DNA from: Halomicrobium zhouii
Lineage (GTDB): Archaea > Halobacteriota > Halobacteria > Halobacteriales > Haloarculaceae
DNA: 64,000 nucleotides
Direction: 5' to 3'
Assembly: GCF_900114435.1 (NCBI RefSeq)
Contig: NZ_FOZK01000001.1
Location: 806,001 to 870,000, forward strand
Shown: one piece after another, positions 1 through 64,000 of the stretch
How positions within the stretch are numbered: position 1 is the first letter of the stretch
How the letters are laid out: every line of letters begins with the position of its first letter
Translations under genes and position numbers: made by a program
Notes under the pieces: model-generated
What the model saw: only the letters and a program-made list of their open reading frames with translations
Databases searched by the model: none
Told to the model about the DNA's origin: nothing

Positions 1-2
1 AC

Positions 3-212
3 GAGAATGGCGACCCCGCGGTGGAGGTCGACCCGCCGACCGACCCGTTGTTCGTCCTCTCGGACCACCACGACTTCTCCGACGGCGAGCGCGCGCTCCT
101 CGACGACGTCGCCGACCGGCGGCTCTCCCTGGGGCCCAAGGCCATCCACGCAGACCACGCCATCGCCGTCGCGCACAACTACCTCGACACCGACGGGTAC
201 ACCACTTACTGA
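3..212 (+). CDS. trmY: tRNA (pseudouridine(54)-N1)-methyltransferase TrmY, C-terminal part
   Basis: The gene enters from the left edge; only the last 69 codons are present. TrmY is a SPOUT-class methyltransferase that makes N1-methylpseudouridine at position 54 of archaeal tRNA, using S-adenosylmethionine. The visible part holds the end of the SPOUT domain: 'FVLSDHHDF' and then 'LGPKAIHADHAIAVAHNYLD', the SAM-binding knot and closing helix typical of the family. The protein ends soon after with DTDGYTTY, as TrmY proteins do. The identification rests on recalled family sequence, and the N-terminus is outside the window. Confidence 0.82.
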   Translation, partial: ENGDPAVEVDPPTDPLFVLSDHHDFSDGERALLDDVADRRLSLGPKAIHADHAIAVAHNYLDTDGYTTY

Positions 213-359
213 CAGCGCGTCAGCGAACCACAGACTGCGGGCCGTCGTGAATGTATCTAGCGTGGCAGTAAGACGGCCCTAGGCGTCGCCGGCGAACGTT
301 CAGCCGATCATACTAATCCCCATACGGAGCTTTAACGCCGACATGAGGAGAACCGAAGC

Positions 360-1529
360 GTGAACGCCGTCGTCATTCCGACAGGGCACGAGGCCCAGGG
401 GTACGTCTGTGTCAGGTCGCTCTCGGAGCAGGGCGTCCGGACTATCGTCGCCTCGGAGAAGGAGGGGGTTCCGGCGGCGGCGTCTCGGTACTGCGACGAG
501 TCCGTCGACCTGCCGCCGCCGAAAGAGGACCTGCTGGCCTACCGGGACGCCCTGCTCGAACTGGCCGAGCGGGAGACCGTCGAGACGATACTTCCAGTCC
601 GGCCGGAGGACGGCTACGTCCTCTCTCGTTTCCGCGAGTCGTTCGAGGCGCACGTCTCCCTGCCCGTCCCGTCGTTCGACCAGCTACGAACCGTCCACGA
701 CCGCCTGCGCCTCGCCGAGGCGGCCGAGGCGGCGGGCGTGCCGGTGCCAGAGACGCGCCGGCTCGCCGACGTCGACGACTGGGGCCCCGAACGCATCGTC
801 AAGTCCCGGTACAACCTCGTCGTCGACGACTACGTCGACCACCTCGACCCGGGCGAGTCCGCCGTCGTCAAGGCGGTCAAACACCTCCAGCCGGGAACCG
901 AACCGGACCCCGACGCGATCCGCGAGGCGTACCGCCACGACCCGATCGTCCAGGCGTTCGTCCCCTACGACGAGGAGTACATGTTCGCCGGGCTGTACGA
1001 CCACGGCGAGGCGCTGGCCACCTTCCAGCACCACCAGGTCCGGGGCACCTCCTACACCGGCGGCGGCGGCGTCTACCGCCAGTCGACCGACATCCCCGAA
1101 CTCGACCGCGTCGCCGACGACCTGCTGTCCCACCTGGAGTGGCACGGCCTGGCCTGCATCGAGTACATGCGCGACGAGCGCACCGGCGAGTTCGTCCTCA
1201 CGGAGATCAACCCCCGGATGTGGCAGTCCCTGCCCTCGACTGTCCGCGCCGGCGTCGACTTCCCCCACTACTACTGGCTCCAGGCGACGGACCGGACCGA
1301 CGAGATCGACCCGGACTACGAGATCGGCGTCGGGAGCCACCTGCTCCACGGCGAAGTCGGCTACCTCCTGAGCATCCTCACCGACGACTCGCCGCTCGTC
1401 CAGCGGCCGTCGCTCGCCGGGACCGCCTGGGAGATAGCGGCCTCCTGCCTCTCGGAGCCCCACTTCGACTACCTCAACCTCGACGACCCCGGGCCCTTCC
1501 TCCAGGGCCTCCGGAACAAAGTGAAGTAG
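360..1529 (+). CDS. ATP-grasp carboxylate-amine ligase family protein
   Basis: A 389-residue ATP-grasp enzyme, expected to join a carboxylate to an amine or thiol with ATP hydrolysis; the substrate cannot be told. Residues 1-100 form a pre-ATP-grasp Rossmann-like domain ('VVIPTGHEAQGYVCVRSL'). The ATP-grasp fold follows, with a lysine in 'VVKAVKHLQ', a hinge segment 'IVQAFVPYDEEYMFAG', a glycine loop 'RGTSYTGGGGVYR' and the Mg-binding 'TEINPRMWQSLP' near residue 280. The start is GTG; a TATA-like tttaac (331-336) lies 27 nt upstream and GAGGAG (345-350) fits a ribosome site. Such ligases often lie in haloarchaeal surface-polysaccharide regions, and the GNAT and TylF-type genes downstream fit that. 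Function beyond the fold is inference. Confidence 0.8.
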   Translation: MNAVVIPTGHEAQGYVCVRSLSEQGVRTIVASEKEGVPAAASRYCDESVDLPPPKEDLLAYRDALLELAERETVETILPVRPEDGYVLSRFRESFEAHVSLPVPSFDQLRTVHDRLRLAEAAEAAGVPVPETRRLADVDDWGPERIVKSRYNLVVDDYVDHLDPGESAVVKAVKHLQPGTEPDPDAIREAYRHDPIVQAFVPYDEEYMFAGLYDHGEALATFQHHQVRGTSYTGGGGVYRQSTDIPELDRVADDLLSHLEWHGLACIEYMRDERTGEFVLTEINPRMWQSLPSTVRAGVDFPHYYWLQATDRTDEIDPDYEIGVGSHLLHGEVGYLLSILTDDSPLVQRPSLAGTAWEIAASCLSEPHFDYLNLDDPGPFLQGLRNKVK

Positions 1530-1676
1530 CTGGGACGAGGTCGGCTGAGAGTAGCTGTGGACCCGTGGCGAGCGGGTGTCAGTGGCCGATTCACAGTCGG
1601 TTGATTGTGCTCTGGCTGTCGATGCTGTGACTGCTGGGCGTGTCTGTGAGTTGCACGGATAGTTCGTCTGAATTGC

Positions 1677-2224
1677 GCTGGAAGAAGCGACACCGCCAAC
1701 AGCCAGAAAGCCCTCGGCGCGCTCCGGTCCCGGGGCTTGCTGCGCTCCTCACTTCGTTCCGGTGCCCTCAGCGAAAGCTGAGGACTACGCGAGAGCTACG
1801 CTCTCGCGGTCGCTTGCTGCGCCCGGGTTCCCGGACCCCGCCTCGCCCTTTCATTCCGCCAGGCATCGCAGCCCTGCCCTTCCCTTGGTCGCGCGATGAA
1901 ACGCGCTCCCGGCCGACCGGCGCGCGGTTGCGGGGCGGTCAGGACGCGTGTCGCGCCGCTAGGCGCGACCGGGGAGGGGTGGCGGAGCCAATCGCGAGCG
2001 CAGGGAGGCGCCGACCGGAGGGAGGGGCCTCCGAACGAGCGAACGGGGAGCGAAGCGACCCGTGAGCGCGTTTTATCGCGCGAGCGACGGCTGTCCCTGG
2101 GGGACTGAAAGGGCGAGGAGCGCTCGACGAAGCACGGCGACGCAAGCACCGAACGAAGTGAGGCGCGCAGCGAGCCGCGCGAGTCGAGCGCGCCGAGGGC
2201 TTTCGAGGTAGTGTCGTTTCCAGC
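1677..2224. repeat. Giant imperfect palindromic element, copy 1
   Basis: This non-coding 548-bp stretch folds back on itself. The outer arms pair (ctggaagaagcgacac at left with gtgtcgtttccag at right), then GAAAGCCCTCGGCGCGCT (about 1705-1722) pairs with AGCGCGCCGAGGGCTTTC (about 2188-2205). Further in, CCTCGCCCTTTCA pairs with TGAAAGGGCGAGG, and GGTCGCGCGATGAAACGCGC with a segment containing GCGCGTTTTATCGCGCGAG. At the tip GTCGCGCC / GGCGCGAC closes a GCTA loop (1950-1969). Many blocks are shared with the element at 10921-11446. The open frames inside are low-complexity and appear only because of the GC-rich palindrome, so I call no gene. It could be a non-autonomous mobile element, a structured RNA or a nucleoid/replication site. 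Confidence 0.75.
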
Positions 2225-2312
2225 CACGTCACCAGTTCGAAACCTACCAAACGAGACCTCTACACACTGTACTAGCCATGAACGAACGACGACTCCTACG
2301 ACGAAAATCACC

Positions 2313-3545
2313 TCACGGCCGGTCGTTGAACAGGACGAGGTGCCTGAGAATCGTCCGTTTCTCCAGGCCGCCGCCGAGGGCGCCCGAGAGGACGCCGATG
2401 GTGGCGATAAAGCCCGCGATGCGGACGAGTTCGACGACGCCGACGGTCGGGTCCTCCAGGCTGGGCCAGTTCGTCATCAGGTTCGGCGGGAAGACGACGT
2501 ACTCGATGGTGAGCATGATCCCCCCGACCAGCAGGTAGAGGCCGACCATGGCGAGCACGAGGATGCAGAAGACGGCGACGTTCACCAGCGCGACGTGTTC
2601 GGTGAGGACTTGCTGGCGCCCGCGGGGAAACAGCAGATTGTGCGAGAACAGCAGGTAGACTGCCGCGAGCAGGATGGAGCCGACGGCGAACAGCGCGGCG
2701 GTGCCGTCGGTGATGTTCAGCCCGACGTCCCACGTCTCGGCGCTAAAGACGACGACGAGCGTCGGCACCAGCGCCGCCGTCGATAGCTTCGGCAGCGACA
2801 GCGGGAGCGCGAGTGCGCGGCTCCTGACCACTGCGGCGGCCACCTCCCCCGGGTTCCGGGCGACGCTGGCGAGGTAGAACCACAGCCGTCCGAGGGGGCC
2901 ACGGGCGTCCGTCTCCTCCTCGGGGATCCGGCTCGCCTCGCGGCGGAACTGTCTGCTCAGCGTCGTGTCGAACCGCGGGACGCCGTCCCGTTCGGCGTCG
3001 AACGTGAACGGCGCCATCGCGGAGTCACCCCCCGCGTCGTGGCCGGCGCCGAGGACGTGGCCGACCTGGTGGAGCAGCAGTGCCGCGCCGTTCCAGCGCA
3101 CCGCCGCGTCCTCGAGGGACCGCCGGGGCTGGTCACGGGGCGATAGCCGCAGGGTTCGCGTCGAGACGACGGCGACGCGTCCCAGCGGCGACGCCAGCCC
3201 GGGCACGCGACGCTCGCGCCGGGAGAGCAGCGGGACGTCGGTGACGACAACGACCAGGTCGTAGGGGCCCTCGACCATCCGCAGCGCCGCCTCCTCCAGG
3301 AACTCGGAGGGGTACCGCGCGTCGTAGTCTGTCAGCTCCTCGGGCTCTTCCGCGTGGAACCGCCAGCTCGCGTCCGTCGCCGACGCCAGTTCGCCGACGA
3401 CGTCGTGGGCCGCCCGGTCGGCGAAGGCCGCGAGGTCGACGCCGTCGCTCCGCGGAGAGTGGGCGACCAGCAGCCCGACGTCGACGACGACGTCCCCGTC
3501 GGCGTCGGTCGTCACCGCCTCGCCGTCCGCCGCTGCCCCGGTCAT
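2313..3545 (-). CDS. Membrane protein with degenerate archaemetzincin-like domain
   Basis: A 410-residue protein in two parts. Residues 20-180 resemble a zincin: 'HQVGHVLGAGH' (159-169) matches HExxHxxGxxH except that the catalytic Glu is Gln160, and Met177 lies 8 residues after the last His, exactly as in archaemetzincins (HExxHxxGxxHCx4CxM). The two Cys of that motif are Asp170 and Ser175. Residues 240-400 hold about four membrane segments ('ALFAVGSILLAAVYLLF', 'VAVFCILVLAMVGLYLLVGG'). No Sec or Tat signal is seen. Metal binding by three His is possible, but peptidase activity looks lost. The gene is single, next to palindromic element 1. The role is unknown; pseudo-protease is inference. 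Confidence 0.72.
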   Translation of the reverse strand: MTGAAADGEAVTTDADGDVVVDVGLLVAHSPRSDGVDLAAFADRAAHDVVGELASATDASWRFHAEEPEELTDYDARYPSEFLEEAALRMVEGPYDLVVVVTDVPLLSRRERRVPGLASPLGRVAVVSTRTLRLSPRDQPRRSLEDAAVRWNGAALLLHQVGHVLGAGHDAGGDSAMAPFTFDAERDGVPRFDTTLSRQFRREASRIPEEETDARGPLGRLWFYLASVARNPGEVAAAVVRSRALALPLSLPKLSTAALVPTLVVVFSAETWDVGLNITDGTAALFAVGSILLAAVYLLFSHNLLFPRGRQQVLTEHVALVNVAVFCILVLAMVGLYLLVGGIMLTIEYVVFPPNLMTNWPSLEDPTVGVVELVRIAGFIATIGVLSGALGGGLEKRTILRHLVLFNDRP

Positions 3546-3864
3546 ACGTTCGTTTGGAACCGCCGACGGAAAAGCGTCAATCGACTCGACGGCGGTCCCG
3601 AGCGGCCAGGAATCGCCGCCGGGCCGCGCTAGCTGTTCGAAGGTTCCTGACGTCCGCCACTGGGACGCCGAGAATCGCTTCGAGCCGATGTCTGCACCGC
3701 TCGCAACGGGCCGTTACCGGTCGACGGGTCGTTGCCTTCTGCCTCCACCCGGCAATGGCGCCCACTACCCAGGAGGTACCACAGACCTAACTGAGTAACA
3801 CGAACCTGTCGGTGTATTGTGCAATATATATTGAAACTGGTGGGAGGCGGAGGTCCGGGCACCG
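3546..3864. other. Intergenic region before the GNAT gene
   Basis: This 319-bp gap separates the minus-strand metzincin-like gene from the plus-strand acyltransferase. I see no convincing gene; the small open frames are arginine-rich shadows. The last 80 bases are AT-richer and carry the palindromic TATA element at 3822-3833. A GGGAGGCGGAGG stretch about 20 nt before the ATG could act as a distant ribosome site. Confidence 0.5.
3822..3833 (+). promoter_or_regulatory. TATA-box promoter of the GNAT gene
   Basis: CAATATATATTG is a perfect 12-bp palindrome and a strong archaeal TATA box, about 35 nt before the ATG at 3865. The same core (caatatatatta) recurs at 6645-6656 before the mntA gene. 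Confidence 0.6.
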
Positions 3865-5004
3865 ATGACTGGTGCCACCGATCCGGACCGGGAACGCGGG
3901 GCGACGGACCCGTACACGGTCCGTCGATTCCGTCCCGAGGACAGGGACGGCGTGATAGCGCTCGATCGGATCGTCTGGGACCGTGACCGGGGCCCCGACT
4001 GGTTCCGGTGGAAGTACGAGTCGAACCCGTTCGTCGACGACGTCCCGGTGTTCGTGGTCGAGCGTGACGGCCAAATCGTCGGGGCGCGTCCGTTCATGGC
4101 CTTCCGGATACGCACCGGCGAGACGGTCGTCGACGCACTGCAGCCGAGCGACACCATGGTCCACCCGGATCACCGGCGACGCGGCCTCTTCACCCGCATG
4201 ACGCGGCGAGCGATAGCGGCCTACGCCGACGAGGAGCCCAGCTTGCTGTTCAACTACCCGAACGACGCCGCCCGGCCCGGGTACGAGAAACTCGGCTGGC
4301 GGACGGTCGGACCGCAGGTGACGTTCTACCGGATTCAGGACCCCGCACGGCTCCTCTCGGCCCGGTTCGACGCTGCGGCGGAGCCGCTCGTCCGCCGGAC
4401 GGTCCGGCCGCTGGTCCGCGCGGTCCGTCGTCCTCCCAGCCGACTGCCCCGGCGTGCGGACGTCGACGTCGCGTCCCAGCGCGGGGTTCCGCACGCGACG
4501 CTCGCGTCGCTCTACGAAGGCAGTGTCCCCCGCAGGTTCCACGCGCTCCGCGACGAGGCGCTCCTCGCGTGGCGGTTCGGGAGCCCCGTCTGGTCCCGAC
4601 GGACGTATCTCGCGAGACGCGACGGCACCGCCGTCGCGGCGCTGGTCGCGCGGACCCGGACACTCGCCGACGGCGTCACCGTAACCCAGATAGCGGACGT
4701 CCTGCCGATGGCCGGCGACGAGTACGAGCGGGGGGCCGCCACGACCCTCCTGGGACCGGTGGTCCGGGACCACGCGGAGTCGACGCTTATCGCCGCAATC
4801 ACGGGCCCGATCCGTTCGGCGGCCCTCGAACGGCACGGGTTCAGGCCGGACGACCGGCCACCGCTCTCGTGGGTGCGCGACCGGTCCAAGACCCTCGCGG
4901 TCCGGCCCATGCGGCTCTCGGCCTCGTCGTGGACGCTGGACGGGCGCCCGATCGACGATCCGGCGAACTGGACGGGGACGTTCGTCGAGCGCGACACCAC
5001 GTGA
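3865..5004 (+). CDS. GNAT-family N-acetyltransferase
   Basis: A 379-residue acyltransferase with two GNAT-like halves. In the first half, 'DWFRWKYESNPF' is the substrate-side segment seen in acyltransferases of polysaccharide gene clusters, and 'MVHPDHRRRGLFTRM' (about residues 96-110) is motif A, the acyl-CoA pyrophosphate loop (R/Q-x-x-G-x-G/A type). The second half repeats 'LLAWRFGSP' and ends with 'ALERHGFRP', a typical GNAT C-terminal strand. Acetyl-CoA is the likely donor; the acceptor is unknown. It is probably cytoplasmic, as no signal or membrane segment is seen. The nearby ATP-grasp and TylF-type genes make a role in a surface glycan or modified lipid plausible, as inference. Confidence 0.8.
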   Translation: MTGATDPDRERGATDPYTVRRFRPEDRDGVIALDRIVWDRDRGPDWFRWKYESNPFVDDVPVFVVERDGQIVGARPFMAFRIRTGETVVDALQPSDTMVHPDHRRRGLFTRMTRRAIAAYADEEPSLLFNYPNDAARPGYEKLGWRTVGPQVTFYRIQDPARLLSARFDAAAEPLVRRTVRPLVRAVRRPPSRLPRRADVDVASQRGVPHATLASLYEGSVPRRFHALRDEALLAWRFGSPVWSRRTYLARRDGTAVAALVARTRTLADGVTVTQIADVLPMAGDEYERGAATTLLGPVVRDHAESTLIAAITGPIRSAALERHGFRPDDRPPLSWVRDRSKTLAVRPMRLSASSWTLDGRPIDDPANWTGTFVERDTT

Positions 5005-5085
5005 CGGCGACGCGCGCCGAAGTATGACCTTCTTACGAACGGTTTCGAACGTATAACAAACTGATGGGGCCGGGTCTCTCGGTGC

Positions 5086-5985
5086 ATGTTCGAGACGTCA
5101 GACGCGCGTCGCGCGGTGGCCCGCGCGTACCGCCTCGCGATCGCCGCCGCGGCACTGCCGATCGTCCTCGCCGACTACTTCGACCCGGACACCGGCGCGG
5201 CCTACGACGTCGGCCTCGCGTCGAAACTCGTCCTCGCGGCGCGGATGGTACGGAACAACTGGCAGATCCCGACCGGATCGAGCTTCGTCGAACACCTGGT
5301 GATGGCAGCCGCCATCCTCAAGGTTCCCCCGGAGGTCGACGGCTGCGTCGTCGAGTGCGGCTGCTTCAAGGGCGGTAGCACCGCCAACCTGTCGCTCGTG
5401 GCGGGGCTGTGTGACCGCACCCTCCACGTGTTCGACTCCTTCGAGGGGATGCCCGAACCCACGGCGGACGACGAGACGCACCTGGTCGTCGACTCCGAGC
5501 GGGTCCACTCCTACGAGGAGAACTCCTGGGAGGCGACCGTCGCCGAGGTGGAGGCCAACGTCGTCGCCTACGGCGACCCCGGCGCCGTGGTGTTCCACCC
5601 GGGCTACTTCGACGAGACGATGCCGGGGTTCGACGAGCCCTGCGTCGCCGCCTTCCTCGACGTCGGCCTCCGGACGTCCGCGGAGACGGCCCTCGAACAC
5701 CTCTGGCCCGTGCTCCGGAACGACAGCCGCTGTTTCACCCACGAGGCCAAGCACATGGACATGGCCGACCTCTTCTTCGACCGGGAGTGGTGGCGCGAGA
5801 CGCTCGATTCGGAGCCGCCGGGACTCGTCGGCGCCGGGAGCGGCATCGGTCTCCACCCCGGTCCGAACGGCTTCTCCAGCCTGCTGGCTTACACCGTCAA
5901 GAACCCCGCCGTCGACGACTACGCCGTCGTCGCCCAGACGGGCGCCGACAACGTGGTCGACGTGGGCCGGACCGGGTCGGACTGA
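5086..5985 (+). CDS. TylF/MycF-family SAM methyltransferase
   Basis: A 299-residue protein related to macrocin O-methyltransferase TylF, which methylates sugar hydroxyls with SAM. Motif I is 'VVECGCFKGGSTANLSLVA' (about residues 88-106), followed by 'LHVFDSFEGMPEPTADD', the TylF signature of the second acidic loop. 'VAAFLDVGLRTSAETALEHL' corresponds to the metal-binding Asp region, and 'NGFSSLLAYTVK' closes the domain. The first 60 residues are hydrophobic and family-variable. The start is set by gtataacaa (5051-5059) about 30 nt upstream, giving an almost leaderless mRNA. It is probably a sugar O-methyltransferase for a surface glycan; the substrate is unknown. Confidence 0.82.
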   Translation: MFETSDARRAVARAYRLAIAAAALPIVLADYFDPDTGAAYDVGLASKLVLAARMVRNNWQIPTGSSFVEHLVMAAAILKVPPEVDGCVVECGCFKGGSTANLSLVAGLCDRTLHVFDSFEGMPEPTADDETHLVVDSERVHSYEENSWEATVAEVEANVVAYGDPGAVVFHPGYFDETMPGFDEPCVAAFLDVGLRTSAETALEHLWPVLRNDSRCFTHEAKHMDMADLFFDREWWRETLDSEPPGLVGAGSGIGLHPGPNGFSSLLAYTVKNPAVDDYAVVAQTGADNVVDVGRTGSD

Positions 5986-6040
5986 ACACACCCGTTGCGG
6001 ATCCTCGACGCTTAACCTCCTGGGCCGGCCAGATGCGCGC

Positions 6041-6631
6041 ATGACCGACCGCAACGCCGCAGACGGGCCGACCGGCGACGACCTCGCCTGGGAGACGCTC
6101 GACGCCAGCACCGCCTACAGCTGCGACGGGTTCGACGTGGTCAACCAGTCGGTTCGACTCCCGGACGGCACCGAGTCGGAGTTCGACTACCTCTCGGAGA
6201 GCGAAGCCGTCGTCGTCCTCCCGTTCACGCCCGACGGCGACGTCGTCGTCATCGACGAGTGGCGCCAGGCGGTCGACCGCGTCAACCGCGGCCTGCCCGC
6301 GGGGAGTATCGAACCCGAAGACGACGACCCCGTCGCCGCCGCCCACCGCGAACTCGTCGAGGAGACCGGCCACGAGGCCAGCGTGGTCGACCACCTCACC
6401 AGCGTCGAACCGGCCAACGGCTTCGCGGACTCGTACTTCCACTACTTCGTCGCTCACGGGTGTGAACCGACGGCCGAACAGCGACTCGACCACAACGAGT
6501 CCATTCGGGTCGAGACGACGACGTTCGACGAACTGGTCGAGGACGTGCGTACGGGCGACCTCCAGGACGGCCGGTCCGCGTTCGCCGTCCTCCACTACGC
6601 GCTGTTCGAGGACGGATCGTCGCAGCGATGA
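6041..6631 (+). CDS. NUDIX hydrolase, ADP-ribose pyrophosphatase-like
   Basis: A 196-residue NUDIX enzyme that should hydrolyse nucleoside diphosphates linked to another moiety. The Nudix box sits near residue 85-110: GSIEPEDDDPV followed by 'AAAHRELVEETGHEA'. The metal-binding REx2EExG core is intact. Against Gx5Ex7RE, one residue is inserted and the first Glu is Asp. The preceding 'VVVIDEWRQAVDRVNRGLPA' matches the beta-sheet and QxR segment of ADP-ribose pyrophosphatases, where Arg and Glu contact the substrate. I chose the ATG at 6041 because the longer frame only reads through the upstream methyltransferase gene out of phase. The gene follows that methyltransferase by 55 nt. Confidence 0.85.
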   Translation: MTDRNAADGPTGDDLAWETLDASTAYSCDGFDVVNQSVRLPDGTESEFDYLSESEAVVVLPFTPDGDVVVIDEWRQAVDRVNRGLPAGSIEPEDDDPVAAAHRELVEETGHEASVVDHLTSVEPANGFADSYFHYFVAHGCEPTAEQRLDHNESIRVETTTFDELVEDVRTGDLQDGRSAFAVLHYALFEDGSSQR

Positions 6632-6644
6632 CAGACTGACGCTG

Positions 6645-6656
6645 CAATATATATTA
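6645..6656 (+). promoter_or_regulatory. TATA-box promoter of mntA-hepT
   Basis: gCAATATATATTAcc is an almost palindromic TATA box, 24-35 nt before the mntA start at 6680, so transcription should start close to the ATG. Confidence 0.6.
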
Positions 6657-6679
6657 CCGGGGAGCCTCAATTCAGACGT

Positions 6680-7114
6680 ATGGACGAGCCTGGGGAGCCA
6701 GCCATCGACGAGGTAGACGTCGAGGGGATGCGCGAGTATCTCGCCGGTGAAGAAGTCGTGTTCGCACTCCTGTTCGGCTCGCACGCGCGCGGAACCGCCG
6801 ACGCCTCGTCGGACGTCGACGTCGCGCTTCGATTCCCCGGCGAGATGGACGCACACGAGCGGTTCCGCCGACGCAACCGTATCGACGCAGCACTGCAGGA
6901 GTACGCCGACGGGTTCGTCGACGTCAGTGACATCAGTTCGTTGCCGATCCCGGTCGCGCACGCTGCCCTTCGAGACGGCGTCCGTCTCGTCGGCGACGAG
7001 CAGACCATCGACGAATACCGGACCCAGGTCCAGACCGAATACGAGTCCTCGTCAGCCGCACGGAAAGCCGACGACGAAGCCTTCATCGAGCGACTCGCCC
7101 GGGGAGAGATCTAG
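6680..7114 (+). CDS. mntA: MntA-type antitoxin, minimal nucleotidyltransferase
   Basis: A 144-residue minimal nucleotidyltransferase. The polymerase-beta signature is intact: 'LLFGSHARGTADASSDVDVA' near residues 31-50, with GS and two Asp for the nucleotide and metals, and a third acidic residue in 'FVDVSD'. In characterised MntA/HepT modules this enzyme transfers AMP onto a tyrosine of the HepT toxin and so silences it. The stop codon TAG (7112-7114) directly abuts the ATG of hepT, so the two are co-transcribed and likely translationally coupled. The C-terminal 35 residues are charged and helical. Assignment as antitoxin rests on the partner gene and motif; activity is inferred. Confidence 0.85.
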   Translation: MDEPGEPAIDEVDVEGMREYLAGEEVVFALLFGSHARGTADASSDVDVALRFPGEMDAHERFRRRNRIDAALQEYADGFVDVSDISSLPIPVAHAALRDGVRLVGDEQTIDEYRTQVQTEYESSSAARKADDEAFIERLARGEI

Positions 7115-7546
7115 ATGGTGGACGAGGAGATCGTCGTCGACAAACTCCGGCACATCAACGAGTACACCGAGGACCTGAAGCAGATGCGCGGAATGTCAAA
7201 GGACAAATACGTGAACGACGTCGTGATTCAACGGGCCGTCGAACGGACGTTGATGAACCTCATACAGTCCTGTATCGACCTCGCTCAACACATTCGAGCG
7301 GCCGAGAATCTCTCACCGAGTGGAACCTCGAAGAAGGAAATCGAAGCCCTCGGGGATGCGGGGATCATCTCTGACGAGACACAGGCACGGATGGAGGAGG
7401 CAGTGGGATTCCGGAACATCCTCGCGCATCGGTACGGTGACGTTGACCACGACATCGTGTACGACGTACTCCACAGCGATGTTCACTGGTTCGAACAGTT
7501 TCAGCAAGCGGTCGCGCAGTGGTTTCAGGACCGGGACGCCACGTAG
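7115..7546 (+). CDS. hepT: HepT-type toxin, HEPN ribonuclease
   Basis: A 143-residue all-helical HEPN protein. The decisive motif is 'RNILAHRY' near residues 103-110, which matches Rx4HxY: Arg and His form the RNase site across a dimer, and the Tyr is the residue adenylylated by MntA. Around it, 'ALGDAGIISDETQARMEEAV' is typical of HepT before the active site. HepT cleaves RNA, notably tRNA ends in studied examples. The ATG follows the mntA stop without spacing. GC and codon bias are lower than in flanking genes, which fits a mobile defence or addiction module. Confidence 0.87.
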   Translation: MVDEEIVVDKLRHINEYTEDLKQMRGMSKDKYVNDVVIQRAVERTLMNLIQSCIDLAQHIRAAENLSPSGTSKKEIEALGDAGIISDETQARMEEAVGFRNILAHRYGDVDHDIVYDVLHSDVHWFEQFQQAVAQWFQDRDAT

Positions 7547-7608
7547 CTTCCCGCCATCCTCGTCCAGAAACCGATACCTTACTTCCCGTGCCGTCCCTGT
7601 CCACGCCC

Positions 7609-8406
7609 ATGAGCTACGACCTCTTCGACACGGAGTCCGGCAACGCAGTCGTCGTCGCACTGGATCACGGCCTCGGGATGGGCGCGCTGGAGGGGTTCGA
7701 GGACGCCGGCGCGACGCTGGATGCCGTCCTCGCGGGTAATCCCGACGGCGTCCTCGTCGGGCCGCACTTCGCCCGACGGTATGCTGACCGATTCGACGAC
7801 TCGGACGCCGACCTGCTGGTCACGGCGGACGTCGCGACGTTCTCCACCCGACCGGGCCACGACGAGGCGATGGACATCTGGACCCAGCCCTTCGACGTCG
7901 ACTCGCTGCTGGATCTCGACCCCGTCGGCGTCAAGACCGTCCTCGTCTTCGGTCGGGAGGACCGCGAGCTGTTCCAGGAGAACATCGAGGCCGTCGCAGA
8001 CCTCGCCGAGCGACTCCGGGGCACCGGCGTCCCGCTCATCGTCGAACCGGTCGGCTGGGGAAAACGCGTCCCGGAGCCCCTGGAGACCGACCCGGAGTAC
8101 GTCGCCGACGCCTGCCGCATCGCCTGGGAGATCGGCGCCGACGTTCTCAAGGCGCCCTACACCGGCGAACCGGACACCTACGCCGACCTCGTTGACGCCT
8201 CGCCGGTCCCGGTCACCGTCCTCGGCGGGCCCGCCTCCGGGTCGACGCGGGCGATGCTCGGGGACATCGAGGAAGCCGTCGGCTGTGGTGCGCGCGGCCC
8301 AGTCATCGGCCGCTCCGTCTGGCAGACCGAGGACCCCCAGGCGGTCGTCGAGGCACTGAACGGCGTCGTCCACGAGGGGAGGAGCGCCGACGACGTCTGG
8401 GGGTGA
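7609..8406 (+). CDS. Class I aldolase, DhnA/FbaB family
   Basis: A 265-residue TIM-barrel aldolase of the archaeal class I fructose-bisphosphate aldolase group. 'VVVALDHGLGMG' near residue 14 is the first strand with the conserved DHG. 'GADVLKAPYTGEP' near residue 180 carries the Schiff-base Lys (usual context VKxxYTG), and 'VTVLGGPASGS' is the phosphate-binding loop. The family includes fructose-1,6-bisphosphate aldolase and 2-amino-3,7-dideoxy-D-threo-hept-6-ulosonate synthase of archaeal aromatic amino-acid synthesis. The substrate cannot be fixed here; a glycolytic-type sugar phosphate is likeliest. The ATG at 7609 was preferred over an in-frame upstream ATG inside the hepT end. Confidence 0.75.
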   Translation: MSYDLFDTESGNAVVVALDHGLGMGALEGFEDAGATLDAVLAGNPDGVLVGPHFARRYADRFDDSDADLLVTADVATFSTRPGHDEAMDIWTQPFDVDSLLDLDPVGVKTVLVFGREDRELFQENIEAVADLAERLRGTGVPLIVEPVGWGKRVPEPLETDPEYVADACRIAWEIGADVLKAPYTGEPDTYADLVDASPVPVTVLGGPASGSTRAMLGDIEEAVGCGARGPVIGRSVWQTEDPQAVVEALNGVVHEGRSADDVWG

Positions 8407-8454
8407 GGAGTCGGTGCGAGTCAACGCCGACCGGCAGTTTCTGGCGAACGTCCG

Positions 8455-8787
8455 TCACTCACCGCCCCATTCACGGATCGGCGGGATCAGTTCGAGCGTC
8501 GCCGCGGCGAGGTAGAGGCCGACGGCGATCAGCGCGACGCTGACTGCGACGCCGGCCAACCCGGCTCCGGTGGACCCGGCCGAGGCCACCACGCCGAGTA
8601 ACCCGACGTACGCGATCACGAAGGCGACGCCCACCAGGAGGACGGTGCCGATAACGCCGAGGATGGCGTCCTCGACGGCCTTCCTGACGACGGTGTAGAG
8701 GACGGCCTCGTCGATTTCGGCGGCCGCTCCGCCGTCCGCTACCGGCCCGCTGTGCGCAGTGCCGTCACCGCTTCCGTCGGGGACCAT
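8455..8787 (-). CDS. Small membrane protein, two transmembrane segments
   Basis: A 110-residue protein of unknown function. After a polar Gly/Asp-rich N-terminus come two hydrophobic segments, 'ILGVIGTVLLVGVAFVIAYV' and 'GVAVSVALIAVGLYLAAATL', and a short C-terminus ending in IREWGGE. I chose the ATG at 8787 since the longer frame upstream is Ser/Arg-rich and unlike haloarchaeal protein. The gene stands alone, convergent with the aldolase. No domain was recognised. Confidence 0.6.
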   Translation of the reverse strand: MVPDGSGDGTAHSGPVADGGAAAEIDEAVLYTVVRKAVEDAILGVIGTVLLVGVAFVIAYVGLLGVVASAGSTGAGLAGVAVSVALIAVGLYLAAATLELIPPIREWGGE

Positions 8788-9005
8788 ATAATCCGGAGTC
8801 TCCGTCGAGCGAAATAAGTTCAGGGGTGGCGATTCTGTCGATGACCGCCGACCTGATCGGCGATCCACGTCGGTCGTGACGAGACGCACCTGTGGGACCG
8901 TGCTCGATATGACAACGGAGTTCGATTCGGGCGACATCGACGTCGCCTGCTTGCACTGGAGCCGCCGGTGTCGTCAAAGGCGTCGAGCGCGTACCGGGGA
9001 CCACT

Positions 9006-9758
9006 ATGGAAGCCACCGCCCGAGAGACACTCTACAAAGCGCCCCGAACGGACGTGATACAGGATCAAGGGCAGTTCAGGACGCACTTCAACTTTCCCGG
9101 CCGAAACCTGCCGGACCACGACGACCACGGCTACGGCCCGCTGGCGACCGTCGTCGAGTCGTTCATGGACCCGGACACGCTCATCGGGATGCATCCCCAC
9201 CGGAACGAGGAGATAATCTCGTGGGTGCCCGACGGCGTCATGCGCCACGACGACGGCGAGGGGAACAAGCTCGTCACCGACGCGGACCACCTGATGGTGA
9301 TGGGTGCGGGCACCGAGTTCTGGCACGAGGAGCGCACGCTCGCCGAGGACCCGCCGCTCCGGATGCTCCAGATCTTCGTGCGCCCGCACAGCCTCGACCT
9401 CCAGCCGCAGATCCAGCACGAACCCGTCCCGGACCCCGTCGCCGACGAGTGGCGACACCTCTTCGGGCCCGAGGACTCGGACGCGCCTCTTTCGGTGCGC
9501 AACGAGGTGGACTTCTACGACGCCCACCTCGAGGAGGGGGCCAGCGACGACCTCCCCCAGATTGCCGGGCGGGACGCGTACTTCTACATCTTCGAGGGCA
9601 CAGTAGAGGCCGCCGACGCGCGCTTCGAGGAGGGAGAGAGCGGGCTGCTCGTCGACGACGACGGGCTGACACTCACGGCACGGGAGGACGCGCTGGTCGT
9701 GGCCTTCCTGATCGACCCGGACGCGCCCGTCACCCGGCAGGGAACGATCGGTCGCTGA
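9006..9758 (+). CDS. Pirin family protein
   Basis: A 250-residue bicupin of the pirin family. The N-terminal cupin carries the metal ligands in 'IGMHPHRNEEIISWV' (about residues 60-74) plus a later His/Glu pair in 'GTEFWHEE', matching the HxH...H...E iron site of pirins. The second cupin (about 160-245) is shorter and lacks clear ligands. Bacterial and human pirins act as quercetinases or redox-sensing regulators; the archaeal role is unknown. It is single, with no signal peptide, and so likely cytoplasmic. Confidence 0.85.
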   Translation: MEATARETLYKAPRTDVIQDQGQFRTHFNFPGRNLPDHDDHGYGPLATVVESFMDPDTLIGMHPHRNEEIISWVPDGVMRHDDGEGNKLVTDADHLMVMGAGTEFWHEERTLAEDPPLRMLQIFVRPHSLDLQPQIQHEPVPDPVADEWRHLFGPEDSDAPLSVRNEVDFYDAHLEEGASDDLPQIAGRDAYFYIFEGTVEAADARFEEGESGLLVDDDGLTLTAREDALVVAFLIDPDAPVTRQGTIGR

Positions 9759-9794
9759 GTGGTCGCCAGCGCGGCGACGAGTAGTGAGACTCCG

Positions 9795-10811
9795 TCAGTC
9801 GAGCAGCGAACGAACTTCGTCCGCAAGCCCCGCACCGATGGCTTCCATCCCCGCGTCGCCGGGGTGGAGCAGGTCGGTCGTCAGGCCGGTGGCGTCCAGC
9901 AGGTCGGGGCCCTCGACGAGGTGGACGTTGTCCGTCGCGCAACTTTCGACGGCCGACCGGAGCGACGACCGGAACGCCGCCGCGCGCTCACGGTCGCCGT
10001 CCCGGACGAGATCCTCGTGGTAGGGGAACAGCGTCACGCAGACGACCGGCTTCCCGGGGTTGGATTCGACGACGGTCCGGACGAAGGCGCGGACGCGCTC
10101 GTCGAACTGCGCCTCGGTGAACCCCCTGTTTGCCATGTTCACCGACAGCGCGAGCGTCGCCACGTCCCAGTCGTCGCGGTTCGCGAGGTACTCTGCCATC
10201 GCCGGTTCGCAGAAGGCCGACCCCGACGCCCCGAGGTTGACCGGGTCGACGCCCAGGCGGCGGGCGACTCGCGAGACGTACGTGAGGTGACTGGCCGAGG
10301 CGGCGGCGCCCTCGGTGATAGAGGTCCCGTGGGCGAGGTACCGCGTGTCCGGGAGTTCCTCGTCCGTCGGCGGGCGGCACGCCCCCGCGACGTCGTGGAC
10401 GGCGACGGGTTCCCAGGCGTCGAACCGCAGGCGACAGACGCGCGGGTCGAACGCGCCCGTCGCTACTTCGTCGTCGAGCGCGCTGATTCGGTCCGGCACT
10501 GTCAGTCGTACCGTCTTCGGGACAGGGCCGAACTCCACGGGCTCCTCGCCCTGGAAGTCACCCCAGAACGGGCGGAGCACGGTTCTCCCCTGCGCCGAGA
10601 CCGTCACCCGGACCGTCGCGTCGTCCGCCTCCGGGACGAACCGGAGTTCGCTGTTCGTCGGGTGGCCCATCCGCTCGCGGGCGTCGACGTTGAGTTCGCG
10701 CCCGAGGCCGCCGGGAGCGCGACGCAGCCGGTGGCCCCCGGGACTCCACGGCGCCGCGGCCGTCTCGGCGACGTTGTGGAGCGCGGCACCGGGCAGTTCG
10801 TCGTGGATCAT
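9795..10811 (-). CDS. SGNH/GDSL-type hydrolase
   Basis: A 338-residue esterase-like protein. Residues 1-140 form a beta-rich domain; the SGNH fold follows. Block I is 'YLAHGTSITEGAAAS' with the nucleophilic Ser in GTSIT, block II has 'LGASGSAF' (Gly), block III 'ALSVNMANRG' (Asn), and block V 'TDLLHPGDAGMEAIG' supplies the Asp-x-x-His pair. It could deacylate or deacetylate a carbohydrate, since a sandwich domain before an SGNH domain is usual in carbohydrate esterases. No signal peptide is visible. I chose the ATG at 10811; a TATA-like stretch (tatcata in the minus strand, about 10832) lies upstream. Upstream in-frame codons run into palindromic element 2. Confidence 0.78.
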   Translation of the reverse strand: MIHDELPGAALHNVAETAAAPWSPGGHRLRRAPGGLGRELNVDARERMGHPTNSELRFVPEADDATVRVTVSAQGRTVLRPFWGDFQGEEPVEFGPVPKTVRLTVPDRISALDDEVATGAFDPRVCRLRFDAWEPVAVHDVAGACRPPTDEELPDTRYLAHGTSITEGAAASASHLTYVSRVARRLGVDPVNLGASGSAFCEPAMAEYLANRDDWDVATLALSVNMANRGFTEAQFDERVRAFVRTVVESNPGKPVVCVTLFPYHEDLVRDGDRERAAAFRSSLRSAVESCATDNVHLVEGPDLLDATGLTTDLLHPGDAGMEAIGAGLADEVRSLLD

Positions 10812-10920
10812 ACGTTGCGTCACACTGCCCCCGTATGATATGTATGCCGACTGGCCGCGCTCGTGTGGTGAGTGAGTATGTGAATTTAACGGGTGATTTG
10901 GTGAGAGGGTGCTGGAAGAA

Positions 10921-11446
10921 ATGAGACTGTTAACACCCAGAAAGCCCTCGACGCGCTCTCTGGAGCCAGAATCGAGACCGCAAACAATCAGAAAGCCCTC
11001 GGCGCGCTCGGGTCGCGGGGACCACCTTGCGCTCCTCACTCCGTTGCGGTGCTAAGGGGTCCCGGCTTCCCCGACCCCGCCTCGCCCTTTCAGTCCTCCA
11101 GGACGGCACAGCACCACAGCCCTGCCCTTCCCCTGGTCGCGCGATGAAACGCGCTCCCGGCCGGGCGGTTGCGGGCTGCCAGGAAGTGTGATTCGCGCCG
11201 GACGGCGCGAATCCGGGGAGGTGTGGGGAGGCAACCGCGAGCACCTCCGTGGCGCGAGCGATGCTGATCCTGGAGGATTGAAAGGGCGAGGCTCGGTGAA
11301 CGAAGCACGGACCCATAAGCACCGCAGCGAAGCGAGGAGCGCAGTGCGGTCCGCGCGAGTTCAGCGGGCCGAGGGCTTTCCTTTGTTGACGGTCTCGATT
11401 CTGTCTGCAGAGAGCGTGCGGATGGCTTTCGGGGTGTTTGAACTCA
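10921..11446. repeat. Giant imperfect palindromic element, copy 2
   Basis: A 526-bp non-coding palindrome related to the one at 1677-2224. Pairs from outside in: ATGAGACTGTTAACACCC (10921-10938) with gggtgtttgaactcat; AGAAAGCC plus CGCGCTCTCT with AGAGAGCG plus GGCTTTC (11411-11430); CAGAATCGAGACCG (10967-10980) with CGGTCTCGATTCTG (11390-11403); GAAAGCCCTCGG with CCGAGGGCTTTC; CTCCTCACTCCGTTGCGGTG with its near complement at 11320-11340; CCTCGCCCTTTCAGTCCTCC with a 24-nt partner ending at 11291 (one mismatch). The tip is GATTCGCGCC/GGCGCGAATC around GGAC (11190-11213). The sequence CAGCCCTGCCCTTCCC and the following 30 nt are nearly identical in both copies. The open frames inside are artefacts of the palindrome. 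Confidence 0.78.
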
Positions 11447-11541
11447 TGCTCACTGCTGAAACGCCGAACTCCACTGATCGCTCACTGCACACACCGTATC
11501 GGCCGGGACCGGAACTTCCGAAACGCCGATCTCGAACTCAC

Positions 11542-12513
11542 TCACTCGTCGGCGAAGATCTCCCGGACGACCGACTCGATGTCGCGTTCGGCAGACCAGC
11601 CGAGTTTCTCCCGAGCGCGTGAGGTGTCGACTTCGAAGGTGTCCGTCAGCGTCTCGTCGTCGGCCCGCGGGTTCTCGACGAGTGTGACCTCGGGCCGCTC
11701 GCCCGCGTGTTCGGCGGCGACGTCGGCGACGAGGTTGGCCACCGTCTCGACGCTGGGGTCCTCGTCGCTGGCGACCTCGTACTTCTCGACGCCCGTCTCG
11801 CCGGCCTCGAGCTGGTCGAGCAGGCGCTCGCAGCTGCGGACGTACGCGCGGGCGACGTCGACGACGTGGACGTAGTTGCGCGACTGGGTCCCCGGTTCGT
11901 ACACCGTCAGCGGCTCGCCGGCTTTCGCGCGGGAGACGAAGAAGTTGATGACGGTCCCCTTGGAGACGGTGGTCCCGTCGACGTCGTGGGACCCGTAGAG
12001 GTTCGAGATCATGTACTGGTGGGCCGGGAAGGCGCCCTCGGCGAACGTGTCGATGGCGCGCTCGCTGAGGAGCTTGGTCCGGCCGTACCAGTTCATGGGG
12101 CCGCGGGGCTGGTCGACGGTGATGGGGAACGATTCGGGGTCGCCCAGCACGGCCATGCTGAACGGGAACACCAGGCCGGCGCCCGATTTTCGGCAGAACC
12201 AGGCGACGTTGTTGGTGCCCTGGACGTTGACGTCGTAGGCCAGGTCCTGGTTCTCCTCGCAGTCGTCGACGCCGCTGACGGCGGCGAGGTGGAGGACGAT
12301 ATCGGCGCCCTCCAGTGCGGCCTCCAGGCGGTCCCGGTTTCGGATGTCGACGTGGTCGACGTCGAGGTCGCCGATGGAGCGGACCTTGGCGAGGTAGAAG
12401 TTATCGATGGCGGTCAGTTCCCAGTCGGGATGTGCTTCCTGTATCTCTCTGGCGACGCGAGAGCCGATGTAGCCCGCGGCGCCGGTTATCGCGATGTGTG
12501 GTTCGTCAGTCAT
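11542..12513 (-). CDS. NAD-dependent epimerase/dehydratase
   Basis: A 323-residue extended short-chain dehydrogenase acting on a nucleotide sugar. The NAD-binding loop is 'ITGAAGYIGSRVA' at residues 9-21, 'LHLAAVSGVDD' follows beta-4, and the catalytic pair is in 'NWYGRTK' (YxxxK) near residue 143. The Ser/Thr of the triad is in 'PFSMAVLG', which is Ser-Met instead of the usual SSxxVYG. The protein ends with 'LGWSAERDIESVVREIF', the usual C-terminal helix of sugar epimerases. It is the last gene of a three-gene minus-strand run (14665 to 11542), spaced 21 nt from its neighbour. Likely product: a sugar for S-layer or surface glycans; exact reaction unknown. Confidence 0.82.
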   Translation of the reverse strand: MTDEPHIAITGAAGYIGSRVAREIQEAHPDWELTAIDNFYLAKVRSIGDLDVDHVDIRNRDRLEAALEGADIVLHLAAVSGVDDCEENQDLAYDVNVQGTNNVAWFCRKSGAGLVFPFSMAVLGDPESFPITVDQPRGPMNWYGRTKLLSERAIDTFAEGAFPAHQYMISNLYGSHDVDGTTVSKGTVINFFVSRAKAGEPLTVYEPGTQSRNYVHVVDVARAYVRSCERLLDQLEAGETGVEKYEVASDEDPSVETVANLVADVAAEHAGERPEVTLVENPRADDETLTDTFEVDTSRAREKLGWSAERDIESVVREIFADE

Positions 12514-12534
12514 TGGTTTCGTCTGGTGTGTCGG

Positions 12535-13479
12535 TCATTGCTGGCTCGCCGGGCCGTCGGCGAACCGTCGTTGCAGGTCGCGGACGCCCTCGCGGAGCGT
12601 CCACGACGGTTCGAAGCCCGTCTCCGCGAGGCGGTCGAAGTTGACGTGGTAGGACGGGCCGGGGTGTTCGTCTTCGAGGTAGGTGACGTCGACCGGGCCG
12701 ACCTCCTCGCGGACGAGTTCGGCGACGTCGGCGATCTGGAAGTTACCGTCGTTGGTCCCGACGTTGTAGACGCGGTGGTCCCAGCGGTCGGGTTCGAGCG
12801 CGGCGTGAGCGTACGCGCGAGCGGCGTCTTCGACGTGGATGAAGGGGCGCCAGTTCGAGCCGTCGCCGTAGACCGTCAGCGAGCGGCCGGTCAGTGCACG
12901 GAAGACGAAGTAGTTCACGACGAGGTTGAACCGGACGGCGGGGGAGTAGCCGTAGTTGGTCGCCATCCGCAGGGCCGTCCCGTCCATCCCGAACTCCTCG
13001 CAGTACTCCGCGAGCAACTCCTCGGACTGCAGCTTCGTCTCGGCGTAGGGGTTGATCGGGTCGGCCTCGGTCGTCTCGTCGATGTCCCGGCTGGTCGCCC
13101 GGCCGTAGACGTTACAGGAGGAGGCGAGCACGACGTCGTCGACGCCGAACTTGCCCGCGGCGGTCAGCACGTTCTCCGTGCCCTCGTAGTTGACCGCGAA
13201 GGTCTCGTCCCGTCGGTCGTGGGTGCTCGCGGCGCCGGTGATGGCCGCGAGGTGGACGACGGCGTCGACGTCTCTGGTCGCGCTCTCGACGTCGCCGTAC
13301 TCCCGGACGTCGCCCCGGCGAAACTCTAGGGAGTCACCGACCGCCCCCAGCAAGGAGCGGGGCGCCCCATCCGAGAGGTTGTCCAGGAGCACGATCCGGT
13401 CGACGCGCTCGTCGTCCTGCAGGAGCGGGACGAGCGCGCTCCCGATGTAGCCGCAGGCGCCGGTGACCAGGACGTCCAT
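12535..13479 (-). CDS. NAD-dependent epimerase, GalE-like
   Basis: A 314-residue nucleotide-sugar epimerase/dehydratase. It has 'VTGACGYIGSALVPLL' at the N-terminus, 'VHLAAITGAAS' after beta-4, the catalytic Ser in 'ASSCNVYG' and the YxxxK in 'NPYAETKLQSE' near residue 145. Substrate-loop residues follow in 'MATNYGYSPAVRFNLVVNYF'. The C-terminus 'FEPSWTLREGVRDL' is typical of UDP-glucose 4-epimerase relatives. It lies between two similar genes, with 7 nt to the sulfoquinovose synthase, so the three form an operon. The sugar specificity cannot be read from sequence. Confidence 0.84.
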   Translation of the reverse strand: MDVLVTGACGYIGSALVPLLQDDERVDRIVLLDNLSDGAPRSLLGAVGDSLEFRRGDVREYGDVESATRDVDAVVHLAAITGAASTHDRRDETFAVNYEGTENVLTAAGKFGVDDVVLASSCNVYGRATSRDIDETTEADPINPYAETKLQSEELLAEYCEEFGMDGTALRMATNYGYSPAVRFNLVVNYFVFRALTGRSLTVYGDGSNWRPFIHVEDAARAYAHAALEPDRWDHRVYNVGTNDGNFQIADVAELVREEVGPVDVTYLEDEHPGPSYHVNFDRLAETGFEPSWTLREGVRDLQRRFADGPASQQ

Positions 13480-13486
13480 CGGCCGT

Positions 13487-14665
13487 TCAGTCCTCCGACT
13501 CTTCGAGAACGCCCGGGAGGAACCGGTCCTCGTGGGCCTCGATGGTGTCGGCGTAGCGGGTGAGCGTCTCGAAGATGTCCTGGACCCCGTCCTCGAAGGT
13601 CTGGGCCTGCTCGCCGATCAGGTCGGCGTAGCGGTCGTCCTCGATCTCCATCTTGTGGGTCTCGTCCTCGTCACGGGGGTTCTCGAAGTGCTCGACGGCG
13701 ACGTCGAGGTCGAACTCCGACCCGACGTCGGCGATGGTCTCGGCGATCTCGACGATGCTGATCGCGCGCGTGACCTGGTTGTAGACGGTGAGCCCCTCCG
13801 GGCGGTCGTCGAGGTCCGCGACGGCGAGCTGGGCGAGGCCCTCGACGGCGTCCTCCAGCGAGACGAACGGCTTGCGCTGTTCGCCCTTCCCGTACACCGT
13901 CACGGGGTAGCCGGCGACGGCCTGGGCGCAGAAGCGGTGCGTGACCGTCCCGAAGTAGTAGTCGAAGTCGAAGCGCGTCTTCAGGCGGTCGTCCTCGCGG
14001 GTCTCCGCGGTCTCGGTCCCGTAGACGATGGCGGTCCGGACGTCCGAGACGGGAATGTCGAACTGCTTGTGGGCCAGCCGCATGTTGGCCGCGTCGTGGG
14101 ACTTGGTGAGGTGGTACCAGCTCCCCGCCATCGCCGGGAACGGCACGTCGTCGCGCTCGCCCTGGTTCTCCATCGTCGCGCCGCCCTCGGGGATGGGGAA
14201 CTCGGGGGCGCCGTAGACGCCCGTCGTCGTCGTCTCGACGAAGTGGGTGTCGGTGAGGTCGTGCTCTTCGAGGCCCCACAGCAGGTTCCGCGTGGCCTGC
14301 ATGTTGTTGTGCTGGGTGTAGTTCGCCCGCTCGCCGTTGATCTGGGAGTAGGGCGCCGAGGGCTGGGCCGCGGCGTGGATGATCGTCTCCGGTTCGTGAA
14401 CCTGGAGCAGTTCGTCGACGAAGCTCTTCTCGACGAGGTCGCCCTCGACGAAGGAGATGTTGTCGAGGCCGTGGACCTCGCGTGCGGCCTCCAGGCGCTC
14501 GTCGATACTGGCGACTGGCGTCGCGCTCGTCGCGCCCGTCTCCTCGACCCACTCCCGTCGGCCGAAGTTGTCCACGAGCAGCACTCGGTCGTCCGTCCGG
14601 TCCGCGATTCGCAGTGCGGCGGGCCACCCGACGTAGCCGTCGCCGCCAGTGACGAGGATCGTCAT
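13487..14665 (-). CDS. UDP-sulfoquinovose synthase
   Basis: A 392-residue homologue of SQD1/SqdB and archaeal Agl3, which convert UDP-glucose plus sulfite to UDP-sulfoquinovose. Diagnostic features are 'VTGGDGYVGWPAALRI' (SQD1 has GGDGYCGW), 'SAPYSQINGERANYTQHNN', the catalytic Thr run at residues 145-148, 'WYHLTKSHD' with Tyr184 and Lys188, and 'GYPVTVYGKGEQRKPFVSLE'. These are specific to the sulfoquinovose branch rather than GalE. The product may donate a sulfonated sugar to S-layer N-glycans (as Agl3 in Sulfolobus) or to sulfoglycolipids. It is first in the operon; a 21-bp inverted repeat lies 2 nt before its ATG. A glycosyltransferase is not seen nearby. Confidence 0.88.
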   Translation of the reverse strand: MTILVTGGDGYVGWPAALRIADRTDDRVLLVDNFGRREWVEETGATSATPVASIDERLEAAREVHGLDNISFVEGDLVEKSFVDELLQVHEPETIIHAAAQPSAPYSQINGERANYTQHNNMQATRNLLWGLEEHDLTDTHFVETTTTGVYGAPEFPIPEGGATMENQGERDDVPFPAMAGSWYHLTKSHDAANMRLAHKQFDIPVSDVRTAIVYGTETAETREDDRLKTRFDFDYYFGTVTHRFCAQAVAGYPVTVYGKGEQRKPFVSLEDAVEGLAQLAVADLDDRPEGLTVYNQVTRAISIVEIAETIADVGSEFDLDVAVEHFENPRDEDETHKMEIEDDRYADLIGEQAQTFEDGVQDIFETLTRYADTIEAHEDRFLPGVLEESED

Positions 14666-14667
14666 TA

Positions 14668-14688
14668 GTTACTCAAATCGTGAGTAAC
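14668..14688. promoter_or_regulatory. Inverted repeat at the start of the sugar-epimerase operon
   Basis: GTTACTCA (14668-14675) and TGAGTAAC (14681-14688) are perfect 8-bp arms around a 5-nt spacer. The repeat ends 2 nt before the ATG of the UDP-sulfoquinovose synthase, so it covers the likely transcription start. It could be a repressor operator or a 5'-end hairpin that hides the start codon. Confidence 0.6.
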
Positions 14689-14767
14689 ACGCCAGTGGCA
14701 AGTACTTTTCCCTCGGGCGGGGCCGAGAACGCAATCCTTAGGCGTCCACTCGCCCCCACTCTATCCA

Positions 14768-16255
14768 ATGAGTCACTTCGAGGTCCGCCACTACGACGCC
14801 GCGGGGCGGCTGGGCGAACTCACCGTGCCCCGCCGCGGCGTCACGGTCGAGACCCCCGCGCTCCTCCCGGTCGTCAACCCGCACGTCCAGACCGTGTCGC
14901 CGGCGACCCTCGAATCCGAGTTCGGCGCCGAGATCCTGATCACCAACAGCTACGTCCTCCACGGGAGCGACGACCTGCGAGAGCCCGCGCTGGAGCAGGG
15001 CCTCCACGACCTGCTGGAGTTCTCGGGCGCCATCATGACCGACTCCGGCTCGTTCCAGCTCGCCGAGTACGGCGACATCACCGTCACCACCGAGGAGATC
15101 CTCCAGTTCCAGCACGACATCGGGAGCGACATCGGGACGCCCGTGGACATCCCCACGCCGCCGGACGTCGAGCGCGAGCAGGCGGAGGAAGAGCTCGCGA
15201 CCACGCAGGAGCGCCTCGAACTCGCCGAGACCGTCGACGTCGGCGAGATGCTCGTCACCGCGCCGGTCCAGGGGTCGACCTACCCCGACCTCCGGGAGGC
15301 CGCCGCCGAACACGCCGACGGCACCTCGCTCGACGTCTTCCCGCTGGGTGCGGTCGTGCCGCTGATGAACGAGTACCGCTACGCCGACCTGGTCGACGTC
15401 GTCGCCGCCTGCAAGCGCGGCCTCGGCGAGAATCGACCGGTGCACCTCTTCGGCGCGGGCCACCCGATGATGTTCGCGCTGGCCGTCGCGCTAGGCTGTG
15501 ACCTGTTCGACTCGGCCGCATACGCCCTCTATGCCCGCGACGGCCGCTACCTGACGGTCCGGGGCACCGAACACCTCGACGACATGGAGTACTTCCCGTG
15601 TCACTGTCCGGTCTGTGCGGAGTACACGCCCGAGGCCCTGCGGGGGATGACCGACCGCGAGACCGAGGAACTGCTCGCCCGCCATAACCTCCACGTCACC
15701 TACGGCGAAATCCGCACTATCAAGCAGGCCATCCGCGACGGCGACCTGCTGGAACTCGTCGAGTCGCGCGCTCGCGCCCACCCGGACATGCTCGATGGGT
15801 ACCGGACTCTGCTGGACCACGCTGACCAGCTGGAGGAGACGGACCCCGTCTCCAAGGACACGTTCTTCTACCTCTCGACGGAGAGCGCCCGCCGGCCCGA
15901 GGTCGTGCGCCACCACCGGCGCCTCGACCGGTTCGACCTCTCGGGCGACGTGTTCGTCACCGAGGGAAGCCGGAGCGACGAGTTCGACGAGAACTGGCGC
16001 ATCGCCGCGCCCTTCGGCCCCTATCCGCGCGAACTGAGCGAGACGTACCCCTTCACGGCGGAGGTTCCCGAGAATCTCGAACCGCAGGCCTACGAGGCGG
16101 CGGCCGACGGCCTGGCCCGCCTCGTCGAACTGAACCCCGACGCCGCGTTCACGCTCGGTCACGATCGCTGGCCGGCGTCGGCGCTGGACCGGGTGCCCGA
16201 CCGGGTCGACGTGCGGAACCTCGCCGAGCGACGGGACGAGAACCCCTCCGGCTAG
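14768..16255 (+). CDS. tgtA: Archaeosine tRNA-guanine transglycosylase TgtA
   Basis: A 495-residue archaeal tRNA-guanine(15) transglycosylase, which swaps guanine 15 of the D-loop for preQ0, the first tRNA step of archaeosine synthesis. The TIM-barrel active site shows '[12 protein letters not shown]' (Asp92), '[12 protein letters not shown]' and '[18 protein letters not shown]' with the downstream Asp in '[18 protein letters not shown]'. The zinc site is '[12 protein letters not shown]' near residue 278. The C-terminal region (about 340-495) is the archaeal accessory part; the PUA domain is absent or much reduced compared with longer homologues. It converges with the cupredoxin-dehydrogenase gene and shares its stop region. 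The partner enzymes ArcS and RaSEA are encoded downstream. Confidence 0.93.
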
Positions 16256-18444
16256 ATCCCCTCCGTCGTCCGCGTCTGGTCGGTCGCGATCGTCTCGGTT
16301 TCTGTCGTCCCGTTCGCCGTCTCGGTGGCCGTCGTCTCGTTCGCCGTCTCGGCGCCCGCCGACTCGGTGGTCGTTTCGTTCCCCGTGCTCTCGCCAGCGC
16401 CGCCACCGCCGCCGCCGTCGCCGCCACCCGGTGTCGGCGTCTCGACCTGGGGCTGACTGATCTCGTCCCCTTCGCCGGCAGGGACGAGCCGGTAGACCTC
16501 GCCGCCGTCGCCGATGATCCGTCCCGTGCGGCTGGCCAGCACGTAGAGGTTTCCGTCGGCGTCGCGGCCGAAGGCGTTGATGAACCGGTTCAGTCGCTCG
16601 CCCTCGCCGCCCTGGATCAGCACCTCCTCGAAGGGCCAGGGCTGTTCGTCCGGGAGCAACTGATCGTCCCCGCCGCTTCCTGGCGTCGCCGCCCCTCCTT
16701 CGCCCGCCGGACTCGCGGTCGCCGTCGCCGTCGGGCTCCCGGCGCCTGTCTCGGTCCCGGCGGCCTGCCCGCCGTCCATCGACGCGACGAAGATCCGTCC
16801 CTGGGGCTCCGCGAAGCTCCTCGACCAGTCGCCGAAGACGTACCGGCCGGCGAGGTCGGAGAGCGCCTCGTTCCGGTAGACGTAGCCGCCGGTGACCGAG
16901 ATGCCGACGCTCGTCCCCTGGTACGTATGGGGGTATTCCAGGACGGGGTCGCGGAGCGGCCGGCCGTCGTGGGGCGGAGCGGCGGGCGCCGTCGTCGGGC
17001 ACTGCGCGGGCGGTTCCGTCGGGTTCGCGGCGTCGAAGCAGTGGAACCCCTCGCGGACGTTCCAGCCGTAGTTGCCGCCCGACTCGATCACGTCGACCTC
17101 CTCGAAGAGGTCCTGGCCGACGTCGGCCGCGATCAGGGTGTCGCCGTCGAACGACATCCGCCAGGGATTGCGCAGCCCGTAGGCGTAGATCTCGTCCATC
17201 CCACCGGTGCCGACGAAGGGGTTGTCGTCGGGGACGGCGTAGGGCGTCGCGCCGGGCCGTCCGTCGTCGGTCGCCGGCGCGCCCGCGTCCACGTCCAGCC
17301 GGAGGACTTTCCCGAGCAGGTTCGCCCGCACGTTCTGGGCGTTGCCGCCCTCGTTCCCGTCGTACCAGTCCTCGACGTGGCCGAGGCCGACGTCGTTGGC
17401 GTTGCCGCCGTCGCCGACGGTGGTGTAGAGATAGCCGTCGGGGCCGAACGTCACCGCGCCGCCGTTGTGGTTGAACTGCGGGCTGGGGACCTCGAGGAGC
17501 ACCCGCTCCGAGTTCCGGTCGATCCCCAGTTGCGACCCGGAGCCGACAGCCCGGAACTCCGAGAGCACCTCGACGTGGTCCCAGTCGTCGGGGAACTCGC
17601 GGTCGCCCGGCCCGACGAGGCCGTCGTCGTAGTACGGGCCGTCAGCGCTGTACCGGAGGAAGAGTCGACCGTTCTCGGTGAACTCGGGGTGGAAGGCCAG
17701 GCCGAGCAGTCCGCGCTCGTCGAAACCGCCCTCCATCCCGATGGCGAGCGTGGGGCCGATATCGAGCAACGGGTCGGCCCGTAACTCGCCGTCCGCCAGG
17801 AGGTAGAGCTGGCCAGTCTGGTCGACGACGACGTGGGCCCCGTTCTGTCCGGGAACCGACTCGAGCGCCACGGGGTTCGTCAGCGGACCGTCGGCCACCA
17901 GTTCGGCGCCGACGGTCGGGCCCTCGGGGACGAATCCGCCCGTCCCCGGCGTGGCCGTCCCTGTCTCCGCCGTCGGCGTCGCCGTCTCGCCGCCCGCAAC
18001 CTGCACGTCGCCGACCATCGAGGACGGGTGGATGGTACAGATATACTGGGCCATCTCCGCGGTCGCGGTAAACGTCAGCGACAGGGTCGCGCCCTGTTCG
18101 TCGACGACTTCGGTCCCGACGATCCGCTCGCCGTCGGCGTCCTGGATGACGAAGTCGTGTGGCGCGCCGTCGAGGTTCTCCCAGACCACCTCGTACTCCG
18201 TGCCGGCCTCGAGTTCCAGCGTCGGGTTGGTCTCGCCCTCGATGGCAGCGGGCGACCGGCCCTGCCAGCCGGCGACCTCGCCGCCGAACTCGAAAGTGGT
18301 CGACGATTGCTGTGCGTAGGCGAACCCGCCCACGCCCGCCAGCCCAGTCAGCCCCGTCGCGGCCAGGAACCGCCGTCGCGACGTCCGTGCGTCCGGTTCC
18401 GCCTGTCCTCGGTCGTCTTCGTCGGGTGTGTCTTCCGGAGTCAT
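16252..18444 (-). CDS. Tat-exported cupredoxin / PQQ-dependent sugar dehydrogenase fusion
   Basis: A 730-residue secreted redox enzyme. Residues 23-45 are a Tat signal ('[13 protein letters not shown]'). Residues 50-150 are a cupredoxin with a full type 1 copper set: His96, Cys136, His139 and Met143 in '[10 protein letters not shown]'. A Thr/Gly-rich linker leads to a six-bladed glucose/sorbosone dehydrogenase (about 185-640), with '[20 protein letters not shown]' and '[20 protein letters not shown]' as family signatures around the PQQ site. The last 65 residues are a Thr/Glu/Gly-rich tail. Electrons from an aldose or aldehyde could pass directly to the copper domain. The start at ATG 18444 leaves a normal Tat N-region. 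The gene's TAG overlaps the tgtA TAG within the palindrome CTAG. Confidence 0.85.
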
Positions 18445-18560
18445 GCCTCGTCCCACCGTCGTCCCCGAGTTCCAAAAGAAAACGCAGCGTACCGCGAACC
18501 GGACGCGTGAACGCCGGAACCGACAGACTGTGGCGGATTTTCCGGGAGCGACCAACGGCG

Positions 18561-18694
18561 TGGTCCACACCACTCCGGCGGCGACCGGAAGAGAAACGTG
18601 AACGTATCACACGAAAGCGACTCGTAAGCCGAAATAACCGACAGCTGGAGCGCTGACAGGGACGCTCGGGGAGTGGCCGGAGCGGTGTGGACCA
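18561..18694. repeat. Inverted repeat pair between two divergent genes
   Basis: TGGTCCACACCACTCCGGC (18561-18579) is repeated inverted at 18676-18694 (gccggagcggtgtggacca) with one mismatch and a 96-nt spacer. The 369-bp gap 18445-18813 otherwise holds no gene. It must contain the divergent promoters of the fusion dehydrogenase (minus) and arcS (plus); 'gataacaagatagttg' (18774-18789) is the likely arcS TATA region. The repeat may be a long-stem hairpin, a DNA-looping operator pair or a degenerate mobile-element remnant. Confidence 0.5.
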
Positions 18695-18813
18695 CCACCG
18701 AACGCGGTCGACTAGTGAGAGCCATCGCGGTGGCAACGAACTGGAGAGCAGCCACCGGTGAGGTCCCGGCTGAGGATAACAAGATAGTTGCCGCCCCGCG
18801 CCCCAGACCGACC

Positions 18814-20574
18814 ATGACCGACCACTTCGAAGTCCACGAGCGCGACGGGGCCGCGCGGGTGGGCGAACTCCGCCTGGCCGACTCGCACGTCACGCCCCGC
18901 CTCGCGGACGACGTCGTCGCGGACGCGGGCAGTCTCTGGCCCGAAGGTCGCAACGTCCCCGAGGGTGACGATTCCGTCCTCACCGTCCTGCCGCACCGCG
19001 GCCTCCCTGCGGGAACGCCCGACGAGGTCGAGGAGGCTTTCGCCGTCGACTACCCGGACGTCGACTTCCCCAGCGCCGCCGTCGTCTCGCCTGACTCCGC
19101 AGCGGACCACCAAACCGACGCCTACGTCCTCTCTGGCGCGACGGGCTACGTCGGCCACGCGAGCGCGTTCGTCGACGCCGTCGTCCAGACGCGCGAGGCG
19201 ACGCCAGCCGACACCGCGCTCTATCTTCCCGGCGTCGCCACGCCCCGGAACGTCGCCACCCTCGTGTACGCCGGCGTCGACTTGGTCGATACGGACCGCG
19301 CCGTCGTGCGCGGGACCCAGGGCCGCTACCTCACGACCGACGAGGCGTACTTCCTCGAAGACCTGGACGAACTCCCCTGCTCGTGTCCGGCGTGTCAGGT
19401 CCCCCGCGAGGAGTTCGACCGCGAGGCCTGCGTCGAGCACAACGTCAACGCGCTGGAAGCCGAACTCAAGCGCGTCCGCCGACGAATCCGGGACGGGCGT
19501 CTGCGGGACTACATCGAAGGGCAGGTCCGGCAGGACCAGTGGCTCACCGCGACGATGCGACGGCTCGACCAGCAGTACGGCTACCTCGAACAGCGCACCC
19601 CGGTCCTCCGTCGCGAAGAGATCACCGCCGCCACCGAGGACACCCTGCGCCGCGTCGAGATCCAGCGCTTCGCCGAGCGCGTCACCACCCGCTATCGGTG
19701 CCGGTTCGACGAGCAACCCCTCGTCATTGTCCCCTGTTCGGCCCGCAAACCCTACAGCGATTCCCAGAGTCACAAACAGCTCCACGACGCCATCCAGTTC
19801 CGCGGGCACATGCTTTCGATGACCTCGCCCATCGGCGTCGTCCCCCAGGAACTCGAACTCACCTACCCCGCCCAGCACTACGATTCGGTCGTCACCGGGC
19901 GCTGGAGCGCCAACGAGATCGAGTTCGTCAGCGACGTGCTGGAGCGGTACCTCGAACGCAACGACTACCCCGAGGTCGTCGTCCACGTCCCCGGCGAGGG
20001 GTACCGCGAAATCTGCGAGCGCGTGGAGGAGTCGCTGGGCGTGGAGTTCACCTACACCGCCGTCGACCACCCGACGACGAGCGAGTCGCTCTCCAACCTC
20101 GCCGAGGCGATGGACGGCTACCCGAAGTACATGAAACGCGAGCGCGAGCACAACACGATCCGCGCCGTCGCCGACTACCAGTTCGGCGAGGGCGCCGGCG
20201 ACGCGCTCTTCCCCGAAGACGTCCTGACGACCGAGGGTCGCTATCCACAGCTCCGGGCCCACGATTCCGAGGGCGAGCAACTCGCCGCGCTCGCCCAGGA
20301 GTACGGCGTCCTCGCGTTCGGTATCGAGGGTGCACGGCGGTGGGTCGATTCGGACGTTCCGGTCAAGCGCGTCGAGATCGACGACTTCGTCCCTCACGGC
20401 AGCGTGCTGGCGCCGGGCGTCGTCGACGCCAGCGACGACATCCGCGTCGGCGACGACGTGGTCGTCGAGGGCCCCTCCGCCTTCGCCGTCGGCCGCGCCG
20501 AGATGTCCGGCCCGGAGATGGCCGAATCGACGCGCGGCGTCGCCTGCGAGGTGCGCCACGGCGAGGAAAAGTAG
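18814..20574 (+). CDS. arcS: Archaeosine synthase subunit ArcS
   Basis: A 586-residue TgtA paralogue that acts on preQ0-15 tRNA after TgtA. ArcS adds lysine to preQ0; RaSEA then releases the side chain to give archaeosine. The N-terminal half keeps a TGT-like barrel that has lost the transglycosylase residues but retains a zinc site ('CSCPACQVPREEF', about residue 190). The ArcS-specific core is 'VPCSARKPYSDSQSHKQLH' near residues 307-325. The C-terminal 75 residues are a PUA domain ('VDSDVPVKRVEIDDFVPHGS' onwards). The ATG at 18814 was chosen because the N-terminus MTDHFEVHERDGAARVGELR aligns with TgtA's [18 protein letters not shown]. Confidence 0.92.
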   Translation: MTDHFEVHERDGAARVGELRLADSHVTPRLADDVVADAGSLWPEGRNVPEGDDSVLTVLPHRGLPAGTPDEVEEAFAVDYPDVDFPSAAVVSPDSAADHQTDAYVLSGATGYVGHASAFVDAVVQTREATPADTALYLPGVATPRNVATLVYAGVDLVDTDRAVVRGTQGRYLTTDEAYFLEDLDELPCSCPACQVPREEFDREACVEHNVNALEAELKRVRRRIRDGRLRDYIEGQVRQDQWLTATMRRLDQQYGYLEQRTPVLRREEITAATEDTLRRVEIQRFAERVTTRYRCRFDEQPLVIVPCSARKPYSDSQSHKQLHDAIQFRGHMLSMTSPIGVVPQELELTYPAQHYDSVVTGRWSANEIEFVSDVLERYLERNDYPEVVVHVPGEGYREICERVEESLGVEFTYTAVDHPTTSESLSNLAEAMDGYPKYMKREREHNTIRAVADYQFGEGAGDALFPEDVLTTEGRYPQLRAHDSEGEQLAALAQEYGVLAFGIEGARRWVDSDVPVKRVEIDDFVPHGSVLAPGVVDASDDIRVGDDVVVEGPSAFAVGRAEMSGPEMAESTRGVACEVRHGEEK

Positions 20575-20650
20575 CGACAGAGGACAGGTTCCGGATACTC
20601 GAATCGACCACCGGATAATCAGATCCAGCTGTCGTGACCACGGACGAAAC

Positions 20651-21124
20651 CTATAGCCACTTGTCCTGCAGCCACGCCGTTCCGGCACCGGCAACGGCGG
20701 CAAGAGGGGTGGAGACGACACCAGCGAAGAGAAGTCCCATTATCGTGACAAACAACCCTTGGGTCAGGGCGGCGTCGAGATCCATCAGTTCGGTCAGTGC
20801 GACTCCGTCAGCCCCTGGTTCGATATTCAATTCGACGAACAAGTGGATCTGGATCAGCACCGCCCAGACGACGTTCAAGAGGCCGTTTGTGAAGTGTGAA
20901 AAGAAACCGACGAGCGCACCGACGATGGCACCTTGCCGGACCGTCACCAGTTCGGGAGTATTGACAGCGACGTACCAAGCGAGAAATCCCGTAACGGCGA
21001 CCGAAACAGTAACCAGCCCGGGGACAAACGTGAGGTACACGATATCGAACGGGATTCCGAGCATACCGAAGACGCCACTCGCGAGGAGTGCGCGAGTCGT
21101 TCGCGGATCCAGCGATCCCTTCAC
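20651..21124 (-). CDS. Four-helix membrane protein of unknown function
   Basis: A 157-residue protein with four predicted membrane segments: 'ALLASGVFGMLGIPFDIVYL', 'GLVTVSVAVTGFLAWYVAV', 'AIVGALVGFFSHFTNGLLNV' and 'FVTIMGLLFAGVVSTPLAAV'. It resembles small haloarchaeal membrane families of about 130-160 residues with a Gly-rich helix pattern, but I cannot name one securely. The start is GTG. It is convergent with arcS and stands alone. GC is lower than in the flanking genes. Confidence 0.65.
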   Translation of the reverse strand: MKGSLDPRTTRALLASGVFGMLGIPFDIVYLTFVPGLVTVSVAVTGFLAWYVAVNTPELVTVRQGAIVGALVGFFSHFTNGLLNVVWAVLIQIHLFVELNIEPGADGVALTELMDLDAALTQGLFVTIMGLLFAGVVSTPLAAVAGAGTAWLQDKWL

Positions 21125-21300
21125 AGTAGCTACCGTGACGTGCGATGTTGAGATAATGAGTGTTCCTCTTCGCAGCAGAGAACTGCCTAGTTACAGCAGT
21201 GGGTCTCACTCGGGAGACGCTCGCCGCCCGCATGTGGTGGAACGACCAAGAGGTCCCGGCCACGCCGTCCGCGATAGTTCCGAAGCCCGATGTCGGGCCC

Positions 21301-22065
21301 TCACTCCGCGCCGTCCGCCGCGGCGGCCCCGTCGGTCTCGTCGGCGCCCCCCTCGACGTCGCCGAGCAGTTCCTCGGCCCGGTCCCGGTCCTCGGGGTAG
21401 CCGACGTCCATCCGCCAGCCGTCCATCCGGATGGCGTCGATGGTGCGTCCGCTCTTGATCAGGAGGTCGACGGCGTCCGAAATCTCGTACTCGCCCCGGT
21501 TCGACGGCTGGACGAGGTGGCAGGCGTGGAGGATCGCCGGCGTGAACGTGTAGAAGCCCGTCATCACCAGGTTCGACGGCGGGTCCTCGGGCTTCTCGAC
21601 GACGTCGACGATCTCGCCGTACTTGTTGGTGTCACAGACCCCGTAGCGCGAGGCCTCGTCCCACGGCACTTCCTCGACGAGGAAGGCGGCGTCGGCGCGG
21701 TCCTCGCGCTGGCGATTCAGGACGTCCTGGAGGTTCGCCTCGAAGATGTTGTCGCCCAGCATCAGCATGAAGTCGCCGTCGATGTGCTCCTCGACGGTGA
21801 GCAGGGCGTGGGCCAGCCCCTTCTGTTCGCGCTGGTGGGCGTAGGTGATGGGCACGCCCTGGAACTCGTCGTCGTAGTGGCTGATGATGACCTCTTTCTT
21901 GTAGCCGACGACGACGAGGAGTTCGTCGGCGCCCAGATCGACGAGCTGTTCGAAACAGTGGGTTAGGATGGGCTTTCCGTCGACTTCGACCATCCCCTTC
22001 GGCTTGTCTTCCGTGAGCGGGCGCAGGCGAGTGCCTTCCCCCGCGGCGAGGACCACAGCTTGCAT
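21301..22065 (-). CDS. Nucleotide-sugar pyrophosphorylase, AglF/RmlA type
   Basis: A 254-residue nucleotidyltransferase that makes an NDP-sugar from a sugar-1-phosphate. The N-terminal signature '[20 protein letters not shown]' is intact, with Lys in KPKGM. '[13 protein letters not shown]' holds the metal-binding Asp, and '[18 protein letters not shown]' is the sugar-binding EKP motif. This short class covers glucose-1-phosphate thymidylyl- and uridylyltransferases; Haloferax AglF is of this kind. It is divergent from the UDP-glucose dehydrogenase gene, 147 nt apart. The ATG at 22065 lies about 28 nt downstream of the minus-strand TATA (gttttacc near 22092). The last 20 residues are an acidic Ala/Asp tail. 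Confidence 0.88.
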
Positions 22066-22212
22066 GTTCCCACAGTGGACCGCAAGCCGGTAAAACTCTT
22101 GTCGATGCTCTGTCCCGTCGGCACCGCCGACGGCCGGTCGCAGGCGGCCGACGCGAGCGCAGTCGGCAGTACAAACCGAATTATCAAGTCCGGTCCCTGT
22201 CAACCACCGCCC

Positions 22213-23508
22213 ATGAACGTCAGCATCGTCGGGAGCGGGTACGTCGGCACGACACTCGCGGCCTGTCTCGCCGACCTGGGGCACGAGGTCGTCAACGTCG
22301 ACGTCGACGAGGACGTCGTCGCCACCATCAACGACGGCGAGGCACCGATCCACGAGCCCGGCCTCGACGAACTGCTCGAAGAGTGCGCCGGCGACCGACT
22401 CCGGGCGACGACGGACTACGACGCCATCCGCGAGACGGACGTCACCTTTCTCGCGCTGCCCACGCCCTCGCGCGAGGACGGCAGTATCGATCTGTCGATC
22501 ATGGAGGCTGCCGCCGAATCGCTCGGGGAGGTCTTGGACGACAAAGACGGACACCTCGTCGTCGTCAAGAGCACGGTTATCCCGGGCAGCACCGACGAGA
22601 GCGTCGTCCCGGCCATCGAGGCCGGCGGCGACCTCACCCGCGGCGAGGAGTTCGAAGTCGCGATGAACCCCGAGTTCCTCCGGATGGGCACCGCCGTCGA
22701 CGACTTCACCGACCCCGACAAGATCGTCTTCGGCGCCGACGAGGAGAGCGCGTACGACGCCCTCGACGCCGTCTACGAGCCCCTCGTCGAGCAGACCGGC
22801 GCCCCCGTCGTCCGGACCGGCATCCGCGAGGCGGAGATGATCAAGTACGCCAACAACGCCTTCCTCGCCTCGAAGGTCAGCCTCGTCAACGACCTGGGGA
22901 ACGTCTGCAAGGAGTACGACGTCGACGCCTACGAGGTGGCCGACGCCATCGGCCTCGACGACCGCATCGGCGAACGATTCCTCCGCTCCGGTCTGGGGTG
23001 GGGAGGAAGCTGCTTTCCAAAAGACGTCGACGCCATCAGAGCCGCTGCGCGGGACGTAGGGTACGAGCCTGCGGTCCTCGACGCCGCCGTCGAGGTCAAC
23101 GACGCCCAGCCCGAGCGCCTGCTCTCCCTGCTCGACGACCACGTCGACGTCGCCGGGAAGCGCGTGGCCGTCCTCGGCCTCTCGTTCAAGCCCGGCACCG
23201 ACGACGTTCGGGGCACGCGCGCGATTCCGGTCATCGAGGGCCTGCGCGAGCGCGGCGCCGACGTCGTCGCCTACGACCCCGTCGCCGTGGAGTCGCTGCG
23301 CGAGTACGCGCCCGAGGTGGAGTTCGAGGCCGCCGACAGCGCCGCCGAGGCGCTGGAGGGCGCCCACGGGGCCGTCGTCGCCACCGACTGGGACGAGTTC
23401 GCCGCCCTCGACCATGAGTTCGACGCGATGGCCGAGCCCGTGGTGGTGGACGGTCGGCATATCGTCGAGCGGCGAGATGGAATTACGTACGAGGGACTGA
23501 CCTGGTAA
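22213..23508 (+). CDS. UDP-glucose 6-dehydrogenase family protein
   Basis: A 431-residue nucleotide-sugar dehydrogenase that oxidises UDP-glucose (or a related sugar) twice with NAD to the uronic acid; Haloferax AglM does this for S-layer glycan. It has '[20 protein letters not shown]' (NAD loop), '[14 protein letters not shown]', the catalytic Cys in '[15 protein letters not shown]' near residue 265 and the C-terminal UDP-binding '[16 protein letters not shown]'. The ATG at 22213 follows the TATA-like gaattatcaag (about 22177-22187) by roughly 30 nt. Divergent to the pyrophosphorylase gene, with which it probably supplies UDP-glucuronate for surface glycans. Confidence 0.92.
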
Positions 23509-23525
23509 GGTGGAAGAGGAGAGTA

Positions 23526-23541
23526 TAAATCGCGAGATTTA
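23526..23541. terminator. Hairpin between convergent genes
   Basis: TAAATC and GATTTA form a 6-bp stem closed by a GCGA (GNRA-type) loop in the 50-bp gap between two convergent stop codons (23508 and 23559). It is symmetrical and could end transcription from both sides, though no long T tract follows. Confidence 0.35.
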
Positions 23542-23558
23542 GTTACGAGACGGGAGGT

Positions 23559-24833
23559 TTACGCTTCTGGTTTGAAGCTGTCATAATATTGATCGTGCTC
23601 GCCGACGTCGTTCGTCACGATCAGGTCGAACGTGTAAACATAGGGAGTATCCCAGTTCTCTTCCACGACTTCACCCGTACGGTGAAGTGTATCGACTTTT
23701 TCGTCGTCGTAATTGTACTTCCGTATCTCCCACTCGTAGCTTTCGATGCTGCCCACCGGCGTCGTCGACTCGCTGGCGTCGAGTGTGATTGGATTCGGCG
23801 GCGAGATCTCTTCGGGGTAGACGTTAGCGACAGCGTTTGGCGTGGCATCGATAGGCGAGACCGTGACAGAATCCCGGTCCGTATTGCCGTTTGCATCTGT
23901 CACTTCCAGACCGACTGTCCACGGATTGTTGGAGAAACTCTCCTCGTACGTTTCACCCGTAGCACTCGGCCTGTTCTGTTCGAATAGCGGTGTCGTGTTA
24001 TCCGTGTATTCCTCGTCCTCTTTGAGATACCAATCGTAGCTGACGATTTCTCCGCCAGCCACACTTGATCCACTCGCGTCGAACGTGATCGGGTTATAAA
24101 CCGGATCCTGCGGAGAGTACTCTATATTTGCGACCGGTTCGGTTTCGACGGGCGTGAACGTGACCGTCTCCGTGGCCGTGTTGCCGGCAGAGTTCGTCAC
24201 TTCGAGTTTGACCGACCAGGTCGTGCCCGACTCGAAACTATCCTCGTACGTTTCGGATTCCAGGACGTATTCGAACATCCCGTCGGAGTCCGGCTCCCCT
24301 TGCTTGTGATACCATTCGTAGCTCTCTATCTCTCCTTCCGGCGTACTCGAACCACTCCCGTCGAACGAGATAGGATTGGCGACCGGGTCCTGTGGGGAGT
24401 ACTCGATGTTCGCCACCGGGTCACCGGTCTCGCCACCACTGTCATCACCGCTTCCCTCGATCGTCCCTTCTTTCGCGACGTCCTCGACCTCGCCGTCACT
24501 GAACTTCGCGAAGAGGCCCGCCGAGTAGGTCCCGGTCTGCTCGAACGTGACCGTCACTGACTGCCCCGATTTCCGCACCATCGTCCCGTCGGGTCGCGCG
24601 ATGAACCACCGCCACTCGTCGACGAAGGCCGCGTTCCCGGTGAACGTCGTTTCCTCGCCGACGGTCGGCGGGTCGGGGTCGACGGAGATAGACAGCCCAC
24701 CTGACTGCGCACTTGCCATGCCGCTCGTTCCGAGCAGCACACCAGCAGCCGTTCCGAAGGTAGCGAGTGCGCCGCGTCGTGTGCTCGATCCGATTCCAAC
24801 TCCATCATCTGTCTCCTGGTTGTTATCTACCAT
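23559..24833 (-). CDS. Secreted protein with PKD-like repeats
   Basis: A 424-residue exported protein. Residues 17-43 look like a Tat signal ('STRRGALATFGTAAGVLLG' then ASAQ). After it come four PKD-like beta-sandwich repeats of about 90 residues, each with a proline/Asp start ('NIEYSPQDPV'), a 'FDGSGSS' or 'FDASGSS' turn, an 'IESYEWY' strand and a closing 'KLEVTNSAGN'. No anchor or sorting signal is seen at the C-terminus. PKD domains mediate adhesion or carbohydrate and protein contacts outside the cell. The gene is AT-richer than its neighbours. A TATA-like aagtttaag (minus strand, about 24861-24869) lies some 28 nt before the ATG, so the mRNA is probably leaderless. Confidence 0.82.
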   Translation of the reverse strand: MVDNNQETDDGVGIGSSTRRGALATFGTAAGVLLGTSGMASAQSGGLSISVDPDPPTVGEETTFTGNAAFVDEWRWFIARPDGTMVRKSGQSVTVTFEQTGTYSAGLFAKFSDGEVEDVAKEGTIEGSGDDSGGETGDPVANIEYSPQDPVANPISFDGSGSSTPEGEIESYEWYHKQGEPDSDGMFEYVLESETYEDSFESGTTWSVKLEVTNSAGNTATETVTFTPVETEPVANIEYSPQDPVYNPITFDASGSSVAGGEIVSYDWYLKEDEEYTDNTTPLFEQNRPSATGETYEESFSNNPWTVGLEVTDANGNTDRDSVTVSPIDATPNAVANVYPEEISPPNPITLDASESTTPVGSIESYEWEIRKYNYDDEKVDTLHRTGEVVEENWDTPYVYTFDLIVTNDVGEHDQYYDSFKPEA

Positions 24834-25048
24834 CGGATTTGATTATAATTAGACACAACTTAAACTTATGTGATAACGTTAGAATGCTAGAATGTTAGTG
24901 TACCTTCTTGCAGTGGGGCGTAGTCAGTGAAACTCACGCAGTCCCGAAGGCGACGACAGTCCGACCGACAGAGGCCAGAGTGACAAGCGAGTAGCGACGA
25001 GCCGCCGGACCGGGCCGGTTTTACGCGTGCGGTGCCCAGAACCTGCCA

Positions 25049-26125
25049 ATGAGTACGCCCAGTCCCGAAGTCTACGAGCAGGGCAAGGGCATGGACGCCC
25101 ACAACCAGGCGATGCGGGAGTTCCGCTCGCGCAACGACGCGTCCTACGACCCCCGCGAGCCCACGCGCGTCTGGCTGGACGAGGACAACACGCCCGACGG
25201 CGTCTACCAGAGCCTGACGATCATCCTCAACACCGGCGGTTGCCGGTGGGCCCGCGCCGGCGGCTGCACGATGTGTGGTTACGTCGCCGAGAGCGTCGAG
25301 GGCGGTAGCGTCGCTCACGAGGACCTGATGGCCCAGGTCCGGCACTGCCTCGACCACGAAGCGGAGAACGCCGACGAGCAGGCCGGCCTCATCAAGATCT
25401 ACACCTCCGGGAGCTTCCTCGACGAGCGCGAGGTGCCCGCCGAGACCCGGAAAGCGATCGCCGAGACGTTCGCTGACAGGGATCGAATCGTCGTCGAGTC
25501 GCTCCCCGACTTCGTCTCCGAGGAGAAGGTCGCCGACTTCGTGGACAACGGCCTCGAAACCGACGTCGCCGTCGGCCTGGAGACCGCCACCGACAGAGTT
25601 CGCCGGGACTGCGTGAACAAGTACTTCGAGTTCGCGGACTTCGAGGACGCGGCCGCGGCCGCCCAGCGCGCCGGCGGCGGCGTGAAGGCCTACCTCCTGA
25701 TGAAGCCGCCCTTCCTCAGCGAGTCCGAAGCCGTCGAAGACATGAAGCGGTCCGTCCGCCGCTGTGCCGACGTCGAGGGGTGCCACACCGTCTCGATGAA
25801 CCCCTGCAACGTCCAGAACTACACGATGGTCGCCGAACTCTATCACGACGGCGGCTACCGCCCGCCGTGGCTCTGGTCGGTCTGTGACGTGCTGGAGTCG
25901 ACGGCCGACGCCGACGTCATCGTCGTCTCGGACCCCGTCGGCCACGGTAGCGACCGCGGCCCGCACAACTGTGGCGACTGCGACGACCGTGCCCAGCGAG
26001 CGATCAAGGACTTCGACCTGCGCCAGGACCCGACCGTCTTCGATCAGGTCGAGTGCGAGTGCGAGCGGACCTGGGAGGTCGTGATGGACCGAGAGACGGG
26101 CTACTCGATGCCACTGGCGCGCTAG
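25049..26125 (+). CDS. Archaeosine synthase radical SAM subunit RaSEA
   Basis: A 358-residue radical SAM protein matching RaSEA, the partner of ArcS that cleaves the preQ0-lysine adduct on tRNA to form archaeosine. The cluster Cys are 65, 73 and 76 in 'GGCRWARAGGCTMCGY', a Cx7Cx2C spacing unlike the common CxxxCxxC. The barrel continues with 'GLIKIYTSGSFLDEREVP', 'DVAVGLETATDRVRRDCVNK' and 'AYLLMKPPFLSESEAVEDM', all characteristic of the family. A Cys-rich C-terminus ('HNCGDCDD', 'ECECER') may bind a second metal. The gene is not adjacent to arcS but lies 4.5 kb away on the same strand. Confidence 0.9.
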   Translation: MSTPSPEVYEQGKGMDAHNQAMREFRSRNDASYDPREPTRVWLDEDNTPDGVYQSLTIILNTGGCRWARAGGCTMCGYVAESVEGGSVAHEDLMAQVRHCLDHEAENADEQAGLIKIYTSGSFLDEREVPAETRKAIAETFADRDRIVVESLPDFVSEEKVADFVDNGLETDVAVGLETATDRVRRDCVNKYFEFADFEDAAAAAQRAGGGVKAYLLMKPPFLSESEAVEDMKRSVRRCADVEGCHTVSMNPCNVQNYTMVAELYHDGGYRPPWLWSVCDVLESTADADVIVVSDPVGHGSDRGPHNCGDCDDRAQRAIKDFDLRQDPTVFDQVECECERTWEVVMDRETGYSMPLAR

Positions 26126-26387
26126 AAGGGGGCCGAACGCGATCTGAACTGGTGAGGGCAGTTTCACGCCGAGCGGGACAGATCGACGACGCTAGAGACG
26201 ATGCGTTCGCTGTACTTTCACGGTCTCCAGGCAGAAGTGACTGTCTCGGACGTACGACTCTCGACTGTTCGGTTTCGCTCTTTCGAGAAACAGGGTGACT
26301 CACGGACGGCAGGGTGCCGTCGACGCCACGGTAAGGGGTGTGGGTGTGGGTGTGGGGATGTGGCGGTGAGATCGCCTGCGGGATGGC

Positions 26388-26585
26388 CTACGCGTTGTTC
26401 ATGCGGGTGCTGGTGGTCGTACCGCAGACCATGCACTCGCTCACCCGATACGGTTCGCGGGAGAATTCCGCGTTCTCGGGCTGGGCACTCTCGGTCAGTA
26501 TCTCGACGGAGACGTCGTGTGGCGTCGTCCGCTCACAGTTGGAACACGGCTCCGTCATGTCCGGTGCGCTGTTTGTCGCTGCCAT
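26388..26585 (-). CDS. Small zinc-finger protein (two CxxC pairs)
   Basis: A 65-residue protein with 'PCSNCERTTPHDVSV' and 'SECMVCGTTTSTRM', two CxxC knuckles about 35 residues apart, enough for one zinc. Small proteins like this are widespread in haloarchaea, where several zinc-finger microproteins affect stress or biofilm phenotypes. Between the knuckles the chain is acidic. The ATG at 26585 follows an AT-rich tagcataaaaa (26603-26613) promoter-like stretch. Function unknown. Confidence 0.72.
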   Translation of the reverse strand: MAATNSAPDMTEPCSNCERTTPHDVSVEILTESAQPENAEFSREPYRVSECMVCGTTTSTRMNNA

Positions 26586-26828
26586 CCTGTCCGATTAGAG
26601 GCCAGATAGTAGCATAAAAAGGGGGAACCGTTATGCGCCGTTCAGACGGTTTATCGAGGGACGGGGGCCGATTCTGGCAAACGACTGGTTCAGTGGCGCC
26701 GAGACTGTTCAGGTCGCGTTCTAATCGTCCAGATCTCCAGAGTAGCTGGTGAACGGCCGGTGGGTTTTTATAGGGGGTTGCTGGCCTGACGCCGAAGCCG
26801 TTTAACGGCCCCCGCTGCACCCCCGTGT

Positions 26829-27368
26829 ATGGATCAGGTGTTCGCGCCGTGGCGCATCGAGTGGGTCGAACGTGACGACCCGGACGTCGACGTGGAGTGC
26901 GTCTTCTGTGACCTGCCGGCCCGAGAGGACGACCGGGAGAACCGCGTCGTCGCGCGCAACGACCACGCCTACGTGCTGTTGAACAACTACCCGTACAACC
27001 CGGGCCACGCGATGGTCATCCCGTTCGACCACACTGGCGACTATCGAGACCTGGACGAGACCACGCTGCTCGGCCACGCGCGACTGAAGCAGCGGACCTT
27101 CGACGCACTGGAAGCGGCCCTCGGCCCGGACGCGTTCAACGCGGGGCTCAACCTCGGCGGTGGCGCTGCGGGCGGGTCCATCGACGACCACCTCCACACC
27201 CACGTCGTCCCGCGATGGGAGGGTGACACCAACTTCATGCCCGTCGTCAGCGACACGCAGGTCATCGTCGAGGCCATCGCGGACACCTACGAGCGCCTGC
27301 ACGAGGCCTTCGCCGGGCAGGACGGCGCCGTCGTCGCGGACGAGGACACGGCCGTCGCGTTCGACTGA
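26829..27368 (+). CDS. HIT family hydrolase
   Basis: A 179-residue histidine-triad protein. The catalytic motif is 'IDDHLHTHVVPRW' near residues 115-127 (HxHxH), preceded by 'LNLGGGAAGGS'. An N-terminal 'CVFCDLP' gives a CxxC typical of the Fhit/galactose-1-phosphate uridylyl-like branch, probably for zinc. Related enzymes are Ap4A phosphorylase/hydrolases, acting on dinucleoside polyphosphates or adenylated nucleotides. The ATG lies about 28 nt after tttaac (26799-26804), a likely TATA box. Substrate not determinable. Confidence 0.87.
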   Translation: MDQVFAPWRIEWVERDDPDVDVECVFCDLPAREDDRENRVVARNDHAYVLLNNYPYNPGHAMVIPFDHTGDYRDLDETTLLGHARLKQRTFDALEAALGPDAFNAGLNLGGGAAGGSIDDHLHTHVVPRWEGDTNFMPVVSDTQVIVEAIADTYERLHEAFAGQDGAVVADEDTAVAFD

Positions 27369-27463
27369 TCGCCCGACGGAGCGTTCGAACCGGGCCGATT
27401 TCCAGGATCTGGAAATCACCGGCCGGATCTTTTGGTCACCTGTCCGTCCTCAGCACTGTGCCA

Positions 27464-28321
27464 ATGAGCGACAAATACCCTCCACAGTCGGGTCGGCGGC
27501 GGTTCGTCAAGGGAATGGTCGGCAGCGGCGTCGCCTCCGCGGGCGCCACGGGCGGTAGCGTCGTCGCGGACGTGACCACGAACGAGTCGGGTATCGACGC
27601 CGGGTCGACCCGGTTCGTCGGCATCGCCAACACCGCCGGGCCGGCCCCGCGCGGGATGCCGCTGATCCCGATCGAAATCGACGACGGCGAGGTGAAGGGC
27701 CGGTATCCCGAGACCGTCGAGAAGGAAACGGAGGACGGGAGCACCTACCAGAGCGCCGAGGAGGAACTGGGCGGGCTCACCTACTCCGTCAGGTGGTTCC
27801 AGTTCTGCGGCGTCGAGCGCGCAGCAGGGATCCAGCCGACTGCCGACCAGGACGACTTCCTCCGCGCGGGCGGCACCTACAGCTGGCAGGGGGAACTCGA
27901 CTCCCGCGAGGTACTCCGCGTCGAGCACTTCGACGACTACGAGGAGTGGGGCAACGGCGTCGGGACGGCCGGACTCGGAAAGCCCGCGAAGGCCTACTGG
28001 CGCTCCGAGGGCGAGGACGTGACGGACATCCCGGTCATCGTGATGCGGAGCCCGGAGGTGCCGAAGATGATCGCTGGCGAGGGCAAGTACGCGAACCTCT
28101 CCGAGTCGGTCCGTACGTTCCTCGACGCCGCCACGGCGAACGGATTCGTCGCCTGGCTCGACAAGTGCACTCACTTCTGCTGTGTCCCGTCGTTCAAGGC
28201 CAGCGGGAGCGCGAAGTTCGGCGCCGAGAACAAGGTGTACTGCCAGTGCCACCAGTCGGTGTACGACCCGTTCAGCCCGCGACTGCTCACGTTCGCGGCC
28301 AGGCCCCGGCCCGAGCCCTGA
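27464..28321 (+). CDS. Tat-exported Rieske iron-sulfur protein
   Basis: A 285-residue Rieske protein. Residues 7-30 form a Tat-type signal anchor ('SGRRRFVKGMVGSGVAS'). The 2Fe-2S ligands sit in 'CTHFCCVPS' (CxH) and 'YCQCHQSVYDPF' (CxxH) near residues 230-275. In haloarchaea such proteins pass electrons from menaquinol to a blue copper protein in a bc1-like complex. No cytochrome b gene is adjacent, so it is an orphan. I start at the ATG at 27464 rather than the GTG two codons before; either is possible. Downstream, a cation-efflux gene follows after 120 nt. Confidence 0.85.
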   Translation: MSDKYPPQSGRRRFVKGMVGSGVASAGATGGSVVADVTTNESGIDAGSTRFVGIANTAGPAPRGMPLIPIEIDDGEVKGRYPETVEKETEDGSTYQSAEEELGGLTYSVRWFQFCGVERAAGIQPTADQDDFLRAGGTYSWQGELDSREVLRVEHFDDYEEWGNGVGTAGLGKPAKAYWRSEGEDVTDIPVIVMRSPEVPKMIAGEGKYANLSESVRTFLDAATANGFVAWLDKCTHFCCVPSFKASGSAKFGAENKVYCQCHQSVYDPFSPRLLTFAARPRPEP

Positions 28322-28441
28322 CGGATCGGCGTCGTAGCGGCGGTGTCGAGGTGGCGCTGTCGAGGCTACGCTTCCGAAGCGGCTTCGTCGCGATGGCGCT
28401 GTCGAAGCGGCTTTGTCGGGGGACACGAAACACTCAGTCCC

Positions 28442-29368
28442 ATGTCGCGCCGGGCCGCGCTTCGCCGGGTCGCCCTCGTCATCCTGGCAGCCAACGTCCT
28501 GCTCGTCGTCCTCAAGGGCCTGGTCTGGCAGGCGACCGGCAGCCTCGCCGTCGGGTCCGAGGCGGTCAACAGCCTCGCCGACGCGACCTACAGCCTGGTC
28601 ATCGTCGCGGGCATCTACCTGACGACCCAGCCCCCGGACTTCGAGCACCCCCACGGCCACGAGCGTATCGAGCCCTTCGTCTCGCTGTTCGTCGCCGTCG
28701 GCATCTTCGCCGCGGGCGGCGCCATCGTCTGGCAGGCCGCCCAGTCGCTTTTGAGCGGCGACGTCACCGTCTCACGCGGGCCGGCCGCGGTCGCGGTCCT
28801 GCTGTTCTCGGCCGCGCTGAAGTACGCACTGTACCGCTACTGCCTCTCTATCGGCACCGAACGCAACTCCCCGGCCGTCGTCGCGACGGCCAAGGACAAC
28901 CGCAACGACATCCTGACGGCCGCGGCCGCGCTGGTCGGCGTCGTCGGCGCCTCGGCCGGCTTCCCGGTCCTCGACCCCATCGCCGCCATCGTCGTCGCGG
29001 TCGGCATCGTCTACACCGGCTACGAGGTGGTTCGGGACAACGTCGACTACCTCGTCGGCGCCGCCCCGCCCGAGGACCTCCGGGGCGAGATCATCCAGCG
29101 CGCGCTCGACCACCCCGACGTCGAGGGGGCCCACGACGCCATCGCCCACTACGTCGGCCCGGAGATCGACGTCAGCCTCCACGTCGAGGTCGAGGGCGAC
29201 AAGACGCTGCGGGAGGCCCACGCCATCGAGTCGGCCGTCGTCCAGGCCATCGAAGACCTGCCGGAGGTCGACGACGCGTTCGTCCACGTCGACCCCAAGG
29301 AACTGGGCGAGTGGAAGCGCGACGAGGAGGTCGACCGGTACCTGGTGACCGAGGACGGGGAGGACTGA
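28442..29368 (+). CDS. Cation diffusion facilitator family transporter
   Basis: A 308-residue metal/proton antiporter. Membrane helices cover residues 8-200, with transport-site residues in 'GSEAVNSLADATYS' (helix 2) and 'AKDNRNDILTAAAAL' (helix 5). The helix-5 site reads DNRND rather than HxxxD, so Fe or Mn rather than Zn is plausible. 'HPHGHERIEP' after helix 2 is typical. A cytoplasmic dimerisation domain follows (about 205-295), with 'DVSLHVEVEGDKTLREAHAI'. The ATG at 28442 was chosen; the 120 nt before it contain short direct repeats (about 28344-28428) and no gene. Confidence 0.87.
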   Translation: MSRRAALRRVALVILAANVLLVVLKGLVWQATGSLAVGSEAVNSLADATYSLVIVAGIYLTTQPPDFEHPHGHERIEPFVSLFVAVGIFAAGGAIVWQAAQSLLSGDVTVSRGPAAVAVLLFSAALKYALYRYCLSIGTERNSPAVVATAKDNRNDILTAAAALVGVVGASAGFPVLDPIAAIVVAVGIVYTGYEVVRDNVDYLVGAAPPEDLRGEIIQRALDHPDVEGAHDAIAHYVGPEIDVSLHVEVEGDKTLREAHAIESAVVQAIEDLPEVDDAFVHVDPKELGEWKRDEEVDRYLVTEDGED

Positions 29369-29377
29369 CTCTGGGGA

Positions 29378-29686
29378 CTAGGCGCCGGTAAAGGAGTACA
29401 GCACCGCCAGCAGGCCCGCGATGCTGACGGTGAGCGCCGCGAACTGCGCGGTTGCCGCACCGCCGGCGGCGAGCCCGACGGCTTGCTGGACGAGGAAGGA
29501 GACGGTCGTGAGCAGCAGGATGCCAACCGCGAGGTACAGCATCGGCCGGCTGTCGTTGCGCCGGTAGCCACGGTACCCCTGGTAGGCGACGAACGCGCCG
29601 GCCAGCGCCGTGACCGTCGCGGTGACCGTCGAGAGGCCGACGCCGACGGACTGGAGGGCGACGATCCCGAGCGAGAGCCCGGTCAC
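29378..29686 (-). CDS. Small three-helix membrane protein, DUF7521-like
   Basis: A 102-residue membrane protein with segments 'ATVTALAGAFVAYQGYRGY', 'LYLAVGILLLTTVSFLVQQA' and 'FAALTVSIAGLLAVLYSF'. The middle of the first segment, AYQGYRGYRRN, resembles VKGIQGYSQTG in the neighbouring gene, so the two are paralogues. It starts with GTG at 29686, and both proteins begin MTGL. It is the last gene of a minus-strand set with an HTH regulator. I recall this pairing as common in haloarchaea. Function unknown. Confidence 0.7.
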   Translation of the reverse strand: MTGLSLGIVALQSVGVGLSTVTATVTALAGAFVAYQGYRGYRRNDSRPMLYLAVGILLLTTVSFLVQQAVGLAAGGAATAQFAALTVSIAGLLAVLYSFTGA

Positions 29687-29747
29687 GGCCGGTCGCCTCC
29701 GTGGGTGGCTGTGGATGTGCGGTCGGCGGCAGTGGTTCGGCTCATGG

Positions 29748-30062
29748 TCAGGTATGGTAGATGACGTAGGTGATCAGCGCGAGCCCGAGCAACTGGGTCA
29801 GGTTGGTCAGGACCGTCACCGTCCCGAGGCCCGTCCCGGTCAGCGAGGTGAGGAGGACGTTCAGGAGCAGGGGTGCGCCGCTGAGGAGGAGGATGCCGGC
29901 GGCCAGACCGGGCAGGGCGACGTCGCCCGTCTGGCTGTACCCCTGGATTCCCTTAACGAGGATGACGACGGAGAGGACGACGGACACCAGGATGCCCAGG
30001 AACGTCAGGAGGCTCAGCATCGTGGCGGATCCGGCCGTCGACTGGAGCACGAGCCCGGTCAT
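29748..30062 (-). CDS. Small three-helix membrane protein, DUF7521-like paralogue
   Basis: A 104-residue membrane protein with segments 'LLTFLGILVSVVLSVVILVK', 'LPGLAAGILLLSGAPLLLNV' and 'LTNLTQLLGLALITYVIYH'. It overlaps the stop of the upstream HTH gene by ATGA (30059-30062), so the two are translationally coupled. This arrangement suggests that the membrane protein works with the regulator, possibly by sequestering or signalling to it, which is inference. It is 61 nt upstream of its paralogue. Confidence 0.72.
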   Translation of the reverse strand: MTGLVLQSTAGSATMLSLLTFLGILVSVVLSVVILVKGIQGYSQTGDVALPGLAAGILLLSGAPLLLNVLLTSLTGTGLGTVTVLTNLTQLLGLALITYVIYHT

Positions 30063-30406
30063 TTGAGCCCCTCGAACAGTTCGGTAAAGCGGTCCGCCGC
30101 GTCGCGCTCGCGGCGCTCGATCTCTATCTGGTAGTCCCCGTCGTCCAGTTCGACCTCCAGCCGGGCGAGGCGGGCGCTGAACACTTCGTAGTGGTGGCCC
30201 TCCGGGTCCAGTTGCTGGGCGGCCTCGACCAGGTCCTGCTCGCGGAGGCGGTCGAGCCGTCGGTAGACGGTCGGCGGCGAGGCGTCACACCGCTCGGCCA
30301 GTTCTGAGGCCGACATTGGCTCGATGCTCGTGGCCGCGAGGATGGCCCGGGCGTACTCGTCGTCGAGCAGTTCGACGACCGTCGCCAGCTCGGTTTCCTC
30401 GCTCAT
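30059..30406 (-). CDS. Winged-helix transcriptional regulator, ArsR-like
   Basis: A 115-residue regulator. Residues 8-75 form a winged helix: 'LLDDEYARAILAATSIEPMS' (helix 1), 'SASELAERCDASPPTVYRRL' (turn and recognition helix) and 'GHHYEVFSARLARLEVEL' (wing and strand). The C-terminus is an acidic helix suited to dimerisation. No Cys-based metal site is seen, so metal sensing is unlikely. It is divergent from the MacB-type export operon; the 235-bp gap contains a strong palindrome (30503-30525). It may control that operon, itself, or both. Confidence 0.83.
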   Translation of the reverse strand: MSEETELATVVELLDDEYARAILAATSIEPMSASELAERCDASPPTVYRRLDRLREQDLVEAAQQLDPEGHHYEVFSARLARLEVELDDGDYQIEIERRERDAADRFTELFEGLK

Positions 30407-30502
30407 CGCTCGCGGTTACAGCCGGCGACCCCGAGTCGATGGACGGTCTAGAGACACGATTCACCTGCGAGTGTTCGGCCTGGGTATAAAAAAGCGCGCG
30501 TC

Positions 30503-30525
30503 ACGGTTTCCGGCCCGGAAACTGT
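30503..30525. promoter_or_regulatory. Palindrome in a divergent promoter region
   Basis: GTTTCCGG-C-CCGGAAAC (30506-30522) is a perfect 17-bp palindrome; allowing one mismatch it extends to 30503-30525. It lies next to a bidirectional TATA-like tataaaaaa (30485-30493). For the rightward genes it covers the likely transcription start; for the leftward HTH gene it sits upstream of the TATA box. Confidence 0.6.
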
Positions 30526-30641
30526 GCGAGGCTGGTTTTCTTGTACGGGTGTTTCAGTCAGGACGCAATGACGACGCGACCCCCAGCACTCCGTAGTATC
30601 GCCCTCCCACCGGTCCGGACGCGCCCGCCGGGGGTGATCGT

Positions 30642-31817
30642 ATGAAGCGCGCTGCCACCCTCGCACTCGCCGCGCTCGTCCTCGCGAGTGCCGTGACGGT
30701 CGGCGCGGGTTCCGCGGCCGCAGCGGGTGCGGCGTTCATCAGCGTCGACGTCGAGGCGACGCCGGACCCGGCCCCGCCGGGGAGCGAGGTCACCGTCTCG
30801 ACCACCGTCGAGAGCATGCACGACGACGGCCAGCCCTACAAGCTCCAGCGGGTGGAGCTCCAGGAGACCAGGAACGGCAGCGACGATGCGGTGGACAGCG
30901 AGAACCCCTCGCAGTTCGTCCAGGGCGGCGATTCGGTCACCGTGAACCTCACCGAGGAGTTCGACCAGACCGGTGAGTTCGACCGCTACGTCCACCTCCG
31001 GTTCGTCTCCAGCACCGGCGACGTGGTCGAGATGGTGCGGCCCGTGACCGTCTCTATCGGCCAGTCTCACCCGGCGACGTCGCTGTCGGCCGGGCAGGCC
31101 AGCGCCACCGGGAAGACCGACCTCTCGCTGACGGTGGCGAACGGCCTGCCCAAGGAGGTCCGCGGCGTCACGGTCGAACTCGCGAGCGACGACGTCACGC
31201 TCCTGGAAGAGCGCCACGTCGTCTCGTCGCTCCAGCCCGGGAACGAGGCCGTTGTCGACGTCCCCGTCCGGAACGTCTCGACCGGGACCAAGACCGTCGA
31301 GGCGGAGCTGACCTACCTGACCGCCGACGGCGAGTCCCGTAGCGTGACCCAGACCCTCTCGGCCACCGTCGAGGACCAGGGCCAGCCGGCCGAGATCGAC
31401 GTCACCGGCAAGCACGTGACGCAGGAAGGCGACCAGGTTGTCGTCCGCGGCAGCGCGAGTAACGTCGGCTCGACCAACGCCTCCAGCGTGAAGGTGGCCG
31501 TCCAGGGCGGCGACCGCGTCGCGCCGGCCCAGAACCAGGCGTCGTTCTTCGTCGGCGAGGTCGCCGCGAGCGACTACTCCTCCTTCGAGGTCCACGGCCG
31601 CCTCACCGAGGAGACCAACGAGACCGTCACCATCCCGCTCCAGCTCAGCTACACCGTCGACGGCGACCAGGTGACGCGGACCATCGACGTCGAGTACACG
31701 CCGCGGACGACGCCGGACCAGTCGACCCAGCGCAACTCCGGCCTGCTCGTGCCCGCGCTCGGCGGCCTCGTCGTCGTGGCCGTCGTCGGTGGCCTCGGCT
31801 GGCGGCGGTTCCGGTAG
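30642..31817 (+). CDS. Secreted CARDB-like protein of an ABC export operon
   Basis: A 391-residue cell-surface protein. It has a Sec signal (residues 1-27, '[20 protein letters not shown]'), then about three beta-sandwich units with '[12 protein letters not shown]', '[13 protein letters not shown]' and '[20 protein letters not shown]', a CARDB/adaptor-like pattern of strands. A C-terminal membrane anchor ('[20 protein letters not shown]') ends in RRFR. It precedes the ATPase by 9 nt and so forms an operon with the MacB-type transporter. By analogy to MacA it could be the extracellular partner that presents or receives substrate, but no sequence relation to MacA is seen. Confidence 0.8.
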
Positions 31818-31826
31818 GTGGTCACG

Positions 31827-32495
31827 ATGGCTGTGATCAGCGCCGCGAACGCGGTCAAGGAGTACGAGTCCGGGTCGAAGACGCTCCGGGCCCTCAAGGG
31901 CGTCGACGTGTCGGTCGACCCCGGCGAGTTCGTCGCCGTCGTCGGCCCCAGCGGGAGCGGCAAGTCCACGCTGTTGAACCTGCTGGGGATGCTCGACGTC
32001 CCCACCGAAGGGGCCGTGACGGTGGCCGGCGAGCGGCTCTCCGAGCTGTCGAAGCGCGAGCGGACGAACCTCCGGCGTGACACCGTCGGCTTCGTCTTCC
32101 AGAGCTTCTTCCTGATACCGACGCTAACGGCTCGCGACAACGTCACCGTCCCGGGGCTCGTCCACGGCGACCGCTCGGCCCTCCAGGACAGGGCAGAGAC
32201 CCTGCTCGAACGCGTCGGGCTGGGCGACCGGCTGAACCACTACCCCAACGAACTGTCGGGCGGCCAGAAACAGCGCGTCGCCGTCGCCCGCTCGCTCGTC
32301 AACGAGCCCGACATCCTGCTGGCCGACGAGCCGACCGGCAACCTCGACCAGGACACCAGCGACCAGGTGCTCGACGTGTTCGGCCGCATCGCCGCCGAAG
32401 ACGACGTGGCCATCGCCACGGTGACCCACGACCCGCAGGTCACCGAGTACGCAGACCGGGTCGTCGAACTCGTCAACGGGAGGATCGAGTCGTGA
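31827..32495 (+). CDS. ABC transporter ATPase, MacB/LolD type
   Basis: A 222-residue ATPase with Walker A '[15 protein letters not shown]', Q-loop '[13 protein letters not shown]', signature '[17 protein letters not shown]', Walker B '[12 protein letters not shown]' and H-loop 'ATVTHD'. This matches the MacB/LolD group, which drives mechanotransmission rather than classical transport. The ATG at 31827 follows GGTGGT; an in-frame GTG at 31818 would add three residues. Its stop overlaps the permease start (GTGA), so the two are translationally coupled. Confidence 0.93.
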
Positions 32496-33631
32496 TCGAC
32501 AACTGGCTCGGGCGGCGGTTCCCGATGCTTGCGTTCGCCCGGAACAACCTCTCCCGAGCGCGCGCCCGGACGGCCCTCGCGATGGCCGGCATCACCATCG
32601 GCGTCCTCGCCATCGCGTCGCTGGGCATGGGCGGCGTCGCCTTCCAGCAGTCGATCCTGCAGGGTGCCGACACCGTCACCCAGAGCGTCTGGCTGACGCC
32701 CGGCGAGGACGCGGACTTTGCGGCCTTCGAGGAGCGACACCTCGAGGAAGTCCGGCAGTACGTGGACCATCCCGTGTACACGATGCAACAGGAGAGCGCC
32801 GGCGTCGAGGCGAAGAAGGCCAGTACCGGGGCGACGATATACGGGTTCTCGCACCCGGGCGAGTTCGCGACGGCGGACACCGGGCAGATTCCGGACAACT
32901 GGCGCTCCGGCGCGCTGGTCGGGCCCGATCTGGCGGACAGCCTCGACGTTCAGACGGGCGACAGCGTCGTCGTCGACGGCGAACGGCACCGGATCCTCGC
33001 CGTCCTCGAACCCACCCCGCAGTCGTCGTTCGTCCGGACAGACAACGCCGTCCTGTTGCCACCGTCCCAGTTCGACCGGTCGACCTACGACCTCCTGATG
33101 GTCCGGACGGACAGCCCGAACGAGGCCTTCGAGACCTCGGAGGATCTGGATGGGTCGCTCAATCCGGGACGCGACGAACGCTACGAGGTCAACGACGCCG
33201 AACAGCTGATCGACCAGTTCAACCAGCAGATGGCCACGATCAACACGTTCCTGCTCGCTATCGGTGGCATCTCGCTGGTGGTCGCCTCGGTCAGCATCTT
33301 CAACGTGATGTTGATGTCGGCCATCGAGCGCAAGGAGGAGATCGGCGTCCTCCGCGCGGTCGGGTACCACCGCCTCGACGTCCTGCGACTGATGCTCGCC
33401 GAGGCGATCTTGCTGGGGCTCGGCGGCGCGTTCGTCGGGGTCGTCCTCAGCGTCCTGCTGGGGATGGCCATCAACGCCGAACTGCTGTCGGACCCACTGG
33501 CCTTCACCACCGAGGCCCTCCAGTACGCGGTCATGGGCTTCGTCTTCGGGACGCTGGCGAGCTTCCTCAGCGGGCTCTACCCCGCCTGGAAGGCCGCCAA
33601 CGCCCGCCCAGTCGAGGCGCTCCGGGACTGA
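32492..33631 (+). CDS. ABC transporter permease, MacB/FtsX type
   Basis: A 379-residue permease. Helix 1 ('LAMAGITIGVLAIASLGMGG', about residues 30-50) is followed by a large extracellular MacB-type core (about 55-245) and three C-terminal FtsX helices, starting 'INTFLLAIGGISLVVASVSI' and 'AILLGLGGAFVGVVLSVLLG'. 'SAIERKEEIGVLRAVGY' is the coupling helix seen in FtsX-fold permeases, and the end 'SGLYPAWKAANARPVEALR' is the conserved tail. GTG start at 32492. Together with the ATPase and the surface protein it should export a peptide, lipid or lipoprotein. Confidence 0.92.
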   Translation: MIDNWLGRRFPMLAFARNNLSRARARTALAMAGITIGVLAIASLGMGGVAFQQSILQGADTVTQSVWLTPGEDADFAAFEERHLEEVRQYVDHPVYTMQQESAGVEAKKASTGATIYGFSHPGEFATADTGQIPDNWRSGALVGPDLADSLDVQTGDSVVVDGERHRILAVLEPTPQSSFVRTDNAVLLPPSQFDRSTYDLLMVRTDSPNEAFETSEDLDGSLNPGRDERYEVNDAEQLIDQFNQQMATINTFLLAIGGISLVVASVSIFNVMLMSAIERKEEIGVLRAVGYHRLDVLRLMLAEAILLGLGGAFVGVVLSVLLGMAINAELLSDPLAFTTEALQYAVMGFVFGTLASFLSGLYPAWKAANARPVEALRD

Positions 33632-33836
33632 ACCCCCTTCCCGCTGACGCACCTTCCCCCGCTGACGCTCTCCCACCGACGCCCCGCTGACGCCTCTTCC
33701 CTCCGTATACGCCCCCGCTCCGGTACGCGTGGTCGCTGCGGTCTGTTCCGGTCCGATCGCGCCCGCCACGGGCCGTCGCCCATCGTCGAACCGACATCGT
33801 AATCCGGGACGTTTCCGAACCTGTCCCCTGACAGGC
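33632..33836. repeat. Short degenerate tandem repeat in an intergenic gap
   Basis: The first 80 bases after the permease stop repeat CCGCTGACGC three times (near 33641, 33660 and 33683), separated by C/T-rich pieces, with a related CACCGACGCC between. This gives a strongly pyrimidine-biased plus strand. It may help end transcription of the operon. The rest of the gap holds nothing I recognise. Confidence 0.35.
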
Positions 33837-34466
33837 ATGCTCGTCGGACCCGTTCGCGCGTTCTTCGAGGCCGAACGCCAGCGCCCGCGCTGGCGCGGGC
33901 TGGCGGTCGTCGCGGCCATCGCCTGCACGCCGCTCGTGGCGAACCTGGTGCTCTCGGCGCGGATGCCCCGGGGCGACCAGCCGGTCGTCGCGCTGGCGAC
34001 GGGCGCCGGCGTCGTGGAGGCGCCGGCGCTCGCGGTGGCCAGCGTCGTCCTCGGCTTCGCGACGCCTTTCTTCTTCTGGCTGCTGTACACCGGTATCGCC
34101 TACGGGATAACCGCCCGCTTCGGCGGCGAGGGGTCCTACACCCGCTACGCCACGCTGTTCGCCTGGGGGCTGGCTCCAGGGCTGGCCGTCCAGCTGTTCT
34201 GGTTGAGCGCGCTGGTCGCCAACGCGACCACCAGGGCGCCGCCTGCGGCCCCATCGGGGAACGCCGCGTGGATCGAGGCCGTCCAGTCCGGCCCGGCGAT
34301 GGCGGCCGTCGACGTGCTCTACCCCGTCGCCGCGGTGGTCGCGTTCGGGCTATGGGTCCTCGCCACTGCGGTCGGCCGCGGCGTTACGACGCGGCAGGCG
34401 GCGCTGGCCGTCCTCCCGGCGCTCGCCATCGAGTTGACGACGTACTACCTGTTCGTCCTCGGCTGA
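33837..34466 (+). CDS. Yip1-like membrane protein
   Basis: A 209-residue protein with five predicted helices: 'GLAVVAAIACTPLVANLVL', 'ASVVLGFATPFFFWLLYTGI', 'LFAWGLAPGLAVQLFWLSA', 'AVDVLYPVAAVVAFGLWVLA' and 'AALAVLPALAIELTTYYLFV'. The layout matches haloarchaeal Yip1-family proteins, including 'PGLAVQLFW' in the third helix (PxhhxxhhW). ATG at 33837. It precedes a second, more typical Yip1 gene by 39 nt. Function in archaea is unknown; eukaryotic Yip1 proteins act in vesicle membranes. Confidence 0.7.
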   Translation: MLVGPVRAFFEAERQRPRWRGLAVVAAIACTPLVANLVLSARMPRGDQPVVALATGAGVVEAPALAVASVVLGFATPFFFWLLYTGIAYGITARFGGEGSYTRYATLFAWGLAPGLAVQLFWLSALVANATTRAPPAAPSGNAAWIEAVQSGPAMAAVDVLYPVAAVVAFGLWVLATAVGRGVTTRQAALAVLPALAIELTTYYLFVLG

Positions 34467-34505
34467 TCGTGGCGGTTAAGTCGGCACCGTTCGACTGACA
34501 GGCCG

Positions 34506-35174
34506 ATGACGGTTCGGCTCCGTTCCCTGTTCGTCCGCCCCGGCGACGCGTTCGCGGAGGTGCCCGACCGCCCGTCGCTCCTGACGCCAGGCCTCGTCGT
34601 CTTCGCGCTCGGCGTCGTCGTGGCCGTCCAGTCGGTGCCGCTGATGGCTCTCGCGCTCGGCGACGCCTCCGCTCACTCGCTCCAGTTCGCGACCGGCGAC
34701 GGACTCCTGGCGGTCCAGAGTGCCGCGCCGTTCAACCTCGCGGTGAACGTCGGTGCCGCGTTCGCGCCGTGGCTCGCCCTGGCCGCGGTCACCCACGCCG
34801 GCGCCCGACTGGCCGGCGGGACGGGCACCCCCCGCCAGACGCTGGCCGCCGTCGCCTGGTGTGGGGTCCCCTGGCTGTTCGTCTACGGCGCCAGCGTGGT
34901 CATCGCGGCCGCCATCGCCGCGACGACGGACGCCACGCTCGCGGCCGCGCTCGGCGGTCACTCGCTCGCGTTCGTCGAGGGCCGGCCGCCCGCGTACTTC
35001 GACGGCAGCGGCGTCCTCGACGTCCGTGCGTGGCTGTTCGTCGCCGGCCTCGCGCTGTCGGCGCGGATCTGGGCCCGGGCCGTCACCTCGGCCCACGGCC
35101 CCCGGCTGACCCGCGGTGCGAACGTACTCGCCGCCGTCGTGGTCGCCCTCGCGGTGCTGACGGTACTTCTCTGA
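34506..35174 (+). CDS. Yip1 family membrane protein
   Basis: A 222-residue membrane protein with the N-terminus 'RLRSLFVRPGDAFAEVPDRP', a usual Yip1 opening ('L..P..AF......P'). Five helices follow, for example 'LTPGLVVFALGVVVAVQSV', 'LAAVAWCGVPWLFVYGASVV' and 'GANVLAAVVVALAVLTVLL'. It pairs with the upstream gene at 33837 and likely shares its transcript. Role unknown; perhaps membrane organisation or transport of lipid-linked substrates. Confidence 0.76.
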   Translation: MTVRLRSLFVRPGDAFAEVPDRPSLLTPGLVVFALGVVVAVQSVPLMALALGDASAHSLQFATGDGLLAVQSAAPFNLAVNVGAAFAPWLALAAVTHAGARLAGGTGTPRQTLAAVAWCGVPWLFVYGASVVIAAAIAATTDATLAAALGGHSLAFVEGRPPAYFDGSGVLDVRAWLFVAGLALSARIWARAVTSAHGPRLTRGANVLAAVVVALAVLTVLL

Positions 35175-35213
35175 GCCGGGCAGGTAGCCAGTGTCGTCCG
35201 CTCGCGAGCCCCG

Positions 35214-36140
35214 TCAGTCGCCGGCTTGCCCGACCGAGCCCTGTACCTCGTCGACCAGTCCGGCGATGGCCCGGCGCTTGAGGACGAGGAAGCCGGCGAA
35301 GACGACGAGGAAGCCGACGACGGTCAGCGCCGTTATCTCCTCGTCGAGGACGAGGACGCCGACGACGGTGGCGACGACTGGGACGAGGTAGGCGACCAGC
35401 GACGTCTCCAGGGCGCCGCGGACCTCCAGCAACGTGAAGTAGATGAAGAAGGCGATGGCGGTGGCGAACACGCCGAGGTAGGCGACCGCCGCGCCCGCGC
35501 TCGGACTCGTCGGGAGCGCGAACGGCTCGCCGAGGGCGAGACTGGTCACGTGCAGGATGATTGCGCCCAGCAGCATCGACCACCCGGAGAGCGCGGCGTT
35601 GCCCAGCGTCGGCTTCGCGCGCTGGACGAGGACGCCACCGAGCGCGACGCTCGCGACCTGGAGGAACACGAGGACGCGGCCGACGACGTCGCTCCCGAGC
35701 AGGTTCGACGGGTCCGGCCTGACGATGAGACCGACGCCCAGAAAGCCCAGCAGGATGCCGACCGCGCCGGTCGCCGAGACGCGCTCCTCGGGCAGGAGTC
35801 CGAGCGCCCAGAGAGAGGTGACGATGGGGACCAGACTCTGCATGATGGCCGCCACGCCGCTGGGGACGGTCTGCTGGCCGACGAAGAGGAAGGCGTTCCC
35901 CGCGACGAGGAAGAGGCCGCCGCCCAGGATGGCACCGAGGTTGGCCGCGCCCACCGGTCGCCAGTCCGTCGTCCGGGCGAGGGCGTAGCCGAGCAGGAGG
36001 ACCGCGGCGACGTCGTAGCGGTAGGCCGCGAACAGCACTGGCTCTAGCGACTCCAGGCCGACGGCTATTGCCAGGAAGGACAGTCCCCAGAGCGTGGCGA
36101 GAACAGCGAACAGCCCGACTGTCGTGAACCGTTCGTCCAC
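35214..36140 (-). CDS. EamA/DMT superfamily permease
   Basis: A 308-residue transporter with ten predicted helices in two EamA halves. The first begins 'VGLFAVLATLWGLSFLAIAV' with the typical 'YRYDVAAVLLLGYAL' and 'QTVPSGVAAIMQSLVPIVT'; the second has 'SLVAYLVPVVATVVGVLVLD' followed by EEITAL. It should export small metabolites such as amino acids or nucleosides. The start appears to be GTG (36140). It is convergent with the Yip1 pair. Confidence 0.88.
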   Translation of the reverse strand: MDERFTTVGLFAVLATLWGLSFLAIAVGLESLEPVLFAAYRYDVAAVLLLGYALARTTDWRPVGAANLGAILGGGLFLVAGNAFLFVGQQTVPSGVAAIMQSLVPIVTSLWALGLLPEERVSATGAVGILLGFLGVGLIVRPDPSNLLGSDVVGRVLVFLQVASVALGGVLVQRAKPTLGNAALSGWSMLLGAIILHVTSLALGEPFALPTSPSAGAAVAYLGVFATAIAFFIYFTLLEVRGALETSLVAYLVPVVATVVGVLVLDEEITALTVVGFLVVFAGFLVLKRRAIAGLVDEVQGSVGQAGD

Positions 36141-36199
36141 GGATCAGGTGGCGGGCGGAAGACGGTTATCCCTCTCGATTCGGTCCACAGAAGCGCCGC

Positions 36200-37252
36200 T
36201 CAGTCGACCGTGTGGTGGTACGGCTTCCGGGCGACGGTCTCGCGCAGATCCGCAAGCGAGTCGCGACCGGTCTTGCTGGCGGCGCCCATCAGCGCCATCA
36301 CTTCCTGCCGAGAGACCGAGACGCCGGCCTCCGTCAGCGCGTCTTCCGGCCGCGAGCGGAGTTCGCGGAGCGTGCCGACGCCGAGCAGGTACGGCACCGA
36401 CCACGCCGAGACGGTGTTGCCGTGGGCCAGCGGCATCGCCTCCAGGTAGGCCTGGGCGTCGTCGAGGAAGGTCGAGGCGTGGGACGCGGTCCGGTGAACG
36501 ACGCGGGCGGCGGGTTTCCGGTTGTCCGGGTCGACGATCGCGTCCTGATCGATCCCCTCGTCGGCGAGCCACTCGGCGGGGAGGTAGACGTTGTTCTCCT
36601 CGGTGTAGTCGTCGTAGACGTCCTTCGAGACGTTGACCAGTTGCAGGAGGAGGCCGAACTCCTCGGCGGTCTCCCGGAGCGTCCGGGCGCGCTCCCGGGA
36701 TATCTCCCCGCGCGTGAGCAGGTTCGTGATGAGGGTGCCGACGGTGCCGGCGGCGTAGTAACAGTACTCTTCGAGCTCGGAGCGGTCGTCGATGCGGAGC
36801 CCGCCGACGTCGGCGTGGCGGTCGACGAACATGGCCATCCCGTCGACCATCTCCCGGACCGGCGGGATCACGGCGTCGTGGACCGGCTGGGGCTGGTCGG
36901 CGAAGGTCGCCCAGATGGTGGGTGACTCGGCGACGACCGCCCAGTCGTCGTTACGCTCCTCGGGCGCTGGCAGCCACTCGTCGACGTCCGACCGGAACTC
37001 GGTCATCGTCACGTCGTCGTCCGGGTCGAGCGCGGCGTCGTACGTCCGTAGCAGTCGAACCTGTGCGTCCGGCGGAATGTGCCCGGCGTCCTCGACGGTG
37101 TCGGCGACGCGACAGAGGAGATACCCCAGGCAGACGTGCGACGACATCGGCTCTTCCAGGACGTCGACGGTCAGAGCGAACGTGCGCGACACGCCCTGGA
37201 CCGCGTCGTGACACCACTCGAGATCCGGTTCGACGGGTGATACGGACGTCAT
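36200..37252 (-). CDS. Squalene/phytoene synthase family protein
   Basis: A 350-residue head-to-head prenyl synthase. The first Asp-rich motif is in 'LGYLLCRVADTVEDAGH' (DTVED, about residue 50) and the second in 'LVNVSKDVYDDYTEENN' (DVYDD). 'SRTFALTVDVLEEPM' near the N-terminus and 'YCYYAAGTVGTLITNLLT' in the middle fit the family. It condenses two C15 or C20 diphosphates; resemblance to the squalene synthase branch seems better than to CrtB, which matters because haloarchaea make both squalene and bacterioruberin. ATG at 37252; a TATA-like tactaatgtaatg (37280-37292) lies about 28 nt upstream. Confidence 0.86.
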   Translation of the reverse strand: MTSVSPVEPDLEWCHDAVQGVSRTFALTVDVLEEPMSSHVCLGYLLCRVADTVEDAGHIPPDAQVRLLRTYDAALDPDDDVTMTEFRSDVDEWLPAPEERNDDWAVVAESPTIWATFADQPQPVHDAVIPPVREMVDGMAMFVDRHADVGGLRIDDRSELEEYCYYAAGTVGTLITNLLTRGEISRERARTLRETAEEFGLLLQLVNVSKDVYDDYTEENNVYLPAEWLADEGIDQDAIVDPDNRKPAARVVHRTASHASTFLDDAQAYLEAMPLAHGNTVSAWSVPYLLGVGTLRELRSRPEDALTEAGVSVSRQEVMALMGAASKTGRDSLADLRETVARKPYHHTVD

Positions 37253-37502
37253 CCTCTGGTCACCGTTTGAGTCCCTCGCTACTAATGTAATGTGGTCGGT
37301 GACGGGTCTCGGCCGCGACGGACGGGGGCGTACGGACTGCCCGGTCGGTCTCGCCGGAGCGTCGGTCCGCATATCGGTGTGTCATCTCGGTTTCTGGTCT
37401 AGTACATGGGCTGGTGACGCTTCCGCGTTCCGGATCGGTCAGCCGGCGCAGGCGGACGGAACGCGGGCCGCTTCGCCGGTTTCCGGTCGCCATCGTCAGT
37501 CG

Positions 37503-38939
37503 TCAGTCGTCTGTCGACACGGCCTCGATGCCGTGGTCGTCGACGTCGACGGCCGGTTCGGTGAGGTCGCCGTCGCGCCAGGTGCCGCGGCGATACCAGG
37601 CGTAGGCGATGGCCGCGCCGGCGACGTTGGAGAGGGCGAACGACAGCCAGATGCCGGTCTCGCCGATCTCGCCCGCGGCTACCCACGCGATGGGGAACCT
37701 GACGACGCCGAGCATCAGCACCGAGATGGCCGCTGCGGTGAGCGTCTTGCCGGCCCCGCGGAAGCTCCCGGTGTAGGCCCGCGTGATCCCGATGAACCCG
37801 AACGTCAGCGCGACGTAGCGCAGGAACTGGGTGGCGACGCCGACCACCGCAGGGTCCGTCGTGAAGACGGCGGCGATGGGGGCAGCGAGGAACCAGACGA
37901 CGACGCCGGCCGCGGTGAGGATGCCGAACAGCAGCTTCGCGGCCAGCCCCGCCGCCTCCGCGGCCCGATCCGGTTTGTCGGCCCCGATGTTCTGGCCGGT
38001 CATCGTCTCGACGCCGCGAGCGACGGCGATAGCCGGCAGGACGATCACCGAGAACACGCGCGTTCCGATGCCGTAGGCCGCGACGACGGTGTCCGGGAAC
38101 AGGGCGACGATGAACAACAGGAGGTTCATCGACAGCGCCCGACCGGTGCCCTCGACGGAGGCGGGCAGACCGATCCTGACGAGGCGGCGCAGGTACGTCG
38201 TGTCGGGCGCCATGTCCCTGAGGTGGATCTCGACGCCGTGTGTCCCGCGGAACATGATGACGAGGCCGACGACGAGGGCGAGCGCGCGCGAGAAGACCGT
38301 CGCGTAGGCGGCGCCCTCGATGCCGAGTTCGGGAAACACCCACCAGCCGAAGATGAGGAACGGGTCGAGGACGATGTTCAACACGACGGAGCCGAACATC
38401 ACGAGCATCGGCGTGATGGTGTCGCCGTAGCCGCGCATCAGCGCGACGAAGACGGCGAACCCGAACATGAACAGCAGTCCCAGCGAGATGACTTCCATGT
38501 AACCGGTCGCCATCGGCAGGACGTCCCGCGAGGCACCCATCACCGCGAGGAACGCTTCGACGAGGAAGTAGCCGGTAACCCCGAGGAGAACCGACGCGAC
38601 GACGGCGAAGGTCATCGTCTGGGAGGCGGCGTACTCGGCCTCGCGTTCCTCGCCCGCACCCGTGTACTGGGCGACCAGCACGCTCCCGGCGACGGAGATG
38701 CCCATCCCCAGCGAGATGAGCAGGAACACCATCGGGAACGCGAAGCTGATCGCCGCCAGCGCGTCCGTGCTGTACTGGCCGAGCCAGAACGTGTCCGCGA
38801 GGTTGTAGGCGGTCTGGAAGAGGTTCGTGACCACGATGGGCATCGAGAGGAAGAACAGGGGCTTGCCGATGCTCCCGGACGTGAGGTCGAACTCCTCGGG
38901 CCCCCTGAACAGGGCTCCGATGCGACTGCGGACTCCCAT
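37503..38939 (-). CDS. MATE family efflux transporter
   Basis: A 478-residue transporter with twelve predicted helices in two MatE halves; 'LFFLSMPIVVTNLFQTAYNL' followed by 'ADTFWLGQYS' is the family's first helix and loop. It should export organic cations or drugs with H+ or Na+. Its ATG overlaps the stop (TGATG) of an upstream 55-codon reading frame, and a palindromic operator lies further upstream, shared with a divergent TetR gene. That layout suggests TetR-controlled, translationally coupled expression. Confidence 0.9.
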   Translation of the reverse strand: MGVRSRIGALFRGPEEFDLTSGSIGKPLFFLSMPIVVTNLFQTAYNLADTFWLGQYSTDALAAISFAFPMVFLLISLGMGISVAGSVLVAQYTGAGEEREAEYAASQTMTFAVVASVLLGVTGYFLVEAFLAVMGASRDVLPMATGYMEVISLGLLFMFGFAVFVALMRGYGDTITPMLVMFGSVVLNIVLDPFLIFGWWVFPELGIEGAAYATVFSRALALVVGLVIMFRGTHGVEIHLRDMAPDTTYLRRLVRIGLPASVEGTGRALSMNLLLFIVALFPDTVVAAYGIGTRVFSVIVLPAIAVARGVETMTGQNIGADKPDRAAEAAGLAAKLLFGILTAAGVVVWFLAAPIAAVFTTDPAVVGVATQFLRYVALTFGFIGITRAYTGSFRGAGKTLTAAAISVLMLGVVRFPIAWVAAGEIGETGIWLSFALSNVAGAAIAYAWYRRGTWRDGDLTEPAVDVDDHGIEAVSTDD

Positions 38940-39106
38940 CAGCGACCGCCCTCCGTCGGTTCGGCGCAGTGACGCGACTCGGAAACCGCGCCAGTCGGCC
39001 GGTTCGCGGCCGTCGTTCCGCTATCGGGCGCACGGGAGCCGTCGTCGCGACTCGACGGGGGAGGGCACGTCGCATCCGGCATATCGGCAGGGAGAGTGTC
39101 GTCCAT
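38939..39106 (-). CDS. Possible 55-residue leader peptide upstream of MATE gene
   Basis: The frame runs from ATG at 39106 to a TGA that overlaps the ATG of the MATE gene (TGATG, 38937-38941). It encodes a polar Pro/Ser/Asp-rich peptide starting MDDTLPADMPDATCPPPSSR, with two Cys and no hydrophobic stretch. A likely TATA position (ctttTGACTAAC on the minus strand, about 39136) is 30 nt upstream, so the transcript would begin right at this ATG. If translated, it would couple to the efflux gene. Third-codon GC is lower than in neighbours, and I know no homologue, so confidence is modest. Confidence 0.4.
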   Translation of the reverse strand: MDDTLPADMPDATCPPPSSRDDGSRAPDSGTTAANRPTGAVSESRHCAEPTEGGR

Positions 39107-39127
39107 GTCGGTCGATGAGAAACTTAC

Positions 39128-39141
39128 TGACTAGTTAGTCA
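39128..39141. promoter_or_regulatory. TetR-type operator between MATE and tetR genes
   Basis: TGACTAGTTAGTCA is a 14-bp palindrome (TGACTA/TAGTCA arms, GT centre) within ttactgac...gtcaaa. It covers the presumed minus-strand TATA box of the MATE transcript and lies 142 nt before the divergent TetR gene. A similar site occurs at 43101-43120. Confidence 0.65.
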
Positions 39142-39282
39142 AAAGCCCTTCGGAAGGTGGCAGCGATGGGGTCTGATGGACTGAATGCGCGACCAGAGGG
39201 AGTATGACAGAGTCTAGGGGCAGTCGGGGTACCTGACGGGCGGGTCACAACTGTTTTCCCGACGGGGACGAACGTACTACCA

Positions 39283-39882
39283 ATGTCCGACCCGCCGGAA
39301 CGGTCCGCCTCGGATCCCGACGAGGAGATCATGGGCGCGACCTACCGGGCGCTTCGCGAGCACGGCTACGCCGACCTCACGATCAAACAGATCGCCGACG
39401 AGTACGGGAAGTCGACCGCCGCGGTGCACTACCACTACGACACGAAGGAGGAACTGCTCGCGGCGTTTCTCGACTTCATCCTCGACCAGTTCGTCCAGAC
39501 CATCCACGAGGTGGAGACGACCAACCCGGAACGGCGCCTGGAGTTACTGCTCGACCAGCTCCTGCTCGCCCCGGAGGACCACTACGACCTGTCGATCGCG
39601 CTCCTGGAGATGCGGAGCCAGGCGCCGTACGAAGCGGCCTTCGCCGAGCGGTTCCGGCAGAACGACGAGTACGTCCGGTACATGCTCCGGACGGTGATCG
39701 ACGACGGGATCGGGGCGGGCGTGTTCGTCGACGTCGACGCCGAGCACGCGGCGTCGGCGCTCATGACCATCGTCGACGGCGCCCGGACGCGCGCGGTCGT
39801 CCTGGACGACCTCGACGCGCTCGAGACTGCGCGACGCGCGGCCGACGAATACGTGGACGCCGTCCTCCGCGAGGACACGTGA
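39283..39882 (+). CDS. TetR/AcrR family regulator
   Basis: A 199-residue repressor. The N-terminal HTH spans about residues 16-62: 'ATYRALREHGYADLTIKQIA', then 'YGKSTAAVHYHYDTKEELLA', the recognition helix with the typical YxHYxxKxxL. The rest is an all-helical ligand/dimer domain with 'RQNDEYVRYMLRTVIDDGI'. It is divergent from the MATE gene and probably represses it through the palindrome at 39128-39141. A small hydrophobic ligand pumped by the MATE protein is the expected inducer, as inference. Confidence 0.9.
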   Translation: MSDPPERSASDPDEEIMGATYRALREHGYADLTIKQIADEYGKSTAAVHYHYDTKEELLAAFLDFILDQFVQTIHEVETTNPERRLELLLDQLLLAPEDHYDLSIALLEMRSQAPYEAAFAERFRQNDEYVRYMLRTVIDDGIGAGVFVDVDAEHAASALMTIVDGARTRAVVLDDLDALETARRAADEYVDAVLREDT

Positions 39883-40165
39883 CCGGGCGCTCGGCGCCAG
39901 GAGGCCGGTCAGCGGCACGCTCCCGGGGACGAAGTCACCGGGCTGCGACTGTCCTCGCCCGGCGGAGACCGACGACGCCGACGGGACAGACCGTGGCCGA
40001 TATCGCCGGACTCATCTATCCGGTCCGTGGAGTGATCCCTACCGAAATGACGACCGTCCGCTCGTCCGTGCTCTCCACCGCGTTGCCATCCCGGTCTCCG
40101 TCGACGCGACGCGCCTGTACTGGCGAGCCACTCGTCGACCACACCCCACGGCGGACGGTGGGACG
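39883..40165. other. Intergenic region after tetR
   Basis: These 283 bases hold no convincing gene; the open frames on both strands are arginine-rich. The stretch ends immediately before the VTT-domain gene. I see no clear TATA box or hairpin. Confidence 0.4.
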
Positions 40166-40735
40166 ATGACAGGGGCGGCGCCACTGGTCCTGTCGCTCTC
40201 GTTCGAGACGATCGTCGCCACGCTCGCCGGGGGGTTCGAGGCGCTCGTCGAGTCGGCGACCGGCTGGCCCGGCGTGGGTATCGTCTTCGTCTACTCGTTC
40301 CTCATCGCCTTCGTCCTGCCCGGCCCGAGCGAGATCGTGCTCGCGGCGCCGCTGGATCTCGGCCTGTCGCAGACGGGCCGCCTCGGCGTGATCATGCTCG
40401 TCAGTGCGACCGGCAAGGCCGCCGGCAGCGTCCTCGCGTTCCACGTCGGCCAGGAGGTCAAGCAGGCCGGCCCGGTCGTCCGCTGGCTCCGCCGGTCGCG
40501 GTGGGACGTCATGGAGTGGTCTGAGAACCAGTCCGTCCAGCTCGCACAGCAGTACGGCTACGCCGGCCTCGCTGGCGCACTCTGTGTCCCGTTCTTCCCG
40601 GACACCATCTCGATATACGCCTTCGCCGTCCTCGAACGGGACTACGTCCGCTTCGCCGCCGCGACGTTCGTCGGGAGTCTCGGCCGGCTCGTCGTCACCA
40701 TCGGCCTGATCGGCGGCGCGGTCACGATTTTCTGA
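40166..40735 (+). CDS. VTT/SNARE-associated (DedA-like) membrane protein
   Basis: A 189-residue membrane protein. 'GIVFVYSFLIAFVLPGPSEI' and 'GVIMLVSATGKAAGSVLAFH' match the VTT (DedA) fold, with the G-x-GS/A re-entrant helix in 'ATGKAAGSVLAFHVG', and 'GALCVPFFPDTISIYAFAVL' has the FxP segment. DedA proteins flip lipids such as undecaprenyl phosphate or phosphatidylethanolamine in bacteria; in haloarchaea a polyprenyl carrier is imaginable. ATG at 40166. Convergent with the ABC permease gene, only 12 nt apart. Confidence 0.75.
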   Translation: MTGAAPLVLSLSFETIVATLAGGFEALVESATGWPGVGIVFVYSFLIAFVLPGPSEIVLAAPLDLGLSQTGRLGVIMLVSATGKAAGSVLAFHVGQEVKQAGPVVRWLRRSRWDVMEWSENQSVQLAQQYGYAGLAGALCVPFFPDTISIYAFAVLERDYVRFAAATFVGSLGRLVVTIGLIGGAVTIF

Positions 40736-40747
40736 CCCGAACTGCAG

Positions 40748-42217
40748 TCATCGCTCCCGGTATCGAGCCGGCCACTTCGCCAGCGACCGGCGATAGAGAC
40801 CCACGCCCGCGAGCGCGAGGACGACGCCGCCGGCGCCCAGCGCGGCGAGCAGCCCCGTGGAGACTGGCGCGAGGGCGAAGCCGACGACGAGGATGGGAAC
40901 GAGGGGCAGGACCATCGCGAGTCCGAACACCGCGAACAGCCCGGTGTCGAAGAGGAACTCGTTGGGCGAGAGCCCGGTGAGGTAGACCGTCGTCCCGAAG
41001 ATGTAGCAGGCGACGCCGACGAGCAGCACGGCGCCGACCAGCGCTTCGAGCACCGGCGTTCCGCGCCAGGCGAGCGCGACGGCGTAGAAGGCGAGGCCGA
41101 CGAGCGGGCCGAGCAGGAGGAACGCCCGGAACTTCGCGGCGAAGACGTCCGCGACCGACAGCGGGTGCGCGAGATACGAGTCGACGTCGTCGGACTGGGT
41201 GAGCCAGTTGTACGTCGTGAACCCGGAGAGGCCGAGGATAGCGCCGACGGAGACCCCGACCGAGGGTGAGACGCCCGTTATCTGACCGGCCAGGTCGACC
41301 AGGCTGACGGTGACGCCGAGGAGCACGGCCGCCGAGAACAGCACCTTGCCGAACCCGCCGGAACTGCGGTGGACGTCAAGCAGCGTCTTGGTAGCGACGG
41401 GGTCGCCGACGCGGTCGCGCCACCGGCGGAACGCGGGGTCGACGCTGCGGGCCGCCGGGCGCGCGCTCGCGTCGAAGGTGAACGCGCCGACCAGGAAGAC
41501 CACCCCCACGAGGGCGAGCGACGCCCCGACTCGCGGCAGCGTCGCGTCGAGAAAGACGCCGTACGGCGTGTAGGCGACCACGTCGAGGTTCCCGGCCACG
41601 GCGACGCCGACCGCCGCGCCGAGCGCGACGAGGAGCGTCCAGCCCGGCACCCCCCGCCGAGTGATCCCCAGTGCGGCGATGGTCGCGCCCATGCCGAGGA
41701 CGAACGTCAGCGTGAGCGTGGCCCAGAGCCCGAGCGCGGTGCCGGCCGCGGGGAGCAGGGCCGCGAGTCCGCCCCCGCCGGCGACGCCACTGCCCCCACT
41801 GGCGACTGCGACCGCGGCGGCCGTCCCGAGCCCCATCGGGAGCAGGAACAGGATGGCGTAGTAGACCAGGTCCTTGACGACGAAGATACCGAGCAGCCGG
41901 TCCTGGGAGAGCGGGAGCGTCCGGGCGGTAAAGACCAGCAGCGTCAGGTCGCCCAGCAGGTTCCGGAGCGCGTCGCGGCCGACGAAGCCGATCGAGCCGG
42001 TGTGGAGGCCGAAGACGAACGCGAGCGCGTGGAGGCCGGCGAAGACGGTCCCCGGCCCGGTCCCCGTGGTGACGAGCAGCCACGCCGCACCCGCGGTGAG
42101 GGCGGCGATCAGGACGGGAAAGAGGGCGAAGTGACCGCCGCGGAAGAGGTGGCTGTGCATGCGCCACTCTTCGCGGAGCATCTCGACGAAGACCCGGCGG
42201 GTCCGCCCGTCAGTCAT
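40748..42217 (-). CDS. ABC transporter permease, large ABC-2-like
   Basis: A 489-residue polytopic protein with about twelve helices, for example 'FALFPVLIAALTAGAAWLLV', 'AILFLLPMGLGTAAAVAVAS' and 'GLSGFTTYNWLTQSDDVDSY'. The soluble loop 'DPAFRRWRDRVGDPVATKTL' is typical of haloarchaeal ABC-2 permeases that pair with an adjacent ATPase. I start at the ATG at 42217, which overlaps the ATPase stop by 8 nt; a GTG four codons upstream is an alternative. It should export an unknown substrate with the partner ATPase. Confidence 0.8.
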   Translation of the reverse strand: MTDGRTRRVFVEMLREEWRMHSHLFRGGHFALFPVLIAALTAGAAWLLVTTGTGPGTVFAGLHALAFVFGLHTGSIGFVGRDALRNLLGDLTLLVFTARTLPLSQDRLLGIFVVKDLVYYAILFLLPMGLGTAAAVAVASGGSGVAGGGGLAALLPAAGTALGLWATLTLTFVLGMGATIAALGITRRGVPGWTLLVALGAAVGVAVAGNLDVVAYTPYGVFLDATLPRVGASLALVGVVFLVGAFTFDASARPAARSVDPAFRRWRDRVGDPVATKTLLDVHRSSGGFGKVLFSAAVLLGVTVSLVDLAGQITGVSPSVGVSVGAILGLSGFTTYNWLTQSDDVDSYLAHPLSVADVFAAKFRAFLLLGPLVGLAFYAVALAWRGTPVLEALVGAVLLVGVACYIFGTTVYLTGLSPNEFLFDTGLFAVFGLAMVLPLVPILVVGFALAPVSTGLLAALGAGGVVLALAGVGLYRRSLAKWPARYRER

Positions 42218-42953
42218 CCGCGGCGACACCCCCCTCGACGGTCGCGTCGACGCGGTCGAGGAACACGTCCAGCAGCGTCTCCTCGGCCGACAGCTCCGCT
42301 GGGCGCACGTCCGCGACGAGGCCGCCGCCGTGGACGACGCCGACGCGGGAACACAGTTCGGCGGCCACGTCGACGTCGTGGGTCGTGATGATGATCGTGT
42401 TGCCGGCCTCGCGGTACTCGCGCAGGAAGCGCTTGACGCGCTCCTGAACGATGGGGTCGAGGTTGGCCAGCGGCTCGTCGATGAACACGACCGCCGGCTC
42501 GTGGAAGAACGCGCCGGCGATCATCACCTTCTGTTGCTGGCCCCGGGAGAGGTCCGTCGCCATGGTGTCGAGCTTCTCGGCGAACCCGAGGCGCTCGGCC
42601 CACGTGTCGGTCCGCTCGTCGACCGCCTCGTCGTCGAGTCCTCTGACTGCGCCGACGAAGTCGAAGTACTCCCGCGGCGTCATGAAACTCGGCGGCGACT
42701 CCTTCTCGGGGAGGACGCCGACCAGTTCCCGGACCGCCGTGGGTTCGGTGACCGGGTCGACGCCGAGCACCCTGACGCGACCGCTATCCGGCACTATCTG
42801 GCCGGTGAGCACCTCCATCGTGGTGGTCTTGCCCGCCCCGTTCGGTCCGAGGAGGCCGAACAGTTCCCCCTCGGCGACGGTGAGCGAGAGCTCCTCGACC
42901 GCGGTCACGTCTCCGTACGCCCTGGTGAGGTCGTCGATCTGTATGGCTGGCAC
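42210..42953 (-). CDS. ABC transporter ATPase
   Basis: A 247-residue ATPase with Walker A 'LLGPNGAGKTTTMEVL', signature 'LSRGQQQKVMIAGAFF' (SRGQQ in place of SGGQ), Walker B 'VVFIDEPLANLD' and H-loop 'TTHD'. The Q-loop is replaced by 'GVLPEKESPP', lacking a Gln, as in some exporter ATPases of the CcmA/NatA group. The start is GTG at 42953, about 30 nt from acttatcc (minus strand, near 42985). It overlaps the permease downstream. Probably an exporter. Confidence 0.9.
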   Translation of the reverse strand: MPAIQIDDLTRAYGDVTAVEELSLTVAEGELFGLLGPNGAGKTTTMEVLTGQIVPDSGRVRVLGVDPVTEPTAVRELVGVLPEKESPPSFMTPREYFDFVGAVRGLDDEAVDERTDTWAERLGFAEKLDTMATDLSRGQQQKVMIAGAFFHEPAVVFIDEPLANLDPIVQERVKRFLREYREAGNTIIITTHDVDVAAELCSRVGVVHGGGLVADVRPAELSAEETLLDVFLDRVDATVEGGVAADD

Positions 42954-43100
42954 GGGATTCTACCGACCATCGTTGCTCGGGTGGGATAAGTGATGGTGCT
43001 GGTTGACAGCTAATTGAATGGTAAGTTTCAGGTGCCGAGGGTCGCAACCGTCCTGGCAGAGAAACGATGTCGTGCCCTCAGACTGGTAGTTCGGTCGACC

Positions 43101-43120
43101 TTACTGAACGATCAGTCGAA
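43101..43120. promoter_or_regulatory. TetR-like operator before the second ABC exporter
   Basis: ACTGA (43103-43107) and TCAGT (43112-43116) are perfect arms around ACGA inside ttactgaacgatcagtcgaa. The half-site TTACTGA is identical to that in the MATE/tetR region at 39124-39141. It overlaps the probable TATA region; GGGAGGAG (43124-43131) before the ATG is a good ribosome site. Confidence 0.55.
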
Positions 43121-43137
43121 TCCGGGAGGAGTCGCCG

Positions 43138-44121
43138 ATGGTAGCCATCGCCGTCGACGGATTGACGAGAACGTTCGGCGACGTGACGGCGGTTGACGAC
43201 CTCTCGTTCACCGTCGAGGACGGGGAGATATTCGGCCTGCTCGGCCCGAACGGTGCGGGCAAGTCGACGCTCATCAACGTGCTCGTCACGCTCCTCCGGC
43301 CGACCGCCGGGACCGCGACCGTCGACGGCCACGACGTCGAATCGGAGACGGCCGCTGTCCGCGACAGCCTCGGCATCGTCTTCCAGGAGCCGGCGCTCGA
43401 CGAGGAGCTGACCGGCGCGGAGAACCTGGCGTTCCACGCACGGCTGTACGGGATGGACCGCCGCGAGCGGACAGAGCGGATCGACGAGATACTCGACCTC
43501 GTCGGCCTCGCCGACGAACGCGACGACCCCGTCGGGACGTACTCCGGCGGAATGAAGCGCCGCCTGGAGATCGGTCGCGGCCTCCTCCACGAGCCCGCGG
43601 TGCTCTTCCTCGACGAGCCGACGGTCGGGCTGGATGCGCGGACACGCCGGGACACCTGGGAGTACATCCAGCGGATGAACCGCGAGGCAGGGGTGACCAT
43701 CGTGCTGACCACCCACTACATCGAGGAGGCCGAACACCTCTGCGACCGCGTCGCGGTCGTCGACGACGGGGAGATCGCCGCCATCGACACCCCGGCCGCC
43801 CTCACGGCGTCGCTCGGCGGCGACGTCGTGACCCTCGCCGTCGAGGGGCCGACTGGAGCCCTCACCGACCGGCTCGACGACCAGTCGTGGGTCACCGAAT
43901 ACACCAGGACCGACGAGGGCGTCACCGTCACGGTCGAACGCGGCGAGGCGCGTATCGCCGACCTGGTCCGCCTGGCCGACGACGCCGGCGTCACCATCAC
44001 GTCGGTCGACCTGCGCCGCCCGAACCTCGAAACCGTCTTCCTCTCCCTGACCGGTGCGACCATCGAGGAACGCGAGGCCGGCGACGCCGAACGCCCGGTT
44101 GCGACGGAGGCCGAGCGATGA
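43138..44121 (+). CDS. ABC-2 exporter ATPase, DrrA type
   Basis: A 327-residue daunorubicin-resistance-type ATPase. It has Walker A 'LLGPNGAGKSTLINVL', Q-loop 'GIVFQEPALDEELTG', signature 'GTYSGGMKRRLEIGRGLL', Walker B 'VLFLDEPTVGLD' and the switch 'TTHYIEEAEHLC'. The last 90 residues form the DrrA-type C-terminal regulatory domain ('IADLVRLADDAGVTITSVDL' then 'NLETVFLSLTG'). The stop overlaps the permease ATG (ATGA). Together they should export a hydrophobic compound; control by TetR is suggested by the operator upstream. Confidence 0.92.
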   Translation: MVAIAVDGLTRTFGDVTAVDDLSFTVEDGEIFGLLGPNGAGKSTLINVLVTLLRPTAGTATVDGHDVESETAAVRDSLGIVFQEPALDEELTGAENLAFHARLYGMDRRERTERIDEILDLVGLADERDDPVGTYSGGMKRRLEIGRGLLHEPAVLFLDEPTVGLDARTRRDTWEYIQRMNREAGVTIVLTTHYIEEAEHLCDRVAVVDDGEIAAIDTPAALTASLGGDVVTLAVEGPTGALTDRLDDQSWVTEYTRTDEGVTVTVERGEARIADLVRLADDAGVTITSVDLRRPNLETVFLSLTGATIEEREAGDAERPVATEAER

Positions 44122-44888
44122 ACCTCGTCGACCCGCTCGGTGTCTACGCGCTCTGGCGCCGCGACGTCACGCGATTCCTCCGGGCGCCCTCGCGAATCAT
44201 CGGCTCCATCGCGATGCCGCTGCTCTTCCTCGTCTTCCTGGCGTTCGGCTTCAGCGGCGCGGCGATCCCCGGGCTCCCCGAGGGCGTCGACTACCTCCAG
44301 TTCCTGGTTCCGGGGATGATCGGGTTCACGATGCTGTTCGGGGCTTCCTTCGCCGGCCTCTCCATCCTCTCGGACCAGGAGGTCGGCTTCCTCAAGGAGA
44401 TCCTCGTCGCCCCGATCAGCCGCACCTCCATCGTCCTGGGCCGCATCGCCGGCGGGTCCACGACGGCGCTCGTCCAGGCCGTCCTGATCCTCCTGCTCTC
44501 CATCCCGCTGGGGTTCCGGCCGGTGAGTCTCCTCTCGCTCCCGCTGGCGTTCGTCTTCCTCGTCCTGATCGCGGTGACGTTCGTGGGATTCGGCGTCGCC
44601 CTGGCCTCCCAGTTCAGCGACAGCGAGGGGTTCAACCTCGTCGTCCAGTTCGTCATCTTCCCGATCTTTTTCCTCTCGGGAGCGATCTACCCGATTTCGA
44701 GCCTCCCCGGCCCGGTCCAGTTTCTCGCGCTTCTCAATCCCCTGACCTACGGCGTCGACGGGCTCAGGGCGGTGCTGGTCGGGACCTCCGCGTATCCGTT
44801 CGCGGTGGATCTGGGGGCGCTCCTCTTTTCGTCGGTCGTCATGGTCGCCGCCGGAACCTACCTCTTCGGGCGAGTCGAGGCGGTGTGA
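44118..44888 (+). CDS. ABC-2 exporter permease
   Basis: A 256-residue permease with six helices, starting 'IIGSIAMPLLFLVFLAFGF' and including 'FLVPGMIGFTMLFGASFAG'. The loop 'DQEVGFLKEILVAPISR' is the conserved DrrB/ABC-2 motif (ExGtxexLlvtPisR). 'FFLSGAIYPISSLPGPVQFL' and 'LNPLTYGVDGLRAVL' mark the C-terminal ABC-2 signature. It is coupled to the ATPase by an ATGA overlap. Confidence 0.92.
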   Translation: MNLVDPLGVYALWRRDVTRFLRAPSRIIGSIAMPLLFLVFLAFGFSGAAIPGLPEGVDYLQFLVPGMIGFTMLFGASFAGLSILSDQEVGFLKEILVAPISRTSIVLGRIAGGSTTALVQAVLILLLSIPLGFRPVSLLSLPLAFVFLVLIAVTFVGFGVALASQFSDSEGFNLVVQFVIFPIFFLSGAIYPISSLPGPVQFLALLNPLTYGVDGLRAVLVGTSAYPFAVDLGALLFSSVVMVAAGTYLFGRVEAV

Positions 44889-44927
44889 ACAGTGTAGATG
44901 GAATAGAGAGTAGTCGTCCCAGCAATT

Positions 44928-45398
44928 CTACTCTCTGTTTACGGTAATCGGGTAGTAGAAGTCGTTCGAGTGTGGCTCACCGATTGCCTCTGAGATACTG
45001 AACCCCCATTCGTATTCACCGGGTGAAGCATCGGAGGCAGCAGAGACTGGGAGAGTAATCTCAACATTGGAACAATTCTCCCACCCCCAGACAGGCGGTG
45101 AAGAATCCAATGCTTGATCGGGTGCAGGAGAGACCATATCTTCATCAAAACTTAGTTCAATAGCGTCTGTATCATGCACTAAGTGTCCGAATAGTTGGAA
45201 TCTGGTGATACCATCTATCTGAATGTCGATTTCAGTCGAAGTTCCGGGAGAAAGGGTCAGAATCTCTGCTGTGACACTCGGAGACCAGCTATCTTCATTG
45301 GAACACGTTGATCGTTCGGACGAGTTCTCACTCACGCAACCTGCTGTCATCCCTATAGACGTAGTCGATAGGATTTCAAGATAGCGACGACGTTTCAT
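44928..45398 (-). CDS. Putative Tat lipoprotein, low GC
   Basis: A 156-residue exported protein. The N-terminus 'MKRRRYLEILSTTSIGMTAG' then Cys21 combines a Tat-like RR motif with a lipobox (TAGC), so it should be lipid-anchored outside the cell. The mature part is Ser/Asp-rich beta sandwich ('TLSPGTSTEIDIQIDG', 'ASPGEYEWGFSISE'). Base composition is plainly lower in GC than all neighbours, suggesting recent acquisition or rapid divergence. No family recognised. Convergent with the ABC-2 permease. Confidence 0.68.
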   Translation of the reverse strand: MKRRRYLEILSTTSIGMTAGCVSENSSERSTCSNEDSWSPSVTAEILTLSPGTSTEIDIQIDGITRFQLFGHLVHDTDAIELSFDEDMVSPAPDQALDSSPPVWGWENCSNVEITLPVSAASDASPGEYEWGFSISEAIGEPHSNDFYYPITVNRE

Positions 45399-45557
45399 AT
45401 ACTCTTATTCTGATCCCAACGGTAACTCACTGACGAACGAACAAATGGACCTTTGATGAATAAGCATGCTCCCAGACGGTCGTTCCGGGTCCAATGCTTT
45501 CATAGCGAAGTCGAGGGAGGCAGTGAGTGGGTTTTTCACGGATCCAAAGTCGTTTTC

Positions 45558-46586
45558 TCACCGGCCGTCGATGCCGACGCCCTCGGCGATGAGTTCGTGC
45601 GAGCGGATCCGGGCCTCCGGGTCCTCGATGAGGTTCTGGACGACCACCTCGTCGGCGCCGACCTGGGCGGTCATCTCCTCCAGTAGCGTCCCCACGGTCT
45701 CGGGACTGCCGGAGATGGCGCGGGGCCACTCACTGGGAGCCAGCGAGGTCGACGTCGGCTCCGGGACGCCGCCGATCTCGTCGACGGCTTCCTCGACGGT
45801 CGGGGGCGGGCCGAAGGCACCACGGGCCATGCGCTGGTAGGCCGCCTCGGAGGAGGCGCGGAGGCGCGCGGCCTCGTGGTCGGTCTCGGCGCAGGCGACG
45901 TTGGCCGCGAGCATGCTGTGGGGTTCATCCAGGCCCTCGTCGAACTCGGAGGGCTGGAAGCGCTCGCGGTAGGTGTCGAGGGCCGTCGCGGCGACGGTCG
46001 GGCGGATGAACGCCGCGAAGGCGTAGGGGAGGCCGAGGTCGGCGGCGATCTTCGCACTCGACGGGCTGGAGCCGAGTACCCACACCTCGGGGACGCCGTC
46101 GGCCGACCGGGGGATCCGGATGTCGGCGTAGGGGTGGTCGTCGGGGTAGGCGTCGTAGACGTGCCGCGCTGTTTCCTCTATCTTCGCGGCGTGGTCGTCG
46201 CCCGCGGACTGTCGAGGACCGCCGGAGCCCAGCGCGCGGTCGACCGCGGGCATCCCGGTCGCCCGGCCCAGGCCGAGGTCGACGCGGCCAGGGGCGAGCG
46301 CGTCGAGCGAGGCGAACGTCTCGGCCACCTTGAAGGGACTGTAGTGGTTCAGGAGCACCGTCCCCGACCCGACGCGGATGTCGTCGGTCTTCGCCGCGAG
46401 GTGGGCGATCAGCACCTCGGGCGTCGCGCTCGCGATGGCGTCCGAGACGCCGTGGTGTTCGGCAACCCAGAACCGCGAGTAGCCGAGGCGTTCGGCGGCC
46501 TGTGCGAGTTCCACGGTGTCCTCGTAGGCCTCGGTCGCCGTCTCTCCGCTCCGGACGGGGGCGATGTCGACGATAGAGAGGTCCAT
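45558..46586 (-). CDS. LLM class flavin-dependent oxidoreductase
   Basis: A 342-residue luciferase-like monooxygenase of the subgroup starting 'LSIVDIAPVRSGETATEA'. 'YSRFWVAEHHGV' (the EHH motif, near residue 45), 'TDDIRVGSGTVLLNHYSPFK' and 'RVDLGLGRATGMPAVDRAL' are group signatures; 'EVWVLGSSPSSAKIAADLGL' is the phosphate/flavin-binding loop. It probably uses FMNH2 or F420. The ATG at 46586 was preferred to a longer form. Substrate unknown. Confidence 0.88.
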   Translation of the reverse strand: MDLSIVDIAPVRSGETATEAYEDTVELAQAAERLGYSRFWVAEHHGVSDAIASATPEVLIAHLAAKTDDIRVGSGTVLLNHYSPFKVAETFASLDALAPGRVDLGLGRATGMPAVDRALGSGGPRQSAGDDHAAKIEETARHVYDAYPDDHPYADIRIPRSADGVPEVWVLGSSPSSAKIAADLGLPYAFAAFIRPTVAATALDTYRERFQPSEFDEGLDEPHSMLAANVACAETDHEAARLRASSEAAYQRMARGAFGPPPTVEEAVDEIGGVPEPTSTSLAPSEWPRAISGSPETVGTLLEEMTAQVGADEVVVQNLIEDPEARIRSHELIAEGVGIDGR

Positions 46587-46672
46587 CTGGCTACGAGAGA
46601 CAAACGGGTCACGTCGAATCAACCCTCCGCTCGGCGCCCGTCGACTGCGCCGCCGTTCGGCGCCCGTGCGGG

Positions 46673-47128
46673 CTAGTCCCCCTGCCCGGGGAGGCGCACC
46701 ACCGAGAGCCAGAACTCCTGGAACGACCGCATCACGTCGACGAACTCGTCGGGGTCGACTGGTTTGGTCAGGTAGGCGTTGGCCTGTAGCTCGTAGGACC
46801 GCCGGACGTCCTCGTCGGCCTGCGAACTCGTCAGGACGACGACGGGGAGCGACTGGAGGGTCTCGTCGTCGCGAATCGCCGCGAGCACCTCGTCGCCGTC
46901 CATCCGCGGGAGGTTCAGGTCCAGGAGGACGACGTCGGGCCGGGGCGCGTCGCCGTACTCGCCGCGCCGGTTGAGAAAGTCCAGCGCGTCGACGCCGTCG
47001 GTCACGACGTGGAGCGTGTTGTGGAAGCGGCCGGCGTCGAGGGCCTCCTGGGTGAGGCGAACGTCGCCGGGGTTGTCCTCGACGAGCAGGATGTCCGACG
47101 GACCGCTCGCCGCGCGTCCGTCACGCAT
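46673..47128 (-). CDS. Response regulator, Rcp1-like single receiver
   Basis: A 151-residue CheY-like receiver without an output domain. The acidic pocket is 'ILLVEDNPGDVRLTQEAL' (Glu17, Asp18), the phospho-acceptor Asp70 lies in 'VVLLDLNLPRMDG', with Thr100 and Lys122 in 'TKPVDPDEF'. Length and pattern fit the Rcp1 family that partners multi-PAS or phytochrome-like kinases. The ATG at 47128 overlaps the kinase stop by 8 nt, so kinase and receiver are translationally coupled and form one two-component system. Confidence 0.9.
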   Translation of the reverse strand: MRDGRAASGPSDILLVEDNPGDVRLTQEALDAGRFHNTLHVVTDGVDALDFLNRRGEYGDAPRPDVVLLDLNLPRMDGDEVLAAIRDDETLQSLPVVVLTSSQADEDVRRSYELQANAYLTKPVDPDEFVDVMRSFQEFWLSVVRLPGQGD

Positions 47129-50100
47129 CGCGCTCACCTGCTGCCGGGAGGGTGAACGTGAACGTCGCCCCCTCGCCGGGTTCGGAGTCGACCCAGATGT
47201 CGCCCCCGTGGCGCTCGACGATGCGTTCACACAGCGCCAGGCCGATGCCCGTCCCCGAGTGGTCGTCGGGCGCGTGGAGGCGCTGGAACACCTCGAAGAC
47301 CCGGTCGGCGTCGGCAGGGTCGATGCCGATCCCCTGGTCGGTGACCGAGATCTCCCACCAGTCGCCGTCGGACTCGGGCCACTCGTCCGACGAGCCCTCG
47401 CTCGGGTCGCTCGCGCGGACGCCGCGCCGCTGGGCGCTCAGGCGGATCTCGGGCGGGGCGTCGCCGCTGTACTCGATGGCGTTGTCCAGCAGGTTCTGGA
47501 ACACCTGGCGCAACTGTCCCCCGTCGCCCTCGACGACGGGCAAGTCCTCGGCGTCGACGTCGGCGTCGGTCTCGTCGATGCGCACCTGCAGGTCGTCGCG
47601 AACGTCGGCGAGGACCGCGTTCAGGTCCACCGGGCCGAACGGGTCACCGCGCGTGTCGACCCGGGAGTACTGAAGCAGTCCTTCGATCATGTCGCGCATG
47701 CGGTCGGCGCCGTCGACGGCGTACTCGATGAACTCCCGCCCGTCGTCGTCGAGTTCGTCGGCGTAGCGCTGTTCGATCAGGCGCAGGTAGCTCGACACCA
47801 TCCGCAACGGCTCCTGGAGGTCGTGGGAGGCGGCGTAGGCGAACTGTTCGAGGCGTTCGTTGGACGCCTCCAGGCGGTCGACGAGTTCTTCGAGGCGCTG
47901 CTCGCGCTCGACCTGTTCGGTGACGTCCTGGACCACCAACATCCCGGCGAACACCTCGTCGTCGGCGTTCGTGACGGGGAGCGTGTGCGCCAGCAGGTGA
48001 CGGTCGTGGAACTCGGCCTCGAAGGAGTTCGACTCGCCGTCGAGGGCTGACTCGAAGTACGGTTCGACAGTCTCGACGAGGTGGTCCGGGTACACGTCCG
48101 AGACAGTGCTTCCGACTCGGTCTTCTTTGCCGACTCCCGCCGCGTCGAGCAACTGGCCCCCGACGGCGGTGTACTCCAGGTCTTCGTCGAACAGGCCCAC
48201 GGCGCCGTCCGGGAAGTTCTCCACGAGGGTGCGGTGCCGGCGCTCGGACTCTTCGAGCCGGCGCCGCTGTGCCAGGCGCTCGGAGATGTCCCGGACGACG
48301 CCGACGTGATTCCGCTCGCCGTCGCTCGTCTCGAACGTGGTGAACGTCGCCTCCGCCGGGACCGCTTCGTCGCCGGCCGTCTGGATGGTCGCCTCCATCG
48401 TCGGGTTGTCACCCCGTTCCATCGCCGCTTCCAGTTCGCGTGACTGTTCGATGGCCGCCTCGTCGACCACGAGCGAGGAGTGGGCGCCGACGAGTTCCTC
48501 CCGGTCGTAGCCGGTCAACTCCGCGTAGGCGTCGTTGACCATCGTGAAGTAGCCGTCGTCGTCTTTCACGTAGATACCGTCGTTGACCGTCTCGACGATG
48601 GTTTCGTACTTCGTCAGTTCCCGTTCCCGTCGCTTCTGGTCGGTGACGTCCTGGGACATGCCCAGCGCCGCGAAGATGTCGCCCGCGGCGTCGCGGACGG
48701 GGACGACCTGGAACTGGAAGACGCGCTCGCCGACGTCGGCCTCGAACTCGCCGCGTTCGCCACGGATTGCGGCCTCGTAGTACGGAACGAGTTCGTCGGC
48801 CAGTTCGTCGGGCAGGGCGTCGCCGACGTACTCGCCTTCCACCTGGTCGATGGTTCGGTCGACGACGTCGGTGGGGCTCCCGCCGACGGTCTGGTAGCGA
48901 AGGTCCTCGTCGACGAGCGCGACCACCCCGTTCGGGAAGTTCTCGACGAGCGCGCGGTAGCGGCGTTCGGACTCCTCGAGTTCCCGTTCGCGCTCCTTGC
49001 GCTCGGTGACGTCCCGGAAGTACGTCGAGAGCCCCGACTCCGACGGATAGACGTTGAACTCCAGCCACACGTCGGAGACGGGGACGTACTCCTCGAAGGT
49101 GATCGGCTCCTGGGTGTCCATCGCCGTCCGGAACCGCTCACCCAGCGCGCCGTCCCGGCCGCCCGGGATCTGGTCCCAGGCGACCTGTCCGAGCAACTCG
49201 TCGGGCGAGTGGCCGACGATCTCGGCGGCCCGCTCGTTGACGTGCGTGAACCGCCACTCGTCGTCGAGGGCGTAGAACGCGTCCGAGATTCGCTCGAATA
49301 TCTCGCCGAGTTCGGTCTCCAGCTCCGACTTCTGGCGCTCGAGCTGTCGCTGCTGGGTTTTCAGCTCCGTGATGTCCTCGCCGGCGAGGACGACCCGTTC
49401 GACCACCCCGTCGTCGTCGAACAGCGGCGCGGCGTTTATCCGGTAGTGGGTCCGGTCGCCGTCGGGCGACTCCATGACGATTTCCTCGTCGAACACCGCC
49501 GCCTCCTGTTCGATGGCGCGCGCCGACGGCGTCTCCTCGGGGCCGAGCGGGTCGCCGTCGACGTCGTATATCTGCCACTCTCCCTCGTCGACCGGCTGTT
49601 CGCGGAACTCCTGCTCTGTGAGCCCCATCTCCGCCTGGACGTGTTCGTTGGTTCGCAACGTCTCGCGGTCGGCGTTCTGGACGGCGATGCCCACCGGGAC
49701 GGTCCGCAACAGCTGCTCGGTCTGGTCGCGCTCGCGCCGCAGCTGTCGTTCGCGTTCCTTCTGGTCGGTCACGTCCTCGACGGTGACCACGACCCGGTCG
49801 TCGCCCGCGACTTCCCCGTCGCCGCCGTCCCCGAGCGGCGCGGCGTTGACCGAGAGCCACCGCCGTCCGAGCGACGGCAGGTCGATCTGACACTCGAACC
49901 CGGTGACCGGTTCCCCGGCCTCGAGCGCTCGCTTCCACGGCCGCTCGGCGACCGGTATCGGGTCGCCGTCGGCGTCGTACAGGTCCCACGCGTCGACGTT
50001 CGCGTCCATCAGCTCGTCTTCGTCGAGTCCCAACCGGTCCAGCGTCTGCTCGTTGGCCCGGACGAACTGGCCGTCGGCTTCCACCAGGGAGATACTCAGC

Positions 50101-50774
50101 GGGACCGTCTCCAGGATCTGTTCGGTCAGGTCGCGTTCCCGGCGCAGTTGCTGTTCGTACTCTCGCTGTTCAGTCCTGTCACGGGTGACCTTCGTGAAGC
50201 CGACGAGGTCGCCGTCGTCGTCGCGGATGGCCGTGACGACGACGTCCGCCCAGAACCGCGTCCCGTCCGCACGGACGCGCCACCCCTCGTCCTCGACCCG
50301 TCCCCGTTCGGCGGCGGTTTCGAGGTTGGCCTCGGGGACGCCCGCCGCGACGTCCTCGTCAGTGTAGAACGTCGAGAAGTGCTCACCGACGATCTCGTCG
50401 GCGGCGTACCCCTTGATGCGTTCGGCGCCGTCGTTCCAGCTCGCGACGGTGCCGTCAGCTTCGAGCGTGAAGATGGCGTAATCCTCGACCGCGCGCACGA
50501 ACGCCCCGAACTCCGCCAGCGTCGACCGACGACTGGTCGCCAGGTCCGCGTCGGCCGGCCGCCACCAAACCCGCAGGCCATCGCCGACCTGTCGCGTCCG
50601 AACGGCGCCGTCGTCGGCGAGCGCTCGCAGCCGTCGTTCCGCGGCCTGTTCGCTACACTCCAGCGTGCTGGCGACGTCCCCCGTCGTGAGCGGTGTGTGT
50701 GGCTCAGCCAGCCCCGAAAAGACGCCGAGGGCGTCCTCCCGCGTGACGTCCGGCGCCGAGCCCGATGGTCCCAT
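47121..50774 (-). CDS. Soluble histidine kinase with N-terminal winged helix and seven PAS domains
   Basis: A 1217-residue sensor kinase. Residues 8-75 look like a winged helix ('TGDVASTLECSEQAAERRLR'). Seven PAS/PAC units follow, opening with 'AVEDYAIFTLEADGTVASWN', 'TVPLSISLVE', 'TVPVGIAVQN', 'RISDAFYALD', 'NFPNGVVALVD', 'TVNDGIYVKD' and 'NFPDGAVGLFD'. HisKA has 'YAASHDLQEPLRMVSSYLRL' with the phospho-His, and HATPase shows 'QNLLDNAIEYSGD', 'DQGIGIDPAD' and 'GTGIGLALC'. No membrane helix is seen, so it senses cytoplasmic cues such as redox, light or oxygen. I chose the ATG at 50774, 28 nt from a minus-strand tttatt; an ATG at 50792 is possible. Confidence 0.9.
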   Translation of the reverse strand: MGPSGSAPDVTREDALGVFSGLAEPHTPLTTGDVASTLECSEQAAERRLRALADDGAVRTRQVGDGLRVWWRPADADLATSRRSTLAEFGAFVRAVEDYAIFTLEADGTVASWNDGAERIKGYAADEIVGEHFSTFYTDEDVAAGVPEANLETAAERGRVEDEGWRVRADGTRFWADVVVTAIRDDDGDLVGFTKVTRDRTEQREYEQQLRRERDLTEQILETVPLSISLVEADGQFVRANEQTLDRLGLDEDELMDANVDAWDLYDADGDPIPVAERPWKRALEAGEPVTGFECQIDLPSLGRRWLSVNAAPLGDGGDGEVAGDDRVVVTVEDVTDQKERERQLRRERDQTEQLLRTVPVGIAVQNADRETLRTNEHVQAEMGLTEQEFREQPVDEGEWQIYDVDGDPLGPEETPSARAIEQEAAVFDEEIVMESPDGDRTHYRINAAPLFDDDGVVERVVLAGEDITELKTQQRQLERQKSELETELGEIFERISDAFYALDDEWRFTHVNERAAEIVGHSPDELLGQVAWDQIPGGRDGALGERFRTAMDTQEPITFEEYVPVSDVWLEFNVYPSESGLSTYFRDVTERKERERELEESERRYRALVENFPNGVVALVDEDLRYQTVGGSPTDVVDRTIDQVEGEYVGDALPDELADELVPYYEAAIRGERGEFEADVGERVFQFQVVPVRDAAGDIFAALGMSQDVTDQKRRERELTKYETIVETVNDGIYVKDDDGYFTMVNDAYAELTGYDREELVGAHSSLVVDEAAIEQSRELEAAMERGDNPTMEATIQTAGDEAVPAEATFTTFETSDGERNHVGVVRDISERLAQRRRLEESERRHRTLVENFPDGAVGLFDEDLEYTAVGGQLLDAAGVGKEDRVGSTVSDVYPDHLVETVEPYFESALDGESNSFEAEFHDRHLLAHTLPVTNADDEVFAGMLVVQDVTEQVEREQRLEELVDRLEASNERLEQFAYAASHDLQEPLRMVSSYLRLIEQRYADELDDDGREFIEYAVDGADRMRDMIEGLLQYSRVDTRGDPFGPVDLNAVLADVRDDLQVRIDETDADVDAEDLPVVEGDGGQLRQVFQNLLDNAIEYSGDAPPEIRLSAQRRGVRASDPSEGSSDEWPESDGDWWEISVTDQGIGIDPADADRVFEVFQRLHAPDDHSGTGIGLALCERIVERHGGDIWVDSEPGEGATFTFTLPAAGERDA

Positions 50775-50941
50775 GGTTCCAGGAGAGGGCATCCGCCAAT
50801 AAACGCCTGGCGAAAGGACAGTTCCCGACGCACCCGCCCCGTCGCGGCGGGACGTAACCGATTGGCGTCGAGCTGGTCGGCACGTCCTCTCAATCGCGAT
50901 ATAAGATGGATTCATGTTGGTGGACGAGAGACGGATACGTA

Positions 50942-52066
50942 ATGTCAATGTCCGATTCCCCTGCCGTCGGCATCGTCGGTCTCGGCGGGATGGGCACCCA
51001 GCACGCCAGCAACCTCACTGCACTCGGCGCCGACGTGGTCGGCGGCTCGGACGTCGTCACCGAGGCCCGCGACGAGTTCGCCGCCGCCTTCGACGCGGTG
51101 ACCTTCGACGACCACGAGGCGATGTACGACGAACTCGACCTGGACGCCGTCGTCATCACGACGCCCAACGCCTTCCACGAACCGGCCGCGACGGCCGCCC
51201 TCGAACGCGACGTCCACGTCCTCTGTGAGAAGCCACTGGCCGACTCGCTCCCCGACGCCGAGCGAATCGTCGCCGCGGACGAGGCCTCCGACGCCTTCTG
51301 CATGGTCGGGTTCAGCAACCGCTTCGCCGCCGCGCCGTCGCTGTTCAGGGCCTACCAGGCCGACGGCGAGTTCGGCGACGTCGAGGCCGTCGAGGGCGCG
51401 TTCGTCCGCCGCCGCGGCATCCCCGGCCTCGACTCGTGGTTCACGAACCGCGACCTCTCGGGTGGCGGCGCGCTCATCGACATCGGCGTCCACGCCATCG
51501 ACTACGCGCTCTACCTGGCTGGCTTCCCCGACGTCGTCGAGGTCTCCGGCGTCACCCGGGACACGTTCATCAGCGGCGACGCGTACGTCGACCCCGACGA
51601 CTTCGCCGGCGGCTGGGACGCCACCGAAGGCGAGCGCGACGTCGAGGACTCGGCGACCCTCCTGTTGCGCTGTGCCGACGACACCACCATCTCGCTGGAG
51701 GTCGCGTGGGCCACGAACCGCGAACCCGACCACGAGTTCCACGTCCGCGGCACCGAGGGCGGTGCTCGCCTCGCCATCGGCGGCGACGAACTCCAGGTGC
51801 TGGGCTCGGACGACCGCGCCCTCGACCACCACCGGGACACGACGCTCTCGGGCGACCCGGACCGGGACCGGTACGTGGAGGAGGCCGCCACGTTCCTCGA
51901 CGGCGTCCGCGCGGGTGAGCGTCCCGCCATCAACCACGTCGAGGAGGGCCTGCTGGTCCAGCGCGTCATCGACGCCGTCTACGAGTCCAGCGAGCGCGGG
52001 ACGTCGGTTCGGCTGGACGACGCCGAGGGTGTGAGCGAGGACGAGCGGGCCGCGAAGCTGGAGTGA
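50942..52066 (+). CDS. Gfo/Idh/MocA family oxidoreductase
   Basis: A 374-residue NAD(P)-dependent sugar oxidoreductase. 'VGIVGLGGMGTQHASNL' is the Rossmann loop, 'DAVVITTPNAFHEPAATAAL' and 'VLCEKPLADSLPDAE' (EKP with the catalytic Lys) are signatures, and 'GGGALIDIGVHAIDYALYLA' holds the substrate-binding His. A C-terminal alpha/beta domain follows, ending 'QRVIDAVYESSERGTSVRLD' plus an acidic tail. It starts at the ATG at 50942 (or 50948). The 3' end (about 51944-52066) is repeated twice downstream, at 53431-53553 and 55343-55426. Confidence 0.92.
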   Translation: MSMSDSPAVGIVGLGGMGTQHASNLTALGADVVGGSDVVTEARDEFAAAFDAVTFDDHEAMYDELDLDAVVITTPNAFHEPAATAALERDVHVLCEKPLADSLPDAERIVAADEASDAFCMVGFSNRFAAAPSLFRAYQADGEFGDVEAVEGAFVRRRGIPGLDSWFTNRDLSGGGALIDIGVHAIDYALYLAGFPDVVEVSGVTRDTFISGDAYVDPDDFAGGWDATEGERDVEDSATLLLRCADDTTISLEVAWATNREPDHEFHVRGTEGGARLAIGGDELQVLGSDDRALDHHRDTTLSGDPDRDRYVEEAATFLDGVRAGERPAINHVEEGLLVQRVIDAVYESSERGTSVRLDDAEGVSEDERAAKLE

Positions 52067-52078
52067 GTAGCACTCCGT

Positions 52079-53350
52079 TCACTCGTCCATATCCTGCTCG
52101 GTTGCGACTGCCCTGGAGAGGCCAGCCATCCCCGCGCCGGCCGCTGCACTGAGAAGTCCGAACCCCGGCCCGGAGTCGTCCGTGGGCTCGCTCTTCGGCG
52201 TCCCCGGGGAGCCCTGTATTGCGTACACCGAGTTGTCGAAGCTTCCGACGTAGACGATGCCGTCGGCGACTGCCGGTGACGAGTACACACTATCGCCCGT
52301 CTCAAATGCCCACTGCTCGGTACCGTCGGCCGCTTTCAGTGCGTACACGTTGTTGTCGTAACTTCCGATGTAGACGACGCCATCGGCGACTGCCGGCGCC
52401 GAGTACACGTCGAACCCTGTGTCGAAGGCCCATTGCTCGGTGCCGTCGGCCGCGTCCAGCGCGTACACGGTGTGGTTGCCCCTTCCGACGTAGACAGTCC
52501 CGTCGGCCACTGCCGGCGCCGAGCCGACGTCGTTGGACATCTGGAAGGTCCACTGCGTAGTACCGTCGGCCGCGTCCAGCGCGTAGAGTCTGCTAAGACT
52601 TCCGACGTAGACGGTACCGTCAGCCACTGCCGGTGAACAGTCGAACACTGGATTGCCTGTGTCGGAGGCCCACTGCTCGGTGCCATCGGCCGCGTCCAGG
52701 GCGTACACGTTGTCGTCGTTACTTCCGATGTAGACGGTATCGTTGGTCACTGCCGGTGATGAGGACACTTTGTCGCCAGTCTCGACGGCCCACTGCTCGC
52801 TGCCGTCGGCCGCGTCCAGCGCGTACACCGTATTATCAGTACTCCCGATATAGACGGTGCCGTCGACCGCTGTCGGCGACGACCGCACCGAGTCGCCGGT
52901 CTCGAAGGCCCACTGCTCACTGCCATCGGCCGCATTCAGGGCGTACACGCTGTTGTCATTACTCCCGACGTAGACGGTGCCGTTGGCCACTGCCGGCGAT
53001 GATTCCAACATTCCACTCGTGTCGAAAGTCCACTGCTCGGCGCCATCGGTCGCATCCAGGGCGTACACACTGTTGTCGTAACTTCCGACGTAAACAGTGC
53101 CGTCTGCTACTGCCGGTGACGACCACACCCTGCTGCCCGTTTCGACGGCCCACTGCTGGGAGATGTCTGTGACGGGGCCCGTGTTCTCGGGCGCGTGCCG
53201 CGTGTTCGCGTCGTCGTAGCCGAACTGGGACCACGCCTCGCCGGACTGGGCACGCGTAGGTCGACTCGCCACGGACGTGAGCGCCCCGCCGCCGACGACC
53301 CCCCCGACAGCTCGCAGCATCCGTCGCCGACTCACCCCTTCAGATTTCAT
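52079..53350 (-). CDS. Tat-exported eight-bladed PQQ-like beta-propeller protein
   Basis: A 423-residue exported protein. The Tat signal is 'SRRRMLRAVGGVVGGGALTS'. After a 35-residue lead come eight repeats of about 40 residues of the form SSPAVADGTVYVGS-x-DNSVYALDAADG plus TEQWAFET. These are PQQ-enzyme/BamB-like propeller blades with conserved Trp and Tyr, closely alike at DNA level (about 120-bp period). The C-terminus 'GPGFGLLSAAAGAGMAGLSR' resembles a PGF-CTERM sorting signal, but a hydrophilic tail (AVATEQDMDE) follows the helix. It may be cleaved and anchored by archaeosortase. Ligand or PQQ binding not shown. Located between two copies of the neighbouring gene's 3' end. Confidence 0.85.
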   Translation of the reverse strand: MKSEGVSRRRMLRAVGGVVGGGALTSVASRPTRAQSGEAWSQFGYDDANTRHAPENTGPVTDISQQWAVETGSRVWSSPAVADGTVYVGSYDNSVYALDATDGAEQWTFDTSGMLESSPAVANGTVYVGSNDNSVYALNAADGSEQWAFETGDSVRSSPTAVDGTVYIGSTDNTVYALDAADGSEQWAVETGDKVSSSPAVTNDTVYIGSNDDNVYALDAADGTEQWASDTGNPVFDCSPAVADGTVYVGSLSRLYALDAADGTTQWTFQMSNDVGSAPAVADGTVYVGRGNHTVYALDAADGTEQWAFDTGFDVYSAPAVADGVVYIGSYDNNVYALKAADGTEQWAFETGDSVYSSPAVADGIVYVGSFDNSVYAIQGSPGTPKSEPTDDSGPGFGLLSAAAGAGMAGLSRAVATEQDMDE

Positions 53351-53430
53351 CGTGCAACGTGGGTGTAATACTAATTACAAATGCATGTTGATATGGGAGC
53401 CGTTCCGGGCCACTTCACAGATCAGTCGTG

Positions 53431-53553
53431 GAGGCCTGCTCTCCAGCGCGTCATTTACACCGTCTACGAGTCCAGCGAGCGTGCGACGTCGGTTCGGCTG
53501 GACTAAGCTGAGTGAGCGAGCGGACAGGATCGAGCCGCAAAGCTGGAGTGATA
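53431..53553 (+). pseudogene. Duplicated 3' end of the Gfo/Idh/MocA gene (copy B)
   Basis: This stretch repeats the last ~120 bases of the gene ending at 52066. TCTACGAGTCCAGCGAGCG is identical, flanked by a few changes (ATCGACGCC became atttacacc). The reading frame gives LQRVIYTVYESSERATSVRL and then an early stop; after that only pieces match, ending with aaGCTGGAGTGA. It is a partial, decaying copy with no start. It lies upstream of the minus-strand propeller gene's promoter and marks one end of that cargo segment. Confidence 0.8.
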
Positions 53554-53586
53554 GTCAGAGCGTACAGCTGCACCCCGGTGCGAACC

Positions 53587-54390
53587 CTACTCCGACTCGT
53601 GTTCGGAAATCGCGCTGTCGAGTCGCCCCCATACCGTCTGAAACGCTGGCAGGTCGCCCGTGAGGTCCGGGAGCGTCGTCTCCCACTGTCTCCGGACTCC
53701 ATCTCGCTGCTCGTCCGGAAGCCCCGAAGCCAGTTCGATTCTGAGCCCATCGTGTTCGCACTTTGCTTCGAACGCGGGGCGTACCGCAGCGAAGTCGATC
53801 CCCACCGTCTCGGTTTCGAGGAGTTGATAGAGGTCGTAGTAGTCACGAGCGACGCCGCGCTGGTAGATCGCACGAAGTTTCTCTGCGAAAATCTCCTCGA
53901 CGGAGTACGCCTGCAGATCGAACGTCGGGACGTCCTCGTACTCGTGGCTTCGGCCAACCGGGTCGAACGCGACGTGCTCGTCGACCATTACGTCGACGCT
54001 GGTCGTGTTCGGGTGGTTCAGGACGGCCCGGTACTGGATGCTGATGTCGACGTAGTGCGTCGGGTAGTGGTCCTGTCGAGACTCGTGGTGCTCTCCGATC
54101 GAGAACTCGATACCCGACCGTGCGGTGATCCTTTCGAGAACCGCTCGGAGTTCGTCCGCTGATCCCTGATACTGACCTGCGACGCCGAAATCGAGGTCTT
54201 CCGAGAACCGCCAGGACTGCGGAAAGTAGAGTTTGCTCAGGGCGGTCCCGCCCTTGAACAGGAGATTATCGCCGTACTGGCTCGTGAAGATCCCCCAGAG
54301 GAGCCACGAGTTGACGTAGTTCTTCTCGGCGTACCCCTGTCGGACGCCCAGTTCGCGAGCGAGGACGCGGAGACGATCGCGGCTGATCAT
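53587..54390 (-). CDS. abiEii: AbiEii toxin, nucleotidyltransferase
   Basis: A 267-residue AbiEii/AbiGii-type nucleotidyltransferase. Motif I is 'LLFKGGTALSKLYFPQSW', motif II 'RFSEDLDFGV' (Asp pair), a third acidic site lies in 'SVDVMVDE', and 'EIFAEKLRAIYQRGVARDYY' followed by DLYQL is the conserved K...RDxYDLY segment. In AbiE systems this toxin is thought to add nucleotides to tRNA acceptor ends and halt growth on phage infection. It follows the AbiEi-like gene by 5 nt, toxin second as usual. The lower GC and the flanking gene-end repeats suggest recent insertion. Confidence 0.87.
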   Translation of the reverse strand: MISRDRLRVLARELGVRQGYAEKNYVNSWLLWGIFTSQYGDNLLFKGGTALSKLYFPQSWRFSEDLDFGVAGQYQGSADELRAVLERITARSGIEFSIGEHHESRQDHYPTHYVDISIQYRAVLNHPNTTSVDVMVDEHVAFDPVGRSHEYEDVPTFDLQAYSVEEIFAEKLRAIYQRGVARDYYDLYQLLETETVGIDFAAVRPAFEAKCEHDGLRIELASGLPDEQRDGVRRQWETTLPDLTGDLPAFQTVWGRLDSAISEHESE

Positions 54391-54395
54391 CGCGA

Positions 54396-55226
54396 TCAGG
54401 ATTCCGCCGGTTCGAGCGCGTCCGGTTCGACGTTGATCCGGAGGCGGTACTCGCTGTCATGGGATCCCGACTCGGGTTGGGTCGGGTCCAGCAAGGAGTA
54501 GCCGCTCGTGAACGAATCGACGAGTGCGTCACGAGTGGGGAGATCGATCCCGAGGACGTCGGCGATATAGACGAGTCGTTTGGTCGCGGCACCGTTGCCG
54601 AGTCGCTGGAGGTACTCCCCTACGGTCGCCCACGAACACCCCTGTTCGTCGGCAGCGACCATCGCCGATGCGATCTGATGGATCCCACCGCAGAACTCGG
54701 GATGGTCCGCGCAGTCGACGAGCGTCTTCTCGAGGTCGCTGACGTGGACCGTCGTTCCCTCGATAGACGTCGGTTCTGAGCCGAAGAACTTCCGCTCGGT
54801 GACTGTCGTCACGCGATAGGGAACGCCGTGGATTTCACGGCTCTGCGCCCTGGTCGGCGTCACGACGGAGACCGTCCGCGGCACCTGTTCGGTCAGGCCG
54901 TGATGGTCCAGCGCGCTGTAGTAGCCGACGTACATCGGCTCGGCCACGTGCGTCGCGATGAGGTACTCGTGGACGGTGTACATCGACTCTTCGCCGGCGG
55001 CGAGCGGGATGATGAGGTACGTTCCGGGGAGCAGCCGGTCCAACCAGCCTTTCTTCGCGAGTCGGGAAGCGATCTCTCTGGCCGTCTCGGGGGCAACCTC
55101 TAGCGTCGCTTCGACGTCGTCGAGGGTAATTATCTGGTGTCCCTCCGCGGCGAGCCGCGAGAGGAGGCGACTCTCCCGAGCCGAGAGCCCGCCGCGTTTA
55201 CTTCTTGAGGTTTTTGTCGCACTCAT
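54396..55226 (-). CDS. abiEi: AbiEi-like antitoxin
   Basis: A 276-residue protein with an N-terminal winged helix (about residues 10-75; 'ARESRLLSRLAAEGHQIITL', 'TAREIASRLAKKGWLDRLLP' and GTYLIIPL) and a C-terminal AbiEi domain including 'VGYYSALDHHGLTEQVPRTV' and 'TVHVSDLEKTLVDCADHPEF'. AbiEi antitoxins repress their operon and counter AbiEii without a stable complex (type IV). The ATG at 55226 is preceded by AT-rich tatattctatgtaaag on the minus strand, containing the TATA box; a GTG at 55232 is an alternative. Confidence 0.87.
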   Translation of the reverse strand: MSATKTSRSKRGGLSARESRLLSRLAAEGHQIITLDDVEATLEVAPETAREIASRLAKKGWLDRLLPGTYLIIPLAAGEESMYTVHEYLIATHVAEPMYVGYYSALDHHGLTEQVPRTVSVVTPTRAQSREIHGVPYRVTTVTERKFFGSEPTSIEGTTVHVSDLEKTLVDCADHPEFCGGIHQIASAMVAADEQGCSWATVGEYLQRLGNGAATKRLVYIADVLGIDLPTRDALVDSFTSGYSLLDPTQPESGSHDSEYRLRINVEPDALEPAES

Positions 55227-55342
55227 AGCCACTATCTTTACATAGAATATAATTCGCCGTCTGGTTTAGTGTTTCGGTCTCTGAAAGAATCGTTCATGGC
55301 TCTGCGTGAGACGGCGTTGAGAACCGGTTGTGTTGCTCGTGC

Positions 55343-55426
55343 ATCATCGACGCCGTCTACGAGTCCAGCGAGCGCGGGACGTCGGTTCGACTCGACGACG
55401 CCGAGCGGGCCGCGAAGCTGGAGTGA
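55343..55426 (+). pseudogene. Duplicated 3' end of the Gfo/Idh/MocA gene (copy C)
   Basis: Reading IIDAVYESSERGTSVRLD then DAERAAKLE and stop, this matches the end of the gene at 51965-52066 with only two base changes (gactcg for ggctgg) and an 18-base in-frame deletion between two GAG repeats. There is no start and nothing of the gene's body. It marks the far end of the AbiE segment and is more intact than copy B. Confidence 0.85.
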
Positions 55427-55457
55427 GGCACGGCGACCGTCGGTACGACCGGCACTA

Positions 55458-56828
55458 TCAGTCGGAGACCTCGGCCCGCTCGGCCATCATCCCGGCGGCG
55501 CGGTCGGCCCAGTCGCCCCAGACGAAGCCGGCGACGGCGATGACCGCCCAGCAGATGTAACTCAGGATAAGTCCGACGTAGACGCCGGACAGGCCCCAGC
55601 CCAGCGGAATCGCGAGCAGGTACGACCCGCCGAGCATGAAGACGAACGTCCCGGTGGCTCGCGCGTAGAACGGCGTCCGGGTGTCGCCGGCACCGCGCAG
55701 GCTGCCGGCGAAGGGGAAGAAGACCCCGAAGAACAGCATCGAGACGCCGAACACGCGGGTGAACGCGGCCGCGTACCCGAGCGTCTCCGGGTCGTCGGTG
55801 AACACCGACGCGATGGGGTCGGCGCCGGCGACCAGGACGACGCCCGCGGCACCCATCGTGAGGATACTCAGCGCCGCGATGGCGAACCCGGCGTAGCGCG
55901 CGCCCGCTGGGTCACCCTCGCCCAGCGACTGGCCGACGGTGATGCTCGCGGCGGTGTTGACGGCCCGGTAGATCGGCCCCGCGAGCTGCTGGTAGATGCG
56001 GCGTCCGATGTGGTAGGCGGCGTTGACCTCCGTCCCGAACACGAGCAACAGCGCGTTGAACGGGAAGTTCGCGAGCGACGCACTCATCCCCTCGGCCAGG
56101 TTCGGGAGGCTGACGCCGACGATCTGGCGGGTGATCGTGAGCGACCGCGGCCGGGCGAACGAGAGGTCGGTCCGGGCGCTCGCGATGGCGCCCGTTATCG
56201 CCAGGGCCTCGACGGTCCGCGCCAGCAACGTCGCCAGCCCGATGCCGACGATGCCGAACCCCGGGACCGGCCCGAGCCCGAGCGCGAGCACGACCGTCGC
56301 GACCGCGTTGCAGAGGTTGGCGCCGCCGTTGACGATCATCGGCGTGACCGTGTCGCCGGTGCCCTGGAGCGACCGGGCGCCGACCAGGCCGACGATGCGC
56401 ATCGGCGCGGCGGCGAACACGAGCGTGAGGTACTGCGCACCGAGCCTGACGACCTCGGCCTCGGCGCCGAGGACGGCGATGAAGACGTCCGAGAACAGGA
56501 GTCCGAGGACGATGAGCGGCAGACCCGCCAGTGCGCCGATCAGGAACGCCTGGGTGATCGCCCGGTCACGGGTCGCCGTGGCCGCCCGGCCAGTGTCCTG
56601 GCTCGACAGGGCGATGGCGCCCGTCCCCAGCCCGAGTCCGATCCGCAACGGGACCTGGGCGTACAGGTCGGCGAGCCCGATGGCGGTGACGTACGCCGGC
56701 GCGAACAGCCCCGCGACGACGACGTCGACCGTCCGCATCAGCGTCGTCAGCGCCTGCTGGACGCTGATCGGCCAGGACAGCGAGACGGTCCGCCGCCAGA
56801 GCCCGAACAGCCGGTCGTAATCGACCAT
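55458..56828 (-). CDS. MATE family efflux transporter
   Basis: A 456-residue transporter with twelve predicted helices, distinct from the MATE protein at 37503. The first half begins 'LSWPISVQQALTTLMRTVDV' and the middle has 'RSLQGTGDTVTPMIVNGGAN' (NorM/DinF-type loop), repeated in the second half as 'GSLRGAGDTRTPFYARATGT', showing the MATE internal duplication. It should extrude cationic drugs or metabolites. No regulator gene adjoins it. Confidence 0.9.
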   Translation of the reverse strand: MVDYDRLFGLWRRTVSLSWPISVQQALTTLMRTVDVVVAGLFAPAYVTAIGLADLYAQVPLRIGLGLGTGAIALSSQDTGRAATATRDRAITQAFLIGALAGLPLIVLGLLFSDVFIAVLGAEAEVVRLGAQYLTLVFAAAPMRIVGLVGARSLQGTGDTVTPMIVNGGANLCNAVATVVLALGLGPVPGFGIVGIGLATLLARTVEALAITGAIASARTDLSFARPRSLTITRQIVGVSLPNLAEGMSASLANFPFNALLLVFGTEVNAAYHIGRRIYQQLAGPIYRAVNTAASITVGQSLGEGDPAGARYAGFAIAALSILTMGAAGVVLVAGADPIASVFTDDPETLGYAAAFTRVFGVSMLFFGVFFPFAGSLRGAGDTRTPFYARATGTFVFMLGGSYLLAIPLGWGLSGVYVGLILSYICWAVIAVAGFVWGDWADRAAGMMAERAEVSD

Positions 56829-56994
56829 CCACCTCTGGAGACGGGAAACGGGCGAATCAGCGTTTCGAACTTTCGGGGTCGGCCGGTCCGAACGCTAGAT
56901 CGTGTCGGCCCCGCTCGACACGGAGTGTCATTTGAACACGCCGTCAGTATAGCGTCGGACACTTGCCGATCGGTCACGCACTCTGCAGTGAACG

Positions 56995-58035
56995 ATGAAG
57001 GCAGCAGTGTATCGCGGCCCAGGTGACATCAGTATCGAAGAGCGAGACAGGCCCGAAATCGAGGACCCGACGGACGCCATCGTTCGCGTCACCCACACGG
57101 CGATCTGCGGGTCTGACCTCTGGTTCTACCGCGGCGAGGAGGACAGGGCCGATGGCGCACCCGTCGGCCACGAACCGATGGGGGTCGTCGAGGAGGTGGG
57201 CGACGAGGTCCGCCACGTCGAACCGGGCGATCGAGTGTTCGCGCCGTTCGCGATCAGTTGCGGCGAGTGCGAGTTCTGTCGCAAGGGACTCCACACGTCG
57301 TGTGCCAACGGCGCCTCCTGGGACGAGGACAACGGCGGTGCACAGGGCGAGTACGTTCGCTCGCCCCACGCCAACGGCACGCTCGTCCGCGTTCCCGACC
57401 GGTACGCCGACGACGAGGACGCCCTCGAATCCCTGCTCCCGCTGACGGACGTCATGGGAACGGGCCACCACGCCGCGGTCTGTGCGAACGTCGAGGCCGG
57501 CGACACGGCCGTCGTGGTCGGCGACGGCGCGGTCGGCCTCTGTGGCGTGCTCGCCGCGAAACGCCTCGGCGCCGAGCGTATCGTCGCCATGGGCCACCAC
57601 GAGGACCGCCTCGAACTCGCCCGGGAGTTCGGCGCGACAGAGGTCGTCTCCGCCCGCGGCGAGGAGGCAATCGAGGAGGCCCGGGAACTCACGTACGGCG
57701 GCGCGAATCACGTCCTCGAGTGCGTCGGCGCCGAAGCGGCGCTGGAGACTGCCGCGAAGGTGGTCCGCCCCGGTGGACACGTCGGGTACGTCGGTGTCCC
57801 CCACGTCGAGAGCGCCGAGTTCGTCGAACAGCTGTTCTTCAGGAACGCTTCGTTCACCGGTGGTCCCGCGCCGGTACGACAGTACGCCGAGGAACTCATG
57901 GTCGACGTGCTCCAGGGGACCCTCGACCCGTCGCCGATATTCACGAAGACCGTCGACCTCGACGGCGTCCCGGACGGCTACGAGGCGATGGACCAGCGGG
58001 AGGCGATCAAGGTCATGGTGCATGTCGGAGCCTGA
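56995..58035 (+). CDS. Zinc-dependent alcohol dehydrogenase
   Basis: A 346-residue medium-chain dehydrogenase. Catalytic zinc ligands are in 'AICGSDLWFYRG' (Cys) and 'VGHEPMGVVEEVGDEV' (GHE); the structural zinc loop is 'CGECEFCRKGLHTSC'. The cofactor loop 'VVVGDGAVGLCGVLAAKRLG' has GxGxxG, and the end of beta-2 is 'MGHHEDRLELA' (Gly-His rather than Asp), suggesting NADP may be used. It overlaps by 14 nt the start of a truncated SDR gene. A perfect 7-bp hairpin (CGTGTCG/CGACACG, 56901-56922) lies upstream. Confidence 0.9.
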   Translation: MKAAVYRGPGDISIEERDRPEIEDPTDAIVRVTHTAICGSDLWFYRGEEDRADGAPVGHEPMGVVEEVGDEVRHVEPGDRVFAPFAISCGECEFCRKGLHTSCANGASWDEDNGGAQGEYVRSPHANGTLVRVPDRYADDEDALESLLPLTDVMGTGHHAAVCANVEAGDTAVVVGDGAVGLCGVLAAKRLGAERIVAMGHHEDRLELAREFGATEVVSARGEEAIEEARELTYGGANHVLECVGAEAALETAAKVVRPGGHVGYVGVPHVESAEFVEQLFFRNASFTGGPAPVRQYAEELMVDVLQGTLDPSPIFTKTVDLDGVPDGYEAMDQREAIKVMVHVGA

Positions 58036-58192
58036 GGTCCCCACGAGCGGGAAGCTCGACTTCGATGACGAGGTGGCGTTCGTCTCCGGCGCCGCGGGCG
58101 GGATCGGCCACGGCGGTCAGACGACGTCGGAGCGCGCATCACAGAAACGGTGGGTGGGAGTGCTTCACGCCCGGGCTGAGCACGTCGCGTGA
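58022..58192 (+). pseudogene. Truncated short-chain dehydrogenase (SDR) gene
   Basis: The frame begins with a plausible SDR N-terminus, 'GKLDFDDEVAFVSGAAGGIG' (residues 10-29), holding beta-1 and the TGxxxGIG NAD loop. It loses all resemblance after HGGQ and stops after 56 codons, while SDRs need about 250. It overlaps the alcohol dehydrogenase end by 14 nt, as in coupled gene pairs. The rest of the gene was probably lost by insertion or deletion. Confidence 0.5.
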
Positions 58193-58208
58193 CGATTCGG
58201 GCGTGAAG
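58163..58208. repeat. Perfect 11-bp stem hairpin beside the truncated SDR
   Basis: CTTCACGCCCG (58163-58173) and CGGGCGTGAAG (58198-58208) pair perfectly across a 24-nt loop, which contains an inner CACG-tcg-CGTG hairpin. Such subterminal hairpins occur at ends of IS200/IS605-type elements, but no transposase is left here. It could instead be a terminator of the dehydrogenase transcript. Confidence 0.5.
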
Positions 58209-58590
58209 GGCAGCCTGGGGCTCCGCATCACACGCATGGTCAGTACAGGCGTGCGGAACCAGCTGTAATTACAACTGGTGTAGTTAAATGATTTTCCGAG
58301 CTGGATCCGGGTGTTCCAGAACTGTCAGGTCGAGGGAACGCTCGATTCGTCGGTGGAACGCGCAGTACTCTGCGATTCGTCGGTCGCCAGTCCCACCGGT
58401 GAGCCCACGCAGATTCGGGCAGTCACCGACCAGCCGCGCTGACCGACACGGGAGTTACCCGCATCGTGCAGTGAATCGGGCCGAGGAGGTACATAGTCGT
58501 ACAGACCACTATTAGTAACCGTCTTGGTCCGATCGCGGCGACTCTCTCCGTACGGCGACGAAACACTCCGGTCGATCCGACGCTCCCCTA
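58209..58590. other. Gene-free region with a 20-bp palindrome
   Basis: No gene is supported here. At 58259-58278 CCAGCTGTAATTACAACTGG is a palindrome with one mismatched pair, followed by gtagttaaatg (AT-rich). CGATTCGTCGGT occurs twice about 30 nt apart (58346 and 58374). The last 90 bases probably carry the promoter of the phosphoesterase. The region may be the scar left by the insertion that truncated the SDR gene. Confidence 0.45.
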
Positions 58591-59277
58591 ATGACTCCCA
58601 TCCCACAGTTCAGTGACACCGTCGAATCACGCCACGAACGACTCGACGTCGACGACTACGGAGCGGTGTACGTCGTCGGCGACGTCCACGGAAGCCGGGC
58701 CGCCCTGGAGCGGCTCCTGGCCGAGCTCGACCCGGCCGACGACGACCGGCTCGTCTTCGTGGGCGACCTGGTGCGAAAGGGACCGGACAGCCCCGGCGTC
58801 GTCGACCTCGTCCGCGACGACGACCGACTCGTCAGCGTCCGCGGGAACAACGAACAGAAGGTCGTCCGCGGCGACAAGGACCCCGACTGGCTCAGAGACG
58901 GCGACCGGGCGTACTTCGAGTCGCTTCCCGTCGTGATCTCCTTCGACGACGCACTGGTCGTCCACGGCGGCGTCGACCCCGGTCGACCGCTGGACGACCA
59001 CACCGTCGATGAACTGCTGACCATGCGTGCGCCCGACGGTGACGGCTACGACGGGCCGTTCTGGTACGACGACTACGACGGGCCCCACCGCGTCTTCTTC
59101 GGCCACACTGTCCACGACAGCCCCGTGGAACGGGAGTACGCCGTCGGCCTGGACACCGGCTGCGTCTACGGCGGGATGCTCACCGCCTACGACTACCGGA
59201 ACGACGACTGCGTTACGATCGAGCAGACGACGACCCACGAGCAGCGCGACGACGCGAAAATCGTCTCCGTGGTCTGA
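58591..59277 (+). CDS. Calcineurin-like metallophosphoesterase
   Basis: A 228-residue phosphoesterase. All dimetal motifs are present: 'VVGDVHGSRAALERLL' (GDxHG), 'LVFVGDLVRKGPDSPGVVDL' (GDxxxxGPxS), 'SVRGNNEQKV' (GNxE), 'LVVHGGVDP' and 'VFFGHTVHD' (GHT). This is the Ser/Thr-phosphatase/ApaH/PrpE group, acting on phosphoproteins or diadenosine tetraphosphate. The neighbouring gene, convergent, is polyphosphate kinase. No signal peptide; cytoplasmic. Confidence 0.9.
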   Translation: MTPIPQFSDTVESRHERLDVDDYGAVYVVGDVHGSRAALERLLAELDPADDDRLVFVGDLVRKGPDSPGVVDLVRDDDRLVSVRGNNEQKVVRGDKDPDWLRDGDRAYFESLPVVISFDDALVVHGGVDPGRPLDDHTVDELLTMRAPDGDGYDGPFWYDDYDGPHRVFFGHTVHDSPVEREYAVGLDTGCVYGGMLTAYDYRNDDCVTIEQTTTHEQRDDAKIVSVV

Positions 59278-59296
59278 GCCGCGCCCCCCGAGCGGA

Positions 59297-61699
59297 TTAC
59301 TTGTACTCGGCTCGAAGCCGTTCTCGGGCACCATCACGGGTCTTGAAGTACCGACGCTCGCCATCGGCAGTTCGCACCGCCCAGTCGTACGTCTCGCTAT
59401 CGGGGTGGTACCAGCGGTCGGCGTGGACGTCGAAGAGAGATGTACTGCCGCCGTCCGATTTCGCCGCTTTCACCCCGTCGGCCGCCGCGACGTCGTCGCC
59501 GTCGGTGGATGCGGCGTCCGGCTCCGCGGACCCACTGTCCACCGCCGGCTCCGGCACGTCGTCGACCAGGAGGTCGCCCTCGACGAGGTCCGTATCGACT
59601 TCCAGTCCGGGTCCGTGACCACGGTCGACGGCGGCTCGCGTCGCCACCATCAGTATCTCCTGGATATCCCGTTCCGGTTCGTCGCCCGGCGTGACCTGCT
59701 CGTAGTGGCCGTCGCTCTGCATCACCCACCGTCGACGGTTGTCCAGCAGCGACGCTTCCAGGACGAACCGGAGCTGTTCCCGAAGCTGGCGGTTCTCCAC
59801 GGGCGCGACTGCCTCCACCCGGTGGTCGAGGTTCCGGGTCATCCAGTCGGCCGACCCGATGTACCACTCGGGCTCGCCAGCGTTCTCGAAGTAGAAGATC
59901 CGGGCGTGTTCGAGGAACCGGCCGACGATGGAGTGGACGGTGATATTTTCGCTCAGCCCCTCGATGCCCGGGCGGAGCCGGCAGATGTCCCGGACGATCA
60001 GGTCGATATCGACGCCGGCCATCGAGGCGCGATACAGCGCCGCGACCATCGCCGGGTCTTCGAGGCCGTTCACCTTGACGACGATCCGCGCCCGTCGACC
60101 GGCCTCCGCGTGCTCGATTTCGCGCTCGATCATGGCCGTGAACCGCTCGCGCATCGTCACGGGCGCGATGAGGAGCTTCCGGAAGCTGTCGTCGAGCGTC
60201 GGCCCCGTGAAGAAGTTGAACACCTTCGTGAGGTCGTGGCCGACGTCGCGGTCGGCCGTCAGTAACCCGAGGTCGGAGTAGCCCTTCGCCGTCTCGGAGT
60301 GGTAGTTTCCGGTGCCGACGTGGGAGTACAGCTGGACGCCGTCGTCCTCCTGGCGCACGACCAGGGCAGTCTTCGTGTGCGTCTTTAGACCCACGGTCCC
60401 GTACGCGACGTGGATCCCCTCCTCTTCGAGCTGTCGCACCCATTCGAGGTTGTTCTGCTCGTCGAAGCGGGCCTTGAGTTCGACCATCACCGCCACCTGT
60501 TTGCCGTTGTCGGCGGCGTCGATGAGACTCTGTATCACCTTGGAATCGCTCGCCGTGCGATAGATGGCTGCCTTCACGGCGAGGACGTCCGGGTCGTTCG
60601 CCGCCGCGTCCAGGAACCGCTGTATCGTCCCCTCGAAGGAGTGATACGGGTGGTGGGCGAGGATGTCACCATCCCGAATCTCGGCGAAGATGTCCGTCGC
60701 CCCGTCGCCGGCGTCGCTCGTGACCGACGCCAGCCGGGGATGGGCTTTCGGCGTCCAGTCCGGTCGTTTGAGGTCCGGATACTCCAGGTCGACGAGTTCG
60801 AAGAAGTCCTCGAAGTCGATCGGTCCGTCCCGGTAGAACACCTCCCGCTCCTGGACGTCGAGCTGGTCTTTGAGGATGGACACCGACTCCTCGGGCATGT
60901 CGGCGTCGACCTCCAGCCTGACGACCGTGGCGAACCGACGTTCCTCCAGGACCTCTTCGACCATGTCGATGAGGTCTTCGGCGACCTCCTCGTTGCGCCG
61001 GACCTCGGCGTTCCGGGTCACCTTGAACTTCGAGACGTCCAGGATCTCGAGGTCGGGCAACAGGAGGTCGAGGGTGGCCTCGATCAGGTCCTCGATGAGC
61101 ACGTACTGGTCCCCGCTCCCGGGGACCGCTATCAGTCGCGGCTGGTTCGACGGGATCTTGACGCGCGTGAACTGCGTCCCGCCGTTTCCGTCGGCGGAGA
61201 GCACCGCCAGTGACAGCGACAGGTTCGAGATGAACGGGAACGGGTGGGCCGGGTCGAAGGCGAGCGGCGTCAGGGTCGGGAGGATCGACTCCTCGTAGTA
61301 GACTTGCAACTGCTCGCGCTTGTCGACCGGTAGCTCGTCCGGCTCGCGGATCTCGATCCCGTTCTCGGCCAGCGTCGGCTTCAGCGTCCGTTCCCAGTAC
61401 TCCGACTGTTCCCGGAAGAGGGGACGGGCGGCGTCGAGTATCTCACGCCACTGCTGTTTCGGGGTCCGCCCGTCCGGCGTCGTTCTGGTGACACCGGCCT
61501 TGATCTGCTGTTTCAGTCCACCGACGCGCTTCATGAAGAACTCGTCCGTGTTCTTGGTGAAGAAGGCGAGAAATCGGAGCCGTTCGAGGGGCGGATTCCG
61601 CTCGTCGATCCCCTCGCGCAAGACGCGCTCCTGGAAGGCGAGTTCCGAGAGTTCCCGGTTGAGGTAGTAGTCGGGATCGGTCAGGTCTCCTTCACTCAT
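59297..61699 (-). CDS. ppk1: Polyphosphate kinase 1
   Basis: An 800-residue PPK1 that reversibly polymerises the ATP gamma-phosphate into polyphosphate. N domain: 'YYLNRELSELAFQERVLREG' and 'FLAFFTKNTDEFFMKRVGGL'. Middle: 'LTPLAFDPAHPFPFISNLSL' and 'DILAHHPYHSFEGTIQRFLD'. Catalytic C1: 'YSHVGTGNYHSETAKGYSDL' with the phospho-His region. C2: 'RVVKVNGL'-type strand (here RIVVKVNGLEDPAMVAALYR) and 'WYIGSADWMTRNLDHRVEAV'. The C-terminus adds about 85 residues: an Asp/Ala-rich linker and a small basic 'WYHPDSETYDWAVRTADGER' module. ATG at 61699. Few haloarchaea have PPK1, hinting at transfer. Confidence 0.93.
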   Translation of the reverse strand: MSEGDLTDPDYYLNRELSELAFQERVLREGIDERNPPLERLRFLAFFTKNTDEFFMKRVGGLKQQIKAGVTRTTPDGRTPKQQWREILDAARPLFREQSEYWERTLKPTLAENGIEIREPDELPVDKREQLQVYYEESILPTLTPLAFDPAHPFPFISNLSLSLAVLSADGNGGTQFTRVKIPSNQPRLIAVPGSGDQYVLIEDLIEATLDLLLPDLEILDVSKFKVTRNAEVRRNEEVAEDLIDMVEEVLEERRFATVVRLEVDADMPEESVSILKDQLDVQEREVFYRDGPIDFEDFFELVDLEYPDLKRPDWTPKAHPRLASVTSDAGDGATDIFAEIRDGDILAHHPYHSFEGTIQRFLDAAANDPDVLAVKAAIYRTASDSKVIQSLIDAADNGKQVAVMVELKARFDEQNNLEWVRQLEEEGIHVAYGTVGLKTHTKTALVVRQEDDGVQLYSHVGTGNYHSETAKGYSDLGLLTADRDVGHDLTKVFNFFTGPTLDDSFRKLLIAPVTMRERFTAMIEREIEHAEAGRRARIVVKVNGLEDPAMVAALYRASMAGVDIDLIVRDICRLRPGIEGLSENITVHSIVGRFLEHARIFYFENAGEPEWYIGSADWMTRNLDHRVEAVAPVENRQLREQLRFVLEASLLDNRRRWVMQSDGHYEQVTPGDEPERDIQEILMVATRAAVDRGHGPGLEVDTDLVEGDLLVDDVPEPAVDSGSAEPDAASTDGDDVAAADGVKAAKSDGGSTSLFDVHADRWYHPDSETYDWAVRTADGERRYFKTRDGARERLRAEYK

Positions 61700-61938
61700 C
61701 GATCCACGCTGCAGCGGCGAGCGACCGGCGGGCTGTACGAGACTTGCAGCGGTCACCATCGGTCGCCCGTTCCAACACTCTCTCGTTGGACGCGTCGTCC
61801 GTCGTTCCCCCGCACGCGGAGACGGCCTCGCGGACTGGGACTAAGCACCGTCGCAACACGGCCCGTGGCATGGTACGGAAAGGCCGAGTGGGGTACAAGG
61901 AATCTTCTAGTAGTTCTATTGCGACGTACGTACCACTT
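61700..61938. other. Intergenic region upstream of ppk1
   Basis: No gene seen in these 239 bases, only Arg-rich shadow frames. The ppk1 promoter must lie in the first 60 bases, but no clear TATA box stands out. An AT-rich tct agtagttctatt (about 61908-61920) follows the zinc-finger gene's stop and could serve as its terminator region. Confidence 0.35.
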
Positions 61939-62079
61939 TCAGGGAGCGAACGTGGTCCCGCGGCAATGCCGGCACCGACGCGGCGTGACGTTGTACGAGT
62001 GGCCACACTGGCGACAGGTCCAACAGGGGAGGTTCGACCGGGCGTTTCGATCCTGGGTGGGTTCGTCTGTTGATGACAT
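61939..62079 (-). CDS. Zinc-finger microprotein, 46 residues
   Basis: A short gene on the minus strand from ATG at 62079 to TGA at 61939. The product has an acidic-polar N-terminus followed by 'PCWTCRQCGHSYNVTPRRC' and 'RHCRGTTFAP', giving CxxCxxCGH and CxxC knuckles, a complete zinc-ribbon set. Zinc-finger microproteins of this size are a recognised class in haloarchaea, several influencing swarming, biofilm or stress. An inverted repeat (62106-62138) and AT-rich TATA-like sequence (62138-62172) lie directly upstream, so it appears independently regulated. Confidence 0.72.
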   Translation of the reverse strand: MSSTDEPTQDRNARSNLPCWTCRQCGHSYNVTPRRCRHCRGTTFAP

Positions 62080-62105
62080 GGTGGCTGGCTGGACCGGCTG
62101 GCAGG

Positions 62106-62138
62106 TTGTCTGCCGTCAGGCATACAGATGTCAGACAA
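62106..62138. promoter_or_regulatory. Inverted repeat upstream of the zinc-finger microprotein gene
   Basis: TTGTCTG (62106-62112) and CAGACAA (62132-62138) are perfect 7-bp arms, 19 nt apart, between the microprotein ATG (62079) and an AT-rich stretch agatataaagattttatat (62138-62157) with strong TATA character. This may be an operator, or a hairpin in the 5' leader. Confidence 0.5.
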
Positions 62139-62329
62139 GATATAAAGATTTTATATGATTTCTATATATTTATGGGATGTACGTCGGGCATGACGACGGC
62201 CGCTGCTGACGGGCAAAACCAGTAGCGCTGCCGTGGACTCGCGACCGACTACGTACCGCTCTGATCCGACCAGACCGATCGGTAGACGTATTATAACGCC
62301 TTATGCGTGGATTAGACGAGTTTCGGCTG

Positions 62330-63112
62330 ATGACAGCCGACCCGGCCCACCTGGACCCAGCGCCGGACGGCCCCCTTGGGGCCGCGCGGCGCGCCCTGAC
62401 CGTCGAACGCCAGCGAACGACCGACGAGCGCGACGCACTCGCGTCCTTCCTCGAACGGGTACGGAACGTGGACGTCGTCGAACCGACGCCCGTGCAGGGC
62501 CCGAGACGAAAGATCCAGACACCTCAGACGACGGGTGTGGCCACCGTCCGCGACGCGTACGTGGAGACTGTGATGAGCGTCCCCCACTACGACGAGGAGT
62601 ACGGCGACAGTTACGTAGAGAGCCTCGAGGCCGAGTTCGGAGCGGACGTCGCAGCGGCGCTCGTCCAGGGCCACTTCGGCGAGTACTGCAAGCAGTCGGT
62701 GCTCGCGAAGACCGAACAGGCGCTGGACGAGCGGGAGCGATTTCTGTCGACGCTCGACGCCGAGCGGGAGTCGCTGGCCGACACCGAAGAACGGATCCAC
62801 ACCATCCTGGACCGGGTCGAGGGAACGGTCGACGACGAGGACGGGAAGCCGTCGTTCAGCGCGCTCGAGGGGCGCCGGTCGACGCTGCAAAACCTGCAAG
62901 CAGAGTGCGACGAGGTGGCCGCGGACAGACAGGCAGCCATCCGCCGCCAGCATCGCCAGCTCTGGGTTCCCCGGTCTGCACCGGACGTCCCCGCGTACGT
63001 ATACCAGGGGCTCGACGAGACGTATCCCGTCCTCTCGACGATTGCCGACCTGGGCGAGTGTATCACGAACCGCCGTCGAACCGTGGAACGGCGAATGAGC
63101 GAGGCAAAATAA
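62330..63112 (+). CDS. Haloarchaeal coiled-coil protein of unknown function (DUF7260-like)
   Basis: A 260-residue hydrophilic protein. Most of it is charged helix: residues about 20-45 ('ARRALTVERQRTTDERDALA') and 115-215 ('AKTEQALDERERFLSTLDAE', 'LADTEERIHTILDRVEG', 'STLQNLQAECDEVAADRQAA') are coiled-coil-like, with a compact region between ('VRDAYVETVMSVPHYDEEYG'). Such proteins recur in haloarchaea with no known role. I chose the ATG at 62330 because the TATA box attataac (62289-62296) is only about 10 nt before the in-frame ATG at 62303 but 34 nt before this one. No membrane segment. Confidence 0.65.
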   Translation: MTADPAHLDPAPDGPLGAARRALTVERQRTTDERDALASFLERVRNVDVVEPTPVQGPRRKIQTPQTTGVATVRDAYVETVMSVPHYDEEYGDSYVESLEAEFGADVAAALVQGHFGEYCKQSVLAKTEQALDERERFLSTLDAERESLADTEERIHTILDRVEGTVDDEDGKPSFSALEGRRSTLQNLQAECDEVAADRQAAIRRQHRQLWVPRSAPDVPAYVYQGLDETYPVLSTIADLGECITNRRRTVERRMSEAK

Positions 63113-63223
63113 TGGCTGCGGGGAACTGTATGGAGCGCACGTCGCGATGACCTTCGAGCTAGTGGAACCGGCCGACCGGCTGCGGCCGGCGGCCGTCCCA
63201 ACTCGCGACGGCGCGACGCTCGT

Positions 63224-64000
63224 TTAGTGCCCTCGACGGCCCCGGCCTGGCCGGTCACCACGACTCTCGCGGGTCGCGAAGCTGGCCATGTGGGGGTAGT
63301 CAGCGATCAGCCCGTCGACGCCGAGTTCGACGGGCGTCCTCGCTTCTCGCCAGCTATCGATCGTCCAGACGTTGACGTCCCGGCCGTCCTCGTGTGCGGT
63401 TTCGACGAGGTCCTGGTCCAGGACCCCGGTCGACGGGTTGACCGCTTCCGCGTCGAGTTCGCGGGCGATCGCCAGGTTCTCGTCCTTGTTCCCCCCGAAT
63501 ATCGGGGCCACCGCGACGTTCGGGTCGACGTCCCGGACTGCCCTGAGCGCGTCCGGGTCGAACGAGGAGGCGTAGTACTCGCCACGATACTGCGACGCGA
63601 TCTCGAGTGTTCGCTCGGCGAACTCGGTCCAGGAGAGCGGGCCGGAATCCTTGAACTCGATGTTCATCGTCACCCTGGGCCACGCCGCGTCGAGCGTCTC
63701 GGCGAGCGTCGGGATCGTCTCGCCCGACTCCAGGACTTCCGCTTCCAGTACCGTCTCGGACGGCGTTTCGGCGACGAGTCCCTCCTCGTCGGTGAGGTCG
63801 TCGAGCGCCGCGTCGTGGAAGACGACGATCTCGCCGTCCGCAGTCGCTTCGACGTCGATCTCGATACGGTCGGCACCGAGGCGACACGACCCCTCGATGG
63901 CGGCGACCGTGTTCTGCGGATAGACGTCCCTGAATCCGCGGTGGGCCGTGATGGCGAGGTCGTCGTTTCGGCCTCGGCCCCGCCCCCAGTTTCTGGACGC
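63224..64000 (-). CDS. Glycerophosphodiester phosphodiesterase, 5' end off the window
   Basis: The gene runs from the right edge to a TAA at 63224; about 259 codons are visible. The GDPD TIM barrel shows 'ITAHRGFRDVYPQNTVAAIE' (HRG with the catalytic His; PQNT instead of the usual PENT), 'GADRIEIDVEATADGEIVVF' then HD, 'VTMNIEFKDSGP' (usual ExK), and 'GVDGLIADYPHMAS' at the end. It hydrolyses glycerophosphodiesters to glycerol-3-phosphate (or glycerol-1-phosphate) and an alcohol. The upstream start and any signal peptide are outside the window. The Gln in PQNT lies next to metal ligands and may alter binding. Confidence 0.87.
   Translation of the reverse strand, partial: ASRNWGRGRGRNDDLAITAHRGFRDVYPQNTVAAIEGSCRLGADRIEIDVEATADGEIVVFHDAALDDLTDEEGLVAETPSETVLEAEVLESGETIPTLAETLDAAWPRVTMNIEFKDSGPLSWTEFAERTLEIASQYRGEYYASSFDPDALRAVRDVDPNVAVAPIFGGNKDENLAIARELDAEAVNPSTGVLDQDLVETAHEDGRDVNVWTIDSWREARTPVELGVDGLIADYPHMASFATRESRGDRPGRGRRGH

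Follow-up and report, generated by a model that had tools for sequence, protein, structure and literature searches.

The window analysed here, a 64-kb stretch of DNA corresponding to C1:806001–870000 of the 4.25-Mb, six-contig genome of Halomicrobium zhouii (G000), carries two giant imperfect palindromes, each lying between genes. The first, copy A, sits between convergent genes, namely a gene with a weak ATP-grasp match on its left (360..1529, + strand) and a gene without Pfam match on its right (2313..3545, − strand), according to gene calls and Pfam. On the same basis, the second, copy B, is bordered by two − strand genes, encoding a GDSL-like lipase/acylhydrolase (9795..10811) and a NAD-dependent epimerase/dehydratase (11542..12513). 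When either copy is compared with the window by BLAST, both its partner and its own reverse complement are recovered. Copy B aligns with its own reverse complement over 507 bp at 67% identity (E=7e-48) in this self-comparison, and copies A and B are 79–82% identical by BLAST in the sequence blocks that a preliminary description had named as common to both. The predicted fold energies are −365.9 kcal/mol over 548 nt for copy A and −362.5 kcal/mol over 526 nt for copy B. Moreover, a covariance model of the arm motif M, described below, finds exactly four matches in the whole window (E 6e-17 to 3e-22), that is, one inverted pair per palindrome, and with the self-comparison this establishes that the two palindromes with their common block order are real. 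They had been placed at 1677–2224 and 10921–11446; the elements do lie there, but these limits are slightly short, as comparison of 40 copies reveals conserved outer flanks that extend the repeat unit to roughly 1640–2278 (A) and 10877–11505 (B).

The full repeat unit of ~630 bp is composed of two inverted copies of M, a central domain and the conserved outer flanks. M is a hairpin motif of ~105 nt that stands on a GAAAG/CTTTC foot and has an internal loop rich in purines; its stem varies but is always paired, and its apical part, AAGCACCGCAG...GAGCGCAG, is conserved. In copy A, the left outer flank (1640..1705; gtgtctgtgagttg...gctggaagaagcgacaccgccaacagcc), conserved when the flanks of 40 copies are aligned side by side, is followed by the left arm (1706..1857, − strand), which is M antisense carrying an inserted hairpin at its apex (87.2 bits and E=6e-17 with covariance model R1). 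The central domain (1858..2101) contains a conserved CAGCCCTGCCCTTCCC block, two covarying hairpins and then the strand that pairs with CTCGCCCTTTCA of the left arm; the right arm (2102..2204, + strand) is M sense (R1, 111.0 bits, E=3.5e-22), and the right outer flank (2205..2278) ends in ...ctgtactagcc, a junction confirmed by the orthologous site in a close species, G006. In copy B, flank comparison defines a left outer flank with an extra outer GAAAGCCCTCGACGCGCTC rung (10877..10990) and a right outer rung with outer flank (11381..11505), between which lie the left arm, M antisense (10991..11096, − strand; R1, 100.3 bits, E=8e-20), the central domain (11097..11274), delimited by self-comparison and centre covariation, and the right arm, M sense (11275..11380, + strand; R1, 103.4 bits, E=1.7e-20).

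A search of the genome with copy A returned 179 matches, which collapse into 40 places distributed over contigs C1, C2, C3, C5 and C6, and one further copy was found later, bringing the total to at least 41 on five of the six contigs and on both strands. This number is a lower bound, and M alone occupies other places besides the merged copies. The suggestion of a dispersed multicopy family is therefore borne out, and the case in which no further copies existed, which would have spoken against it, did not arise. All 40 mapped elements are intergenic and none lies inside a called gene, with 15 located between convergent, 16 between tandem and 8 between divergent genes. Among the copies, the outer flanks are conserved over ~65 bp on the left and ~75–95 bp on the right and are partly inverted, albeit imperfectly. 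Inside them lies a terminal pair, GAAAGCCCTCG / CGAGGGCTTTC, which encloses a left and a right hairpin, the left one being the reverse complement of the right hairpin's motif M, and then a second long pair, CTCGCCCTTTCAGTCC / GGACTGAAAGGGCGAG, and a central domain of two hairpins whose stems switch as blocks (e.g. GTCGCGCC/GGCGCGAC, GATTCGCGCC/GGCGCGAATC). The arms within one element vary independently, as in the element at L094, which carries two different apical classes, and this points to separate hairpins rather than only one giant stem. Each palindrome could fold into a single long stem, as proposed before, but the covariation speaks rather for a left and a right hairpin that form separately on either side of the central domain.

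The fold has been under strong selection. In the alignment of the elements of this genome, 48 of 134 predicted pairs are changed on both sides. The covariance model of M was built on one M class, and the remaining sequences were aligned to it; in the resulting alignment of 110 sequences, drawn from plasmids, from G048 and G054 and from about 40 other sources, pairing is kept in 97.3% of cells and double changes occur at 27 of 31 pairs. Double-change cells number 716, as against 196 after shuffling, and the covariation score of 0.616 falls to 0.04–0.07 once partners are slid in controls. In the central domain, 63 double changes compare with 21.6 after shuffling. Structural selection of the kind expected of a structured RNA is thus supported, and neither of the findings that would have told against it, a lack of covariation or a conserved reading frame, was encountered. 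In addition, at M-sense columns where two or more Watson-Crick types occur, G-U exceeds A-C by 77:7, and at columns switching between GC and AU or between CG and UA the M-sense intermediates are 62 wobble versus 3 A-C. These counts call for some caution, as they were taken from the model-fitted alignment; a seed alignment built without structure leans the same way. Because copies are found on either strand, mutational bias between strands is an unlikely cause of this asymmetry, and the G-U excess on the M-sense strand indicates selection of M as a folded single strand. Selection acts on M as a folded single strand of one orientation, most likely RNA and less probably ssDNA.

M is widespread in haloarchaea, being present in 78 of the 117 Halobacteriales genomes sampled but in no genome among the 69 of a phylum sample that fall outside this order, and scored matches reach at least 34–49 copies per genome. 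Exact seed matches were obtained in a named scan in Halobaculum, Haladaptatus, Haloarcula, Halorussus, Halopiger, Halosimplex, Haloglomus, Halonotius and others. Beyond the host genome, M is found as a single unit, as two inverted units ~30 bp apart or as part of another large element. In G048, it is single or forms −/+ pairs with spacers mostly near 30–35 bp, the single copies lying mainly upstream of genes or between divergent genes, and single units or such inverted pairs are seen in several genera. In G054, M forms the 3′ part of a ~400-bp element that has its own variable hairpins and conserved ends and is located mainly between convergent genes. Since gene contexts differ between genomes, a bidirectional terminator or fixed UTR element was rejected.

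Comparison with the close species G006 shows that the elements mostly keep their positions, while the sequences that occupy these have been interchanged. Shared flanks are mostly 88–99% identical, and 16 sites are occupied by an element in both genomes. At these sites, orthologous residents have an identity of 0.893 versus 0.892 for non-orthologous ones, values inflated in absolute terms by cheap gaps with no effect on the comparison, and the mean fractional rank of the orthologous residents is 0.504, none being ranked first; nor is there an orthologous excess when the left arm, the centre and the right arm are each compared on their own. At site A, shared with G006, the flanks are 94.6% identical and the element 71–84%, save one 42-bp piece at 95%. 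Moreover, the centre of the element at L087 is inverted in G006, and distant loci of the host genome share identical blocks of 200, 195 and 167 bp. The simplest account of the interchange would be gene conversion and recombination between copies.

The best explanation, which we hold with slightly better than even confidence, is that of a haloarchaea-wide non-coding intergenic repeat family, REP/BIME- or MITE-like, which rests on the structured RNA or ssDNA unit M and is homogenised by recombination. The unit M, which occurs alone, in inverted pairs or inside larger structured elements such as that of the host genome, where two inverted M flank a central structured domain with conserved ends, would be kept as a folded module of RNA or ssDNA. 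Ectopic gene conversion or recombination between copies may have produced the interchanged contents, and the original spread was perhaps brought about by a trans-acting enzyme recognising folded M, so that M elements would have been mobile. Against this reading, no target-site duplication was found on comparison with G006, and no TnpB or Y1 transposase of the host genome carries M or lies next to it.

In enterobacteria, the REP unit is ~35 bp long, has a GTAG foot and is associated with a RAYT transposase. The M family resembles REP/BIME sequences in being intergenic and palindromic, with many copies as single units or inverted pairs, but differs in the ~105-nt length of M, its conserved internal loops, its order-wide conservation and its GAAAG/CTTTC rather than GTAG foot. 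In addition, REP is linked to RAYT-type Y1 transposases, whereas M was not found beside the Y1 transposase genes of the host genome at C2 and C4, and a Y1-transposase repeat was rejected on this ground. As neither the GTAG foot nor a linked RAYT was found, the family is not filed as REP/BIME. Structured RNAs such as the omega RNAs of IscB/TnpB also exist as standalone multicopy versions, and M shares with them a conserved, structured, RNA-like unit in many standalone copies; however, none of the eight tnpB loci of the host genome carries M, and M is followed by a conserved flank instead of a variable guide in the two lineages examined. A TnpB omega RNA was therefore rejected. Virus origin was likewise dismissed, a phage collection holding no match to the element, and so was a protein-coding element, since ORFs of copies A and B have no Pfam match; together with the absence of any conserved reading frame, this upholds the original impression that the palindromes encode no credible protein. 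Membership of an Rfam 15 family was also rejected, as 0 matches in the window reach a gathering threshold.

Only a small number of structured RNA motifs and repeat families are described from haloarchaea. The M family, which is absent from Rfam, combines covariation of great strength with a spread across the order and with dozens of copies in a genome. A search of open-access papers, by topic or by sequence words, yielded nothing relevant to it, subscription papers being outside its scope; absence from Rfam and the open-access literature does not prove novelty. M nevertheless stands a real chance of being a new class of RNA.

M also occurs on plasmids. Among 21 inspected haloarchaeal plasmid records, M is single in 18 and at one fixed locus, with three exceptions, and in these 18 it lies ~430–720 bp from the start codon of a gene for an RPA-like DNA-binding protein (NCBIfam replication factor A match, E=1e-18), on the opposite strand, so that the M-sense strand is the template strand of this gene. 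The interval between M and the gene is highly conserved and structured in records of Haloferacaceae, Natrialbaceae, Haloarculaceae, Halobacteriaceae and Haladaptataceae, and the structured region ending in M, ~550–740 bp long, is single-copy and conserved. The plasmids with this arrangement are mostly typed MPF_T; on one M plasmid, genes for VirB4, a primase and ParA were noted nearby. The plasmid version is a candidate regulatory, origin or transfer element beside the RPA-like gene, and the conservation of M across genera and at a fixed plasmid locus is stronger than expected for a purely selfish repeat and counts against the repeat-family reading. A broader proposal, tentative but with an appreciable chance of being correct, is that M is a new haloarchaeal structured RNA class. 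On conjugation-type plasmids it would form, in single copy, the 3′ domain of a conserved RNA of ~600 nt, and in chromosomes it would be a repeat that multiplies and is interchanged among fixed intergenic sites, in other words, an RNA-based family of mobile or recombining archaeal elements.

A narrower proposal is that M is a functional RNA class, a non-coding RNA or UTR element, with the palindromes as multicopy genes or processing sites and protein binding to the conserved internal loops as the function. The RNA-like covariation with conserved loops, the wobble asymmetry on the M-sense strand and the single-copy structured region at its fixed plasmid locus in 18 of 21 records from five families are all consistent with it. 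We nonetheless consider it rather unlikely, since orientation and gene distance are not uniform (G048 and G054 differ, and copies in the host genome occur in all contexts), no promoter was recognised by eye and contents are interchanged freely between loci.

It has also to be considered that M acts as folded ssDNA, for which Frpo of plasmid F, a single-strand promoter in the leading region, provides a model. M might serve as a hairpin in recombination or replication, or as a single-strand promoter of the Frpo type within the leading region of conjugative plasmids, and the chromosomal repeats would be derivatives. The position of M and the structured region before the gene for the RPA-like ssDNA-binding protein, on mostly MPF_T plasmids and with the M-sense strand as template, fits this possibility; however, RNA tolerates wobble pairs better than DNA does, neither a relaxase nor an oriT was identified and the chromosomal copies are without an RPA-like neighbour, making it improbable.

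A non-autonomous transposon family, as first suggested, agrees with the dispersed, multicopy nature of the elements, but neither a target-site duplication nor a linked transposase was found that would mark a classical transposon. A review of prokaryotic MITEs that covers cases from Halobacterium and Haloquadratum (PMC10969869) describes non-coding, multicopy, mainly intergenic sequences with inverted ends, features that the M elements share, those of the host genome having no coding capacity and many intergenic copies, although their outer flanks are inverted only in part and imperfectly. They differ in that structure is selected across the whole M-family unit and that neither a target-site duplication nor a parent element was found. 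No duplication was seen on comparison with G006, where the only compact empty site, L084, is not clean; it differs also in the surrounding intergenic DNA, so gain and loss are not distinguishable there. The search for a parent transposase covered TnpB loci, Y1 loci and matches to the end motif CACCTGTACTGACC in the host genome, where this motif marks no transposase elsewhere and its matches without M lie near AT-rich, promoter-like stretches, not insertion-sequence ends. The family is not filed as MITE because target-site duplication and parent enzyme were not found. That it is an ordinary MITE of a known haloarchaeal insertion sequence, as the imperfect terminal similarity, strictly intergenic copies and presence/absence differences might suggest, is quite improbable in view also of the extreme structural covariation across the whole unit, the failure to find an autonomous element with matching ends and the length of 450–700 bp. 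A double-stranded cruciform site bound by a chromosome-organising protein, another early suggestion to which long palindromes dispersed along the chromosome would be suited, is highly improbable, as the wobble asymmetry is strand-specific, which speaks against a purely double-stranded site, and the two arms vary independently, not as one cruciform stem.

Under the preferred reading of a repeat family homogenised by recombination, persisting sites with interchanged occupants offer a natural system in which to measure archaeal ectopic gene conversion and repeat-mediated rearrangement. Four further sites, site B among them, are without M in G006, and at L072 synteny is broken in that species, with the flanks on two contigs and an element at each break.

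On haloarchaeal plasmids, a highly conserved and structured non-coding interval of ~550-740 bp extends from M, the folded hairpin motif of ~105 nt, to the start of a gene for an RPA-like DNA-binding protein (loci L032, L062-L066, L068, L328, L329 and L339-L347). The plasmids with this interval are mostly MPF_T-typed and come from five haloarchaeal families, and candidate roles for the interval are a large RNA, an origin or a single-strand promoter. M also occurs in G054, a haloarchaeal genome of a lineage other than that of Halomicrobium zhouii, within an element of ~400 bp that is present in at least 20 copies (L188-L207); this element has GGTCAGTACAGG at its 5' end and continues through variable hairpins and M to a tail that is conserved.

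In H. zhouii, the outer paired block, or rung, of the palindrome at locus L072 is lengthened on the right side (C1:240805-240950) by tandem units of ~50 bp (agagcgggccgagggctttcgaggcgtttgcagtatcgacgccgactcc), and copy B (window ~10877-11505) has a similar extra rung on each side. The element-end motif CACCTGTACTGACC, with at most one mismatch, is also found at four places without M (window 58238-58251, minus strand, and loci L333, L334 and L338), near AT-rich promoter-like stretches.

In G006, a close relative species, the two flanks of the L072 element lie on separate contigs (L148 and L149) with an element at each, which suggests that the repeat mediated a rearrangement, or else that the assembly was broken at repeats. 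At the shared site L087, the G006 element (L166, C11:169200-170500) has its central domain inverted relative to that of H. zhouii. The G006 position corresponding to copy B (L145, C12:131030-132885) is devoid of M, and is occupied instead by ~1.85 kb of DNA in which a PAS/histidine-kinase-like gene seems to be present.
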